Program-made: the position numbers and the translations under genes | Notes under the pieces: generated by a model | The model's input: only the letters and a program-made list of their open reading frames with translations | The model's database searches: none | What the model was told of the DNA's origin: nothing | Assembly: GCA_014728225.1 (NCBI GenBank) | Contig: WJLX01000124.1 | Coordinates: 1-50,180, forward strand | Reading direction: 5' to 3' | DNA from: Candidatus Coatesbacteria bacterium | GTDB taxonomy: Bacteria; RBG-13-66-14 | DNA: 50,180 nucleotides | Shown here: positions 1-50,180 of the stretch, one piece after another | Numbering within the stretch: the stretch's first letter is position 1 | How the letters are laid out: every line of letters starts with the position of its first letter

Positions 1-330
1 GCCATCGTAATACGGCTTATTGTTACGACAAGCGAATCCGCCGGCGCCACGCCGCCGCTCGCCGGGCCGAGCTCGACCCGACCAGCTACACCGATAAGCC
101 GACGGCCGGCGGGCCCATAAGAAACTGTCACTCAACGGCTTACACCACAGGCGCATCAGCCACCAACAGGATTTCGCTGATGGACAGACGCATAACAACG
201 GCCTCGAGAACTTCCGGGGCTTCGCCTAACGCCGCCTAAAAGCCTGCCATGGAGGATTCAAGCGTAACTACAGACTCTTGATCACTGGAAGGTCGTTCAG
301 CTTCAACCATCGAGACGCCGATAACGCGCT
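1..330 (+). pseudogene. Decayed IS1595-type transposase fragment (3' end)
   Basis: Conceptual translation across frame breaks resembles the end of an IS1595/ISXO2-type DDE transposase. A stretch with HHR..SH, then DG.THNNGLENF, resembles the family's HTNG(I/L)ENFWS motif. After a frame break comes GGFKRNY and then SFSFNHRDADN, like the family's FRFNNR tail. The frame is broken by stops (for example TAA right after the GLENFRGFA stretch) and the upstream part lies outside the window, so this is a dead remnant. The assignment rests on motif recall only. No terminal repeats or target duplication could be defined. Confidence 0.5.
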
Positions 331-445
331 ACACATTCTCAGGAGTGGACTGCGCGCTTGTTGATAATTTGGTGATAATCCCTTGACATTTTATTGTGGC
401 GGGGCTTGAGGGGAGACAGGGTTGTCAAACCGACCCCAACGACCC

Positions 446-541
446 GGGGCTGTTCGCTCCACCGCCGGGCGCCGTTAATCTCATCGGGGAGCGGCTGCTA
501 CTGTTACCGTTCAACCCCAACCATTTAGAACTGCTCGTCGA
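446..541. repeat. Dispersed degenerate repeat, copy A
   Basis: About 95 bases here clearly resemble 19667-19763. The block GGGGCTGTTCGCTCC followed by CGCCGGGCG is nearly identical and the rest is diverged. Upstream of both copies is a related TGATAAT-type stretch (about 363 and 19231), so both may derive from one decayed mobile element. On the minus strand a 27-codon open frame (525-608, starting MQIAKKVEEYTG) has a GGAGGAG ribosome-binding-like site but no recognisable product. The rest of 331-708 holds no gene I can see. Confidence 0.5.
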
Positions 542-708
542 CCACCGCTAACAGCAATCGCTCAAAGCCGCTGCCGGTGTATTCCTCCACCTTCTTAGCG
601 ATTTGCATCAAAGGTGTCTCCTCCCGGCGGAATGGCTAGGTAGCGTAGGGGAGGCCCTGCTTGTTAAAACAACTCGACGACCGGCCGACGCCGGAGCCGC
701 GTTTTTGC

Positions 709-714
709 TATAAT
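709..714 (+). promoter_or_regulatory. -10 box for the isomerase gene, near-leaderless
   Basis: A perfect TATAAT sits 8 bases before the ATG at 723, so transcription would start within a base or two of the start codon and the mRNA would be leaderless. No convincing -35 box is seen at 17 bp spacing, and no Shine-Dalgarno site precedes the ATG. Confidence 0.55.
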
Positions 715-722
715 CCGCCCGT

Positions 723-1706
723 ATGGGAACCTACTCCGCCAGTCAGATGTGGAACTGGGCCCGCGAACTGCCGGAGCAGTTGGCCGCCGAGCCCCTGGGT
801 CTGGAAGACCGCACCGCGCCCGACCGGGCGCCACGGCGGATCCTGGTCTGTGGCATGGGCGGCAGCGGCGTCTCGGCCCAATTCCTGGCCGCTCTGGGTC
901 CCTTCATCCCCTGGCGCTGGGCCGGGGCTCCCGACTGGCTGGGGCCCGAGGACGCCCTGCTCGCCGTCTCCCACTCCGGCGGGACCTGGGAGACCCTGCG
1001 CACCGTCCGCGACGCCCTCGACCGCCACAGCGCCGTCTACGGCGTCACCGGCGGCGGCGAGCTGGCCCGGTTGCTCGACGAACACGGTGCCACCCGCCTG
1101 AGCGTTCCCGACGGCATGCCCCCGCGGGCGGCCTTCGGCCACCTGCTGGGCGCCTGCCTGCGGCTGGGGGAACGCCTGCTCGGTACGGCGCTCTGGCGCT
1201 CCGACGCCGTCGTGGATGAACTGCGGGCGAGCCGCGACGGTCTGGCCGACGACGACTACACCTGGTTGGGCGAACTGGCCCGAGCCCTGGCCGGGCGCCA
1301 GCTCGTCGTCTACGGCACCTGCCCCCTGAGCGCCGCCGCCGCCCTGCGCTGGAAGCAGCAGCTCAACGAGAACGCCAAGCAGTTCTGCTGGTGTAACGCC
1401 CTGCCCGAGGCCGCCCACAACGAGGTCGAGGCCGCCGGGCCCGGCGACCCGCCCCGGCGGATCGTGCTGACCCTGGGCGATGAAGCGCCGCCCCTGGATA
1501 CCATCCTCGACGACTACGGCGACAGCGTCGTCCTGACGGCTCCCGCCGGACCCGCCGTCTTCCGCGCCCTGCACCTGGTCCTCCTGGGAGACCTGCTCAG
1601 CCTGCTGATCGCCCGGGAACGCGCCGTCGATCCCGGCGGCATCCCGCGTATCGCCGCCTTCAAGCAAACCGGCTGGGCCCGCCGCTTCTACGGGGGAGAT
1701 AACTAG
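723..1706 (+). CDS. Bifunctional phosphoglucose/phosphomannose isomerase-like protein (SIS domains)
   Basis: The 327-residue protein matches the archaeal/bacterial bifunctional PGI/PMI family, cytoplasmic enzymes that interconvert fructose-6-P with glucose-6-P and mannose-6-P. The first SIS domain has GMGGSGVS (44-51) and the sugar-phosphate-binding SHSGGTWET (83-91). The C-terminal half has NENAKQ (215-220) and PEAAHNE (228-234), where the family keeps catalytic Glu and His residues. The length is normal. It starts at the ATG directly after a TATAAT box and its TAG overlaps the next gene's GTG by one base, so the two are probably co-transcribed. Substrate preference cannot be read from sequence. 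Confidence 0.85.
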   Translation: MGTYSASQMWNWARELPEQLAAEPLGLEDRTAPDRAPRRILVCGMGGSGVSAQFLAALGPFIPWRWAGAPDWLGPEDALLAVSHSGGTWETLRTVRDALDRHSAVYGVTGGGELARLLDEHGATRLSVPDGMPPRAAFGHLLGACLRLGERLLGTALWRSDAVVDELRASRDGLADDDYTWLGELARALAGRQLVVYGTCPLSAAAALRWKQQLNENAKQFCWCNALPEAAHNEVEAAGPGDPPRRIVLTLGDEAPPLDTILDDYGDSVVLTAPAGPAVFRALHLVLLGDLLSLLIARERAVDPGGIPRIAAFKQTGWARRFYGGDN

Positions 1707-2344
1707 TGCGACGTCTACTCGCCCTCACCCTGCTCCTCGTTCTCGCCGCCGGCGGCGCAGCCGAGGACGAGATGCTGCCCGGTACCCTCGGGACCATCGT
1801 CGTCCCCGAGGACGAAGCCCACGGCGGCTCCGGCGCCTCCGGTCCGGTAACCGAGGGCGTCTTCTTCGGCGGCCGCTTCGGCGGCTTCCTGCCCTTCAGC
1901 CAGAACAACTACCTCGGCTTCGACTCCCTGGCCTGGCGCTTCGAGGCCCTGATCAACCTCGAGGCCGGCGACTGGAAGGCCGTCGGCAGCGTCGGCCTCT
2001 ACGCCGCCACCGTCGAGGACCCCCCCGATTATGTCGATGAACCCTCCTTCTGGGCTCTACCCGTCGGCCTCGGCGTCTACTACCAGTTCGGTGAGCGCTT
2101 CAGCCCCTACGCCGGCGGCGGTGTCGGTTTTACCGTCTTCCACGTCTCCGGACGTGAGCACGTCGAGGACGGCTTCCAGCGCGAGTTCACCGAGCTCCTC
2201 TTCACCCCGCACCTGGCCGCCGGTCTGGACCTCTTCCGCGACGAGAACTTCCGCGTCAACGTCGAGGCCCGACTCGAACTCGCCTGGAGCGAAGAGCAGA
2301 ACCAGATCGGCGGCTTCAGCTTTCTGGCCGGCCTGGCCTTCTGA
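1706..2344 (+). CDS. Outer-membrane beta-barrel protein (hypothetical)
   Basis: A 212-residue protein starting at GTG, which overlaps the preceding stop codon. A hydrophobic signal peptide (RRLLALTLLLVLAAGGAA) is followed by a short acidic linker. The rest alternates aromatic, glycine and charged residues (FFGGRFGGFLPF, GLGVYYQFGE, FSPYAGGGVGF) and ends in phenylalanine, the usual barrel-assembly signal. The size suits an eight-stranded OmpA/OmpX-like barrel. No specific function is recognisable. Its link to the isomerase upstream is only transcriptional. Confidence 0.75.
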   Translation: MRRLLALTLLLVLAAGGAAEDEMLPGTLGTIVVPEDEAHGGSGASGPVTEGVFFGGRFGGFLPFSQNNYLGFDSLAWRFEALINLEAGDWKAVGSVGLYAATVEDPPDYVDEPSFWALPVGLGVYYQFGERFSPYAGGGVGFTVFHVSGREHVEDGFQREFTELLFTPHLAAGLDLFRDENFRVNVEARLELAWSEEQNQIGGFSFLAGLAF

Positions 2345-2364
2345 AAAGCAAAACCACACTTGTT

Positions 2365-2389
2365 ACGGGGTGGCCGACGGCCGCCCCGT
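2365..2389 (+). terminator. Hairpin after the barrel gene
   Basis: An 11-bp GC-rich stem (ACGGGGTGGCC with GGCCGCCCCGT, one G-U) with a 3-base loop starts 20 bases after the stop codon. There is no good T-run, so terminator activity is uncertain. Confidence 0.45.
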
Positions 2390-2488
2390 TGCTCAAAGGA
2401 ACAGGCTTCCCCGCAAGAACCGCGCTTTGACGACACGCCGCCGGCGGCGAGCGACGTGTCAACGAACGAGCCGCCTGCAACAACACCC

Positions 2489-2692
2489 GCTCCGCGACCC
2501 CTGAAAAACTACCGGCCGCTAACCGTCGTAAACGCTCAACCCCGCGGCGCCGGAACTGGCACGGTTTTTGCGGAGGCGCAACCGTGCCGTCGCTCGCTGC
2601 GGCGCCGAGATGCAAAAACCGTGCCAGTTCCGGCGCGCCGACGGGCAGTTGCGTTGAATCGGCCACCGGTAGTTTTTCAGGGGTCGCGGAGC
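2489..2692. repeat. Long nested palindromic element, copy L1
   Basis: Perfect 27-bp outer arms (2489-2515 and 2666-2692) enclose perfect 25-bp inner arms (2547-2571 and 2612-2636) carrying GGCACGGTTTTTGC. The centre is asymmetric: GGAGGC follows the left inner arm and GCCGAGAT precedes the right one, which defines the + orientation. It ends 25 bases before mnmG. No open frame inside looks real. Confidence 0.9.
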
Positions 2693-2717
2693 GGGCCGGA
2701 GGTCTAGGAGAAACGAG

Positions 2718-4628
2718 ATGACGGAACGTGCCGACATCGTCGTCGTCGGCGCCGGACACGCGGGCCTCGAGGCCGCCGTGGCCGCCGCCCGGCTGGGCGT
2801 CCGGGTGGTGTTGCTCAACACCGACCTTGAGGACGTCGCCGGGATGCCCTGCAACCCCAGCGTCGGCGGGGTGGGCAAGGGTCATCTGGTGCGCGAGATC
2901 GACGCCCTCGGCGGGGTGATGGGCCGCCTGGCCGACGCGGCCTCGATCGGCACCCGGACGCTCAACACCAGCAAGGGCGCCGCCGTCCAGGCCCCGCGGG
3001 CCCAATGCGACCGCCGCAGTTACCGGACCGCGGCCCGGGAGCTGCTGTTCTCTACCGACAACCTGCGGCTCCTGCAGGGCCATGCGGCGCAGTTGCTGGT
3101 GGAGGACGATCATGTCGTCGGCTTGCGGACGGACATGGGCGTAGAGCTGAGCTGCCGAGCAGTCGTGCTGGCCACGGGAACCTTCCTCGGCGGAGAGATC
3201 TTCGTCGGCCTGAACAGCTTCGCCGGTGGTCGGGACAACGCCCGGGCCGCGACGGCCCTGAGGCGCAGCCTGCTGGAGTGCGGGGTGGAGCTGGTGCGGC
3301 TCAAGACGGGCACCTCGCCGCGTCTGGACGCCGCCACGGTCGACACGGGTGCGCTGGTCCGCCAGGATCCCGAGGAGCCGCCGCCGCGGTTCAGCTTCAG
3401 CGGACCGCCGCCGCCGGGTCCCTTCCTGCCCTGCTACCTGACGGCGACCACCCCGGCGGTCCACGAGGCCATTCGTCGGGGACTGGAGCAGAGCCCGCTC
3501 TACACGGGGTTGATCGAGGGCGTCGGCCCGCGCTACTGCCCCTCGATCGAGGACAAGGTCGTCCGTTTCCCGGAGCGCGAGGTTCACCAGTTGTTCCTGG
3601 AGCCGACGGGGCTGGACGGCGACGAGTATTACGTCTCGGGGTTGGCCACCAGTCTGGCCTATCCAACGCAGTTGGCGATGCTGGCGGCGATCCCCGGACT
3701 GGAGCGCGCCGTGGTCACCCGGCCGGGCTACGCCGTGGTCTACGACTGCCTGGCGCCGCATCAGCTCTCGGCCACGCTGGCGGTGGAGGGGATCGCGGGC
3801 CTGTTCGCCTGCGGCCAGCTCTGCGGCAGCTCGGGTTACGAGGAGGCGGCGGCCCAGGGGTTGTTGGTCGGGATCAATGCGGCGCTGTACGTCGAGGGAC
3901 GCGGGCGGGAGTTCACCCTGCGACGCGACCAGGCCTACATCGGTGTGTTGATCGACGACCTGATCCAGCGCTGGGGCGCGGAGCCCTACCGGGTGTTCAC
4001 CGCCCGGGCCGAGCACCGGCTGGCCCTGCGCGCCGACAACGCCGACGGCCGGCTGACCGCCCTGGGCGCCGAGCTGGGTCTGATCGGTGAGGACCGGGCC
4101 CGTCGGAGCGAACGCAAGTATCGCTGGCGTGATCTGCTGGTCGCATGGGCCGACGGCCGCCGCCTCGACGCCGCCGATTGCCGTCGCCTGGGTCGGCCCG
4201 AACTGGCGGGACTGCGCGCCGCCCAGTTGGTGCCGCGCCGGGACGTCGATGCCCTCGAACTCCTGACGGTCCTGGCGGGCGGCGACGACGGGCTGCCCGC
4301 GGAGCTGCGTTCGTCGCTGACACCGTCGGGCCCGGCCCGCGAAAGCCTGCGGGTGGCCGTCAACGATCTGCGCTACGCCGGCTACCTGCGTCGCCACGCC
4401 GAGGCCGCCCGCCGCGAGGAGCGTCTGGCCGCCACCCGCCTGCCCGCCGACATCGACTACGACGAGGTCCTCGGCCTGCGCACCGAGGCGGCGCAAAAGC
4501 TGTCCCGCCAGCGACCCCGCACCCTGGGTCAGGCCCGCCGGGTGCCCGGGGTCAATCCCGCCGACATCACGCCGCTGCTGAGCTACCTCCGGCGTCGGCG
4601 ACGCCTGCAACCCGCCGAGGAGGACTGA
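2718..4628 (+). CDS. mnmG: tRNA uridine-34 carboxymethylaminomethyl synthesis enzyme MnmG (GidA)
   Basis: A 636-residue FAD protein that works with MnmE to install the 5-carboxymethylaminomethyl group on wobble uridine of tRNAs. The N-terminal Rossmann motif VVVGAGHAGLEAA is followed by the family signature PCNPSVGGVGKGHLVREIDALGG-like block (split here by the length rule: PCNPSVGG, then VGKGHLVREID). The C-terminal helical part contains DYDEVLGL and the LSRQRPRTLGQA region that contacts MnmE and tRNA. The length is typical. The ATG is preceded by a purine-rich TAGGAGAAACGAG. A palindromic element lies just upstream, and a DUF92 gene follows 5 bases downstream. Confidence 0.97.
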   Translation: MTERADIVVVGAGHAGLEAAVAAARLGVRVVLLNTDLEDVAGMPCNPSVGGVGKGHLVREIDALGGVMGRLADAASIGTRTLNTSKGAAVQAPRAQCDRRSYRTAARELLFSTDNLRLLQGHAAQLLVEDDHVVGLRTDMGVELSCRAVVLATGTFLGGEIFVGLNSFAGGRDNARAATALRRSLLECGVELVRLKTGTSPRLDAATVDTGALVRQDPEEPPPRFSFSGPPPPGPFLPCYLTATTPAVHEAIRRGLEQSPLYTGLIEGVGPRYCPSIEDKVVRFPEREVHQLFLEPTGLDGDEYYVSGLATSLAYPTQLAMLAAIPGLERAVVTRPGYAVVYDCLAPHQLSATLAVEGIAGLFACGQLCGSSGYEEAAAQGLLVGINAALYVEGRGREFTLRRDQAYIGVLIDDLIQRWGAEPYRVFTARAEHRLALRADNADGRLTALGAELGLIGEDRARRSERKYRWRDLLVAWADGRRLDAADCRRLGRPELAGLRAAQLVPRRDVDALELLTVLAGGDDGLPAELRSSLTPSGPARESLRVAVNDLRYAGYLRRHAEAARREERLAATRLPADIDYDEVLGLRTEAAQKLSRQRPRTLGQARRVPGVNPADITPLLSYLRRRRRLQPAEED

Positions 4629-4633
4629 CGACC

Positions 4634-5368
4634 GTGTGGCAGACGATCCTCGACAACTTGCTGCTGTCCCTCTGGCTGCATCTGCCCTTCGCCCTGCTGG
4701 CCGGTCTGCTCGGGGTGGTTTCCGTCTCCGGGATGTTGGGCGGCCTGCTGCTCGGCGAGCTGGTCTTCGCCGGGCTGGGCTGGCGGGGCTGGCTGATCCT
4801 GGTCGGTTTCTTCGTCTTGGGAACCCTGGCGACGAAACTGGGGTACAAGGAGAAGGAGAAGCGCGGTCTGGCTCAGGAGGGCGGCGGTCGCCGCGGGGCC
4901 AAGCACGCCCTGGCCAACACCGCCTGCGCGACGCTGCTGGCCGTGGCCAGCCCCTTCATCGGCGCCGCTTGGCCCGCCCTGGCCCTCCCCCTCGTATTGG
5001 CCTTCGTCGGCGCTTTCGCCACCGCCGTCTTCGACACCGGCTCCAGTGAGCTGGGCCAGCTTTACGGCCGCAAACCCGTCTTGATCACCACCTTCCGCCG
5101 GGTCGAGCCGGGGACCGCCGGGGCGGTCAGTTGGCAGGGCACCCTCGGCGGTCTGGGGCTGGCCGCGCTGATGGGGCTGCTGGCGGCGGGCGTCGGGTTG
5201 ATCCCCTGGAGCCTGGTCTGGATTCCCCCCCTGGCCGGCCTCGTCGGCAGCAGCTTCGAAAGCTATCTGGGCGCCTGGCTGCCCGAGGGTAAGCTGTCCA
5301 ACGAGTTGGAGAACTCTCTCAACACCGTCGTCGGCGCCTTGGTCGCCTTCGGTCTGGCTTGGCTCTAG
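4634..5368 (+). CDS. DUF92 family integral membrane protein
   Basis: A 244-residue polytopic membrane protein from GTG at 4634, five bases after mnmG. An open frame extends further upstream, but that part lies inside mnmG and is not hydrophobic. The diagnostic block DTGSSELGQLYGRKP then LITTFRRVEPGT and GAVSWQGTLGG matches the DUF92 / TIGR00297 family, which includes plant VTE6 phytyl-phosphate kinase. Several hydrophobic helices are visible. The bacterial role is not established; a CTP-dependent prenyl-phosphate kinase is possible by homology. It is probably co-transcribed with mnmG. Confidence 0.85.
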   Translation: MWQTILDNLLLSLWLHLPFALLAGLLGVVSVSGMLGGLLLGELVFAGLGWRGWLILVGFFVLGTLATKLGYKEKEKRGLAQEGGGRRGAKHALANTACATLLAVASPFIGAAWPALALPLVLAFVGAFATAVFDTGSSELGQLYGRKPVLITTFRRVEPGTAGAVSWQGTLGGLGLAALMGLLAAGVGLIPWSLVWIPPLAGLVGSSFESYLGAWLPEGKLSNELENSLNTVVGALVAFGLAWL

Positions 5369-5373
5369 GCCGG

Positions 5374-5402
5374 TTGCCCGACCGGCGGCCTTGGGCTATA
5401 AT
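5374..5402 (+). promoter_or_regulatory. Promoter of the SPOR lipoprotein operon
   Basis: TTGCCC (5374-5379), a 17-bp spacer and TATAAT (5397-5402). The predicted start near 5409 gives a leader of about 120 bases before the ATG at 5529. Confidence 0.75.
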
Positions 5403-5528
5403 CCAGTGGTAGCAAACGTGGGTGACGCCCTGACACCGAACGTCCCCGATCCTGCGGTGCCGGCGACCGCCATTTGAGCTCCCGAAAACCATGAACCCCG
5501 CGCCTCACTTCCCCTGGGGAGGATGGTC

Positions 5529-5978
5529 ATGCGCAAAGCAACTATCTTGCTCGTCTGCTTGCTCCTCACCGCCTTCATCGCCGGCTGCAAGCACGACGAC
5601 GACGGCGACGACGAGGTCATCGAGGACACCGTCATCGAGGGTGAGATCATCACCGACGCCGACACCGTCGAGGAGGGGGATCTGGTCACCTTCACCGTGC
5701 CCGATGAAACCGATCCCGAGACCCACCAGTTGACCGAAACCGCCGACGGCTTCCGCGTCCAATTGGTGGCCTCGACCAACGAGAGCGCCGCCCGCGAGCT
5801 GGCCGCCGAGGCCGAGCGCGTGCTCGGTGAGCCCGCCTACGTGGAGTACCTCGATGGTTACTGGAAGGTCCGGGTGGGCAACTGCTCCAACCGCTCCGCC
5901 GCCGAGACCCTCCGCAACAAGGCCCGCAGCTCGGGCTACGCCGACGCCTGGATCGCCGCCACCCAGATCGAGCAGTAG
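5529..5978 (+). CDS. SPOR-domain lipoprotein
   Basis: A 149-residue lipoprotein. The signal peptide ends in a lipobox with Cys20 (AFIAGC). An Asp/Glu-rich linker (DDDGDDEVIEDT) follows, and then about 75 residues resembling a SPOR domain (GFRVQLVAST, then YWKVRVGNC and the AETLRNKARSSGY helix), a fold that binds denuded peptidoglycan. The ATG at 5529 is preferred over the in-frame ATG at 5523 because GGGAGG lies at better spacing. It heads a three-gene operon with the sugar-nucleotide enzyme that follows. A role in envelope or division is inference. Confidence 0.8.
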   Translation: MRKATILLVCLLLTAFIAGCKHDDDGDDEVIEDTVIEGEIITDADTVEEGDLVTFTVPDETDPETHQLTETADGFRVQLVASTNESAARELAAEAERVLGEPAYVEYLDGYWKVRVGNCSNRSAAETLRNKARSSGYADAWIAATQIEQ

Positions 5979-5980
5979 GC

Positions 5981-7210
5981 ATGCTCGTCGTCGTCTTCGA
6001 GGACCAGCGTCAGCGCACCCTGGCACCGCTGACCAGCCTGCGCCCCCTGTGGCGCCTGAAGCTGGGCTACGGTGAGCTGGCCGACCGCTTCGACGCATCT
6101 TTCCCGGGCGCCCGCTGGTGGCCGCGCAGCGAGCTGCGCCCGCTCTGCCGCCGTCCGCTGTTCCAGCCCGGCGTCGTCACCGACGAGACCGTCTTCGTCA
6201 ACGCCGCCGCCGCCGATCCCTACGCCGTCGCCGCGCGGGCGGCCGCCGAAGACGAGGCCGCCGGTGAATTCATCGAGGACGACGAGGGCCTGCGGCTGGT
6301 ATGGTTCCGCACCCCGGCCGGCGTTTCACCCACCCCCGGGGGGCTCGAACCCCACCAGCGGGGCTACGCCGCGGCCCTGGCCGCCGAACTGCTGCCCCTG
6401 GCGCTCAACCCGGATACACGTACGTTGTTGCGCCATCCCTGGGAGCTGGTCAACGCCAACGCCGACGAGCTGATGGGCGGGTTCCAGAACCACACCCACG
6501 GACGCTCCGGTGTTCAGGCGGGACGGATCATCGGCGATTTCCGCGCCGTGTTCATCGAGAAAGGCGCCGACGTTGAGCCCGACGTGATCTTCGATACCAC
6601 GGACGGCCCCGTCGTCGTCGCCGCCGGAGCCCGCCTCAAGGCCCCCGCCCGCCTGGAAGGCCCCTGCTTCATCGGCCCCGAGACCCTCGTCGACAACGCC
6701 GTTATCCGCCCGGGCACCAGTATCGGTTACAACTGCCGCATTTCCGGCGAGCTCGAAGCCTGCCTGCTCTCCGATCACGTCAATAAGCACCACTACGGCT
6801 TCCTCGGTCACGCCTATCTGGGCGAGTGGGTCAACCTGGGCGCCGGAACGACCAACTCCGACCTCAAGAACAACTACAAATCGGTCCGCGTCCATACACC
6901 GACGGGGCGCGTCGACAGCGGCGCGCTCAAGCTCGGCTGTTTCATCGGCGATCACACCAAGACCGGCATCGGCACTCTGATCGGCACGGGTACATCGATC
7001 GGTGCCTTTTGCAACATCTTCGATGTCGGCACCCTCTCCGGTTGGCTGCCGCCCTTCAGTTGGCTCAGCCGCCGGGGACGCAGCGTTTACCGCCTCGAAC
7101 AGGCCCTGGAGACCGCCGCCGTTGTCATGGCCCGGCGCAACGTCACCCTGGACGACGAGCTGCGCCGCTTGATTCAACTCCGCTTCGCCGAGAACGACGA
7201 TGAGGCTTAA
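5981..7210 (+). CDS. GlmU-like sugar nucleotidyltransferase / acyltransferase
   Basis: A 409-residue protein of the GlmU-like family TIGR03991. It opens with VVVFEDQRQRTLAPLTSLRP, the typical degenerate nucleotidyltransferase start of that family. The C-terminal half (from about residue 185) is a left-handed beta-helix of hexapeptide repeats with GAGTTNSDLKNNYKSVRV, a conserved signature of these acyltransferases. The family is thought to make UDP-activated amino sugars, but the substrate cannot be read here. The gene starts two bases after the SPOR lipoprotein and overlaps the next gene by 11 bases, so the three form an operon. Confidence 0.85.
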   Translation: MLVVVFEDQRQRTLAPLTSLRPLWRLKLGYGELADRFDASFPGARWWPRSELRPLCRRPLFQPGVVTDETVFVNAAAADPYAVAARAAAEDEAAGEFIEDDEGLRLVWFRTPAGVSPTPGGLEPHQRGYAAALAAELLPLALNPDTRTLLRHPWELVNANADELMGGFQNHTHGRSGVQAGRIIGDFRAVFIEKGADVEPDVIFDTTDGPVVVAAGARLKAPARLEGPCFIGPETLVDNAVIRPGTSIGYNCRISGELEACLLSDHVNKHHYGFLGHAYLGEWVNLGAGTTNSDLKNNYKSVRVHTPTGRVDSGALKLGCFIGDHTKTGIGTLIGTGTSIGAFCNIFDVGTLSGWLPPFSWLSRRGRSVYRLEQALETAAVVMARRNVTLDDELRRLIQLRFAENDDEA

Positions 7211-7805
7211 ACCGCTGCCCCTGCTCGTCCTCGCCTGCCTGACCGCCTGCGGTCCCGGACCGGAGCGCCCCGCCGGAACCGGTGCCCTGGGCTCCCATGA
7301 GCGCCTCGAGGAGGTCCGCTCGCGGGCCGCGGAGCTCCTGCCCGGCGCCCGGCTGTACCAAATCCTCGGCATGGCATCCGGCGGCGCCTTCGCCGACGGC
7401 TTGTGCTCCAGTTGGATCTACAGCTTCCACTCCCCCGAATCCAACAGCCTGCTGCGCGTCTATCTCGGTCGCGACGGCCTGATCCAGACCCCCTACGAGC
7501 CCGAATCCCTTCAGGTCGGCGAGACCCCTCCGCCCTGGAACGCTGACGCCTTCATCGACAGCGCCGCCGCCGCCGCCGTCATCAGCGGCCACAACGTCGA
7601 AGGCTTCATCGAAGACAACGAGATCTTCGGCGAACGCTATCTGCTATTCGGCCCAGCCAAAGCCGCCGAGCCGCGCTGGGAGATCACCCTGCTGGCCCGT
7701 GACGACGCCGGCTTCGCCAAGCTGGTCTTCACCGTCGACGCCCTCGACGGCGAGCTCCTCGACAAGACCAGCGCCCCCTTCGTCCTGGAAAAAGCAGAAC
7801 CGTAG
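7200..7805 (+). CDS. Hypothetical lipoprotein
   Basis: A 201-residue protein with a short signal peptide and lipobox ending at Cys17 (ACLTAC). The mature part has no domain I recognise. It contains an aromatic SSWIYSFHSPES segment and a C-terminal stretch ending TVDALDGELLDK, reminiscent of PepSY-like or other small secreted alpha/beta domains, which is not secure. Its start overlaps the end of the GlmU-like gene by 11 bases, so it is translationally coupled to the operon. A palindromic element follows the stop codon. Confidence 0.7.
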   Translation: MRLKPLPLLVLACLTACGPGPERPAGTGALGSHERLEEVRSRAAELLPGARLYQILGMASGGAFADGLCSSWIYSFHSPESNSLLRVYLGRDGLIQTPYEPESLQVGETPPPWNADAFIDSAAAAAVISGHNVEGFIEDNEIFGERYLLFGPAKAAEPRWEITLLARDDAGFAKLVFTVDALDGELLDKTSAPFVLEKAEP

Positions 7806-7812
7806 CGGGAAA

Positions 7813-7993
7813 GCGCCGACCAGCCGCCGCCCGGTCGACGCGAACGCCCAACGGCCCGCCCGCCGGAACCGGCACGGTTTTTGCGGAAGGCGCCACGGTT
7901 CCGCCGTTCGCGGCGGCGCCGAGATGCAAAAACCGTGCCGGTTCCGGCGTTCCAGGTCGGTGTGCGGCGAAGCCGAAGGCGGCAGGTCGGCGC
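7813..7993. repeat. Long nested palindromic element, copy L2
   Basis: Inner arms 7861-7884 and 7926-7949 are a perfect 24-bp inverted repeat of the GGCACGGTTTTTGC family, with AACCGG in place of the AACTGG of L1 and the matching change in the other arm. The outer arms (7813-7828 and 7978-7993) pair in 15 of 16 positions and have a different sequence from those of L1. The centre shows + orientation. Confidence 0.85.
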
Positions 7994-8031
7994 GGTGCGA
8001 CGCTCGAGCACGCTAAGCCAGGTGTCTGACT

Positions 8032-10498
<2,467 letters not shown>

Positions 10499-10499
<1 letters not shown>

Positions 10500-11812
10500 T
10501 GCGTCCCGGTTTGGCCCTGATCATCCTGTCGGCCCTCGTCGGCCTGCTGCTCTTCGACGCGGCGGATACCCCGGCCGACGACGACGGCGATGTCATCGTC
10601 CTGGTGCTGACCTCGGCCACCCGGGGCAAGCTGGCCGGTTGCGGCTGACCGGGGTCCGTCCTCGGCGGACTGGCGGAGCGCGCCGGCGCCCTCGATACCC
10701 TGCGGGAAAGCCATCCCGAACTGCTGCTCCTCGACAGCGGCGATCTCCTCGGTCTGGACGACAAGCCCGCCAAGGCCCGAACGATCTTCGACTGTTACGA
10801 ACTGCTGGGCTACGACGCCCTGGCCCTCGGCGACCAGGATTTGCTCGACGGCACCTTCAGCGTGGCTGATCTGAGCGCGACGCTGCCGATCCTCTGCGCC
10901 AACCTCGAACCGCTGGACGACGACCTGACGCGGCCGCCGGGCTCGCTGATCATCGAGCGGGACGGCGTCAAGCTCGGGCTGGTCGCCGTCATCAACGAGG
11001 AGATCCACGGGCTGGAGGAATTGCTCGCCGAGCTGCGGTATCGGGTGACGCCCTGGCGGTCCGCGCTGGAGGACGAACTCGAGGCCCTGGAGGCCGCCGG
11101 TTGCGACATCGTCGTCCTGCTGTCCCACCTCGGCGTCCAGGACGAGGTCTACGCCGCCCGGGACTACGCCGAGCGCCTGGACCTGATCGTCGGCGGCCAC
11201 TCCGGCCTGTTCCAGCGCCGGCCGGACACCACGGAGGGCGCGCCGATCATCTGGCCCGGCCGCCTGGGACGCTACCTGGGCGTGGTCACCCTCAGCCGCT
11301 CAGCGGAAAACCTGGGCGAGATCGTTTCCTACGAGGCCCTGCCCGTCGATCGCTCCCCGGGCCGCGGCGCCGCCGTTCTCGAACGCCTGCGGGCCTACGA
11401 GGAGCAGCGCTACCGCGACTGGCTGGAAGCCTACTACGTGGCCACGGCGCAACCACAATTCTTCGGTCCCGATGACTGCGGCGCCTGTCATACAGCCGAG
11501 CTCGAGCAGTGGCGCGACACCGACCACGCCCACGCCTTCGCCACTCTGGTCGAGGAGGGTGACGAGCGCAATCTGGAGTGCGTAGGCTGCCACACCACCG
11601 GCTTCGGCAAGCCCGGCGGCTTCGCCGACGCCGAGCGCACCCCGCAGCTGACCGACGTCGGCTGCCAGGCCTGTCACCGCGCCGGTCCCGAACACCCCTA
11701 CGAATCCCGGGAGGTCGAGCCCGTCGCCGCCCCGGTCTGCGCCAAGTGTCACCGCCCCGGCCGCGACGATGATTTCAGTTACAGCCGGGACGTCGCCTAT
11801 GTCGAGCACTGA
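10499..11812 (+). CDS. Candidate selenoprotein: metallophosphatase-like tetraheme c-type cytochrome, Sec50
   Basis: One continuous frame of 437 residues if the UGA at 10646-10648 (codon 50) is read as selenocysteine. Residues 1-20 are a signal peptide or anchor. Next comes LAGCG-U-PGSVLGGLAERA, which lines up with the CGC..P.GGLARR motif of metallophosphatase/cytochrome c554-type proteins, so U replaces the second cysteine. A calcineurin-like region follows (LLLLDSGD, ALGDQDL, LLSHLG at about 210, VGGHSG at about 234). Four CxxCH heme sites start at about 327, 361, 389 and 414. A start after the UGA would lack a signal peptide, which periplasmic heme attachment requires. Its ATG overlaps the ligA stop. 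Alternatives are a nonsense mutation or sequencing error. Confidence 0.8.
10646..10686 (+). promoter_or_regulatory. UGA codon and putative bacterial SECIS hairpin
   Basis: Downstream of the UGA, CUGGCG (10670-10675) pairs with CGCCGG (10681-10686) around the five-base loop GAGCG, whose first base is G. The loop begins 28 bases past the UGA, within the layout known for bacterial SECIS elements. A competing hairpin GUCCG/CGGAC (10655-10671) is closer but lacks an early loop G. Confidence 0.5.
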
Positions 11813-11904
11813 CGATCAGCGGCCCTTCACCGGCGCCGACGGGCTGTGGTATCCTTGGCCCGTCGATCCATAATCCCCCACCACCGTCGCAGCCAGGAGG
11901 AAGA

Positions 11905-12756
11905 ATGCCTAAGATCGGCGTCATCGGCGGCTCGGGCCTTTACGAGATCGAGGCCCTGACCGACAAGCAGGAGAAGTTCATCAGCACCCCCTTCGGCGAG
12001 CCCAGCGCCGCCGTGGTCGTCGGCCGGCTGGACAACCGCGAGGTGGCCTTCGTCCCCCGCCACGGCAGGGGTCACGTGCTGACCCCCACCGAGGTCAACT
12101 ATCGGGCCAACGTCTGCGCGCTCAAACAGCTCGGCGTGCGCTATATCATCTCCGTCAGCGCCGTCGGCTCCCTCAAGGAGGAGATCGCCCCCACCCACCT
12201 CGTCGTCCCCGACCAGTTCATCGACCGCACCCGCCACCGCCGGGACACCTTCTTCTCCGACGGCATCGTGGCTCACGTCAGCCTGGCCGATCCTTTCTCC
12301 AACGAGCTGCGGGCGATCTTCGTCGAGCAGGCCAAAAAACTCGGCGTCACCGTCCATGACGGCGGTACCTACATCTGCATGGAGGGTCCCCAGTACTCCA
12401 CCCGGGCCGAGAGCCGGCTCTACCGCTCCTGGGGCGCCGACATCATCGGCATGACCAACCTGACCGAGGCCCGCCTGGCCCGGGAGGCCGAGATCGCCTA
12501 CGCCACCCTGGCCTTCTCCACGGACTACGACTGCTGGCACGAGGAGGACGTCACCTCGGACATGGTGATGGAGAACTTCGCCAAGAACGTCGAGACGGCC
12601 AAGGACCTGATCCAGGCCATCGTGCCGGCCATCGATCTCGAGGCCGAGTATCCGGCGCACAACGCCCTGGCCCAGGCCATGCTGACCCGGCCCGAGCACG
12701 TCCCCCAGGCCGTCAAGGAACGCCTGAAGCCCATAGCGGGCAAGTACCTCAAGTAG
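11905..12756 (+). CDS. mtnP: S-methyl-5'-thioadenosine phosphorylase
   Basis: A 283-residue cytoplasmic enzyme that splits 5'-methylthioadenosine with phosphate in methionine salvage. Family motifs are GVIGGSGLYEI at the N-terminus, PRHGRGH (phosphate site), NYRANV, VSAVGSL, GGTYICMEGPQYSTRAES and GMTNLTEARLAREAE, followed by STDYDCWH. The length is normal for MTAP rather than for purine nucleoside phosphorylase. The ATG follows AGGAGGAAGA. It stands alone with its own strong terminator. Confidence 0.95.
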   Translation: MPKIGVIGGSGLYEIEALTDKQEKFISTPFGEPSAAVVVGRLDNREVAFVPRHGRGHVLTPTEVNYRANVCALKQLGVRYIISVSAVGSLKEEIAPTHLVVPDQFIDRTRHRRDTFFSDGIVAHVSLADPFSNELRAIFVEQAKKLGVTVHDGGTYICMEGPQYSTRAESRLYRSWGADIIGMTNLTEARLAREAEIAYATLAFSTDYDCWHEEDVTSDMVMENFAKNVETAKDLIQAIVPAIDLEAEYPAHNALAQAMLTRPEHVPQAVKERLKPIAGKYLK

Positions 12757-12779
12757 GCGCGCCGTCAACCCGCCGCTCG

Positions 12780-12806
12780 AACCGGAACCTCAGGGTTCCG
12801 GTTTTT
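12780..12806 (+). terminator. Rho-independent terminator of mtnP
   Basis: A perfect 10-bp stem (AACCGGAACC with GGTTCCGGTT) and 4-base loop, followed by a short T-run, 23 bases after the mtnP stop. Confidence 0.85.
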
Positions 12807-13868
12807 CACTTCCGGGTCCTGGAGGGCCTCCCAGCAGATAAAACCGTCAACGGACCTCCTGCGTAACCCAGTACCTCCAGTATGCATCCCCCCGGGCCGT
12901 CACGCTTCTTGCATGCCCGGCGGACCTTGCCGGTCCGCCGGGGCAAGAAGCGCGCCGGCCCTCGTCATCTGCCCGTCGGTAACGCCGCCTCATAGACCGA
13001 CCGGGCGGGGGCGTCGAGTGTCAGCGGTTGCATTTTCGCGGGAGAGAACCTCGGCTCGGCGATCCAGGAGCTCAGCGTTCAACTAGCGCCCCGTGGCGCG
13101 GCGCAGTATGGCTGAGCAGACCCCTAGCACTGTCGCGGGTTTGTTCAACTTGACAGGCGCAAATTCAGCTGCTAGTTTTCCTAAGATTCGTAAATATGAG
13201 GCGGATAGTCGAGTTGTAGCAGTCCTGATCCACTGCTGCGGATCAGCTCACAGTTGAAGTCAGCGCAATCAAATCGTCGAATACGCTTGCTGGAGGTGGC
13301 AAAACGCTCACCGGCCGTTAAGGCTGCAGAGCCACTCAGCCCGGGAGACCGCCCGACGACGGGGAAGCGCTGTGCATTCATCACCGATGCAGCCAACGGC
13401 GATCAGCGGCACACAGGGCGTGTACCACGTTGGCTCACAGCGTTGTGAGTAGTTGCTGCCGAGCCCGAACGGCCCCGGCGTCTTGATGCGGTGACGGCGG
13501 CCCGGAGCCGGTAACTGCCGGGTTGCGGTTTGCCGGTGGCATCGGGGAGGGCCGGTCTGTAAGAGTTCAAAAGGCGGGGTGCGCTACACCCAAGCTGACC
13601 ATAGCGCGCCGGTTGGCGGTGCTGCTTGATCACCAGGATGGCTGCCGGCAAGCCGCTCGATCCCGACATCATGCAGCGCTGCTCAATCCCGCAGTTCGCT
13701 GCCGTCCGCTGAATGCGCGATTGTTGCTACTGCGCAGCGTCACCGTTGAGCTCCCGGTAGGTATCGGCTATATGCGAGCGTTTCCCAAACCATGAACAGT
13801 TCGTTGAGTTAGTTCTTTGGGCAAGCTTTTATATCGTATTGATCTTTATTGAACAAACGGGAGGACAA
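12807..13868. other. Gene-poor intergenic stretch
   Basis: About 1 kb with no convincing gene. It contains short palindromic element S1 (12894-12961). The open frames present (for example 13254-13448 and 13523-13795 on +) have no ribosome-binding site or recognisable motif, and composition is less GC-skewed by codon position than in the flanking genes. It may be decayed coding DNA. The last 70 bases are AT-richer and probably hold the promoter of the following lipoprotein, although no clean -35/-10 pair is seen. Confidence 0.5.
12894..12961. repeat. Short palindromic element, copy S1
   Basis: Outer arms of 19 bases (12894-12912 and 12943-12961) pair at 17 positions. Inner arms of 11 bases (12916-12926 and 12932-12942) pair perfectly around TTGCC. 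The arm core CGCTTCTTGC matches copies S2 and S3, and orientation is opposite to S2. Confidence 0.8.
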
Positions 13869-14924
13869 ATGTATCGGATAGCCGCCAGCTGCCTTCTCAC
13901 GGCCCTGCTCGTAACCGCCCTGATCACGGGTTGCGAGCCGGAGAGCGTAAGCGGTGACGATGAAGAGCAACAGGGGGAATGGCGCCTCGAGATCATCGAC
14001 GACGGTGGCAACGTCGGCCGGGCACCCGCAGTGGCCCTCGACGAAAACGGCTGCCCCCACGTGGCCTATTGCTCGGTAGATCCGCCCGAGTTGCGCTACG
14101 CCCGCCGGACCAACGGCTACTGGAACTACGGCTGCCTCGTATCGATCGGTCTGAGCCAGGGCACCTCCATCGCCGTTGACGACGGTTTACCCTTCATCGC
14201 CTACATCGGCGGAGGTTTGAGTTACCTCTATTGGGGAGGCGACGACTGGAAAACGGAAACCGTCGACAGAGCCTGCAACTGTCCCTCGCTGGTCAGGGAC
14301 GACGCCGGTGCGGCGCACATCGCCTATCAGGATCCAACCGCTTACGACCTCAAGTGCGCCCGCCAAACCGCGATGGGCTGGGAGCTGGAAATACTAGATA
14401 TAGAGGGGCTTACCGGTTTCTATACCTCGCTGGGCCTAGACTCAGCCGGCCGTCCCTGCATCGCCTATCACAGACGTGACTCCGACGAGGTCAAGCTGGC
14501 CGTCTACGACGGCAACGACTGGACCAGCGAGGTCGTCGACGAGGGAACCGTTTGCGACTTGGCCGTCGACGACCGGGACGGCCTGCACCTGGCCTACTAC
14601 GCTTATCCCGAGCGGGTTCTGCTGTACGCCTACAATGACGGCGGCGGCTGGCAGTTCGAGACGATCGACGAACAGATGGGTAACTACGGGATCGGTATCG
14701 ACATAGACGTCACTTCAGAGGGCGAGCCGCGGGTCGCTTACATCGACGCCGACCGGGGGTTGCTCAACTACGCCTTCCCCCGCGGAGACGGCTGGGCCGT
14801 CAGCGTCGCGGACAGCGACAGCGTACCGGATTGTTTCGTCGCCCTGGCCGTCGACGGCCAGGACCGCCCGCACATCGTTTACCGCTCCGATAACAGCCTG
14901 CGATACGCCATCAAAGACCAGTAG
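13869..14924 (+). CDS. Lipoprotein with seven beta-propeller-like repeats
   Basis: A 351-residue lipoprotein. The ATG at 13869 follows GGGAGGACAA and is preferred over the in-frame start 30 bases upstream. Cys22 is in a lipobox (LITGC). The mature protein has seven repeats of about 45 residues, each with a core like A-D-xx-G-x-P-H-I-A-Y: ENGCPHVAY, DGLPFIAY, AGAAHIAY, AGRPCIAY, DGLHLAY, EGEPRVAY and QDRPHIVY. Seven repeats suit a seven-bladed propeller of the BNR/sialidase-like type. No catalytic residues are recognised, so binding or a structural role is equally possible. Confidence 0.8.
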   Translation: MYRIAASCLLTALLVTALITGCEPESVSGDDEEQQGEWRLEIIDDGGNVGRAPAVALDENGCPHVAYCSVDPPELRYARRTNGYWNYGCLVSIGLSQGTSIAVDDGLPFIAYIGGGLSYLYWGGDDWKTETVDRACNCPSLVRDDAGAAHIAYQDPTAYDLKCARQTAMGWELEILDIEGLTGFYTSLGLDSAGRPCIAYHRRDSDEVKLAVYDGNDWTSEVVDEGTVCDLAVDDRDGLHLAYYAYPERVLLYAYNDGGGWQFETIDEQMGNYGIGIDIDVTSEGEPRVAYIDADRGLLNYAFPRGDGWAVSVADSDSVPDCFVALAVDGQDRPHIVYRSDNSLRYAIKDQ

Positions 14925-14946
14925 ACGGCGCTGAAACCTGCGACGA

Positions 14947-15015
14947 GGGCCGGCGCGGTTCTTGCCCCGCCGGACCTTAGCAGGTCCGGCGGGAATGCAA
15001 GAAGCGTGACGGCCC
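14947..15015. repeat. Short palindromic element, copy S2
   Basis: Outer 19-base arms (14947-14965 and 14997-15015) pair at 16 positions. Perfect 12-bp inner arms (14966-14977 and 14982-14993) flank the loop TAGC. The left arm contains GGCGCGGTTCTTGC and the right arm GCAAGAAGCGTGACGG. It lies between two convergent genes. Confidence 0.85.
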
Positions 15016-15045
15016 GGCGCAAGGCCGAGCCTGTCCGGCAACAAG

Positions 15046-15073
15046 AAAAACCGGGCCCGCGGGCCCGGTTTTT
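15046..15073. terminator. Bidirectional terminator between the lipoprotein and rpoD
   Basis: A perfect palindrome: five A, a GC-only stem (CCGGGCCC and GGGCCCGG) and five T. It serves the + strand lipoprotein and, on the minus strand, rpoD, whose stop is 17 bases away. Confidence 0.9.
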
Positions 15074-15090
15074 GGGGTTCGCAACCGTTG

Positions 15091-16863
<1,773 letters not shown>

Positions 16864-16970
16864 CACGTCCTCGGGGTTGCGTTTATCATCCAGACGCGGG
16901 GTGGGATGGAGAATAGGTTTTATGAGCGTCGTTTTCGATGGAAAAGCTGCGCTATGCTACGTCGAAAGTT

Positions 16971-16976
16971 AGTATA
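16971..16976 (-). promoter_or_regulatory. Possible internal -10 box for rpoD
   Basis: TATACT on the minus strand just after the dnaG stop, with only a weak -35 candidate (TGGAAA) inside the end of dnaG. It may let rpoD be expressed apart from dnaG. Confidence 0.4.
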
Positions 16977-16979
16977 GCG

Positions 16980-18761
16980 TTAAGACTTGCGCTTTTCCAG
17001 CTCCTCTTTGCGTTGCAGCAGCTCTTCGATCCGCGCCCGGTCGTCGACCCGGTAGGCCTCGCGTAGCTCGGCGCGCAACCGCAACTGCTCGGCGCGGAGG
17101 GATTGCTGACGCAGGCTGGCCAGGCAGGCTTCGAGGGCCTCGTCGCGTTCATCGTCTTCCAGGACTCCATCAACGGCTTCATAGAAGACCGGGCGAAGGT
17201 TCTCGTCCAGCTCGGCGGCGGCGGCGGGAATCGGCGGCGGGGCGTCGTCGTCCCAACGGGCGGCGAATTCCACCGCCGGGCGGAACTCGACGGGAAAGTC
17301 GGTCACCGTCGACTCGGCCAGTATCCGGCGCCCGCACGCGGTGTCGTTGAACAGCAGCCAGAGCAGCAGGCTCACGTCCCGCCGCAGCTTGACGTCTGGG
17401 CGGCGAGCAGGTGGCTTCCGCTGAGCGGCGGACCGGTCGTCGCTGCGCCGCGCCCGGCCCTCGCGACCACGGCGCACACTGTCGCGCAGATCGGCCCGCA
17501 GGGCGCTTTGGGTCACCCCGAGCTTGCCGGCGAAGCGATCGATCAGCAGATCGACGGCCACGCGCTCGCGCAGCAGCAGTAGCAGTTCGGCCAGCTCGTC
17601 CACCAGGGCCAGCTTATCCGCGGTGGAGTTCAGGTCGTAGCGGGCCACCAGGCTGCGGGTGAGGAAATCGTCCAGCTCGAGGGCCCCGTTCAGCAGCTCG
17701 TCGACGGCGGCGCGACCGCCCTCCCGGGCCACGTCGTCGGGATCACCGCCCGCCGCCGGCACGGCCACCCGCACGGCCAGGTCGGCGTTGACCAGTCCGG
17801 CCAACGAGCGCAGGGCGGCGGACTGGCCGGCGCTGTCGCCGTCGAAGATCACGGTCACGCCGTGATCGCCGGCGAAGCGGCCCAGCAGTTTGGCCTGCTC
17901 ACCGGTCAGCGCCGTACCCAGGGGGGCCACGGCGGTGGCCGCATCGACGGCGTGGAGGCTGATGACGTCCAGGTAGCCCTCGACCAACATAGCCGGCGCC
18001 TGGCGCATACCCTTGCGGGCCAGGTCCAGGCCGTAGAGGAGCTCGCCCTTGTGGTAAAGTGGGGTTTCCGGGGAGTTGAGGTACTTGGGGGCTCGCTCGT
18101 CACCGGAGAGGTCGCGGCCGCCGAAGCCCACGACCCGTCCGCGCACGTCGCGCACCGGAAAGACCACCCGGTCGCGCAGGCGGTCGTAGAGCCTGCCGCT
18201 GCGCTCGCTGCGGGCGCAGAGACCCGCCTTGAGCAACTGTTCCTCCCGCGCCCCGGACCTGCTCAGGGCCTTGGTCAGCTCGTCCCAGGCCGGCGGAGCC
18301 AGCCCCAGGCCGAAGCGCTTGATCTGGGTCGCCGGAACCCGGCGCCGTTCGAGGAACTCCCGCCCACGGCTGCCGGCCTCCGAATCGAGCAACCGGGTGT
18401 AGAAGGCCGCCGCGCGCTCCAACAGCTCCAGCAGACCCTCGCGTTCACCCCGCCGGGCGTCGGAGCCGGTCTCGGTGAGGGTGATGTTGTACTTGCGCGC
18501 CAGCAGCCGCACGGCCTCGACGAAGCCGAGGTTCTCCATCTCCATCACGAAGCTGAAGACGTCGCCGCCGACGCCGCAGCCGAAGCAGTGGTAGAACTGC
18601 CGCGCCGCGTTGACGTTGAAGGAGGGGGTCTTCTCCTCGTGGAAGGGGCAGAGTCCGACATGGTTCTGCCCCCGCCGCTTCAACTGGACGTACTCACCGA
18701 CGACGGCGACGATGTCGGCCGCCCAGCGCACACGATCAATGCTGGCGTCGTCGATGGCCAC
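16980..18761 (-). CDS. dnaG: DNA primase DnaG
   Basis: A 593-residue replication primase. The N-terminal CHC2 zinc finger is CPFHEEKTPSF then YHCFGCGVGGD. The RNA polymerase core has the TOPRIM motifs MLVEGYLDVISLH and IFDGDSAGQSAA. The C-terminal helicase-binding region is helical and Arg/Glu-rich, ending EELLQRKEELEKRKS. The GTG start aligns with the usual family start (IDRVRWAADIVAVVGEYVQL). rpoD lies 116 bases downstream on the same strand. Element L3 lies about 150 bases upstream. Confidence 0.97.
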   Translation of the reverse strand: MAIDDASIDRVRWAADIVAVVGEYVQLKRRGQNHVGLCPFHEEKTPSFNVNAARQFYHCFGCGVGGDVFSFVMEMENLGFVEAVRLLARKYNITLTETGSDARRGEREGLLELLERAAAFYTRLLDSEAGSRGREFLERRRVPATQIKRFGLGLAPPAWDELTKALSRSGAREEQLLKAGLCARSERSGRLYDRLRDRVVFPVRDVRGRVVGFGGRDLSGDERAPKYLNSPETPLYHKGELLYGLDLARKGMRQAPAMLVEGYLDVISLHAVDAATAVAPLGTALTGEQAKLLGRFAGDHGVTVIFDGDSAGQSAALRSLAGLVNADLAVRVAVPAAGGDPDDVAREGGRAAVDELLNGALELDDFLTRSLVARYDLNSTADKLALVDELAELLLLLRERVAVDLLIDRFAGKLGVTQSALRADLRDSVRRGREGRARRSDDRSAAQRKPPARRPDVKLRRDVSLLLWLLFNDTACGRRILAESTVTDFPVEFRPAVEFAARWDDDAPPPIPAAAAELDENLRPVFYEAVDGVLEDDERDEALEACLASLRQQSLRAEQLRLRAELREAYRVDDRARIEELLQRKEELEKRKS

Positions 18762-18911
18762 GGCGCCTTGTGTTTGGAACGTGAGGCAAGTTAGTCGCTC
18801 ATTTACCCTCTGTCAAGTAAGAATTTTAGATTGTAGCAAAAAGCCGGCTCTATTAACAGACCGGAAATCTGCTTTTCTCATTGACGGCTGCTATTCGAGG
18901 TAAAGCGAAGC

Positions 18912-19120
18912 GGTAAAGCGAACGCTGAAAACGACCCCCGGCGGTTGCACTGCCCAAACGAAGCCGTAGCGCCCCCGGAACCGGCACGGTTTTTGCATCT
19001 CGGCGCACGTGCGAGCGGCAGCGACGGTCCGCCTCCGCAAAAACCGTGCCGGTTCCGGGGGCTGATCCGCCGCGGTCCCGGGGGTAGCGGGAGGCGGTCG
19101 TTTTCAGCGTTCGCTTTACC
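18912..19120. repeat. Long nested palindromic element, copy L3
   Basis: Perfect 25-bp outer arms (18912-18936 and 19096-19120) containing GCTGAAAACGACC enclose perfect 26-bp inner arms (18971-18996 and 19037-19062) with GGCACGGTTTTTGC. The centre reads ATCTCGGCG then GCCTCC, the reverse of L1, so this copy is in minus orientation, the same strand as dnaG, which starts downstream of it. Confidence 0.9.
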
Positions 19121-19666
19121 ACGGCGGTCAGTTTATCTTGCGTAGAATGGGTAGGGATCGCTTCGGCAATAGACCCATACGTATCGAGACCTTTCTTTGC
19201 GATCATATACCCCGTCTGGAGCGGATCATGCTGGTAATCTGCTGATAATGCGAGCGATGATCCTCACATGGCTGTCACAAAGCGCGTAGTCATAAAGTGA
19301 CGGATAACATAGGCGGGAACTAAAAGGAGGGTCAGATAACAGCAGGTTTGCCTATACCCGGGCGACGGTTGGCGATCGATGTCTAAGTCATCTAATAACA
19401 ACCAGTATGGGCATACGAAGCGCGTGTTTGATCAACAACGCAGTATCTCCGGTGGGTGGAGAAGACCGGTTAAACCGCGCATAGTTAGTCTGATTTGATC
19501 CGATCAGGTTATCTGTTCTCCTTACTTTTTAACAGGCTCCTAGCGGCGAGCGGTCAAGTAATGTTGGTATTAAGATCACCGAACGAGTGTGAACCTGCAA
19601 AGACCCGTGAGATAACTAGAGAAAGGCAGTTGGAAGGGATTCACGGTAAAAACGGCTCTAACTAGC

Positions 19667-19763
19667 GGGGGCTGTTCGCTCCATCGCCGGGCGCTGGTTA
19701 TCTTATCGAGGAGCGTCAGGTAGCCTTATCATTCGAGATCAGCCATTCAGGACTGTTCAGCGG
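19667..19763. repeat. Dispersed degenerate repeat, copy B
   Basis: Partner of copy A at 446-541, sharing GGGGCTGTTCGCTCC and CGCCGGGCG with scattered similarity further on. Both copies lie in gene-poor debris. On the minus strand, short triplet-like repetition (GATGAGGTTTCC twice) precedes a stop at the position matching the stop in copy A. Confidence 0.45.
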
Positions 19764-20098
19764 AAACCTCATCGGAAACCTCATCGGAAACCCGAAAGCG
19801 ATCGGTAACGTTTTGTGTAGCTAGGGCGGGGCATGAGCGGTTTTTAACGTCGTGATACCGGTTCGGGCGGCCTGTCAACCGTTGCCCGAGCTTTCCCCCA
19901 GCGGTTCTCTTCGCGGTTAGGCTGCGGCATACACACTTCGTCGAATACTCTGGAGGTTTACGAGGCCGCGAGCGGTTAGGTCACGCGGTTACTCAGGTTT
20001 AGAAAACTGGTACGGGCGATGAGCCGGGCGGCCCGTGATCAAAGACCAGTAGTATAGCGCATGCTGGGCTCCCCTTGTTTTGCGGATCACATAATCAG

Positions 20099-20119
20099 GC
20101 GCTCCCCGGCGGGGAGCGC
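20099..20119 (-). terminator. Hairpin after mreB
   Basis: A perfect 9-bp GC-rich stem (GCGCTCCCC with GGGGAGCGC) and 3-base loop, 30 bases beyond the mreB stop. There is little T-run on the minus strand. Confidence 0.55.
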
Positions 20120-20149
20120 TGAGAGGTTGTGTCCGGTGTGGCGGGGGTA

Positions 20150-21172
20150 TCAACTGGGGACCAGATTGAACAGCCGTTTGTAGCGGTAGAAGTCGGAGAG
20201 GATCATCCCCAGGCCTTCGATGATGGTATGCAGGGGTTTGGGGGCCAGGCGGACCTCGAGGTTGGTTTCTTCGTGGATGGCCTGGTCCAGGCCGTGGAGC
20301 AGGGCGCCGCCGCCGGTGAGGTTGACGCCGCTTTCGACGATGTCGGCGGCCAGTTCGGGCGGAGTGCGTTCGAGGGTGGAGCGGACGGCGCCGATGACCG
20401 ATGAGACGGTTTCGCGCAGGGCCTGGAAGACCTCGTTGGATGACAGCTCGACGGTGTTGGGGATGCCGGTGATCATGTTACGGCCCTTGACGGCCATGGT
20501 TCGTTCATCGTCGAGGCGGACGGCGGTGCCGATGTTGATCTTGATCTGTTCGCAGATCTGCTCACCGACGAAGACGCTGTAGTGGTTGCGCAGGTAGCGG
20601 TCGATGGCGGCGTCCATATCGTCGCCACCGATCTTGCGCGATTCGCTGACCACGACGCCGCCGAGGCTCATCACGGCGACCTCGGTGGTGCCGCCGCCGA
20701 CGTCGACGACGATGGAGCCCGCCGAGGCCTCGATGGGCAGTTGCATACCCACAGCGGCGGCGATGGGTTCCTCGATGAGGTAGATTTCGCGGACGCCGGC
20801 GTTTTTGAGGGAATCGCGCACGGCGCGTTTTTCGACCTCGGTGATGCCCGACGGGACGCAGGCCAGGGCCCGGGGTTTGACGACGGAGGAGCCCTGCAGG
20901 CAGATGCGCAAAAAGCCCTTGAGCATCAGTTCGGCCGTTTGGTAGTCGGCGATCACGCCGTCCTTGAGCGGGCGGATGGCCCGGATGTTGGGCGGTGTAC
21001 GGCCGAGCATCCGTTTGGCGGCGGTGCCCAGGGCTTCGATCTGCTTGTACTCGTTGACGGCGATGACCGAGGGCTCCTCGACGACGACCCCGGCGTCTTC
21101 GAGGTAGACCATGGTGTTGGTCGTGCCCAGGTCGAGGGCCACGTAGCGGGGCAGGATTTTGCGAAAGATCAA
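20150..21172 (-). CDS. mreB: Rod shape-determining protein MreB
   Basis: A 340-residue actin-like ATPase that guides lateral cell-wall synthesis. Phosphate-1 motif ALDLGTTNTMVYLED, connect-1 and PSVIAVNE near the N-terminus, phosphate-2 VVDVGGGTTEVAVMSLGG, the EEPIAAAVG helix, and the adenosine motif LTGGGALLHGLDQAI near the C-terminus are all present. The length is standard. It starts at TTG with no strong Shine-Dalgarno site. It is the last gene of a minus-strand unit with two lineage-specific proteins. mreC and mreD do not follow it, which is unusual. Confidence 0.95.
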   Translation of the reverse strand: MIFRKILPRYVALDLGTTNTMVYLEDAGVVVEEPSVIAVNEYKQIEALGTAAKRMLGRTPPNIRAIRPLKDGVIADYQTAELMLKGFLRICLQGSSVVKPRALACVPSGITEVEKRAVRDSLKNAGVREIYLIEEPIAAAVGMQLPIEASAGSIVVDVGGGTTEVAVMSLGGVVVSESRKIGGDDMDAAIDRYLRNHYSVFVGEQICEQIKINIGTAVRLDDERTMAVKGRNMITGIPNTVELSSNEVFQALRETVSSVIGAVRSTLERTPPELAADIVESGVNLTGGGALLHGLDQAIHEETNLEVRLAPKPLHTIIEGLGMILSDFYRYKRLFNLVPS

Positions 21173-21260
21173 GGCGGTCTGCCCTGGTTGTCGGGGTGGG
21201 TCAGCGGTTAGTTAAGCGTTGATACGACGCGGTCTTCGGCCGCCGTAGCGGGGCGATGGC

Positions 21261-22550
21261 CTATTCCTCGAGCAGCTTGCGGCATTCCTCGGCCGCCGTT
21301 TCCAGCAGGTAGATGGTCTCGCGCAGATTGATGTTGCGGCGCTTGAGGCGCAGTTCGGTGCCGATGACCTCGAGGGTGATCGAGTGTTCGACGCCTTCGC
21401 CACTCTTGACCTCAACGGCGGCGGCCGCCGGCCGGGCGGTGGGGGCGGGCCGGGGTTCGGGAACCCTTTCTTCGGCGGGTTCGATAAACGGGGTTTCCTC
21501 TTCCGGCGAGGAGTCGAAGGCGGGAACGTCGGCGGCTGCGGGAGCCGTTTGGGGTTCGGGCTCGGCGTCGAAGCTGGGTACCTCGCTGGGTTTGACCGGT
21601 TCCTCGGGCAGCGCCGGTTCGGCGTCGAAGCTGGGCACGCTTTCCGTGGCGGCTGCAGGTGCCGCCTCGGGTTCGGGCTCGGCGTCGAAGCTGGGCACCT
21701 CGGCGGCGGGCTCGGCGGTTTCGTCGGGCGGCTCGGCGGCCGGGGCGGAGTCGAAGGCCGGAACGCTGAACTCCTCGGTTTCCTCTGAGGGTGGAGCGGC
21801 GGGTTCGGCGACCGGTTCTGCGGGCTCGCCGGGCACCTCGGCGGCGGGGGCGGAATCGAAGGCCGGGACGACGAACTCGTCCTCCCCCTCATCTCCCTCG
21901 GTGACGGCCGGTGCGGGTTCGGGTTCCGACGGTGCGGGTTCGGGTTCCGACGGTGCGGGTTCGGGTTCCGGCGGTGCGGGAGCGGGCTGTGGGACCGGCT
22001 CGGCGGCCGGGGCGGAGTCGAAGTCCGGGACGACGAACTCGTCGGTTTCGTCCGTGCTTTCCGCGGGCGGGGCGCTGGGTTCGGCGGCCGCGGGCTCTGG
22101 CGGGGCGGGGAGCGGGGGCTCATCGTCGACGGTCCGGGTGGCGTCGCCGAGGATCTCGTCCCAGATGCCCGAGGTGGGTTCATCGGGGGCGGGACCGGTG
22201 GACTCCTCGAGACTCGCCTCGGGGGTGGCGGGCCGGGGCTCGCCGGGAGGCGGCGCGGGTACCGGACGGGCTTCGCTCGCCGGCGGGGGCGTCGGGGTTG
22301 CGGCCGGTCGGCTCGACGGGGGCGGGGGTGGTGGCGGAGCGCCCGCACCGGAGCGGCTCGGCGGCGGGGGCGGCTTGGCGGCGCCCGCGGGCTTCGGCGG
22401 TGGGGGCGCGGCGTCCTTGTCGGTCGGGGTCTTCTCGGGGGCGTCCGGCGCCAGCTTGTTGAAATCCCCAAACTTGAGGCTGTCCTTGAGCTTGGCCGAA
22501 CGCTCGGCGTTGCGCCGTCGGATCTCCTCGATGTAGTTCTGGTCAACCAT
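21261..22550 (-). CDS. Disordered Pro/Ala/Glu-rich protein with a repeated VPxFDxxP motif
   Basis: A 429-residue protein of unknown family. An ordered basic N-terminus (NYIEEIRRRNAERSAKLKD) leads into poly-proline stretches and then a long acidic disordered region. That region carries seven near-copies of a short motif: VPDFDSAP, VPAFDSAP (twice), VPSFDAEP (three times) and VPAFDSSP, plus a WDEILGD segment. The last 60 residues (ITLEVIGTELRLKRRNINL, then RETIYLLETAAEECRKLLEE) look helical and folded. There is no signal peptide, so it is cytoplasmic. It sits between a membrane protein and mreB. A scaffold tethering many partners is inference. Confidence 0.75.
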   Translation of the reverse strand: MVDQNYIEEIRRRNAERSAKLKDSLKFGDFNKLAPDAPEKTPTDKDAAPPPPKPAGAAKPPPPPSRSGAGAPPPPPPPSSRPAATPTPPPASEARPVPAPPPGEPRPATPEASLEESTGPAPDEPTSGIWDEILGDATRTVDDEPPLPAPPEPAAAEPSAPPAESTDETDEFVVPDFDSAPAAEPVPQPAPAPPEPEPAPSEPEPAPSEPEPAPAVTEGDEGEDEFVVPAFDSAPAAEVPGEPAEPVAEPAAPPSEETEEFSVPAFDSAPAAEPPDETAEPAAEVPSFDAEPEPEAAPAAATESVPSFDAEPALPEEPVKPSEVPSFDAEPEPQTAPAAADVPAFDSSPEEETPFIEPAEERVPEPRPAPTARPAAAAVEVKSGEGVEHSITLEVIGTELRLKRRNINLRETIYLLETAAEECRKLLEE

Positions 22551-22596
22551 ATCCTGTCCTTGTTCGAATAGCTCTTGTTATCGGGCGCCGGATCCG

Positions 22597-23388
22597 CTAG
22601 ATGAAGACGAAGCCGCGAACGATCTTTTCCAGATCGCTTTTATAGATGTGGTATTCCTCGTAGGAGACCTCGCCGATCAGGGAGTAGACGAAGTCGTTTT
22701 TCACGTAGAAGGCCACCAAGCGCATGTCGGCCTGGGTTTCCCGGCTGTGGGTGACCTTGAGCAGGTAGTAGCTGCCCTTGAGGTCGCCGGAGTCCAGGGT
22801 CTCGATGGGCTGCCAGGTGTCGACATTGTAGGGATGATCGGGGTTGAGGGCGTAGGCGATTATCCGCTCGAAGGACTGTCGAGCGACCGTTTCGGCGACC
22901 CGGTTCTGGCCCTCGGGCAGCTTGAGCTTGCCGACACGGACGTTGACGACGTCACGGTCGGCGTCGAAGAGGGTCAATCGGGCGATCTCGCCGGCGTTGA
23001 GCCACATCTCGTCGGTGAAATCGTCGATGCGGTTGTAGCTCAGTTGGCCGCCGTGGATGAAATCCCAGTTGGTGTTGGGACGCAGGAGCTGGAAGCCCTC
23101 GGCGTAGTAGTTGATCAGGTTTTCGTCGATGTCCAGCTCGGCGGTGTCGACGGAGACCGGCGTCGTCGGGTTGTCCTCGGCCGGGGCGGCCTCTTCGTCG
23201 CCGTCACGGTCGAGGAAGAACACCAGCCAGACGACGACGGCCATCGCCGCGCCGAGGAGGATGATATGGGTGATCGAGCCGTATTTGGAGCCGCTGGAAC
23301 GACGGCGGAAACGCACCCGGGGTTCGCCGGGTTTGCGGTCCTCGACGATTTCAGCGTCGGACTGATCACGATCGCGGGGTGGCGTCAT
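22597..23388 (-). CDS. Single-pass membrane protein of unknown function
   Basis: About 263 residues from the ATG at 23388; an in-frame start at 23460 is possible, and no strong ribosome-binding site decides between them. A charged cytoplasmic N-terminus (RVRFRRRSSGSK) precedes one membrane helix (HIILLGAAMAVVVWLVFFL), so topology is N-in. The external part of about 200 residues has mixed alpha/beta character and ends ESDL-type helix KSDLEKIVRGFVFI. No family is recognised. First gene of the unit with the disordered protein and mreB, suggesting a link to the envelope or cell shape (inference). Confidence 0.7.
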   Translation of the reverse strand: MTPPRDRDQSDAEIVEDRKPGEPRVRFRRRSSGSKYGSITHIILLGAAMAVVVWLVFFLDRDGDEEAAPAEDNPTTPVSVDTAELDIDENLINYYAEGFQLLRPNTNWDFIHGGQLSYNRIDDFTDEMWLNAGEIARLTLFDADRDVVNVRVGKLKLPEGQNRVAETVARQSFERIIAYALNPDHPYNVDTWQPIETLDSGDLKGSYYLLKVTHSRETQADMRLVAFYVKNDFVYSLIGEVSYEEYHIYKSDLEKIVRGFVFI

Positions 23389-23641
23389 CGGTCGTTTGGT
23401 CCCTGTTCGGTTGGTTACTCGAGGTGTCAACGAGCCGGCGAGAAGGTTGGCCGTGCCCATTGGGGATGCACCACCCCCTGGGTGGGCGTCCTGGTTGAGC
23501 CCTCCCGGCGGCAGCGCTGTGGAGCTTCTCGCGCTGCGGGTCGGCTCGTTGGTTGGTCTGCCGATGCTCGTCGGCCCGACGCGACAACAAGGCGCTTGTT
23601 TCGGTCAGCTTCGTCGAGCAATGGTATTTATTATCATGGTT

Positions 23642-23684
23642 AACTTACCTGCATTCCCCTTAATTGTCAAGGGTTTTTGACAAT
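23642..23684 (-). promoter_or_regulatory. Promoter of the mreB unit with an overlapping inverted repeat
   Basis: On the minus strand, TTGACA (23665-23670), a 17-bp spacer and TAAGTT (23642-23647). The -35 box is one half of a perfect inverted repeat, ATTGTCAA (23663-23670) and TTGACAAT (23677-23684) with 6 bases between, a plausible operator. The region 23389-23994 otherwise contains only this leader and the promoter of the next gene. Confidence 0.55.
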
Positions 23685-23905
23685 ATCAACTACTCGGAAA
23701 GCCCGCTCACGGGCCCGGATAACAACAGCAACAGCTCGAGCCCCCGCCGTTGTTGCCAACAACCGGCCGGGCCGCTGATCGATTATCGTCCATTATGTCA
23801 AGGCGTTGCGCAATTGGCGTCCCCCCGAACACAGGGCGTCGACGGCGCGGTATCCGCCGCGCCGAACCGTCGCCGGCGGGCTCGAAGGGCCCCGGTCGGC
23901 ACGTC

Positions 23906-23934
23906 TTGACGCCGTCGCCGGACCCGGCTAGAAT
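23906..23934 (+). promoter_or_regulatory. Promoter of the TPR lipoprotein
   Basis: TTGACG (23906-23911), a 17-bp spacer and TAGAAT (23929-23934), about 60 bases before the GTG start. Confidence 0.75.
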
Positions 23935-23994
23935 ACCACCGAACGAACGACGCCCACCATCTCGACGGCCGATCACTACCACTCCGGGGGTTCC

Positions 23995-24666
23995 GTGTCG
24001 AAAACACTCGCCATCCCGTTGATCATCGCCTTATCGGGCACCGCCTGCTTTCTGGACTCCTCCGGCGGCAATACCGCTTCCTCCGCGCAAAGCGAAAAGG
24101 AAGACGGCGGTGTCAGCACCGTCGCCGACAGCGCAACCTCGGAGCTGGCCCGCCTGCTCGAGGCCGGCAACGAGGCCCTGGCCGCCGGCGACCTGCGCGC
24201 CGCCACCGATTACTACGAGGACGCCGAGGAACTGGCCCCCGAAGACCCCTTCGTCAAGAACAACCTCGGCCTGGTCTCGATGGAGAAGGGCTACTACTCC
24301 CTGGCCGCCAGCCACTTCCGCGAAGCCCTCGACCTGCTGCCCTACTACTACAAGGCCCATAACAATCTGGGCAACTGCTATTACCACATGGAGTACTACG
24401 ATCTGGCCCGCGACGCCTACGAAGAAGCGCTGCGGATCAAGCCCGACTACGCTTTGGCCCACTGGAACTACGCCATGTTGCTGGAGAAGACCGGCGAGGA
24501 GCTCGACGCCATCCGTCACTGGCAGCGCTATATCAGTCTGGCCGAAGGCGAGGGCGACGCCGCCTTCGCCCGGGACCGTATCGCCGCCCTGCGCGACAGC
24601 GCCGAAAACGGCGGCGATGTGGGCGCCAGCGCCGAAGAGCTCGAAGCCGGTTACGACATCGACTAA
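23995..24666 (+). CDS. TPR-repeat lipoprotein
   Basis: A 223-residue lipoprotein from GTG. The lipobox ends at Cys18 (LSGTAC), followed by a Ser/Gly/Glu linker. From about residue 52, three to four tetratricopeptide repeats are readable (ALAAGDLRAATDYYEDAEELAPEDP; MEKGYYSLAASHFREALDLLP; HMEYYDLARDAYEEALRIKPDY; GEELDAIRHWQRYISLAE, each shown in part). TPRs bind peptides or proteins, so a periplasmic or outer-membrane scaffolding role is likely. It has its own promoter. The gene that follows is also a lipoprotein. Confidence 0.85.
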   Translation: MSKTLAIPLIIALSGTACFLDSSGGNTASSAQSEKEDGGVSTVADSATSELARLLEAGNEALAAGDLRAATDYYEDAEELAPEDPFVKNNLGLVSMEKGYYSLAASHFREALDLLPYYYKAHNNLGNCYYHMEYYDLARDAYEEALRIKPDYALAHWNYAMLLEKTGEELDAIRHWQRYISLAEGEGDAAFARDRIAALRDSAENGGDVGASAEELEAGYDID

Positions 24667-24794
24667 CCCCGCGCGGGGTTCCAAACCGGCGCCGCGCGGC
24701 GCGATCGACGTTGTTACTCCGCAGCACGGGTTTCGCTTACCGGCAACGGGCTTCTATGCCGAAGACAAGTTCGACGAAAGACCAGCGACCCCCC

Positions 24795-25484
24795 ATGCCG
24801 ATACGCCGCCCAGCTTTGCCCCCCGTCATCCTCCTAGTCTGTCTGGCGGGCTGCCGGACCGCGGAGAACAGCGTCGAGGTCGTCGCCCTGCCGCCGCGGG
24901 CGCCCCTGGGCGACCGTCCGGCAGCGCTGGACATCGCGGCCGGCGAAGCCGTCGAAGTCCGCGGTCCCTGCAGCGATACGGGAGCCCTGAGCTATCTCGA
25001 GGTTTTTCTACCCGCCGACGACGGTGTCTACCGCAACGTCTACTATCTCACCGAGCGCCGACCGGACCTCGACGGCGAGCTGCTGTGCTTGCACGGCGCC
25101 GTCGTCGTCGAGACCGACGTCTACGGCTACGCCCTGAAGCTGGACGGCGGAACCGTCGAGGTCCTGGACATCCAACCGCCGCGTCCCCTTCTGCCGCCGG
25201 CGGCCCTGAGCGACCTGGCCGGCGTGGACCTGGACCCCCTCTCCAAGCATCCCGAACACAACGGTGATTACCGGCCGACTGCGGCCGAGCTGGCCGAGCT
25301 GGCCTGGGAGGCCGTCGATTACGAACCGGCGACGGGACGGTGGTTGTTACGTTCCCAACGGCTGCCCCTGCCGCCCTTCGCCGATCCGCAACTCGAGCGC
25401 TGGCTGACGGTCTTCGCCCTGGTGGACGCCGATGGAGCGCCGCTCCAGCTCTGGGTCGGCGTCCGCGGCAGCTTCGCCGAATGA
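24795..25484 (+). CDS. Hypothetical lipoprotein
   Basis: A 229-residue protein. The start at 24795 gives a clean signal peptide with lipobox Cys20 (LLVCLAGC); the open frame continues upstream but would place a basic tail before the signal. The mature part is beta-rich with no recognised family (AAGEAVEVRGPC, TDVYGYALKLDGGTVEV, LSDLAGVDLDP). Its stop TGA overlaps the next ATG by four bases, so it is coupled to the PHP-type protein. Function unknown. Confidence 0.65.
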   Translation: MPIRRPALPPVILLVCLAGCRTAENSVEVVALPPRAPLGDRPAALDIAAGEAVEVRGPCSDTGALSYLEVFLPADDGVYRNVYYLTERRPDLDGELLCLHGAVVVETDVYGYALKLDGGTVEVLDIQPPRPLLPPAALSDLAGVDLDPLSKHPEHNGDYRPTAAELAELAWEAVDYEPATGRWLLRSQRLPLPPFADPQLERWLTVFALVDADGAPLQLWVGVRGSFAE

Positions 25485-26779
25485 ACCCGCCGCCGACAGC
25501 CCCCTCCGCCGAACGCAACGCCCGGGAGAAACCGCCCCTGCTGCGCCGCCTGGGCGGCCTCGTCGGCGGTTTTTGGCATAAGCTGAAGGGCCGCGAAGCC
25601 CGTCGTCTGCTCAGGGACGTCATCCTGGCCCTGGTCGCCGCCTTCACCCTGTTCTCGCTCTACAACCTGCGGGTCCAGTTCCCGCGGAGCCGTTTCGCCG
25701 TCTATCCCCGGCTGGGCGGGTATTTCGCCTACCGGGGCTGTCTGTGCGCCCATTCGGACTATGGCGAGGGGCGGTCCTCCTACAGCCGGATCGCCCGCTA
25801 CGCCGATGAGGCCGGGCTGGATTTCGTCGTCGTCACCGACGAGAACACCATGGAAGCCCGCATGGACGGCAAGGTCGGCAGCTACGGTGATTTCTTCGTC
25901 TTCTGCGGTGCCGAGCTGAGCCGTCCCGAGGGGCGGATGTGGTTCCTTGGGCCCCGGGACATGCCGACGAACAACGATCTCAACGGCGCCACCTCGACGC
26001 TGTTGGCCCGCCTGGACGAGCACCTGACCGTGATCGCCATGCCCCAGGACCCCCGGGAGCCCTGGACCGATCTTTCCCTGGCCGGCTTCGACGCCCTCGA
26101 AGTGGTCAACCTGACGAGCCTCTGGCGCACCGCCGACCCCTGGAACTGGATCCAGGCGGCCAGCGCCAACCTGTTCGACGGTCCGGGCTCCCTGGCCCGG
26201 CTGGGCATCGACCGCGCCCCCTTCCTGCTCTGGGACCGGCTGACCGCCGAGCGCCCCGTCGTCGGCCTGAGCTCCGTCGACGTCCGCGGCCGGACCAAGG
26301 TGATCGGCGACTGGTACATCAAGACGCCGAGCTACGAGGACGCCTTCCGCACCCTGCAGACCTACGTGCTGCTACCCCAGCGCTTGCCCCGCAACCCCAA
26401 CAAGGCTTTCGACGAGCTGACCGCCGCCCTCGAAGCCGGACACTGCTTCGGCTGCCTGGCGCCGATCGGCGACGGCGCCGGCTTCCGCTTCACCGCCTCC
26501 CAGGGCGAAGCCTTCGCCATCATGGGCGACGAGCTGACCATCGATCCCCTGCGCGGCGAGCCGGTAAACCTGGAAGCCTACTGCCCACCCCGGGACGGCG
26601 TCTATCTGCTGCTCTACCGCGACGGTGAGATTATCCGCCGCGTCGAGGACCGCCGCTTAAGCCATCTGACCAGCCAGCCCGGCGTCTACCGCATCGAGGC
26701 CTGGGTGACCTCGCCCAGCCTGCCCTTCGGACACGTCCAGCGCCTCTGGCTCTACTCCAATCCGATCTATCTGCGCTGA
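25481..26779 (+). CDS. Membrane-anchored PHP-domain-like protein (CehA/McbA type)
   Basis: A 432-residue protein. Basic N-terminus, one membrane helix (VILALVAAFTLFSLYNL) and then a PHP-like region: CAHSDYGEGRSS, IARYADEAGLDFVVVTDENT and CGAELS, arranged as in CehA/McbA-type metallohydrolases. The usual TDH is TDE here, and the first His-x-His is reduced to AHSD, so metal binding may be altered or lost. The C-terminal beta domain (GVYLLLYRDGEIIRR, PGVYRIEAWV, ending SNPIYLR) is typical of the family. The catalytic half faces outward if the helix is a signal anchor. Its substrate is unknown. The start overlaps the preceding lipoprotein stop (ATGA). Confidence 0.75.
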   Translation: MNPPPTAPSAERNAREKPPLLRRLGGLVGGFWHKLKGREARRLLRDVILALVAAFTLFSLYNLRVQFPRSRFAVYPRLGGYFAYRGCLCAHSDYGEGRSSYSRIARYADEAGLDFVVVTDENTMEARMDGKVGSYGDFFVFCGAELSRPEGRMWFLGPRDMPTNNDLNGATSTLLARLDEHLTVIAMPQDPREPWTDLSLAGFDALEVVNLTSLWRTADPWNWIQAASANLFDGPGSLARLGIDRAPFLLWDRLTAERPVVGLSSVDVRGRTKVIGDWYIKTPSYEDAFRTLQTYVLLPQRLPRNPNKAFDELTAALEAGHCFGCLAPIGDGAGFRFTASQGEAFAIMGDELTIDPLRGEPVNLEAYCPPRDGVYLLLYRDGEIIRRVEDRRLSHLTSQPGVYRIEAWVTSPSLPFGHVQRLWLYSNPIYLR

Positions 26780-26780
26780 G

Positions 26781-26967
26781 CCGCCCGCCCCCTGAAAACG
26801 ACCACAGCAGCTATCAACGTGGCCGCGACCGGAACTGGCACGGTTTTTGCGGAGGCGGCCCGTTGTCATCGGTTCAACGGTCGCCGAGGTGCAAAAACCG
26901 TGCCAGTTCCGGTCGCATCAAGTCGAAGAGCGCGGTTCTCGGCTGGTCGTTTTCAGGGGGCGGGCGG
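26781..26967. repeat. Long nested palindromic element, copy L4
   Basis: Perfect 24-bp outer arms (26781-26804 and 26944-26967), with CCCCTGAAAACGACC, enclose perfect 26-bp inner arms (26825-26850 and 26891-26916) with GGCACGGTTTTTGC. Plus orientation. It starts two bases after the PHP gene stop and lies upstream of hemW. The remaining 166 bases to hemW show nothing clear. Confidence 0.9.
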
Positions 26968-27133
26968 TGGTGGGGACCGTAGAGGTCTTGACTCGCCACA
27001 CGCTGGTTGAAGGTCTGAAATCAGTCGCTGGTGTGATATCGACCGGCCAACCCAATTCGACCATTCCAGGCCGCTGGCGGTTAGCGACCCAGAACTGTTG
27101 TCTTTCAAAATCCCGGTCGTCAGTGGAACGATC

Positions 27134-28261
27134 ATGACCCGACGCTTCGGTATCTACCTCCATGTGCCCCTCTGCCGGCGGCGCTGTCGCTACTGCGACT
27201 TCTGCAGCCGTACCGTCGACGATCAAGCGCTGATCGACCGGGTGGCCGAGGCGCTGTCGATCCAGGTATCACGGGCCGAACCGTTGTTCGGCAACACCTT
27301 GTACATCGGCGGCGGCACCCCCAACCTGCTGTCCGCCGCGGCGCTGATGGACCTGATCGCCCGCACGCGGGAGCGCTTCGACCTGCCGACGGGGGCCGAG
27401 GTGAGCTGCGAGGCCAACCCGGCGGCCAACCGCGATCCCGGCTATCTGGCGGCGCTGGTACGCTCCGGCCTGACCCGGCTCTCCGTCGGCTTCCAGTCCT
27501 TCGACGACGCCGAGCTGCGCCTCCTCGGCCGCCTGCACGACGCCGGGGCAACGGACATCTTCGGCAACGCCCGCCGGGCCGGCGTCGAGTCCCTGTCCGT
27601 CGACCTGCTCTACGGCCTGCCCGGACAGCGGCCGGCGACCTTTCGGCGCTCCCTGGAGCGAGCCCTCGCCCTGGACGTCGACCACCTGTCCCTCTACGCC
27701 CTCAAGCTGGAGCCCGGAACGGACCTGGCCGCCGCCGTAGAGCGCGGTGAGCTCCCGGCGCCGGATCCCGACGCCGCCGCCGACTGCTATGAAACGGCCC
27801 TCGAAGTCCTCGACGACGCCGGCTACCGGCAGTACGAGATCTCCAACTTCGCCCGGCCGGGTCGGCGCTGCCGTCACAACGAACACTACTGGCGCGCCGG
27901 GCCCTTCATCGGCCTGGGGCCTTCGGCCATCGGCGACGACGGTGAACGGCGGCGGCGGGTGACCGACGACGTCGCGGCCTGGCTGGCGGCTGTCGAGACC
28001 GGCGCCGAACCGGCGGTCGAACTCGAGACACCGAGGGAAAGTGAGCGCCGGATCGAATTCGCCATGCTGGCCCTGCGCACCCGGGAGGGCCTGTCGCGAG
28101 CGACCTTCCGACGCCGCTTCGGCCTCGAGGTCGAGGCGGCCTTTCCCGGGTTGACGCCCCACCTGGAGGCCGGAGCCCTCGAGGAGGTCGGGGACTCCCT
28201 GCGCCTGGCGCGGGCGAGCCAGCTCGTCGCCGACCGCATCCTGGCCGACTTGTTCAACTGA
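27134..28261 (+). CDS. hemW: Radical SAM protein HemW (heme chaperone-like, formerly HemN-like)
   Basis: A 375-residue cytoplasmic protein. The N-terminal GIYLHVPLCRRRCRYCDFC holds the CxxxCxxC iron-sulfur site plus the extra nearby Cys typical of HemW/HemN. It is followed by LYIGGGTPNLL, EANPAA, RLSVGFQSFDDAELRLLGR and SVDLLYGLPGQ, and later QYEISNFARPG, CRHNEHYWR and IGLGPSA. HemW is thought to deliver heme to acceptors. The ATG at 27134 aligns with the usual family start, and an upstream in-frame TTG at 27098 is less likely. The nearby Sec cytochrome (17 kb away) shows the cell makes c-type hemes. Confidence 0.93.
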   Translation: MTRRFGIYLHVPLCRRRCRYCDFCSRTVDDQALIDRVAEALSIQVSRAEPLFGNTLYIGGGTPNLLSAAALMDLIARTRERFDLPTGAEVSCEANPAANRDPGYLAALVRSGLTRLSVGFQSFDDAELRLLGRLHDAGATDIFGNARRAGVESLSVDLLYGLPGQRPATFRRSLERALALDVDHLSLYALKLEPGTDLAAAVERGELPAPDPDAAADCYETALEVLDDAGYRQYEISNFARPGRRCRHNEHYWRAGPFIGLGPSAIGDDGERRRRVTDDVAAWLAAVETGAEPAVELETPRESERRIEFAMLALRTREGLSRATFRRRFGLEVEAAFPGLTPHLEAGALEEVGDSLRLARASQLVADRILADLFN

Positions 28262-28366
28262 GGGCGACCGCGGGAGCGGGGCGCCGCCGGACCAGGAACC
28301 TGACCATGAGCCGGACCAGGCCGGTACCAAGCCCGGATGCAAGCGGCTGAAGACAAGCCTAATCCA

Positions 28367-28395
28367 TTGACAGTGTAACCTTTTGGCGATATACT
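28367..28395 (+). promoter_or_regulatory. Strong sigma-70 promoter driving the tandem-repeat leader
   Basis: A consensus TTGACA (28367-28372), a 17-bp spacer and TATACT (28390-28395). The transcript would start near 28402, at or beside an ATG that opens a 15-codon frame (28402-28449, TAG stop). It then runs through the tandem repeats for about 420 bases before the propeller gene. Confidence 0.85.
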
Positions 28396-28450
28396 CCCTA
28401 CATGGATACACAGGCCCCGTCGGGGCCGCCGACAGCCCTACAGCGGTAGA

Positions 28451-28731
28451 GGCCTCAACGGACGCGGGAGGGCCTGAAACCCGCATCTCTGCAGCGGTCG
28501 TGCGCGGATCATGCGGGGGGCAGACGGGTTAGTGGCCTCAGCGGACGCGGGAGGGCCTGAACCCCGCATCTCTGCAGCGGTCGTGCGCGAATCATGCGCG
28601 GATCATGCAGGGGTCAGACGGGTTAGAAACCTCACCGGACGCGGGAGGGCCTGAAACCCGCATCTCTGCAGCGGTCGTGCGCGGATCATGCGGGGGTCAG
28701 ACGGGTTAGTGGCCTCAGCGGACGCGGGGAG
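28451..28731 (+). repeat. Transcribed tandem repeat, 3.2 units of about 83 bp
   Basis: Units begin at 28451, 28534 and 28628, with a partial fourth at 28711. Units 1 and 3 are 83 bases; unit 2 is 94 because an 11-base segment around GCGCGGATCATGC is duplicated. Each unit has CCCGCAT and ATGCGGG that can pair across about 24 bases, and AACCCG and CGGGTT that could pair instead. The array lies between a strong promoter and the propeller gene. It could be a structured leader or a small RNA. Confidence 0.85.
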
Positions 28732-28823
28732 GAAATTTGACTAGTTCGAGGATGCCGGTCTACGATGCTCGAGGTAATCGGGAACCGTCCGCCCGCCGGC
28801 GGGCGCGGACCACGGGGTGAGCG

Positions 28824-30026
28824 ATGCCGAAGCACATCAAGATCTCGCAGGAAGAGCTGGAGCTGATCCGCAAGGGCGCCCTGGCTGAAGTCGACCGCCT
28901 GATGGTCAAGCTCAAGGACACCATCAACAGCTATTTCCTGCGCTTCCGCGCCGAAGATGTCCATACCTGGAGCTGCTACCGGGGCAATCCCGGCCACACC
29001 GGAACCATCGGCCCCACCGCCGAGGCGCTCAAAGGCGAACCGGCCTTCACCTACGAGGTCGGTGACGGCATCGTCACCGCCCCCACCCTGACCCCGGATC
29101 ACATCCTGACCGCTGCCGGCGGCGGCAACGAGCTGCACTGCATCGACCTGCAGAGCGGCGAGCGTTCCTGGGCCCTGAAGCTCGAGCACGAGATCACCAC
29201 CCCGGCGGCCATCGGCTGGGACGGCTACGTCTACATCGCCGCCGCCGACCGCCAGGTCTATTCCATCGGCATCGAAAGCGGCCTGATCCGCTGGAGCTTC
29301 AGCGTCGACGACCGCATCCTGCAGACCCCCTGCCTCCACGAGGAATCCCTCTTCCTGACCACCCAGGAGGGTTACCTGGTGGCCGTCGACACCACCCGGG
29401 GCATGCTGAAGTGGATCAGCCCCTGGGAGTCGGCCTTCAGCGAGCCCACCATCGGCCGCGGCGTCCTCTACCTCAGTACCTACGACGGTTGTCTGATGAG
29501 CGTCTACATCGGCTCCGGCGATATCCGTTGGAAGACCGAATCCTACGGCAACGCCGGCAGCTCCGCCGCCTTCTACGACAACAAGCTCTACTTCTCCATC
29601 CCCGAAACGGCCGGGGAGCTCGAGGACAAGCTGGGCTCCAACCGGCCCTACCTCCTCGTGATCGACGCCCACACCGGCGAGCTGCTCTGGAAGCACGAGA
29701 CCATCGCCTCGCTGATCTCCACCCCGGCGGTCTTCAACGGCCGCGTCTACACCGTGGCCCAGAACTACCTCGAGGCCCTCTCCGCCGTTGACGGACAGAA
29801 GGTCTGGCGGGCGGCCACCAAGACACCGATCCGCACCAGCCCCGTGGTGACCGATGACCTCGTCTATGTGGTGACCAAGGGCGACCTGCTCCACGCCTTC
29901 GATATCTTCCAGGGTGAGGAGACCTGGAGCCACCAGCTTCCCGCGGCCTGCGTCGGCTCGCCGGCCTACAGCTCCGGCCGCCTCGTCCTGACCGCCGAGG
30001 ACGGCAAGCTCTACGCCTTCAAGTAG
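28824..30026 (+). CDS. Cytoplasmic PQQ-type beta-propeller repeat protein
   Basis: A 400-residue protein. Residues 1-42 form a charged helix (KISQEELELIRKGALAEVDR) and there is no signal peptide. The rest has seven to eight PQQ-like blades of the BamB type with ID..SGE..W motifs: CIDLQSGERSWALKLE, SIGIESGLIRWSF, AVDTTRGMLKWIS, SVYIGSGDIRWKTE, VIDAHTGELLWKHE, ALSAVDGQKVWRA and AFDIFQGEETWSHQ. BamB proper is an outer-membrane lipoprotein, so a cytoplasmic relative is unusual. It is expressed from the promoter at 28367 through the repeat leader. Function unknown. Confidence 0.85.
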   Translation: MPKHIKISQEELELIRKGALAEVDRLMVKLKDTINSYFLRFRAEDVHTWSCYRGNPGHTGTIGPTAEALKGEPAFTYEVGDGIVTAPTLTPDHILTAAGGGNELHCIDLQSGERSWALKLEHEITTPAAIGWDGYVYIAAADRQVYSIGIESGLIRWSFSVDDRILQTPCLHEESLFLTTQEGYLVAVDTTRGMLKWISPWESAFSEPTIGRGVLYLSTYDGCLMSVYIGSGDIRWKTESYGNAGSSAAFYDNKLYFSIPETAGELEDKLGSNRPYLLVIDAHTGELLWKHETIASLISTPAVFNGRVYTVAQNYLEALSAVDGQKVWRAATKTPIRTSPVVTDDLVYVVTKGDLLHAFDIFQGEETWSHQLPAACVGSPAYSSGRLVLTAEDGKLYAFK

Positions 30027-30158
30027 GAAGCCGACAACCGAGACGGGGCAACGCTCCCACTGCGGGATGGTGGCGCCGAGTCTGGTCAGCTTCGCTGTGA
30101 CCGGGCTTCCCTTCAGCCGATGAACCGCTCTGCTAGCCGGTCGGCTAACCGTTCAGGG

Positions 30159-30182
30159 AGCCCCGCCCCGCGGTGGGGCTTT
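30159..30182 (+). terminator. Terminator after the propeller gene
   Basis: A 9-bp stem (AGCCCCGCC with GGTGGGGCT, one G-U) and 4-base loop, followed by TTG. It lies 130 bases past the stop codon. Confidence 0.65.
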
Positions 30183-30282
30183 GAAACTCCCCCGCCGCCG
30201 GGGCGTATATATACGCGAGAACCCCGACCCGACGCCGGAGCGCGTCTTTAAGGTCCGACACCTCGAGCGCTACGTCATCACT

Positions 30283-31119
30283 ATGCCATCACACTTCCGC
30301 ACGTTCACGGTTACAGCGATCACCGCCCTGCTCGCGCTGGGCGCCTGCGCTCCCGACGGCCAGGCCGGCGATCCGACCATCAACGAGCTAGCCGAACGGG
30401 TCTCGGCCGCTCCCGCCGACGCCGAGCTGCGCCTCGAGTTCGGCACGGCCTTCATGCTCCAGGACCCCCCGGACTACCAGCAGGCGGCCGATCAGTTCGC
30501 CGAGGCCGCCCGCCTGCGGCCCGACTGGGCCGAAGCCCACTACAACCACGGCGTCGCCCTGGCCGAGCTGGACCGCTACGCCGAGGCCGAAAAGGCCTTC
30601 AAGAGCGCCATCGCCCTGGCGCCGGAGTTCGCACCGGCCTGGAGCAACCTGGGCCTGATCCACCATCTCCATCACCGTTTCGCCGAGGCCCGCAACTGCT
30701 ACCTGCGCGCTCTCAAGCTCGAGCCCGGGTACTACGAGGCCGCCTTCAACCTCGGCTGCACCTACGAAGAGCTGCGCAAGATGCCCGAGGCCCTCGACGC
30801 CTACGCCACGGCGATCGAGTTGGAGCCGGACAAGCTGCCCGCCTACGTCAACTCCGCCCGCCTGTACTTCATCGCCGGGCGCTATGAGACCGCCCTGGAA
30901 CGGCTGACGCGGGCCGACGAACTCAAGCCCGGCGATCCGGCGATCCTCTACAACATCTACCGCTGCCACAAGGCTCTCGGCGCCGACGAGCTGGCCGACG
31001 AATACTACCGGACCGCCGTCAACCTCGACCCCCGCTACGCCGAGCTGCCGATCGAGACCAGCGGCTTCATCCCCCTGGGGACGACCGCAGAGGCCGAGGA
31101 GCCCGAAGCGACGGAGTGA
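30283..31119 (+). CDS. TPR-repeat lipoprotein
   Basis: A 278-residue lipoprotein. ATG at 30283 places the signal peptide correctly (lipobox ALLALGAC, Cys22); a longer in-frame start at 30181 would put a basic tail in front of it. Six or so TPR units follow: QQAADQFAEAARLRPDW, AEAEKAFKSAIALAPEF, AEARNCYLRALKLEPGY, PEALDAYATAIELEPDK, ETALERLTRADELKPGD and ELADEYYRTAVNLDPRY. This is a periplasmic peptide- or protein-binding scaffold, partner unknown. A TATATA box near 30206 with TTGAAA 19 bases upstream of it may be the promoter, but the spacing is long. Confidence 0.85.
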   Translation: MPSHFRTFTVTAITALLALGACAPDGQAGDPTINELAERVSAAPADAELRLEFGTAFMLQDPPDYQQAADQFAEAARLRPDWAEAHYNHGVALAELDRYAEAEKAFKSAIALAPEFAPAWSNLGLIHHLHHRFAEARNCYLRALKLEPGYYEAAFNLGCTYEELRKMPEALDAYATAIELEPDKLPAYVNSARLYFIAGRYETALERLTRADELKPGDPAILYNIYRCHKALGADELADEYYRTAVNLDPRYAELPIETSGFIPLGTTAEAEEPEATE

Positions 31120-31232
31120 CCGACCTTTAAGCGGCACCGCGCCGCACCTATCAATCGCGAAACCCAACGAGAACCGTCTTCAGCCCCGCCCGTCCCCTCG
31201 GCCCTCCGGCCGTTACGCTGTGGAGGACAATC

Positions 31233-31607
31233 ATGAGAATAAAACCCTTAGCCGCCGTGGGCACCCTGGTCGCCGTCCTCGGGCTGGGTTACCTGCTCGG
31301 GGTGGCCTGCGAGCCCGATCCGATGAGCATCGGCGTCGAGGGCGCCGCTTCGGTGAAGGTCTATGAGATACCCGCCGGGAACTTCGAGGGCAGCGAATAC
31401 GAGGAGTTCGACGAGCTGAGCCTCGATCCCGCCGACGACGACACCACGCCGATGCTGTTGATCTACGGCGACCACGGCTCCGAGCGCACCCTGTGGTATC
31501 CCCTCGAGCCCGAGTACTGGCACGCCAAGGACGGTCTGCTGCACATCGACGACGACGGCCAGGGCACCGAGTGGTATCGCATCGTCCTGCTCTACCAACT
31601 CGACTAG
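31233..31607 (+). CDS. Small hypothetical lipoprotein, paralogue 1
   Basis: A 124-residue protein; ATG preceded by TGGAGGACAATC. A long hydrophobic signal ends at Cys26 (YLLGVAC). The mature part is acidic and beta-rich: DDTTPMLLIYGDHG, WYPLEPEYWHAKDGLLHIDDDG and YRIVLLYQLD. It shares the order DTTP..IYG...W..LE..YH...G.L.ID.D with the next gene, so the two are tandem paralogues. No known family. Confidence 0.7.
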   Translation: MRIKPLAAVGTLVAVLGLGYLLGVACEPDPMSIGVEGAASVKVYEIPAGNFEGSEYEEFDELSLDPADDDTTPMLLIYGDHGSERTLWYPLEPEYWHAKDGLLHIDDDGQGTEWYRIVLLYQLD

Positions 31608-31615
31608 GAGGAGCC

Positions 31616-32020
31616 ATGCGCAAGACCCTGATCGCGGTTCTGATCCTGGTCGGGTTGTCCGCCGTCGCCCTGACTTCCTGCGGCGACCCCGAATCGATCG
31701 TCGAGCCCTACGCCTGGGAGACATCCTACACCTTCAGCGCCGCCGAGGTCGACGCCGCCGGCGGTTGGCTGGAGATCGTCGAGCTGGGCAACGACGAAGC
31801 GCTCGACACCACCCCCGCCGTCTACGTCTGGGGTAACGGACCCGCCGACGTCGACGAGGACGGCGACGGGCCGGGTGATCCCGTCACCCACTGGAGCCGG
31901 CTCGAGGCCGGTTTCTACCACCTGGACCTGGTCAACGGCCGCCTGTTCATCGACACCGACGAGGGCAGCCGGGACTTCCACGTCGTCATCGCCAAGGTCC
32001 GCGACACCCTCGACGACTGA
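31616..32020 (+). CDS. Small hypothetical lipoprotein, paralogue 2
   Basis: A 134-residue protein, 8 bases after paralogue 1, with AGGAGGAGCC before the ATG. The lipobox ends at Cys22 (VALTSC). The mature part aligns with its neighbour: LDTTPAVYVWGNGP, WSRLEAGFYHLDLVNGRLFI, DTDEG and FHVVIAKV. An extra Asp/Gly loop (DVDEDGDGPGD) resembles a calcium-binding turn. Function unknown. The following aminotransferase begins 24 bases downstream. Confidence 0.7.
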   Translation: MRKTLIAVLILVGLSAVALTSCGDPESIVEPYAWETSYTFSAAEVDAAGGWLEIVELGNDEALDTTPAVYVWGNGPADVDEDGDGPGDPVTHWSRLEAGFYHLDLVNGRLFIDTDEGSRDFHVVIAKVRDTLDD

Positions 32021-32044
32021 TCATCCCTCTTCCGGGAGACGAGC

Positions 32045-33211
32045 TTGGCCGGTAAACCCTCGCGACGGCTGGACGCCGTCGAACCCTACATCTTCGCCGA
32101 AATCGCCGCCCGGCGGACCGCTGCGGCCGCCCGGGGCCTGGAGATCATCGACCTGGGCCGCGGCGGACCCGACTACCCCCCGCACCTCGAGGCGATGGAG
32201 GAGCTGGCCGTCGAGGCCGCCGATCCGGCTAACTACGGCTACACCTCCTACGCCGGCTCGCCGGACTTCCAGCGCGCCGTCGCCGACTGGTACGAGCGGC
32301 ACTTCGCCGTCCGGCCCGCCGGAACCGTCCCGCTTTCGGGCTCCAAGGGCGGCCTCTCCCGCGTGTTCATGGCCCTCTGCGATCCCGGCGACACCGTCAT
32401 CCTGCCCGAGCCCGCCTTCCCCTCCTACCGCAGCGCCGCCGTGCTGGCCGGCCTGGAGATCCATCCCCTGGTCCTGCGGCCGCAGAACGGCTGGCGGCCG
32501 CTGCTGACGGAGATCCCCGACGACGTCGCCGAGCGGGCCCGGCTGCTCTACCTCAACTATCCCACCAACCCCACCGGCGCCACCGTCGAGCGCGGCGACC
32601 TGGAGGGCGTCGTCGCCTGGGCCGCCGAACACGACGTCCTCATCGTTTACGACAACGCCTACAACCTGCTGGTCTTCGACGGTCCGCCGCTGTCCATCCT
32701 CAGCCTGCCCGGCGCCGCCGAGGTCGCCCTCGAGTTTCACACCCTGAGCAAGGCCTACGGCATGGCCGGGCTGCGGGCGGCCTACGCCTGCGGGCAGTCC
32801 ACGGCCCTGGACGCCCTGCGCAAGATCGAGCTCTACCACCAGGCCGGGCTGTTCGGTCCCGCCCTGGACGCCTGCAGCGTGGCCCTCGACCAGGGCGACG
32901 ACTACGTCGCCGGCAACGTCGAAATCCTGCGCCGCCGCCGCGAATTGGTCAGCGGCCGGCTCGACGCCATGGGCTGGGAACACACCTCGCCCGGCGGCGC
33001 GGCCTACTTCTTCCTCCGTCTGGACGGCGACGGCGACGACAGCGCTTTCTGCCGCGAGCTCCTCGACACCCGGGGCGTCGTGCTGACCCCGGGCTCGGCC
33101 TTCGGCGCCGCCGGCGCCGGTTGGGTCCGCCTGGCCCTGACCCGGCCCGCCGCCGAACTCGAAACGGCCCTGGAGCGCATCGCCCGCTTTCGCGACGAGC
33201 ACGGCGCATGA
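32045..33211 (+). CDS. Class I/II PLP-dependent aminotransferase
   Basis: A 388-residue fold-type I aminotransferase. NYGYTSYAGSPDFQRAVADW near residue 75, PLSGSKGGL (cofactor phosphate), LYLNYPTNPTGA (the NPTG motif), YDNAY (the PLP-contacting Asp and Tyr) and the Schiff-base lysine in TLSKAYGMAGLR are visible. A C-terminal Arg (GWVRLAL) would bind the substrate carboxylate. It most resembles the LL-diaminopimelate/aspartate aminotransferase group, but substrate cannot be assigned. Start TTG after GGGAGACGAGC. folK overlaps its stop by four bases. Confidence 0.88.
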   Translation: MAGKPSRRLDAVEPYIFAEIAARRTAAAARGLEIIDLGRGGPDYPPHLEAMEELAVEAADPANYGYTSYAGSPDFQRAVADWYERHFAVRPAGTVPLSGSKGGLSRVFMALCDPGDTVILPEPAFPSYRSAAVLAGLEIHPLVLRPQNGWRPLLTEIPDDVAERARLLYLNYPTNPTGATVERGDLEGVVAWAAEHDVLIVYDNAYNLLVFDGPPLSILSLPGAAEVALEFHTLSKAYGMAGLRAAYACGQSTALDALRKIELYHQAGLFGPALDACSVALDQGDDYVAGNVEILRRRRELVSGRLDAMGWEHTSPGGAAYFFLRLDGDGDDSAFCRELLDTRGVVLTPGSAFGAAGAGWVRLALTRPAAELETALERIARFRDEHGA

Positions 33212-33681
33212 ACCGCCGGGCCCTTGTCTCCCTGGGCTCCAACCTCGGCGACCGCCGCGCCAACCTCCGCCGGGCCCTGGCCCTGCTGGAGCGCGAGCCG
33301 ACGCTCCGCCTGATTGCCGTCAGCGCCCTGCTGCGGACCGCGCCCCACGGTAAATGCGCCGCCGGGGGTTGGTTCCTCAACGCCGCGGCGCTGTTGGAAA
33401 CCGAACTGGGCATCGGCGAGCTGGGACACCTGCTGGCCCGCCTCGAGAACCGCCTCGGCCGCCGGGCCGACCGCCGCCGCCGCGACCACGCCCGCCGCCT
33501 GGATCTGGACCTGCTATTGCTGGGTCGACTCTGCGACACCGAAAACGGCTATCGCGTCCCCCACCCGCGCCTGACCGAGCGGCCCTTCATCCTGGCCCCC
33601 GCCGCCGAGATCGCCCCCAAGATCCTCGTCCCCACGACGGGACGCACGATCGCCCGGCACCTGCGGGACTTCAACCACTAG
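33208..33681 (+). CDS. folK: 6-hydroxymethyl-7,8-dihydropterin pyrophosphokinase
   Basis: A 157-residue folate-pathway enzyme that transfers pyrophosphate from ATP to hydroxymethyldihydropterin. Motifs: VSLGSNLGDRRANL at the N-terminus, WFLNAAALLET, RRLDLDLLLLG (Asp residues that bind magnesium) and PHPRLTERPFILAP. The length is normal. The ATG overlaps the aminotransferase stop (ATGA). panB follows 29 bases downstream. The folK-panB pairing joins folate and pantothenate synthesis, both of which draw on pteridine/one-carbon chemistry. Confidence 0.93.
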   Translation: MNRRALVSLGSNLGDRRANLRRALALLEREPTLRLIAVSALLRTAPHGKCAAGGWFLNAAALLETELGIGELGHLLARLENRLGRRADRRRRDHARRLDLDLLLLGRLCDTENGYRVPHPRLTERPFILAPAAEIAPKILVPTTGRTIARHLRDFNH

Positions 33682-33710
33682 TCAGCCCCCGCCTCCCACC
33701 CCCGCCGACC

Positions 33711-34553
<843 letters not shown>

Positions 34554-34582
34554 CCCGCCCCGGCCGACTCCATGGCAAACGA

Positions 34583-34661
34583 GGGTCCGGCGCGGTTGTT
34601 GCCCGCGTCCACCAGGTCGGGCGACCTGGTGGACGCGGAGCGCAAGAACCGTGACGGACCC
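34583..34661. repeat. Short palindromic element, copy S3
   Basis: Outer 20-base arms (34583-34602 and 34642-34661) pair at 17 positions; perfect 16-bp inner arms (34604-34619 and 34622-34637) almost touch. The left arm holds GGCGCGGTTGTTGC and the right arm GCAAGAACCGTGACGG, like S2. The right arm overlaps the -35 region of the next gene. Confidence 0.85.
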
Positions 34662-34680
34662 GGTCGCCGTCGGCTATACT
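34651..34680 (+). promoter_or_regulatory. Promoter of the DUF5916-type gene
   Basis: GTGACG (34651-34656), an 18-bp spacer and TATACT (34675-34680). The -35 box lies inside the conserved right arm of element S3. The leader is about 140 bases. Confidence 0.55.
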
Positions 34681-34826
34681 GGGAGCGTTGCCCACCGTCG
34701 ACAACCGGACGCCGCCGTCGTCAGCCCCTGCGCAGAGCCGGTGGAGAGGCAGCCCTCGCTTGTTCCGTTCCGGGACAGGCTGGAACGAGCGCCGTCCGGC
34801 GCAACGAACCGCCTCGGAGGAAAGCG

Positions 34827-37028
34827 ATGAGAGTCCACCCCACGGCGTTATGTCTGTTGCTCGCCCCGCTGATGCTCACCGGCACCGCCGCCGCCCGCGA
34901 TGTCGTCGCCACGCGCACCCAGGCCCCGCCGCAGATCGACGGCCGCCTGACCGACATCGTCTGGGAGGCCGCCCAGCCGACGAGCAACTTCATCTACCGC
35001 AGCATCGGCCTGCCCTGGCCCGCCGGTCAGCAGAGCGTCGTCTGGATCCTCTACGACGACGAGGCCCTCTACTTCGCCGTGGCCTGTTACGAACAGACGA
35101 TGGACGGCGTGGTCGCGGACATGGTGCGCCACGATGATCCCCTATGGCTCGACGATTCCTTCTCGATCCTCTTCGACACTTTCGACGACGGCCGCTCCGG
35201 CTACTGGTTCATCGTCAACCCCCAGGGCACGCGCTACGACGCCGTCTACAGCCAGGACGGCACTTACATCGACGACGAGTGGGACGCCAACTGGGAGGCC
35301 GCCGCCGTCGTCGAACAGGACCGCTGGGTGGCCGAGATCCGCATCCCCTGGCGCTCCATCCACTACGTCGACCCCGCCGAGGGGCTGGGGATCGAGTTCT
35401 GGCGCAACGAGCTGCCCAACGACGAGAGCACGGTCTGGGCCAACTACGACGGCACCCTGTTCCAGTCCTCCCGTTTCGGCCGTCTGACGGGTATCGAGGA
35501 CCTCGACACCCCGGTGAGCGTCAGCATCACCCCCTACGCCACCGCCGAGCGGGTCTGGAACGATGTCGAGGACGCCATCGACTACGACGATCCCTCTCTG
35601 GTCGAGACCGGCATCGACGACAACTTCCGCGCCGGCGTCGACGTCGACTTCCGCCCCTTCGGTGCGATGAGCGTCGCCGCCACCTACAACCCCGACTACG
35701 CCCACATCGAGAGCGATCTCAACGAGATCAATCTCTCCCGCGACGAGCTGTACCTCAACGAAAAACGACCCTTCTTCCGCGAAGGTAAAGCCCTCTTCGA
35801 GTTGCCCCTGCAGTTGTTCTATTCCCGCCGCATCGCCGAGATCGACTACGCCGGCAAGGTTTACGGCAAGGTCGGCGGTCTGCGCTACTACGTCACCGAC
35901 GTCGAGGGCCGGGTCTTCGACAAGGCCGACTACACCACCTACCGCGGCGACTACTGGACCGACTCCCTGCGGGCCAACGTCGCCGCCCTGCGCCTGACCC
36001 ACGACGTCTTCGACGCCTCGTCCATCGGTGTCACCGCCGTCAATAAATACCAGAAGGAAAAGTTCGAGGCCATCGAGGGCCCCTTCGGGCTCGAGGGTTT
36101 CGAACGCGTCGACTGCGGCCTCAACGACACCATCGTCGGTCTGGACTTCAACATGGCCACGGAATACGACCTGCTGGCCACCGGCCAGGTGGCCTACCAG
36201 TGGAACGAGAAGAATGACACCCAGGACCTGGCCTGGTACCTCGACGCCGAGTGGGAGGATCCCAACTGGACCCTGGGCTTATCCGCCCAGCAGATCCGTC
36301 CCGACTTCGACGCCGAGATGGGCTATCTGCCCTACTCCGATCTGGACACCCTGGGTGGCGAGGTCTATGGCGAATACCTCTGGGGCATCTGGAACGACTT
36401 CTTCGACACCACCTACGTCGGCGGCTACTACTACCACTATCAGGAGAACGACGGCGGCCCGCTGGCCTACCAGGGCTGGGGCGGCTACGCCGGCGCCGAT
36501 TTCGCCCCCGGCGTCACCCTCTACGGCTCCTACTGGCAGGCCTACGAAACCGAGGAGTACTTCGAGGACGAGCGCTGGAGCTTCGAGAACCTGTTCTACT
36601 CCGGCACCCTGGCCTACGGTCTGGACCGCTGGAGCAACGCCAGCCTGAGTTACACCGGCGGCGATTTCTACGGCTACGACCTGCACTACTGGGAGCTGTC
36701 CGCCGCCCTGGCCCCCTTCAGCGGACTGACCCTCGAGGGCAACGTCGAGTACGAACGGCTGATGGGTCCCGACCTCTACTACTCGATGGCCGGCGATCAC
36801 TGGTTCGTCTCCGCCGGGGTGACGGCCAAGTTCACCAACGAGCTCTGGCTGCGCCTGTTCGGCCAGCGCAACACCCTGCGCGGCACCGAAGAGGCCAACG
36901 CCCTGCTGGCCTGGAACTACCTCCCCGGCAGCTATCTCTACCTGGCCTACAATCTCCTCCACCCGACCACGGGCTGGGAGACCGAGCACATCCTGTTCCT
37001 CAAGGCCTCCTTCACCCTGGATCTCTGA
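34827..37028 (+). CDS. CBM9-like / DUF5916 outer-membrane protein
   Basis: A 733-residue exported protein; ATG after CGGAGGAAAGCG. The signal peptide is about 22 residues (ending GTAAA). Residues ~25-220 form a CBM9-like sandwich (APPQIDGRLTDIVWEAAQP, LYDDEALYFAVACYE, DDSFSILFDTFDD, EIRIPWRSIHY, GIEFWRNE). From ~235 comes a DUF5916-type beta-barrel (SRFGRLTGIEDL, DVDFRPFGAMSVAATYNPDY, EKRPFFREGKALFELP, FYSRRI), ending FLKASFTLDL with alternating aromatic strands. These proteins occur in Bacteroidetes-like and candidate phyla, with role unproven but linked to polymer handling at the outer membrane. The length is in the usual range. Confidence 0.85.
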   Translation: MRVHPTALCLLLAPLMLTGTAAARDVVATRTQAPPQIDGRLTDIVWEAAQPTSNFIYRSIGLPWPAGQQSVVWILYDDEALYFAVACYEQTMDGVVADMVRHDDPLWLDDSFSILFDTFDDGRSGYWFIVNPQGTRYDAVYSQDGTYIDDEWDANWEAAAVVEQDRWVAEIRIPWRSIHYVDPAEGLGIEFWRNELPNDESTVWANYDGTLFQSSRFGRLTGIEDLDTPVSVSITPYATAERVWNDVEDAIDYDDPSLVETGIDDNFRAGVDVDFRPFGAMSVAATYNPDYAHIESDLNEINLSRDELYLNEKRPFFREGKALFELPLQLFYSRRIAEIDYAGKVYGKVGGLRYYVTDVEGRVFDKADYTTYRGDYWTDSLRANVAALRLTHDVFDASSIGVTAVNKYQKEKFEAIEGPFGLEGFERVDCGLNDTIVGLDFNMATEYDLLATGQVAYQWNEKNDTQDLAWYLDAEWEDPNWTLGLSAQQIRPDFDAEMGYLPYSDLDTLGGEVYGEYLWGIWNDFFDTTYVGGYYYHYQENDGGPLAYQGWGGYAGADFAPGVTLYGSYWQAYETEEYFEDERWSFENLFYSGTLAYGLDRWSNASLSYTGGDFYGYDLHYWELSAALAPFSGLTLEGNVEYERLMGPDLYYSMAGDHWFVSAGVTAKFTNELWLRLFGQRNTLRGTEEANALLAWNYLPGSYLYLAYNLLHPTTGWETEHILFLKASFTLDL

Positions 37029-37445
37029 CGAGCCGACTTGCCTCCCCGAACTCCAGCGCGGGAAAGCGAACCAACCACCGGCGATTGTCTGGCTGCCGAC
37101 GAGACAACCTGAACCACGACATCGGAGCCCGCGTGCGCCAGAAGCCGGTTCAGCGATGACACGGCGTACTATCCGGCCGCGGTGGTAGTATCCAGCTCAG
37201 TGAATTCACAGGCCTTGTCGAGCCGTGTTCTGACCGCGTAACCCGAACAGGTTCGGCGGGGGAAGAGCTGGAGTAGCTGACGCTTGAACGCCCGTCCAGC
37301 GTCACGGGGTCGACGGTGCCCCGTTAATCCAGACTTCAGCGTCCGCTGCACATCCCGGAGGACCCCGGGGCGACTGAGTACCGCGCCCCCTTGCTGATAG
37401 CGCCCGGCCCACCGCCAGGTGTGATCCTACGGCTCAAGAGCTCAG
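37029..37445. other. Intergenic stretch without a recognisable gene
   Basis: 417 bases between the barrel gene and the Yip1-like gene. It has imperfect short palindromes (around CCCCG...CGGGG near 37365) but no copy of the palindromic family and no open frame with a start, ribosome-binding site and sensible sequence. Confidence 0.5.
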
Positions 37446-38123
37446 ATGAAACCCTCCCCCCCAGCACCCGAACCCACGAAGGACCGGCGGCCCGGCGGAC
37501 CCGGCTTCGGGCGCCTCCTCGGCTGGATGATCCTGCGGCCGGCCCGCGCCGTCGAGGCCCTGCTCGACGACGAGACCGCCCTCGGCAAGGGCCTGGCCGT
37601 CCAGGGTCTGCTGATCGCCGGCTACACCTACGTCGTCGCCGCCCTGCTCTTCGGTGGCGCCGGGGCGCTCAACCCCTCGGTCCTGCAGCTCGGACCCTTC
37701 CAACAGTACCGTCTGCAGATCTTCTACCAGGGGCCGCTGTTCCTCTACGCCACCCTGGCGGCGGCCGGCCTGCTGCAGTTGCTGACCCGCCGCGCCGCGC
37801 CCTACGGCCGGGTCTTCGCCGCCCTGGGCTTCGCCTACAGCGTGCCCTGTCTGCTGACCACCCTGCCCGTCGAGGCCGTCGCCGGCAGTCTGGTTCTCAC
37901 CGGGGCGACCACCCGGGAGGCCTTCGCCGCCTGGATCGAAGGCCCCGGTGCTCTCTTCGGTTGGGCCTATCAGCTCCTGGTCGTGGGCTGGACCGTTTTC
38001 CTCTTCCTGCTGACCGCCGTCAAGCTGGCCCGCCGCGGCGGTGGAGGCCTCATCCCCGGCCTGGCGGCCGGATCGGCCGCCGTACTGGCCTTCGCCCTGC
38101 CCGTCGGTCTGTTCATTCGCTGA
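37446..38123 (+). CDS. Yip1-like polytopic membrane protein
   Basis: A 225-residue protein. A proline-rich N-terminus leads to an amphipathic GWMILRPARAVEALLDDE segment, typical of Yip1/DUF1282-like proteins, and then about five hydrophobic helices (VQGLLIAGYTYVVAALLF, GPLFLYATLAAAGLLQLL, FAALGFAYSVPCLLTTLP, LLVVGWTVFLFLLTAV, AAVLAFALPVGLFI). No catalytic motif. Family assignment is tentative. A series of much smaller membrane proteins follows on the same strand. Confidence 0.65.
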   Translation: MKPSPPAPEPTKDRRPGGPGFGRLLGWMILRPARAVEALLDDETALGKGLAVQGLLIAGYTYVVAALLFGGAGALNPSVLQLGPFQQYRLQIFYQGPLFLYATLAAAGLLQLLTRRAAPYGRVFAALGFAYSVPCLLTTLPVEAVAGSLVLTGATTREAFAAWIEGPGALFGWAYQLLVVGWTVFLFLLTAVKLARRGGGGLIPGLAAGSAAVLAFALPVGLFIR

Positions 38124-38154
38124 TCTAGTTCACTCCGCACCCAAGGAAGGTCTT

Positions 38155-38352
38155 GTGTTGGCTCTGTATTACGGTTCCTTGATCGTCGGCGGCATCGCCC
38201 TGCTGGCCCTGCTGGTCTACCTGCTGAGTTTCTTCATCGAGGGCTTGAGCAAGCTCGGCGGCGCCGTCATCAAGGCCGTCATCCCCCTGGCCCTGCTGGC
38301 CGGAGCCGCCTACCTGATCTACCTGATCGTCGAGGGCCGGCTGAGCTTCTAG
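38155..38352 (+). CDS. Small two-helix membrane protein
   Basis: A 65-residue protein from GTG at 38155, six bases after AAGGAAGG; the open frame runs on upstream through the end of the Yip1-like gene. Two hydrophobic helices (SLIVGGIALLALLVYLLSFF and IPLALLAGAAYLIYLIV) flank a short amphipathic loop (EGLSKLGGAVIK). It is less like the next three genes in its tail but shares their size and topology. Confidence 0.65.
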   Translation: MLALYYGSLIVGGIALLALLVYLLSFFIEGLSKLGGAVIKAVIPLALLAGAAYLIYLIVEGRLSF

Positions 38353-38392
38353 CCGCCGCGGCGGTTACCGCCCACCCCAACCCGCCACAGCC

Positions 38393-38421
38393 TTGAACCC
38401 GGCGCCGCCGACGGGTATCAT
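38393..38421 (+). promoter_or_regulatory. Promoter of the 63-residue membrane protein
   Basis: TTGAAC (38393-38398), a 17-bp spacer and TATCAT (38416-38421), ending 30 bases before the ATG. Confidence 0.65.
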
Positions 38422-38451
38422 TGGAGCGGAAAACTGCTTACGGGAGGCCGG

Positions 38452-38643
38452 ATGAGCCGCACCGGCTATTCGACGGGAACCCGGGTCATCATCGGCGCAC
38501 TGGCGGTTCTCGGCGCCTTCTTCCTGCTCAGCTCGATCTTCTGGTCGGTCTGGATTTTCTTTCGTTGGATATTGGGTCCGCTCTTAGTCGTCGGGTTGAT
38601 CGTCTATTTCGTCGCCCGCCGTCGGGATTCGCAGCGCTACTAA
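38452..38643 (+). CDS. Small two-helix membrane protein, RRR-tail family member 1
   Basis: A 63-residue protein; ATG after GGGAGGCCGG and its own promoter. Two hydrophobic segments (VIIGALAVLGAFFLLSSIFW and ILGPLLVVGLIVYFV) precede a basic tail (ARRRDSQRY). The second half, FFRWILGPLLVVGLIVYFVA, aligns with the two genes downstream, suggesting a duplicated family. Function unknown; the size and tail recall phage-shock or toxin-like peptides, but no specific match is claimed. Confidence 0.7.
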   Translation: MSRTGYSTGTRVIIGALAVLGAFFLLSSIFWSVWIFFRWILGPLLVVGLIVYFVARRRDSQRY

Positions 38644-38916
38644 TCGCCTTTACCGCGCCTGGCACGCCACGCAAGCCCAGCGGCCGTCATGTCGAGGCCT
38701 GTGCTGTTGTTGAACGGTTGAAGCCGACGATGAATGCTCACCGGGCAATCGGCGTCCAGTAGCCGCCGGTTAACCTTAGAGGCGTGTCCGGGGTAAGACC
38801 CGCGCCCACGAACCAGGCTAATTCGACGGGTTTCGTCAGCCGTTCAGCGACAAGCCAGTGACATACCTTGACCGCCGACCGCGGCACGAGCCGTTGCTCG
38901 ATCTCCGGAGGCCCGG

Positions 38917-39165
38917 ATGAACATAGATGAACACCGCGGCGGATGCTCGATGGCCGGTCTGGCGCTGCCCTTCGTCCTGGTGGCCCTGGCGGCCATCGGC
39001 GTGCTGGGTCTGGTGGCCGGCCTGTTCAGCGTCCTGGTCGGTTTCGTGTGGTTTCTGGTCAAGTGGCTGCTGGCGCCCCTGGCCCTGGTGGCCCTGTTGA
39101 TCTACCTGCTGGGGCGGCGCAGACGCCGTCGCAGCGTCGTCATCGAGGGAGAAAGGGATGGCTAA
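38917..39165 (+). CDS. Small two-helix membrane protein, RRR-tail family member 2
   Basis: An 82-residue protein; ATG after CCGGAGGCCCGG. Hydrophobic LPFVLVALAAIGVLGLVAGL and a second segment VKWLLAPLALVALLIYLLG lead to GRRRRRRS and an acidic end. The second half aligns with members 1 and 3 (W-[IL]-L-x-P-L pattern). Overlaps the next gene by eight bases. Confidence 0.7.
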   Translation: MNIDEHRGGCSMAGLALPFVLVALAAIGVLGLVAGLFSVLVGFVWFLVKWLLAPLALVALLIYLLGRRRRRRSVVIEGERDG

Positions 39166-39340
39166 ACGACTCACCGGCACCAAGGGCGCCCTGATCGCCT
39201 TCGGGATCCTCATCCTGGCGGGCCTTGCCCTGTGGCTGATCTTCCCGCTGCTGGGCTTCGTGCTGCGCTTCATCGTTCCGGGCCTGGTGGTGCTGGCGGT
39301 GATCATGTTCTTCGTCGGCCGCAAGCGGGACCGCAGCTGA
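39158..39340 (+). CDS. Small two-helix membrane protein, RRR-tail family member 3
   Basis: A 60-residue protein, ATG within the end of member 2 after GAGGGAGAAAGG. Hydrophobic ALIAFGILILAGLALWLIFP and VLRFIVPGLVVLAVIMFFVG precede the basic tail GRKRDRS. Same topology as members 1 and 2, and translationally coupled to member 2. A bidirectional terminator follows. Confidence 0.7.
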   Translation: MAKRLTGTKGALIAFGILILAGLALWLIFPLLGFVLRFIVPGLVVLAVIMFFVGRKRDRS

Positions 39341-39367
39341 GAGCACCGTCCGCCACGGCGGTAGAAA

Positions 39368-39391
39368 AAGGGACCGGCGCAGCGGTCCCTT
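39368..39391. terminator. Bidirectional terminator
   Basis: A perfect 9-bp stem (AAGGGACCG with CGGTCCCTT) and 6-base loop, with A-run and T-rich sides. It ends the small-membrane-protein genes (+) and the VWGP protein gene (minus). Confidence 0.8.
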
Positions 39392-39430
39392 AATCTCGCA
39401 AACAGGCGCGACAGGTCTGTGCGGAGCGGA

Positions 39431-39916
39431 TCAGCGGGTCGGTCCCCAGACCTCGCCGTCGTCGCGGTCGTCGTCCCGATCGTCATCGTCGTCGTTGGAA
39501 GGCCCCCAGACCTCGCCGTCGCCGCTACCGCTGCTCTCATGCTTGACCGGACCGAAGCAGCCGCCCCGGACCTCGATCGAGCCGTAGAACTCGAAGCCGA
39601 CATTGAGGAACATATAGCTGTAGCTGGTCTGCAGGGTTCGGCGGAAGGAGACGATGTCCGTCGAGGGCTTGAGGTAGATGCGGTAGTAGGCGCCCTCGAC
39701 GCGTTCTACGCGCTCGACCTCGGGCCGTTTCTCCATCTCGAGGGCGACCTCGTCGCGGTGGTCCTCGTCGACCTCGACGACGACGACATCGTCACGGGCC
39801 TCGTCCTCGTCGTCGGTCACCGGCGGGGCGCCGGGACCCCAGACGTAACCGTCGTTGGCGCCGGTCAGCAACAGGACGGCGGCGAACATCAGTACGGCGT
39901 AGAACAGTTTGCGCAT
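39431..39916 (-). CDS. Secreted acidic protein with three VWGP motifs
   Basis: A 161-residue protein; ATG after GGGGAGCTAAA. The signal peptide is KLFYAVLMFAAVLLLTGA. The mature chain has DGYVWGPG at its start, a highly acidic segment (DDEDEARDD), a small folded-looking region (YYRIYLKPSTDIVSFRRTLQ) and a tail with GEVWGPS, a run of Asp/Arg and GEVWGPTR at the very end. CFGP may be a fourth variant. The repeated motif at both ends is unusual. No family recognised. The gene is divergent from a radical SAM/SPASM enzyme. Confidence 0.75.
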   Translation of the reverse strand: MRKLFYAVLMFAAVLLLTGANDGYVWGPGAPPVTDDEDEARDDVVVVEVDEDHRDEVALEMEKRPEVERVERVEGAYYRIYLKPSTDIVSFRRTLQTSYSYMFLNVGFEFYGSIEVRGGCFGPVKHESSGSGDGEVWGPSNDDDDDRDDDRDDGEVWGPTR

Positions 39917-39969
39917 TTTAGCTCCCCGGTTGGCGGCCCGCTGCGGCGGACCGGTTTCGCTGTTAGTCC

Positions 39970-39998
39970 AGTATAGCCGCTATTCGACCTACTGACAA
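39970..39998 (-). promoter_or_regulatory. Promoter of the VWGP protein gene
   Basis: On the minus strand, TTGTCA (39993-39998), a 17-bp spacer and TATACT (39970-39975). It lies between the divergent secreted-protein and radical SAM genes. Confidence 0.8.
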
Positions 39999-40023
39999 CC
40001 TTAAACCGACGACGAGGTGCCCC

Positions 40024-40902
40024 GTGAATCCCGCCCAGCTTCCCGACCTGGCCCCCCGGCGTTTCCGCCGCTTCCCCACCCGGCCGCGCTACATCCAGCT
40101 CGAGACCACCCTGGCCTGCAATGCCGCCTGCGAATTCTGCTACCAGAAGGAAGTCGACCGCGGCCCCGTGCGGATGCGCGACGAGGTCTGGCGCAAGATC
40201 ATCGACGAGACCCGCGGACTGGGCGTCTGCTACCGCCCCTTCCTGCAGAACGAACCCCTCTGCGACAACCGCCTCGAGGACATCTGCGCCTACATCAAGC
40301 GCGACCCCACCGCCACCGTCGAGCTCAACACCAACGGCGAGCTGCTGACCCCGGAACGCGGCCGGCGCCTGCTGGAAATCGGCCTCGAGCTGGTGCGCTT
40401 CAGCGTCGACGGCTATTCCCAGGCCGTCTACGACGTCACCCGCACCGGCGTCGACCGCGATCGGGTCTACGCCAACACCCGGGCCTTCTGCGAAGCCGCC
40501 CGGGGCACGGGCTGCCGCACCGAGGTGCGGATGATCGAGCTCGAGGCCAACGCCGACGAGCGGGAGCGGTTCAACCGCCACTGGGAGCCCCTCGCCGACG
40601 AGGTTCAACTCGTACCGCTCTACAACTGGCCCTGGACCGGCCAGACCCCGGCCGATGTCGTCCACCGCCCCTGCCTCAAGGTCCTGGACGAGATGTTCTT
40701 CTACACCGACGGCCGGGCCGTGCTCTGCTGCTGGGACGTCCACGGCCGCGGCGTCATCGGCGACGTCAGGCTCGAGCACGTGCTGGAGATCTGGAACGGA
40801 CCGGTGGCGGGCAACTACCGCGAGCTGCTGGCCCGGGGCCGCCGCGAGGCGATCCACCTTTGCAGCCGCTGCGACGCTTACGGCGGACTGAACTGGTCTT
40901 AG
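40024..40902 (+). CDS. Radical SAM / SPASM-type protein
   Basis: A 292-residue enzyme from GTG. The N-terminal radical SAM site is CNAACEFC (CxxxCxxC) after YIQLETTLA, followed by ELNTNGELLTPE and RFSVDGYS. A short C-terminal SPASM/twitch-like region has RPCLKVLDEMFFYTDGRAVL, CCWD, IGD...LEIWNG and CSRC, which suggests one auxiliary cluster. Such proteins often modify peptides or proteins, but many are uncharacterised. The neighbouring divergent gene encodes the VWGP-repeat protein; a maturase-substrate link is speculation. Confidence 0.85.
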   Translation: MNPAQLPDLAPRRFRRFPTRPRYIQLETTLACNAACEFCYQKEVDRGPVRMRDEVWRKIIDETRGLGVCYRPFLQNEPLCDNRLEDICAYIKRDPTATVELNTNGELLTPERGRRLLEIGLELVRFSVDGYSQAVYDVTRTGVDRDRVYANTRAFCEAARGTGCRTEVRMIELEANADERERFNRHWEPLADEVQLVPLYNWPWTGQTPADVVHRPCLKVLDEMFFYTDGRAVLCCWDVHGRGVIGDVRLEHVLEIWNGPVAGNYRELLARGRREAIHLCSRCDAYGGLNWS

Positions 40903-40926
40903 GTAAGCTCCGGCGAAAGCTGCTGG

Positions 40927-40957
40927 AAGGGGCGGTCGGTTTCGACCGCCCCTTTAC
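40927..40957 (+). terminator. Rho-independent terminator of the radical SAM gene
   Basis: A perfect 12-bp stem (AAGGGGCGGTCG with CGACCGCCCCTT), a GTTT loop and a short T-run, 25 bases after the stop codon. Confidence 0.9.
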
Positions 40958-41153
40958 TACGAGCGCCGAGTCCCCATCCAGCGATATTCAACGAACGATA
41001 GCGATTGACGGGCGATCGGTCAATCCGGCTGGGTTGTAGAGGCTTGGATAAAGCTGGAAAATGATATCCGGAGGTTATATAGTGTTAACGTATTGTTAGA
41101 GCGTTGCGCCGGCGGATAACGACAGTACGACGCAGGAGTCGAGCGCGTGCTAT

Positions 41154-42401
41154 GTGAAAAAGACCCAGCTTCTCATCCTGTTGACGATAACCGCGGTCGG
41201 AGCCAACTTCGGTCCTCAACTGCCCTTCTATTCGGGAGCTCCGGTTGAAGCCTGGCGACTCGAGGAGTATCTGTCCCGTTGGAAGTGGCCGCAGAGCGAG
41301 AACGAGAGCATTCAGCTGGTGAAGGAGGAGGTTTCGATATGGTTCGCGGCGCGCCGTGATAATTTATGTAGGGTAGGACTGGATGCAACCTGCCTCTACC
41401 GGAACCTGACCGACCAGCACCACGGCGTCAGACTGGCCCTGCCGTATTATGAACCCTATTACGGAGACGAGATAGCCGTTTACCTGAAGGACGGCGTCGA
41501 CTAGTAAAACGTCGATTTTACGATCCACGGCGACGATGATGAATACTGCTACGCCGTATGGAATGTCGAGCTGCCGCCGCACGGCGATGTCAGCGTCCGC
41601 CTGGTGGGACCGTTGAGCGGTATGGGCGGCATCCTCGGCATGAAACACGGACTCTGGGGGTTGCCCGTCGATGAATGCTACTATCCGGCGCTAGATGTAG
41701 CCGTGGACAGCTACGACCTCGCACCGGGTTCATACTGGGCCGGGGCCGTCGAGCGCGTCGAGTTGAGGATCGATTTTGAAGACTGGCCCTGGGAGAGTCT
41801 GATTGAGGCCGACGGCGACCCGTAGATCATCATGCCGGAACCGTCCCGAACGGCGGAGGTGGAACTGGAGGCCGGCGGCTTTTCTTTACGGCTCGATGAC
41901 TATGAAGCGCAGGTCGACGAACGGACGGAGGTCGACGTCTATCGCTTTTTCTACGAGTGGCCCGAGGGGTACGATCCCCGCACTCATCACCGTGCGTCTA
42001 CGACCCTGGTCGAGTCCGTCGGGGACCCCTTCCGCCTGCACGCCGTCCACGCCGACGACAATGATCCATCGACCTGCTGGTACGAGGGCGCTCCGGGCGA
42101 CGGCGTCGGCGAGTGGCTGGAGTACTCCTGGGAGCGACCCCGAGAATTCAGCGGCCTGACGATAATCAACGGCTATGCGGCCAGCGAAGAGCTCTTCGAC
42201 GGCAACGCCCGTCCGGCCCGGCTGCGCCTGGACTACTCGACGGGAAAGTCCGAAACCATCGAACTGGAAGACACCTTGAACCCCCAAAGCTTTGAGCTGC
42301 GCCCCGGCGGTGGGGTCGACCGGGTCAGGATGACCATCGAGGCGGTTTACCCGGGCGATCACTGGGAGGATTGCTGCCTGGCCGAGGCGCGGTTTGAATG
42401 A
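41154..42401 (+). pseudogene. Stop-interrupted secreted protein with C-terminal discoidin/NADase-type glycan-binding domain
   Basis: A single frame of about 415 codons from GTG at 41154, interrupted by TAG-TAA (41502-41507) and TAG (41823-41825) but with no frameshift. The N-terminus has a signal-like segment (LLILLTITAVGANF). The last ~150 residues match a discoidin-like domain of the NADase-type glycan-binding kind: STCWYEGAPGDGVGEWLEY, FSGLTIINGYAAS, LRLDYSTGKSETIEL and a VYPGDHWEDCCLAEARF end. TAA rules out simple amber recoding, so a recent pseudogene is the best call. Composition is slightly less GC-rich than its neighbours. Confidence 0.75.
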
Positions 42402-42420
42402 ACGCTTACGCCGAGACGCC

Positions 42421-43218
42421 ATGACCGAGTCGAACTACGATCCGCCGCTTTACGATCAGCCGTTGTATTACGACATCGCCTTTAGCTGGGACGTGACCGC
42501 CGAGATCGATTTCCTGGCCGGGCTGTTTACAGAGCACGTCCCCGGCGGGGTCGAGCGCGTGCTGGAGCCGGCCTGCGGCCCGGGACGGCTGCTGCGCGGC
42601 CTGGCGCGTCGGGGCTTCAGTGTGCTGGGCTATGACGCCAATCCCCGGATGGCGGCCTACGCCGTCGGGCTGCTCGAAAACGAGGGGCTGGGCGACCGGG
42701 CGCGGGTCACAGCCGGGTCGATGGAGGCCTTCCGGCCGCCGGGGCGCTACGGCGCCGCCGTCAACGTCATCAACAGCCTGGGCTACCTGCCGACCGACGG
42801 CGACATCCGCCGCCACTTCGCCTTGATAGCCGCGGCGCTGAAGCCGGGCGGGTTGTACGTCGTCCAGTTGTCCTGCGCCTGGGACGGACCGCCGAGCGGA
42901 GAGCCGAGCGGTTGGACCTGCGAGCGCGACGGGGTGCGGGTCGAGACCACCTGGTCCGTGGAGCGCGAGGAGCCGGAGCGGCGGCTGTCCCACCAGCGCT
43001 GCCGGATGGTCGTCGACGACCACGGACGGCGGCTGGTCCTCGACGAGCCCCACCTGTTGCGGTTGTGGTATTTCGATGAACTCGTCGCCCAGGCCGCGGG
43101 GGCCGGTTTCAACCTCCGCGGCGTCTACGCCGCGGATTTCAGCCCTACGGCCGTGGACGACGGCCTCAGCGGCGCCGACGGCAACCAGTACTTCGTCTTC
43201 GCGCGGGAGCGAACCTGA
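42421..43218 (+). CDS. Class I SAM-dependent methyltransferase
   Basis: A 265-residue protein. Motif I is VLEPACGPGRLLRGLARRG and motif II region LGYDANPRMAAYA, followed by AAVNVINSLGYLP and ALKPGGLYVVQLS. The C-terminal half (LRLWYFDELVAQAAGAGF, then YFVFARE) is typical of small-molecule methyltransferases. The substrate is unknown. ATG at 42421 is used; an in-frame TTG at 42394 would overlap the pseudogene end. No selenium-related feature is seen in it although it lies next to the tRNA-Sec gene, to which it is convergent. Confidence 0.85.
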   Translation: MTESNYDPPLYDQPLYYDIAFSWDVTAEIDFLAGLFTEHVPGGVERVLEPACGPGRLLRGLARRGFSVLGYDANPRMAAYAVGLLENEGLGDRARVTAGSMEAFRPPGRYGAAVNVINSLGYLPTDGDIRRHFALIAAALKPGGLYVVQLSCAWDGPPSGEPSGWTCERDGVRVETTWSVEREEPERRLSHQRCRMVVDDHGRRLVLDEPHLLRLWYFDELVAQAAGAGFNLRGVYAADFSPTAVDDGLSGADGNQYFVFARERT

Positions 43219-43366
43219 CGGCGCCGTTACCCGCCGTTCCTCATCAGCCCTCTTCGCGATCTGAGACAGCGGTGGCCACTCCCGGCAGATTGCTCCACCA
43301 CGTGTTCAATACCATATGCAAACCGGAGGCCCGTCGGCCTCCGGTCGGTCAGTCTCGGGTTGGAAT

Positions 43367-43464
43367 TGGGGGAAGCTAGTGGGAATCGAACCCACCTGGG
43401 ACCGGGTTAGGGCCCCACAACGGATTTGAAGTCCGCGAGGCTCACCAGACGCCTGCTAGCTTCC
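43367..43464 (-). tRNA. selC: tRNA-Sec (anticodon UCA)
   Basis: Minus-strand cloverleaf. An 8-bp acceptor (GGAAGCTA with TAGCTTCC) and 5-bp T-stem (GTGGG, TTCGATT loop, CCCAC) give the 8+5 plan of bacterial tRNA-Sec. The anticodon arm CGGACTTCAAATCCG carries UCA. The long variable arm pairs TGGGGCC with GGTCCCA. CCA is encoded (43369-43367). The mature length of 95 plus CCA fits selC. The base before CCA is C rather than the more usual G. It lies 38 bases after selB on the same strand. Confidence 0.95.
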
Positions 43465-43501
43465 CCGGTGCGTAGCCGTTAGGATAACCGATTGTCAGCC
43501 T

Positions 43502-45484
43502 TCACGCAAGCCCTGGGTCGAGGGGGTCAAAACGGCCCCGACCGGCGTCCAACAGCCGGTGACTACCCGAGCGGCGGTCCGTCATCCCGGCCTCGTAGAG
43601 GTGGTCGAGGAACTGGGTGGCGAACTTGCGCGACAACCCGACGGCGTCCTTGAAGTCGGCCACCCGCAGCTCCCCGCCGTCCTCGAGCTCATCGAGCACC
43701 CGGCGGCGCAGCTTGCGGTAGATCGCGGCGGGCCAAAGGTAGACCTCGGTCAGCAGCGCCGCCTCGCCCACGGCCCGCAGATAGTGGGCCGCCTCGATGA
43801 CGCGCTCCGGTGAGCGGTTGAGCTCAACGGCGGCCTCGGGCAGCAACAGGGCGGGATCGCTCACCCGCAGAAGCCCGCGGAGCTCCTCGACGACGTCCAG
43901 GAGCTTATTCGGCGGAGCGCCCTGGGGAGCCGGGGCGTAAGCCGAGCCGTAGCGCAGCAGCGAGCCGCGCTCGAGAAGCTCCTCGACGGCCCCGGACAAC
44001 AGGCCGTCGTCGACCTTCTTGTCGCGCAGCAAGGCTTTGATTTGACCCCGATCCAGCGGTTGATAGGGCAGGTGTTTCTGCAGGAAACGAGCGAGACCAC
44101 GAGACAGTTTATCCACGACCTCGGTGCGCCAGCGCGGGTGCAGCCAGCGCTCGCCACCCAGATGGACGACCCGGTCCCGCTCCGCCGACTCCGCCAGGAG
44201 AGACTTGACGTAACCGGGCATGAGTCCCTCGCGACGGGCGATATCGGCGGCGGTCAGCGCCTTGTCGGGCAGGGGGTTGTGCTTGAGCCACAACAGCGGC
44301 GCCGTGGCGTCGTCGGCGCTCTCGAGCTCGCCCAGGGCGGCGCGGTAGCTGGAACGGCTGCGACGATGGCGCTGAGCAAGGGGATCGATCACCCGGCCGC
44401 CGGCCACGGTGCGCGGCGGGCTGGGCACCCGCAGGATGAAGCGGTCCCCGCGGGCGAAGACCAGGGGGCGGCGCAGCTCGAGCTGGGCCAGGCAGTCCCC
44501 GCCCGGCTTGAGCTTACCGCCCTCCAGCAGAACCACCCGGCAGAGCTCCTCCCGGGTACCGGCGAGGAGCTTCAGCTCGCTCAGGTCGGCCAGGGGCTTG
44601 CTGGAGTTCAGCAACCGCAGGCGGACGTCCAGCCGCCGCGTCGCGGCGAAGCAGCCCGGGGCGATGAGTTCGTCGCCCCGCTTGACGCCGCGCTTGGGCA
44701 ACCCGGAAAGGTTGACGGCCACCCGGCGACCGGCCGCGACCACCTGACGGTCACGCTGGTTGGTCTGCAGGTTGCGCACCCGGCCCCCGGCGCCGCCGGG
44801 CAGCAGCTCGACCTCGTCGCCGACGGCCAGGCTGCCCGAGCGAACCGCTCCGGTAACTACGGAACCAAAACCCTCGACGGTGAAGGCGCGGTCGGCGGCC
44901 AGGCGGAAGGCCGCTCCGGGACGCTCCAGACGCTTACAAGACGAGGCGACGGTGAACAACCGCTCCCGCAGCTCCTCCAAGCCGACGCCGGTCCTGGCGC
45001 TGGTCCGCACCACGGGCGCGCCCTCGAGCACCGTGCCCGTGAGCTGCTCGCGCAGCTCCTCAGCCACCAGCTCCAGCCACTCCGGATCCTCGATCAGGTC
45101 GACCTTGGTCAGCGCCACCACCCCCGGCGGTCGCGTCCGGCGCTCCAGCAGCAGATCGAGAATTTCGAGATGCTCCCGACTCTGGGGCATCAGCCCCTCG
45201 TCGGCGGCCACCACGAACAACACGGCGTCGAAGCCCGTGGCTCCGGCGACCATCTCCCTGACCAAACCCTCATGGCCGGGGACGTCGACGATGCCCAGTT
45301 CGCCCTCCGGCGTCTGCAGGAAAGCGAAACCCAGGCGGATCGAGATGCCACGACGGTGCTCCTCGTCGAGGCGGTCCGGATCCGTACCCGTCAACGCCTC
45401 GATCAGCTTGCTCTTGCCGTGGTCAACGTGGCCGGCGGTGCCGATGATCAGGCCTAGTTCTCGCGGTTGTTCCTGCTCGCTCAT
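43502..45484 (-). CDS. selB: Selenocysteine-specific elongation factor SelB
   Basis: A 660-residue GTPase that carries Sec-tRNA to UGA codons by binding the SECIS hairpin. The GTPase domain has GHVDHGKS (18-25), RRGISIRLGFAF, DVPGHEG and TKVD. EF-Tu-like domains II-III follow (FTVEGFGSVVTG, RNLQTNQRDRQVV). The C-terminal winged-helix repeats that bind SECIS are present (FKDAVGLSRKFATQFLDHLY near the end). The ATG at 45484 follows AGAGGAT; a longer open frame upstream runs through element L5 and is not coding. The selC gene follows directly. Confidence 0.96.
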   Translation of the reverse strand: MSEQEQPRELGLIIGTAGHVDHGKSKLIEALTGTDPDRLDEEHRRGISIRLGFAFLQTPEGELGIVDVPGHEGLVREMVAGATGFDAVLFVVAADEGLMPQSREHLEILDLLLERRTRPPGVVALTKVDLIEDPEWLELVAEELREQLTGTVLEGAPVVRTSARTGVGLEELRERLFTVASSCKRLERPGAAFRLAADRAFTVEGFGSVVTGAVRSGSLAVGDEVELLPGGAGGRVRNLQTNQRDRQVVAAGRRVAVNLSGLPKRGVKRGDELIAPGCFAATRRLDVRLRLLNSSKPLADLSELKLLAGTREELCRVVLLEGGKLKPGGDCLAQLELRRPLVFARGDRFILRVPSPPRTVAGGRVIDPLAQRHRRSRSSYRAALGELESADDATAPLLWLKHNPLPDKALTAADIARREGLMPGYVKSLLAESAERDRVVHLGGERWLHPRWRTEVVDKLSRGLARFLQKHLPYQPLDRGQIKALLRDKKVDDGLLSGAVEELLERGSLLRYGSAYAPAPQGAPPNKLLDVVEELRGLLRVSDPALLLPEAAVELNRSPERVIEAAHYLRAVGEAALLTEVYLWPAAIYRKLRRRVLDELEDGGELRVADFKDAVGLSRKFATQFLDHLYEAGMTDRRSGSHRLLDAGRGRFDPLDPGLA

Positions 45485-45503
45485 ATCCTCTGGCGGGTTG
45501 AGA

Positions 45504-45690
45504 CGACCGCTGAAAAACGGTCGCCGGGCTGCGGCAACGGTTCCAAATCGACGGCCGGAACTGGCACGGTTTTTGCATCTCGGCGGCCGCTGATGACGAT
45601 GATAGCCGCCCGCCTCCGCAAAAACCGTGCCAGTTCCGGCTTGGCGCCTATCCGGGGTTGCCGGTTCGACGGGGGCTTTTTCAGCGGTCG
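45504..45690. repeat. Long nested palindromic element, copy L5, in the selB leader
   Basis: Outer arms of 14 bp (45504-45517 and 45677-45690, CGACCGCTGAAAAA) and perfect 23-bp inner arms (45554-45576 and 45618-45640, GGCACGGTTTTTGC). The centre reads ATCTCGGCG then GCCTCC, so orientation is minus, the same as selB. It lies between the selB promoter and start codon, so it would be transcribed as a long hairpin. Confidence 0.9.
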
Positions 45691-45715
45691 CTGGTACCTG
45701 TGGTTTAACGGTTAC

Positions 45716-45744
45716 ATTGTACCTGGCGCGGGGCGTGGTGACAA
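45716..45744 (-). promoter_or_regulatory. selB promoter
   Basis: On the minus strand, TTGTCA (45739-45744), a 17-bp spacer and TACAAT (45716-45721). The leader of about 220 bases includes element L5. The -35 box is 11 bases from that of the divergent cyclase promoter. Confidence 0.75.
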
Positions 45745-45755
45745 ACGGGAGCCGC

Positions 45756-45784
45756 TTTACCTCACGGGGGAATGATACTATACT
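45756..45784 (+). promoter_or_regulatory. Promoter of the Sec cyclase gene
   Basis: TTTACC (45756-45761), a 17-bp spacer and TATACT (45779-45784), back to back with the selB promoter. The transcript would begin near 45791. Confidence 0.65.
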
Positions 45785-45827
45785 TTGGTAATGCTGAATG
45801 CAGTTCAACCGATTTGGGGGTGGGGCC

Positions 45828-46922
45828 ATGTTGGATGAGGAACGGCTGGAGGCGAGGCTGGCGGAGCTGCGCAACCTGGAGATAAACGATGATTGGCTGG
45901 AGTGGTTCGGCGTTTGGCTGCGCGGGGCCGAGCCGGGTGAGTTGGCGCGCATCCGTCCGGGGGTGCTGGCCGCGGAGCTGGGCGCCGATCTGCACTACTT
46001 CCTCAAGCTGCTAGTCGGCGCGGTCAAGGTGGGTCTGCTCGATCTCCACTGGGAGCACTTCTGCCCCACCTGAACCGGGCGGATGGACGCCTCGCGCAGC
46101 CTGCGCGAGGTCCAGGGGGAGCATTACTGTCGGATGTGCGAGGCCAACTTCACCAGCGTACTGGATCAGAACGTGGCCATCACCTTTTCCTTGAACGAGG
46201 GTCTGGCCGTCGGCGGCCTGCCCGAGCCGCCGGCCAAGGCGATGCTGTCTGATGACGACACCCGGGCCGTCGAGCTGTTCACCCTGCACGCCTTCCGGGA
46301 GCTGTTTCCCGACGATGTGCTGCCCACCGACGAGAGCCTCCAGGTGGCCGACATCTCGGTTATGTTCACCGACATCCGCGGTTCGACCCAGCTCTACGAA
46401 CGCCTGGGCGATTCCCGAGCCTACCGTCTGGTGCGCGATCACTTCGCCGTATTGTTCGACGTCGTCGAGGAGCAGCGCGGGGCCGTGGTCAAGACGATCG
46501 GCGATTCAGTGATGGCGGCCTTCCGCGACCCGGTAGACGCCCTGCGCGCCGCCGTCGGTGTCCAGGGCAACCTGGCCCTGTTCAACCGGCGTCAGCGGCT
46601 CCATGAGGGTGACATCATCGTCCGCGTCGGTCTGGATCGCGGTCCGGCGATCTCGGTCAACCTCAACGACCGGCTGGACTTCTTCGGCAACACCATCAAT
46701 CGCGTTTCGCGCATCGAGCGGCTGTCCCACGGCAACGACGTCGTCTTCGGCAGTGAGCTGCAGACCGATCCCCGGGTCCAGCGCTTCCTCGTCGAGCACG
46801 GCGAGCGCCTGGCCATCGAGCGTTTCGAGCAGCGGGTCAAGGGGCTGGCGCGGCCGATCGTCGGCTTCCGTCTGACGGCGCCCCGCGAGGTGGAGTTGAC
46901 CCCGCCGCCGCGGCGGCGCTGA
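45828..46922 (+). CDS. Candidate selenoprotein: class III adenylate/guanylate cyclase, Sec82
   Basis: One continuous frame of 364 residues if UGA (46071-46073) is read as Sec82. Residues 1-78 are an alpha-helical DUF5939-like region ending LLDLHWEHF. A zinc-ribbon-like module follows: C79-P-T-U82, 18 residues, then C101-x2-C104. Family members I recall have CPxC with the same spacing. The cyclase domain has FTDIRGST (180-187) and GDSVMAAF (225-232) with both metal Asp residues, and LDFFGNTINRVSRI. Start at 45828 follows a G-rich site; ATG at 45798 is an alternative (Sec92). If UGA were a stop, translation would have to restart at 46083. Substrate (ATP or GTP) is not certain. Confidence 0.82.
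46071..46110 (+). promoter_or_regulatory. UGA codon and putative bacterial SECIS hairpin in the cyclase gene
   Basis: A perfect 9-bp stem, CCTCGCGCA (46090-46098) with TGCGCGAGG (46102-46110), has a GCC apical loop beginning with G, 26 bases past the UGA. Stem position and loop G fit the known bacterial SECIS layout. It is within the coding frame (DASRSLREVQ). Confidence 0.65.
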
Positions 46923-47025
46923 TTCGCAGGCTTTTCGGGGTTGCGGTAGATTCCCCGGGTTCGGTGAAACCACGGTTGGGGTGCGGGTATCCAATCTTAA
47001 CGAGACCAACAACCCTGGGGTGGTC

Positions 47026-48036
47026 ATGTCCCGCAGCCTGGTACCGATAACGCTCTGCCTGTTCAGCACCCTGGCCTTCAGCGCCTGCTCCATCGCCGAC
47101 GATCACGGTGTCGACGTCGATCCCCGCTATCAGCACACCAGCGAGCTGGACCCGGCGGAAATGGAGCGTCTCGTCGTCGATTGGTCCAACGGCGATATCG
47201 AGGTCCGGGCCGACGACGGCGAGACGGTCCGTCTGACCGCCGTGGGCTGGCGCGGCGGGGAGCCCCTCGAGCCTGCGGTCTGGCTGGACAAGCTGACCTT
47301 CGAGCTGGGTGAGGGTCGGCTCTTCTGTCGCTACGACCGCGAGCTGTTCCAGACCGTCGCCGTCAGTCTGCGGTTGTTGGTGCCCCGGGGCTTCAACGCC
47401 GAGATCGACACCTCCAACGGCGCCGTGACCGTCAACGGGCTCGACGGTCTGCGTGTCGATACCTCGAACGGCGACGTCCTGGTCCGGGACACGGCCGGTC
47501 CGCTCTCCGTCGACACCTCGAACGGCGAGGTAGACATCAGCCTGCTCGGCGGCCCGAGGGGTGAGATCCGCGCCGACTCCTCGAACGGCTCGGTCAAGGT
47601 CATCATCAGTGGGGACCACGACGGCGCTGTGGAGCTGAGCAGCTCCAACGGCGGTCTCGTTCTCCGCGTCGAGGGCGTCCAGCGCGGTGATGTCGTGCTC
47701 GACTCCTCCAACGGCTCACTCAACATCAGCTACGGCGGTTTCAGCGGCACCACCAGCGGCGACACCAGCAACGGCTCAATCGACGTCGTCCTGGGAACCG
47801 TTCCCGCTGGCATGGCCGTCGAGGCCGAAACGACCAACGGCGAAGTGGTCTGCGATCTCCCCGGCGCCGAGCTGCGTTCGGGCCAGGCCGGCGGCAGTAT
47901 CATGCGCAGCGGTGACGGCCCGCAGTTGCTTCTCGACACCACCAACGGCGGGCTGACCATCCGTTACGACGAGAACGCCGCACCGATAAAACCCGAGGCC
48001 GCCGCCGGTTCCACGGACGAAGAAGGAGGGGCATGA
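47026..48036 (+). CDS. DUF4097-like lipoprotein with SNG beta-repeats
   Basis: A 336-residue lipoprotein; ATG at 47026 puts the lipobox at Cys21 (LAFSAC). Residues ~120-320 consist of short beta-strand repeats, each with an SNG turn (DTSNGAVTV, DTSNGDVLV, DTSNGEVDI, DSSNGSVKV, SSSNGGLVL, DSSNGSLNI, DTSNGSIDV, ETTNGEVV), the DUF4097 adhesin-like pattern. An N-terminal part also reads DWSNGDIEV. It overlaps the next gene by four bases. Function unknown; surface or periplasmic structural role likely. Confidence 0.85.
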   Translation: MSRSLVPITLCLFSTLAFSACSIADDHGVDVDPRYQHTSELDPAEMERLVVDWSNGDIEVRADDGETVRLTAVGWRGGEPLEPAVWLDKLTFELGEGRLFCRYDRELFQTVAVSLRLLVPRGFNAEIDTSNGAVTVNGLDGLRVDTSNGDVLVRDTAGPLSVDTSNGEVDISLLGGPRGEIRADSSNGSVKVIISGDHDGAVELSSSNGGLVLRVEGVQRGDVVLDSSNGSLNISYGGFSGTTSGDTSNGSIDVVLGTVPAGMAVEAETTNGEVVCDLPGAELRSGQAGGSIMRSGDGPQLLLDTTNGGLTIRYDENAAPIKPEAAAGSTDEEGGA

Positions 48037-48836
48037 AGAAGACGATACCCCTGGTCATCGCCCTGCTTGGCGCCTTGACGGCCGGCGCGTCAACCGAGCC
48101 CGGCTGGCGAACCGAGCTCGCTGCGGCCGAGTTCGACGCCCTGCGCGTCGAGTGGGAAAACGGCCCGGTGACCATCGAACCGGGGCACGGCGCGCGGCTC
48201 GTACTCGAGCTGACCCCCTTCGCCGACGGCCTGACGCTGATCCCCAACGAGTGGCTGGACCTGTGTCGCATCGAACCCCGGGCGGGCCTGCTCCTACTGG
48301 CTTTCGAGCGCGGCGGGGAAAGCGAGCGGCTGGGGATGCGCCTGCGGGTCGAGCTGCCCCGGAGCGTCGATATCGAGGTGAAATGTGGCAACGGTGACGT
48401 CACCGTGATCACCGAGGCCGGCGATCTGGACATCGAGTTGGGCAACGGTGACATCCTGGTCGAAAACGTCAACGGCGGAATCGACGCGACCCTGGGCAAC
48501 GGCGATCTCGAGCTCGGGCTGCCTGAGGGTTACGCCGCCGAGGCCTTGGTGACCCAGGGCAACGGCGACAGTACGGTGCGCCTGGCCCCGGGCTACGCCG
48601 GTCGGCTGGACGTCGAGCTGGGCAACGGCGATATTGTCATCGAGCTGGCCGAGGTGCCGGCAAACCTGGGCCTGGAAGCCGAGAGCTCCCTCGGCGAGGT
48701 GCGGACGAACCTCGGGGGCGGGGAAGCGCGGGCCGAGCTGCTGAGCGAAAGCTTCGAGCTGAGTGGCGACGGACCGCGGATCCAGGCGGTGCTGGGCCGC
48801 GGCGATATCGAGATCAACCGCGTCGACGGCGACTGA
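48033..48836 (+). CDS. DUF4097-like secreted protein with GNGD repeats
   Basis: A 267-residue protein, ATGA-overlapped with the preceding paralogue and preceded by GGAGG. The signal peptide is standard, not a lipobox (LLGALTAGAS). The beta-repeat turns are NGD rather than SNG: CGNGDVTVI, LGNGDILVE, LGNGDLELG, QGNGDSTVR, LGNGDIVIE, and GRGDIEI at the end. The two genes are a tandem pair with different repeat variants, one lipid-anchored and one soluble. Function unknown. Confidence 0.83.
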   Translation: MKKTIPLVIALLGALTAGASTEPGWRTELAAAEFDALRVEWENGPVTIEPGHGARLVLELTPFADGLTLIPNEWLDLCRIEPRAGLLLLAFERGGESERLGMRLRVELPRSVDIEVKCGNGDVTVITEAGDLDIELGNGDILVENVNGGIDATLGNGDLELGLPEGYAAEALVTQGNGDSTVRLAPGYAGRLDVELGNGDIVIELAEVPANLGLEAESSLGEVRTNLGGGEARAELLSESFELSGDGPRIQAVLGRGDIEINRVDGD

Positions 48837-48864
48837 GGCCGCTGACGCGACGGGCCTGAACAGG

Positions 48865-48889
48865 CGGGCCGCCCTCAGCGGGCGGCCCG
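48865..48889. terminator. Hairpin between the DUF4097-like gene and rnpB
   Basis: A perfect 10-bp GC stem (CGGGCCGCCC with GGGCGGCCCG) and 5-base loop between convergent transcripts. It can serve both strands, though T-runs are weak. Confidence 0.65.
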
Positions 48890-48899
48890 TGTTACGTGG

Positions 48900-49339
48900 G
48901 CGCGACTGTAAGCCGAATTCTGTCTCCCGTCGTGCGGTCGGGTTTCCCCTCCGACGGGACGGCGACCATCCATCTTACGCCGGGGATCGCTCCCGCGGCT
49001 CCAGCGACCTACCCGAGACGCCTGGGGCGGGCCACCCATCGTCTCCTATTTGGTCTTGCTCCGGACGGGGTTTACCGAGCCGACGCCGTCGCCGGCGCCA
49101 CTGGTGGGCTCTTACCCCACCTTTTCACCCTTGCCGGTCCGCCGAGGCGGACTTGGGCGGTCTGCGGGATCCTGGTGGATCCCCTCTCTGTGGCACTTTC
49201 CGTACGCTTGTCGCGTCCCGGGGGTTACCCGGCGTCCTGCCCTGCGGAGTTCGGACTTTCCTCGCCCCGTTAGTCGGAACCGCTTGGGCTCGTTGAACCC
49301 AGTCCGGCTCCCGGGGACGCGGCCGCCCGTCGCGCCGCA
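48900..49339 (-). ncRNA. rnpB: RNase P RNA, bacterial class A
   Basis: Minus-strand ribozyme that trims tRNA 5' leaders. Hallmarks in order: GAGGAAAGTCCGAACTCC near the 5' side, GTGCCACAGAGA, GTAAGAGCCCACC, AAACCCCGTCC with GCAAGACCAAATAGGAG, GATGGATGGTCGCC, and ACAGAATTCGGCTTACAG at the 3' end. Ends are approximate. Protein-like open frames here on both strands are shadows of the RNA. Confidence 0.95.
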
Positions 49340-49345
49340 CGGGGT

Positions 49346-49373
49346 AAGATAGCACAAAACGGGGGATTGTCAA
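49346..49373 (-). promoter_or_regulatory. rnpB promoter
   Basis: On the minus strand, consensus TTGACA (49368-49373), a 16-bp spacer and TATCTT (49346-49351), placing the start near 49339. Confidence 0.8.
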
Positions 49374-49442
49374 GGCTTTGGTCGGTTACGATATTGGGGG
49401 CCGAATAGAAAAGAACATCCCTTTGGGTACGTTCAGGAAGGA

Positions 49443-49577
49443 CTAGCCGAATCCATTTGAGCAATTAGTCCGACTCTTCGTAGCATCCTCTTCGCCAGCT
49501 TCGAACCGTCCAATACGGATGATCGTGCCCTCTTCTTCCTCAGTTATCTCCCACTTAATCCGGGGCTTGGGCGTCAT
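49443..49577 (-). CDS. Small acidic hypothetical protein
   Basis: A 44-residue protein; ATG at 49577 follows ACGGAGGAACA. The sequence (KPRIKWEITEEEEGTIIRIG, then RFEAGEEDATK) has no recognised family. It starts 10 bases after the stop of the broken GAF gene and shares its AT-richer composition, so the two are probably one transcription unit that arrived together. Confidence 0.6.
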   Translation of the reverse strand: MTPKPRIKWEITEEEEGTIIRIGRFEAGEEDATKSRTNCSNGFG

Positions 49578-49587
49578 TGTTCCTCCG

Positions 49588-50180
49588 TTAATCCCGACCC
49601 AAATGAGTAAGCGTGTCTGCCAGCTTTCTAAGTAGTGATGGCACCAAAGCCAGGATGTCTTTGTCATCTGAGGAAAAGGCATCAGGCTCTGGTGAATCAA
49701 AACTTACAATGCCTAAGAACCTTTTGGGGTTCATTGTGCTGACGATGCATAATAAAATACTTCTAAGATATGGTTTATGTGTATTAACAGGTATATATCT
49801 TAATGAATGCTTTTTTGCAATAATACACAACCTATTGTTAAACTCCACTTCTTCTGTTGGTGTGTTGTTCAACTCAAGTAGGTGTCGTAAAATTCTTGTG
49901 TATTGTCCATACAATATTCCAATAGCTCCTTTATATATATTATAGCGGTTTTTTGTGGTAGCTAAATCGTATGGAATACGAGATGTGTTACGTAATCTTA
50001 CAGGTAACTATAACCTCATAAGTATATTTGTAAGTTTTCCTGTTTTGATGAATCCAAAGATATATGGTTCAAAAAAGGATGCTCGAATAGTTTTTTCATC
50101 GCCTAAAATTTGACGTATCGATTCCATGCTCAATTTACAGATTGATTCCTTTTGTTTTCTATTACGAAGTTTAATTATAA
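49588..50180 (-). pseudogene. GAF-domain protein, partial at window edge, with an in-frame TAG
   Basis: A single minus-strand frame runs from the window edge to the stop at 49588, broken by one TAG (50008-50010). Before it reads MESIRQILGDEKTIRASFFE...LTNILMRL and after it VRLRNTSRIPYDLATTKNRY. The C-terminal part is GAF-like: ILLCIVSTMNPKRFLGIVSF, then DSPEPDAFSSDDKDILALVP. The N-terminus lies outside the window. The AT-rich composition contrasts strongly with the rest of the window, which points to transfer. A nonsense mutation is the simplest reading; a TTG restart at 49914 is possible. Confidence 0.6.

Follow-up and report, generated by a model that had tools for sequence, protein, structure and literature searches.

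A putative selenocysteine-containing class III adenylate cyclase encoded divergently from selB in Candidatus Coatesbacteria

Results

We analyzed a 50,180-nucleotide stretch of DNA from a Candidatus Coatesbacteria bacterium (hereafter the window), which lies on contig C124 of a draft genome of 2.96 Mb in 181 contigs (G000); the phylum is small and was sampled with 14 genomes. On the forward strand, the gene at 45828-46922 encodes a class III adenylate cyclase with an N-terminal DUF5939 module, as judged from its Pfam matches, an orthologue in genome G002, and an AlphaFold2 model. Its frame comprises 364 codons plus a terminal TGA stop (46920-46922), and is otherwise open except for a single internal stop, the TGA of codon 82 (46071-46073), for which we propose selenocysteine (Sec, U); all other family members read have Cys at this position. 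The first-pass annotation had described an in-frame UGA between CPT and TG within one uninterrupted frame, and this is indeed the arrangement: the residue context is C79-P-T-U82-T-G, 18 residues upstream of C101xxC104. An ATG at 46083, 9 nt past the UGA, opens a 279-aa frame (46083-46922) that holds the whole cyclase domain. A standard annotation would probably place the start at this codon, and the putative sensor module would then be lost.

The cyclase gene is divergent from selB, the gene for the Sec-specific elongation factor, on the reverse strand (43502-45484; Pfam GTP_EFTU, Beta-barrel_SelB, and SelB-wing_3), and a tRNA-Sec gene with the anticodon TCA follows beyond selB on the same strand (43371-43464; 74.9 bits with Rfam RF01852, also found by ARAGORN). 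Consensus scans, and these only, gave two back-to-back promoter-like sites between the two genes: TTTACC-17-TATACT for the cyclase (45756-45784, forward strand) and TTGTCA-17-TACAAT for selB (45716-45744, reverse strand). The same intergenic region holds one copy (45554-45640) of a dispersed REP/MITE-like palindromic element, whose perfect inverted arms of 23 bp, GCCGGAACTGGCACGGTTTTTGC, are separated by about 41 nt. Four further copies occur in the window (2550-2633, 7863-7947, 18975-19058, and 26829-26912), and others lie beside selA and beside another cyclase gene of the same genome. This intergenic palindrome is framed by an outer 14-bp perfect inverted repeat, CGACCGCTGAAAAA (45504-45517 and 45677-45690). 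Elsewhere in the window, 41832-42401 encodes a protein with a NADase_transloc (NAD glycohydrolase translocation F5/8 type C) domain (3.1e-26).

We then examined the protein itself. Pfam matched Guanylate_cyc (2.1e-16) and DUF5939 (PF19363; 8.2e-14), the latter with a score of 51.9 bits against a gathering threshold of 22.5 bits, which places the protein in the family. The DUF5939 match covers the N-terminal half only (profile positions 27-120 of 281), as it does in the G002 orthologue, and codon 82 falls within this N-terminal part, at the second Cys of CPxC-x18-CxxC. AlphaFold2, run on the family alignment with Cys in place of Sec, returned a model with a mean pLDDT of 93.8 and a pTM of 0.91, in which N-terminal helices are followed by ribbon strands and, from about residue 170, by the class III cyclase domain. 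The motif C79-P-x-U82 ... C101-x-x-C104 (46062-46139) consists of invariant alignment columns, and its knuckles lie on model strands 71-78/84-89 and 98-101/106-109. Both sequence and model thus have the two C-x-x-C knuckles on β-hairpins that define a zinc ribbon, with U replacing one Cys; no solved zinc ribbon was among the 50 Foldseek matches listed.

The catalytic domain (46335-46880), assigned from Pfam, alignment, and structure, retains a complete set of catalytic residues, in keeping with the class III cyclase identity given at first pass. D182, K222, D226, D284, N291, and R295 are all present and are invariant in 21 sequences, except for one D182 variant. The two metal Asp, the adenine-specifying Lys/Asp, and the transition-state Asn/Arg of a class III adenylate cyclase are thereby accounted for, as is the fold; these are the roles that such residues have in class III cyclases. 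In Foldseek, the solved structure nearest to the catalytic domain among the matches listed was Ma1120 (E 3.7e-14, TM 0.87 by target). K222 and D284 align with a Lys and an Asp of Ma1120, presumably those changed in the KDA-to-EGY mutant solved with GTP. Because of this match, ATP would be the expected substrate and cAMP the expected product. The earlier suggestion of cAMP or cGMP synthesis is therefore retained for cAMP, the substrate residues being of adenylate cyclase type, and dropped for cGMP.

By its gene content, the organism is predicted to decode Sec. In addition to tRNA-Sec and SelB, the source genome encodes SelA (365 bits) and a SelD whose gene has its own in-frame TGA (L066, contig C108). 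Such a selD is present in 13 of the 14 phylum genomes (L055-L067), and the Sec trait appears to be general in the phylum. Formate dehydrogenase alpha, sought in the source genome as a second selenoprotein, gave no match, and selD, a textbook case of an in-frame TGA, took its place. An in-frame TGA taken alone would be compatible with a genome-wide reassignment of TGA to Trp or Gly. However, TGA is used as a stop more often than any other codon in the window, ending 18 of 30 long ORFs including the cyclase gene, and takes part in an ATGA stop/start overlap at 48033-48036, and the alignment column at codon 82 is invariantly Cys, never Trp or Gly. Reassignment was rejected on the stop-codon usage in the window, and we regard its probability as negligible.

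The neighbourhood of selB is weak evidence. The divergent arrangement itself is confirmed, but we rejected it as evidence for Sec, since in G002 the Cys-containing orthologue is likewise divergent from selB, with tRNA-Sec present as well. In a third genome (G003), the order tRNA-Sec, selB ... DUF4097-like lipoprotein ... RNase P appears to be kept, the last two by sequence resemblance only; no DUF5939 match was found in that genome, where another gene adjoins selB. The neighbourhood is therefore better viewed as inherited than as specific to the Sec form. In the window, the cyclase gene is followed by two tandem genes for DUF4097 (toastrack) proteins in which SNG/GNG motifs recur (46981-48036 and 48033-48836), a relative of the first of which also lies downstream of the G002 orthologue, and by a class A RNase P RNA on the reverse strand (48893-49338).

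The perfect 9-bp hairpin with a G-first loop that the first-pass annotation had placed downstream of the UGA was recovered at 46090-46110. Its arms, CCTCGCGCA (46090-46098) and TGCGCGAGG (46102-46110), form nine Watson-Crick pairs around the loop GCC (46099-46101). The stem begins 16 nt past the UGA and the apical loop lies 25 nt past it. A published model of the bacterial SECIS element allows a loop of 3-9 nt, an upper stem of 4-16 bp, and a spacing of 16-37 nt, and asks for a G at the first or second loop position and a minimum free energy of at most -7.5 kcal/mol (PMC13188914). The hairpin lies within these limits, with a stem of 9 bp, the loop GCC, a spacing of 25 nt, and a centroid energy of -19 kcal/mol, and we classify it as SECIS-like; the base after the loop G is C, versus the commoner G or U (G[G/U]).

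Since GC-rich DNA easily satisfies this simple model, we counted only stronger stems, with at least nine perfect pairs, a G as the first or second base of the loop, and a spacing of 16-37 nt. Such a stem follows 0.39% of the 33,400 window positions tested and, when the same peptide was recoded synonymously 20,000 times, arose in 0.9% of the cases. Within the cyclase gene it occurs after codons 78-85 only, and the same scan found none in selB. By the same measure, the Cys orthologue in G002 forms at most two pairs and no hairpin, and its folding energy is -8.2 kcal/mol versus -22.3 kcal/mol in the window. The folding energy of the 53-nt stretch is unremarkable for a GC-rich genome (z -0.6), and energy alone was for this reason dropped as SECIS evidence; a 66-nt stretch gave a z of -2.8. 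The recoding signal is carried by the perfect stem and its position, not by energy.

Homologues were then read at the TGA position. Cys was found in 34 of 34 other loci (20 from one reading, together with L089, L091-L102, and L035), as anticipated at first pass for the second Cys of CPxC with 18 residues to CxxC. Unrelated residues or a stop in relatives had been named beforehand as the outcome that would speak against Sec; instead, even the nearest orthologue (G002; same family, another genus; 57% identical along almost its entire length) has TGC at this codon, within the motif CPHC. The four ligand positions are invariant in a 21-row alignment (A2), in which the aligner prints Sec as C. A survey of 386 genomes gave 22 DUF5939 matches in 20 genomes, with an internal stop in the match from the window only, and a survey of the G177 phylum found more than 100 matches, spread over 64 of 393 genomes, with no internal stop. 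Within the phylum of the window, only two of the 14 genomes have a DUF5939 match, so that conservation at the lineage level rests on one orthologue. By parsimony, the loci read point to a change from Cys to Sec in the lineage of the window.

No TGA homologue from another organism, a customary but not strictly necessary support for a bacterial selenoprotein, was found among the matches in about 780 genomes. None was detected in viral contigs, genome contigs yielded one Cys relative only, and the phyla of G066, G019, and G118, groups too small for the purpose, added no case. As a point of comparison, deep-Sep accepted three families for which no TGA homologue was known elsewhere (PMC12013277). 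This sole occurrence in the family, in a draft assembly of 181 contigs and at a codon one base away from TGC and TGT, is also what would be expected if a sequencing or assembly error had altered an ordinary Cys-type DUF5939 cyclase. Such an error, however, would have had to strike one of only four Cys codons, in a Sec-decoding genome, and 25 nt ahead of the one hairpin of this kind in the gene (chance about 0.4-0.9%), a hairpin that is missing from the Cys orthologue; no internal stop occurs in any of the other DUF5939 matches, which number more than 120 and in many cases come from draft assemblies. We consider an error very unlikely.

A recent nonsense mutation, leaving either a truncated cyclase that starts anew at ATG 46083 or a decaying gene, was weighed against the codon composition and the divergence from G002. 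A single change would turn any of nine other codons in the gene into TGA, and three of these nine encode Cys, so that the fall of the TGA on a Cys position is not very improbable by chance and is not decisive alone. The location of this ATG just past the TGA, with the entire cyclase domain in the frame that it opens, would also suit a restart. Against a true stop, the remainder of the frame is undisturbed and keeps every catalytic residue, ATG 46083 has no well-placed ribosome-binding site (a GGGCGG abuts it), and the hairpin and the Sec machinery would be left as coincidences. Furthermore, codons 1-81 (pS 0.78, pN 0.32) and codons 131 onward (pS 0.58, pN 0.24) are both constrained as protein relative to G002, a pattern that speaks against a long-dead gene, although it may still be compatible with a very recent stop. 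Identity to G002 is 56% before the UGA, 35% over codons 83-130, and 63% after them; this least conserved stretch, directly after the UGA, would fit a constraint on RNA structure, although this is suggestive only. Overall, we assign a true stop a small probability.

Discussion

The best reading of codon 82 is that its UGA is read as Sec, which we hold to be very probable. The Cys column (34 of 34 loci), the Sec machinery, and the in-frame TGA of selD all support the selenoprotein proposed at first pass. The UGA form is known from one genome only, a fragmented draft assembly, and for this reason sequencing error and a true stop keep their place as alternatives.

In the mechanism that we propose for the Sec reading, SelB and tRNA-Sec would decode codon 82 as directed by the hairpin 16 nt downstream. 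Sec82 would then replace one of the four invariant Cys of a zinc-ribbon-like module between the helical N-terminus and the cyclase domain. The C79/U82/C101/C104 site most likely binds a metal, forms a C79-U82 selenenylsulfide, or both, and its redox or metal state may change the activity of the cyclase dimer. It is reasonable to infer that Sec82 may act as a metal, redox, or selenium sensor of cAMP synthesis. Since translation beyond codon 82 would require selenium, the full-length cyclase and its cAMP would be made only when selenium is available.

A more far-reaching and rather doubtful proposal is a selenium-responsive second-messenger switch, in which the cAMP level would report the selenium status. 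When selenium is present, the full-length Sec-ribbon cyclase would be produced, with a cAMP output that tracks its redox or metal state; when selenium is absent, translation would end at codon 82 or, alternatively, restart at ATG 46083 to give a cyclase in which the first ribbon half is missing.

Known selenoproteins are for the most part oxidoreductases or proteins that handle metals and metalloids. The cyclase, whose regulatory domain would carry Sec at a metal/redox site, most likely represents a new selenoprotein family. Should this be borne out, selenium and second-messenger signalling would be connected and the use of Sec would extend to second-messenger control, and the G000 and G002 genes would form a natural Sec/Cys orthologue pair bearing on what selenium adds at a Cys metal/redox site.

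The first-pass annotation knew of no selenoprotein nucleotide cyclase, and our searches agree. The term "cyclase" is absent from a 2026 inventory of 119 prokaryotic selenoprotein families (PMC13188914), from deep-Sep (PMC12013277), and from a 2022 review. Literature searches, whose scope excluded Deng et al. 2026 (groundwater selenoproteins), yielded no selenoprotein cyclase, and a search for papers on DUF5939 yielded none. As far as searched, an ordinary bacterial recoding mechanism would here serve a protein class not previously reported to use it.

The closest relatives are the DUF5939 (PF19363) plus Guanylate_cyc cyclases, represented by the 34 Cys homologues, which share the domain order, the C-x-x-C ... 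C-x-x-C motif, and the catalytic residues, whereas the window protein has Sec for the second Cys and matches only the N-terminal half of DUF5939. The mycobacterial adenylyl cyclase Ma1120 (PDB 4wp8, 5d0g) shares the catalytic fold and the substrate-specifying Lys and Asp, but has no ribbon module in the solved construct and no Sec. The CxxU thiol-redox selenoproteins, such as the SELENOW-like proteins (PMC13188914), have the same CxxU spacing, suited to a selenenylsulfide, on oxidoreductase-type folds, whereas the motif in the window is one knuckle of a four-ligand ribbon. In concept, the nearest precedent is the putative regulatory selenoprotein of the FmdB family, which, like the cyclase, has a Sec predicted within a CxxC pair. 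FmdB-family proteins are zinc-ribbon-like. The FmdB-family selenoprotein, described from the GOS metagenome with CxxU/UxxU motifs (PMC2398784, PMC13188914), is unrelated to the cyclase and has no enzyme domain, whereas the protein described here would place Sec in a second-messenger enzyme.
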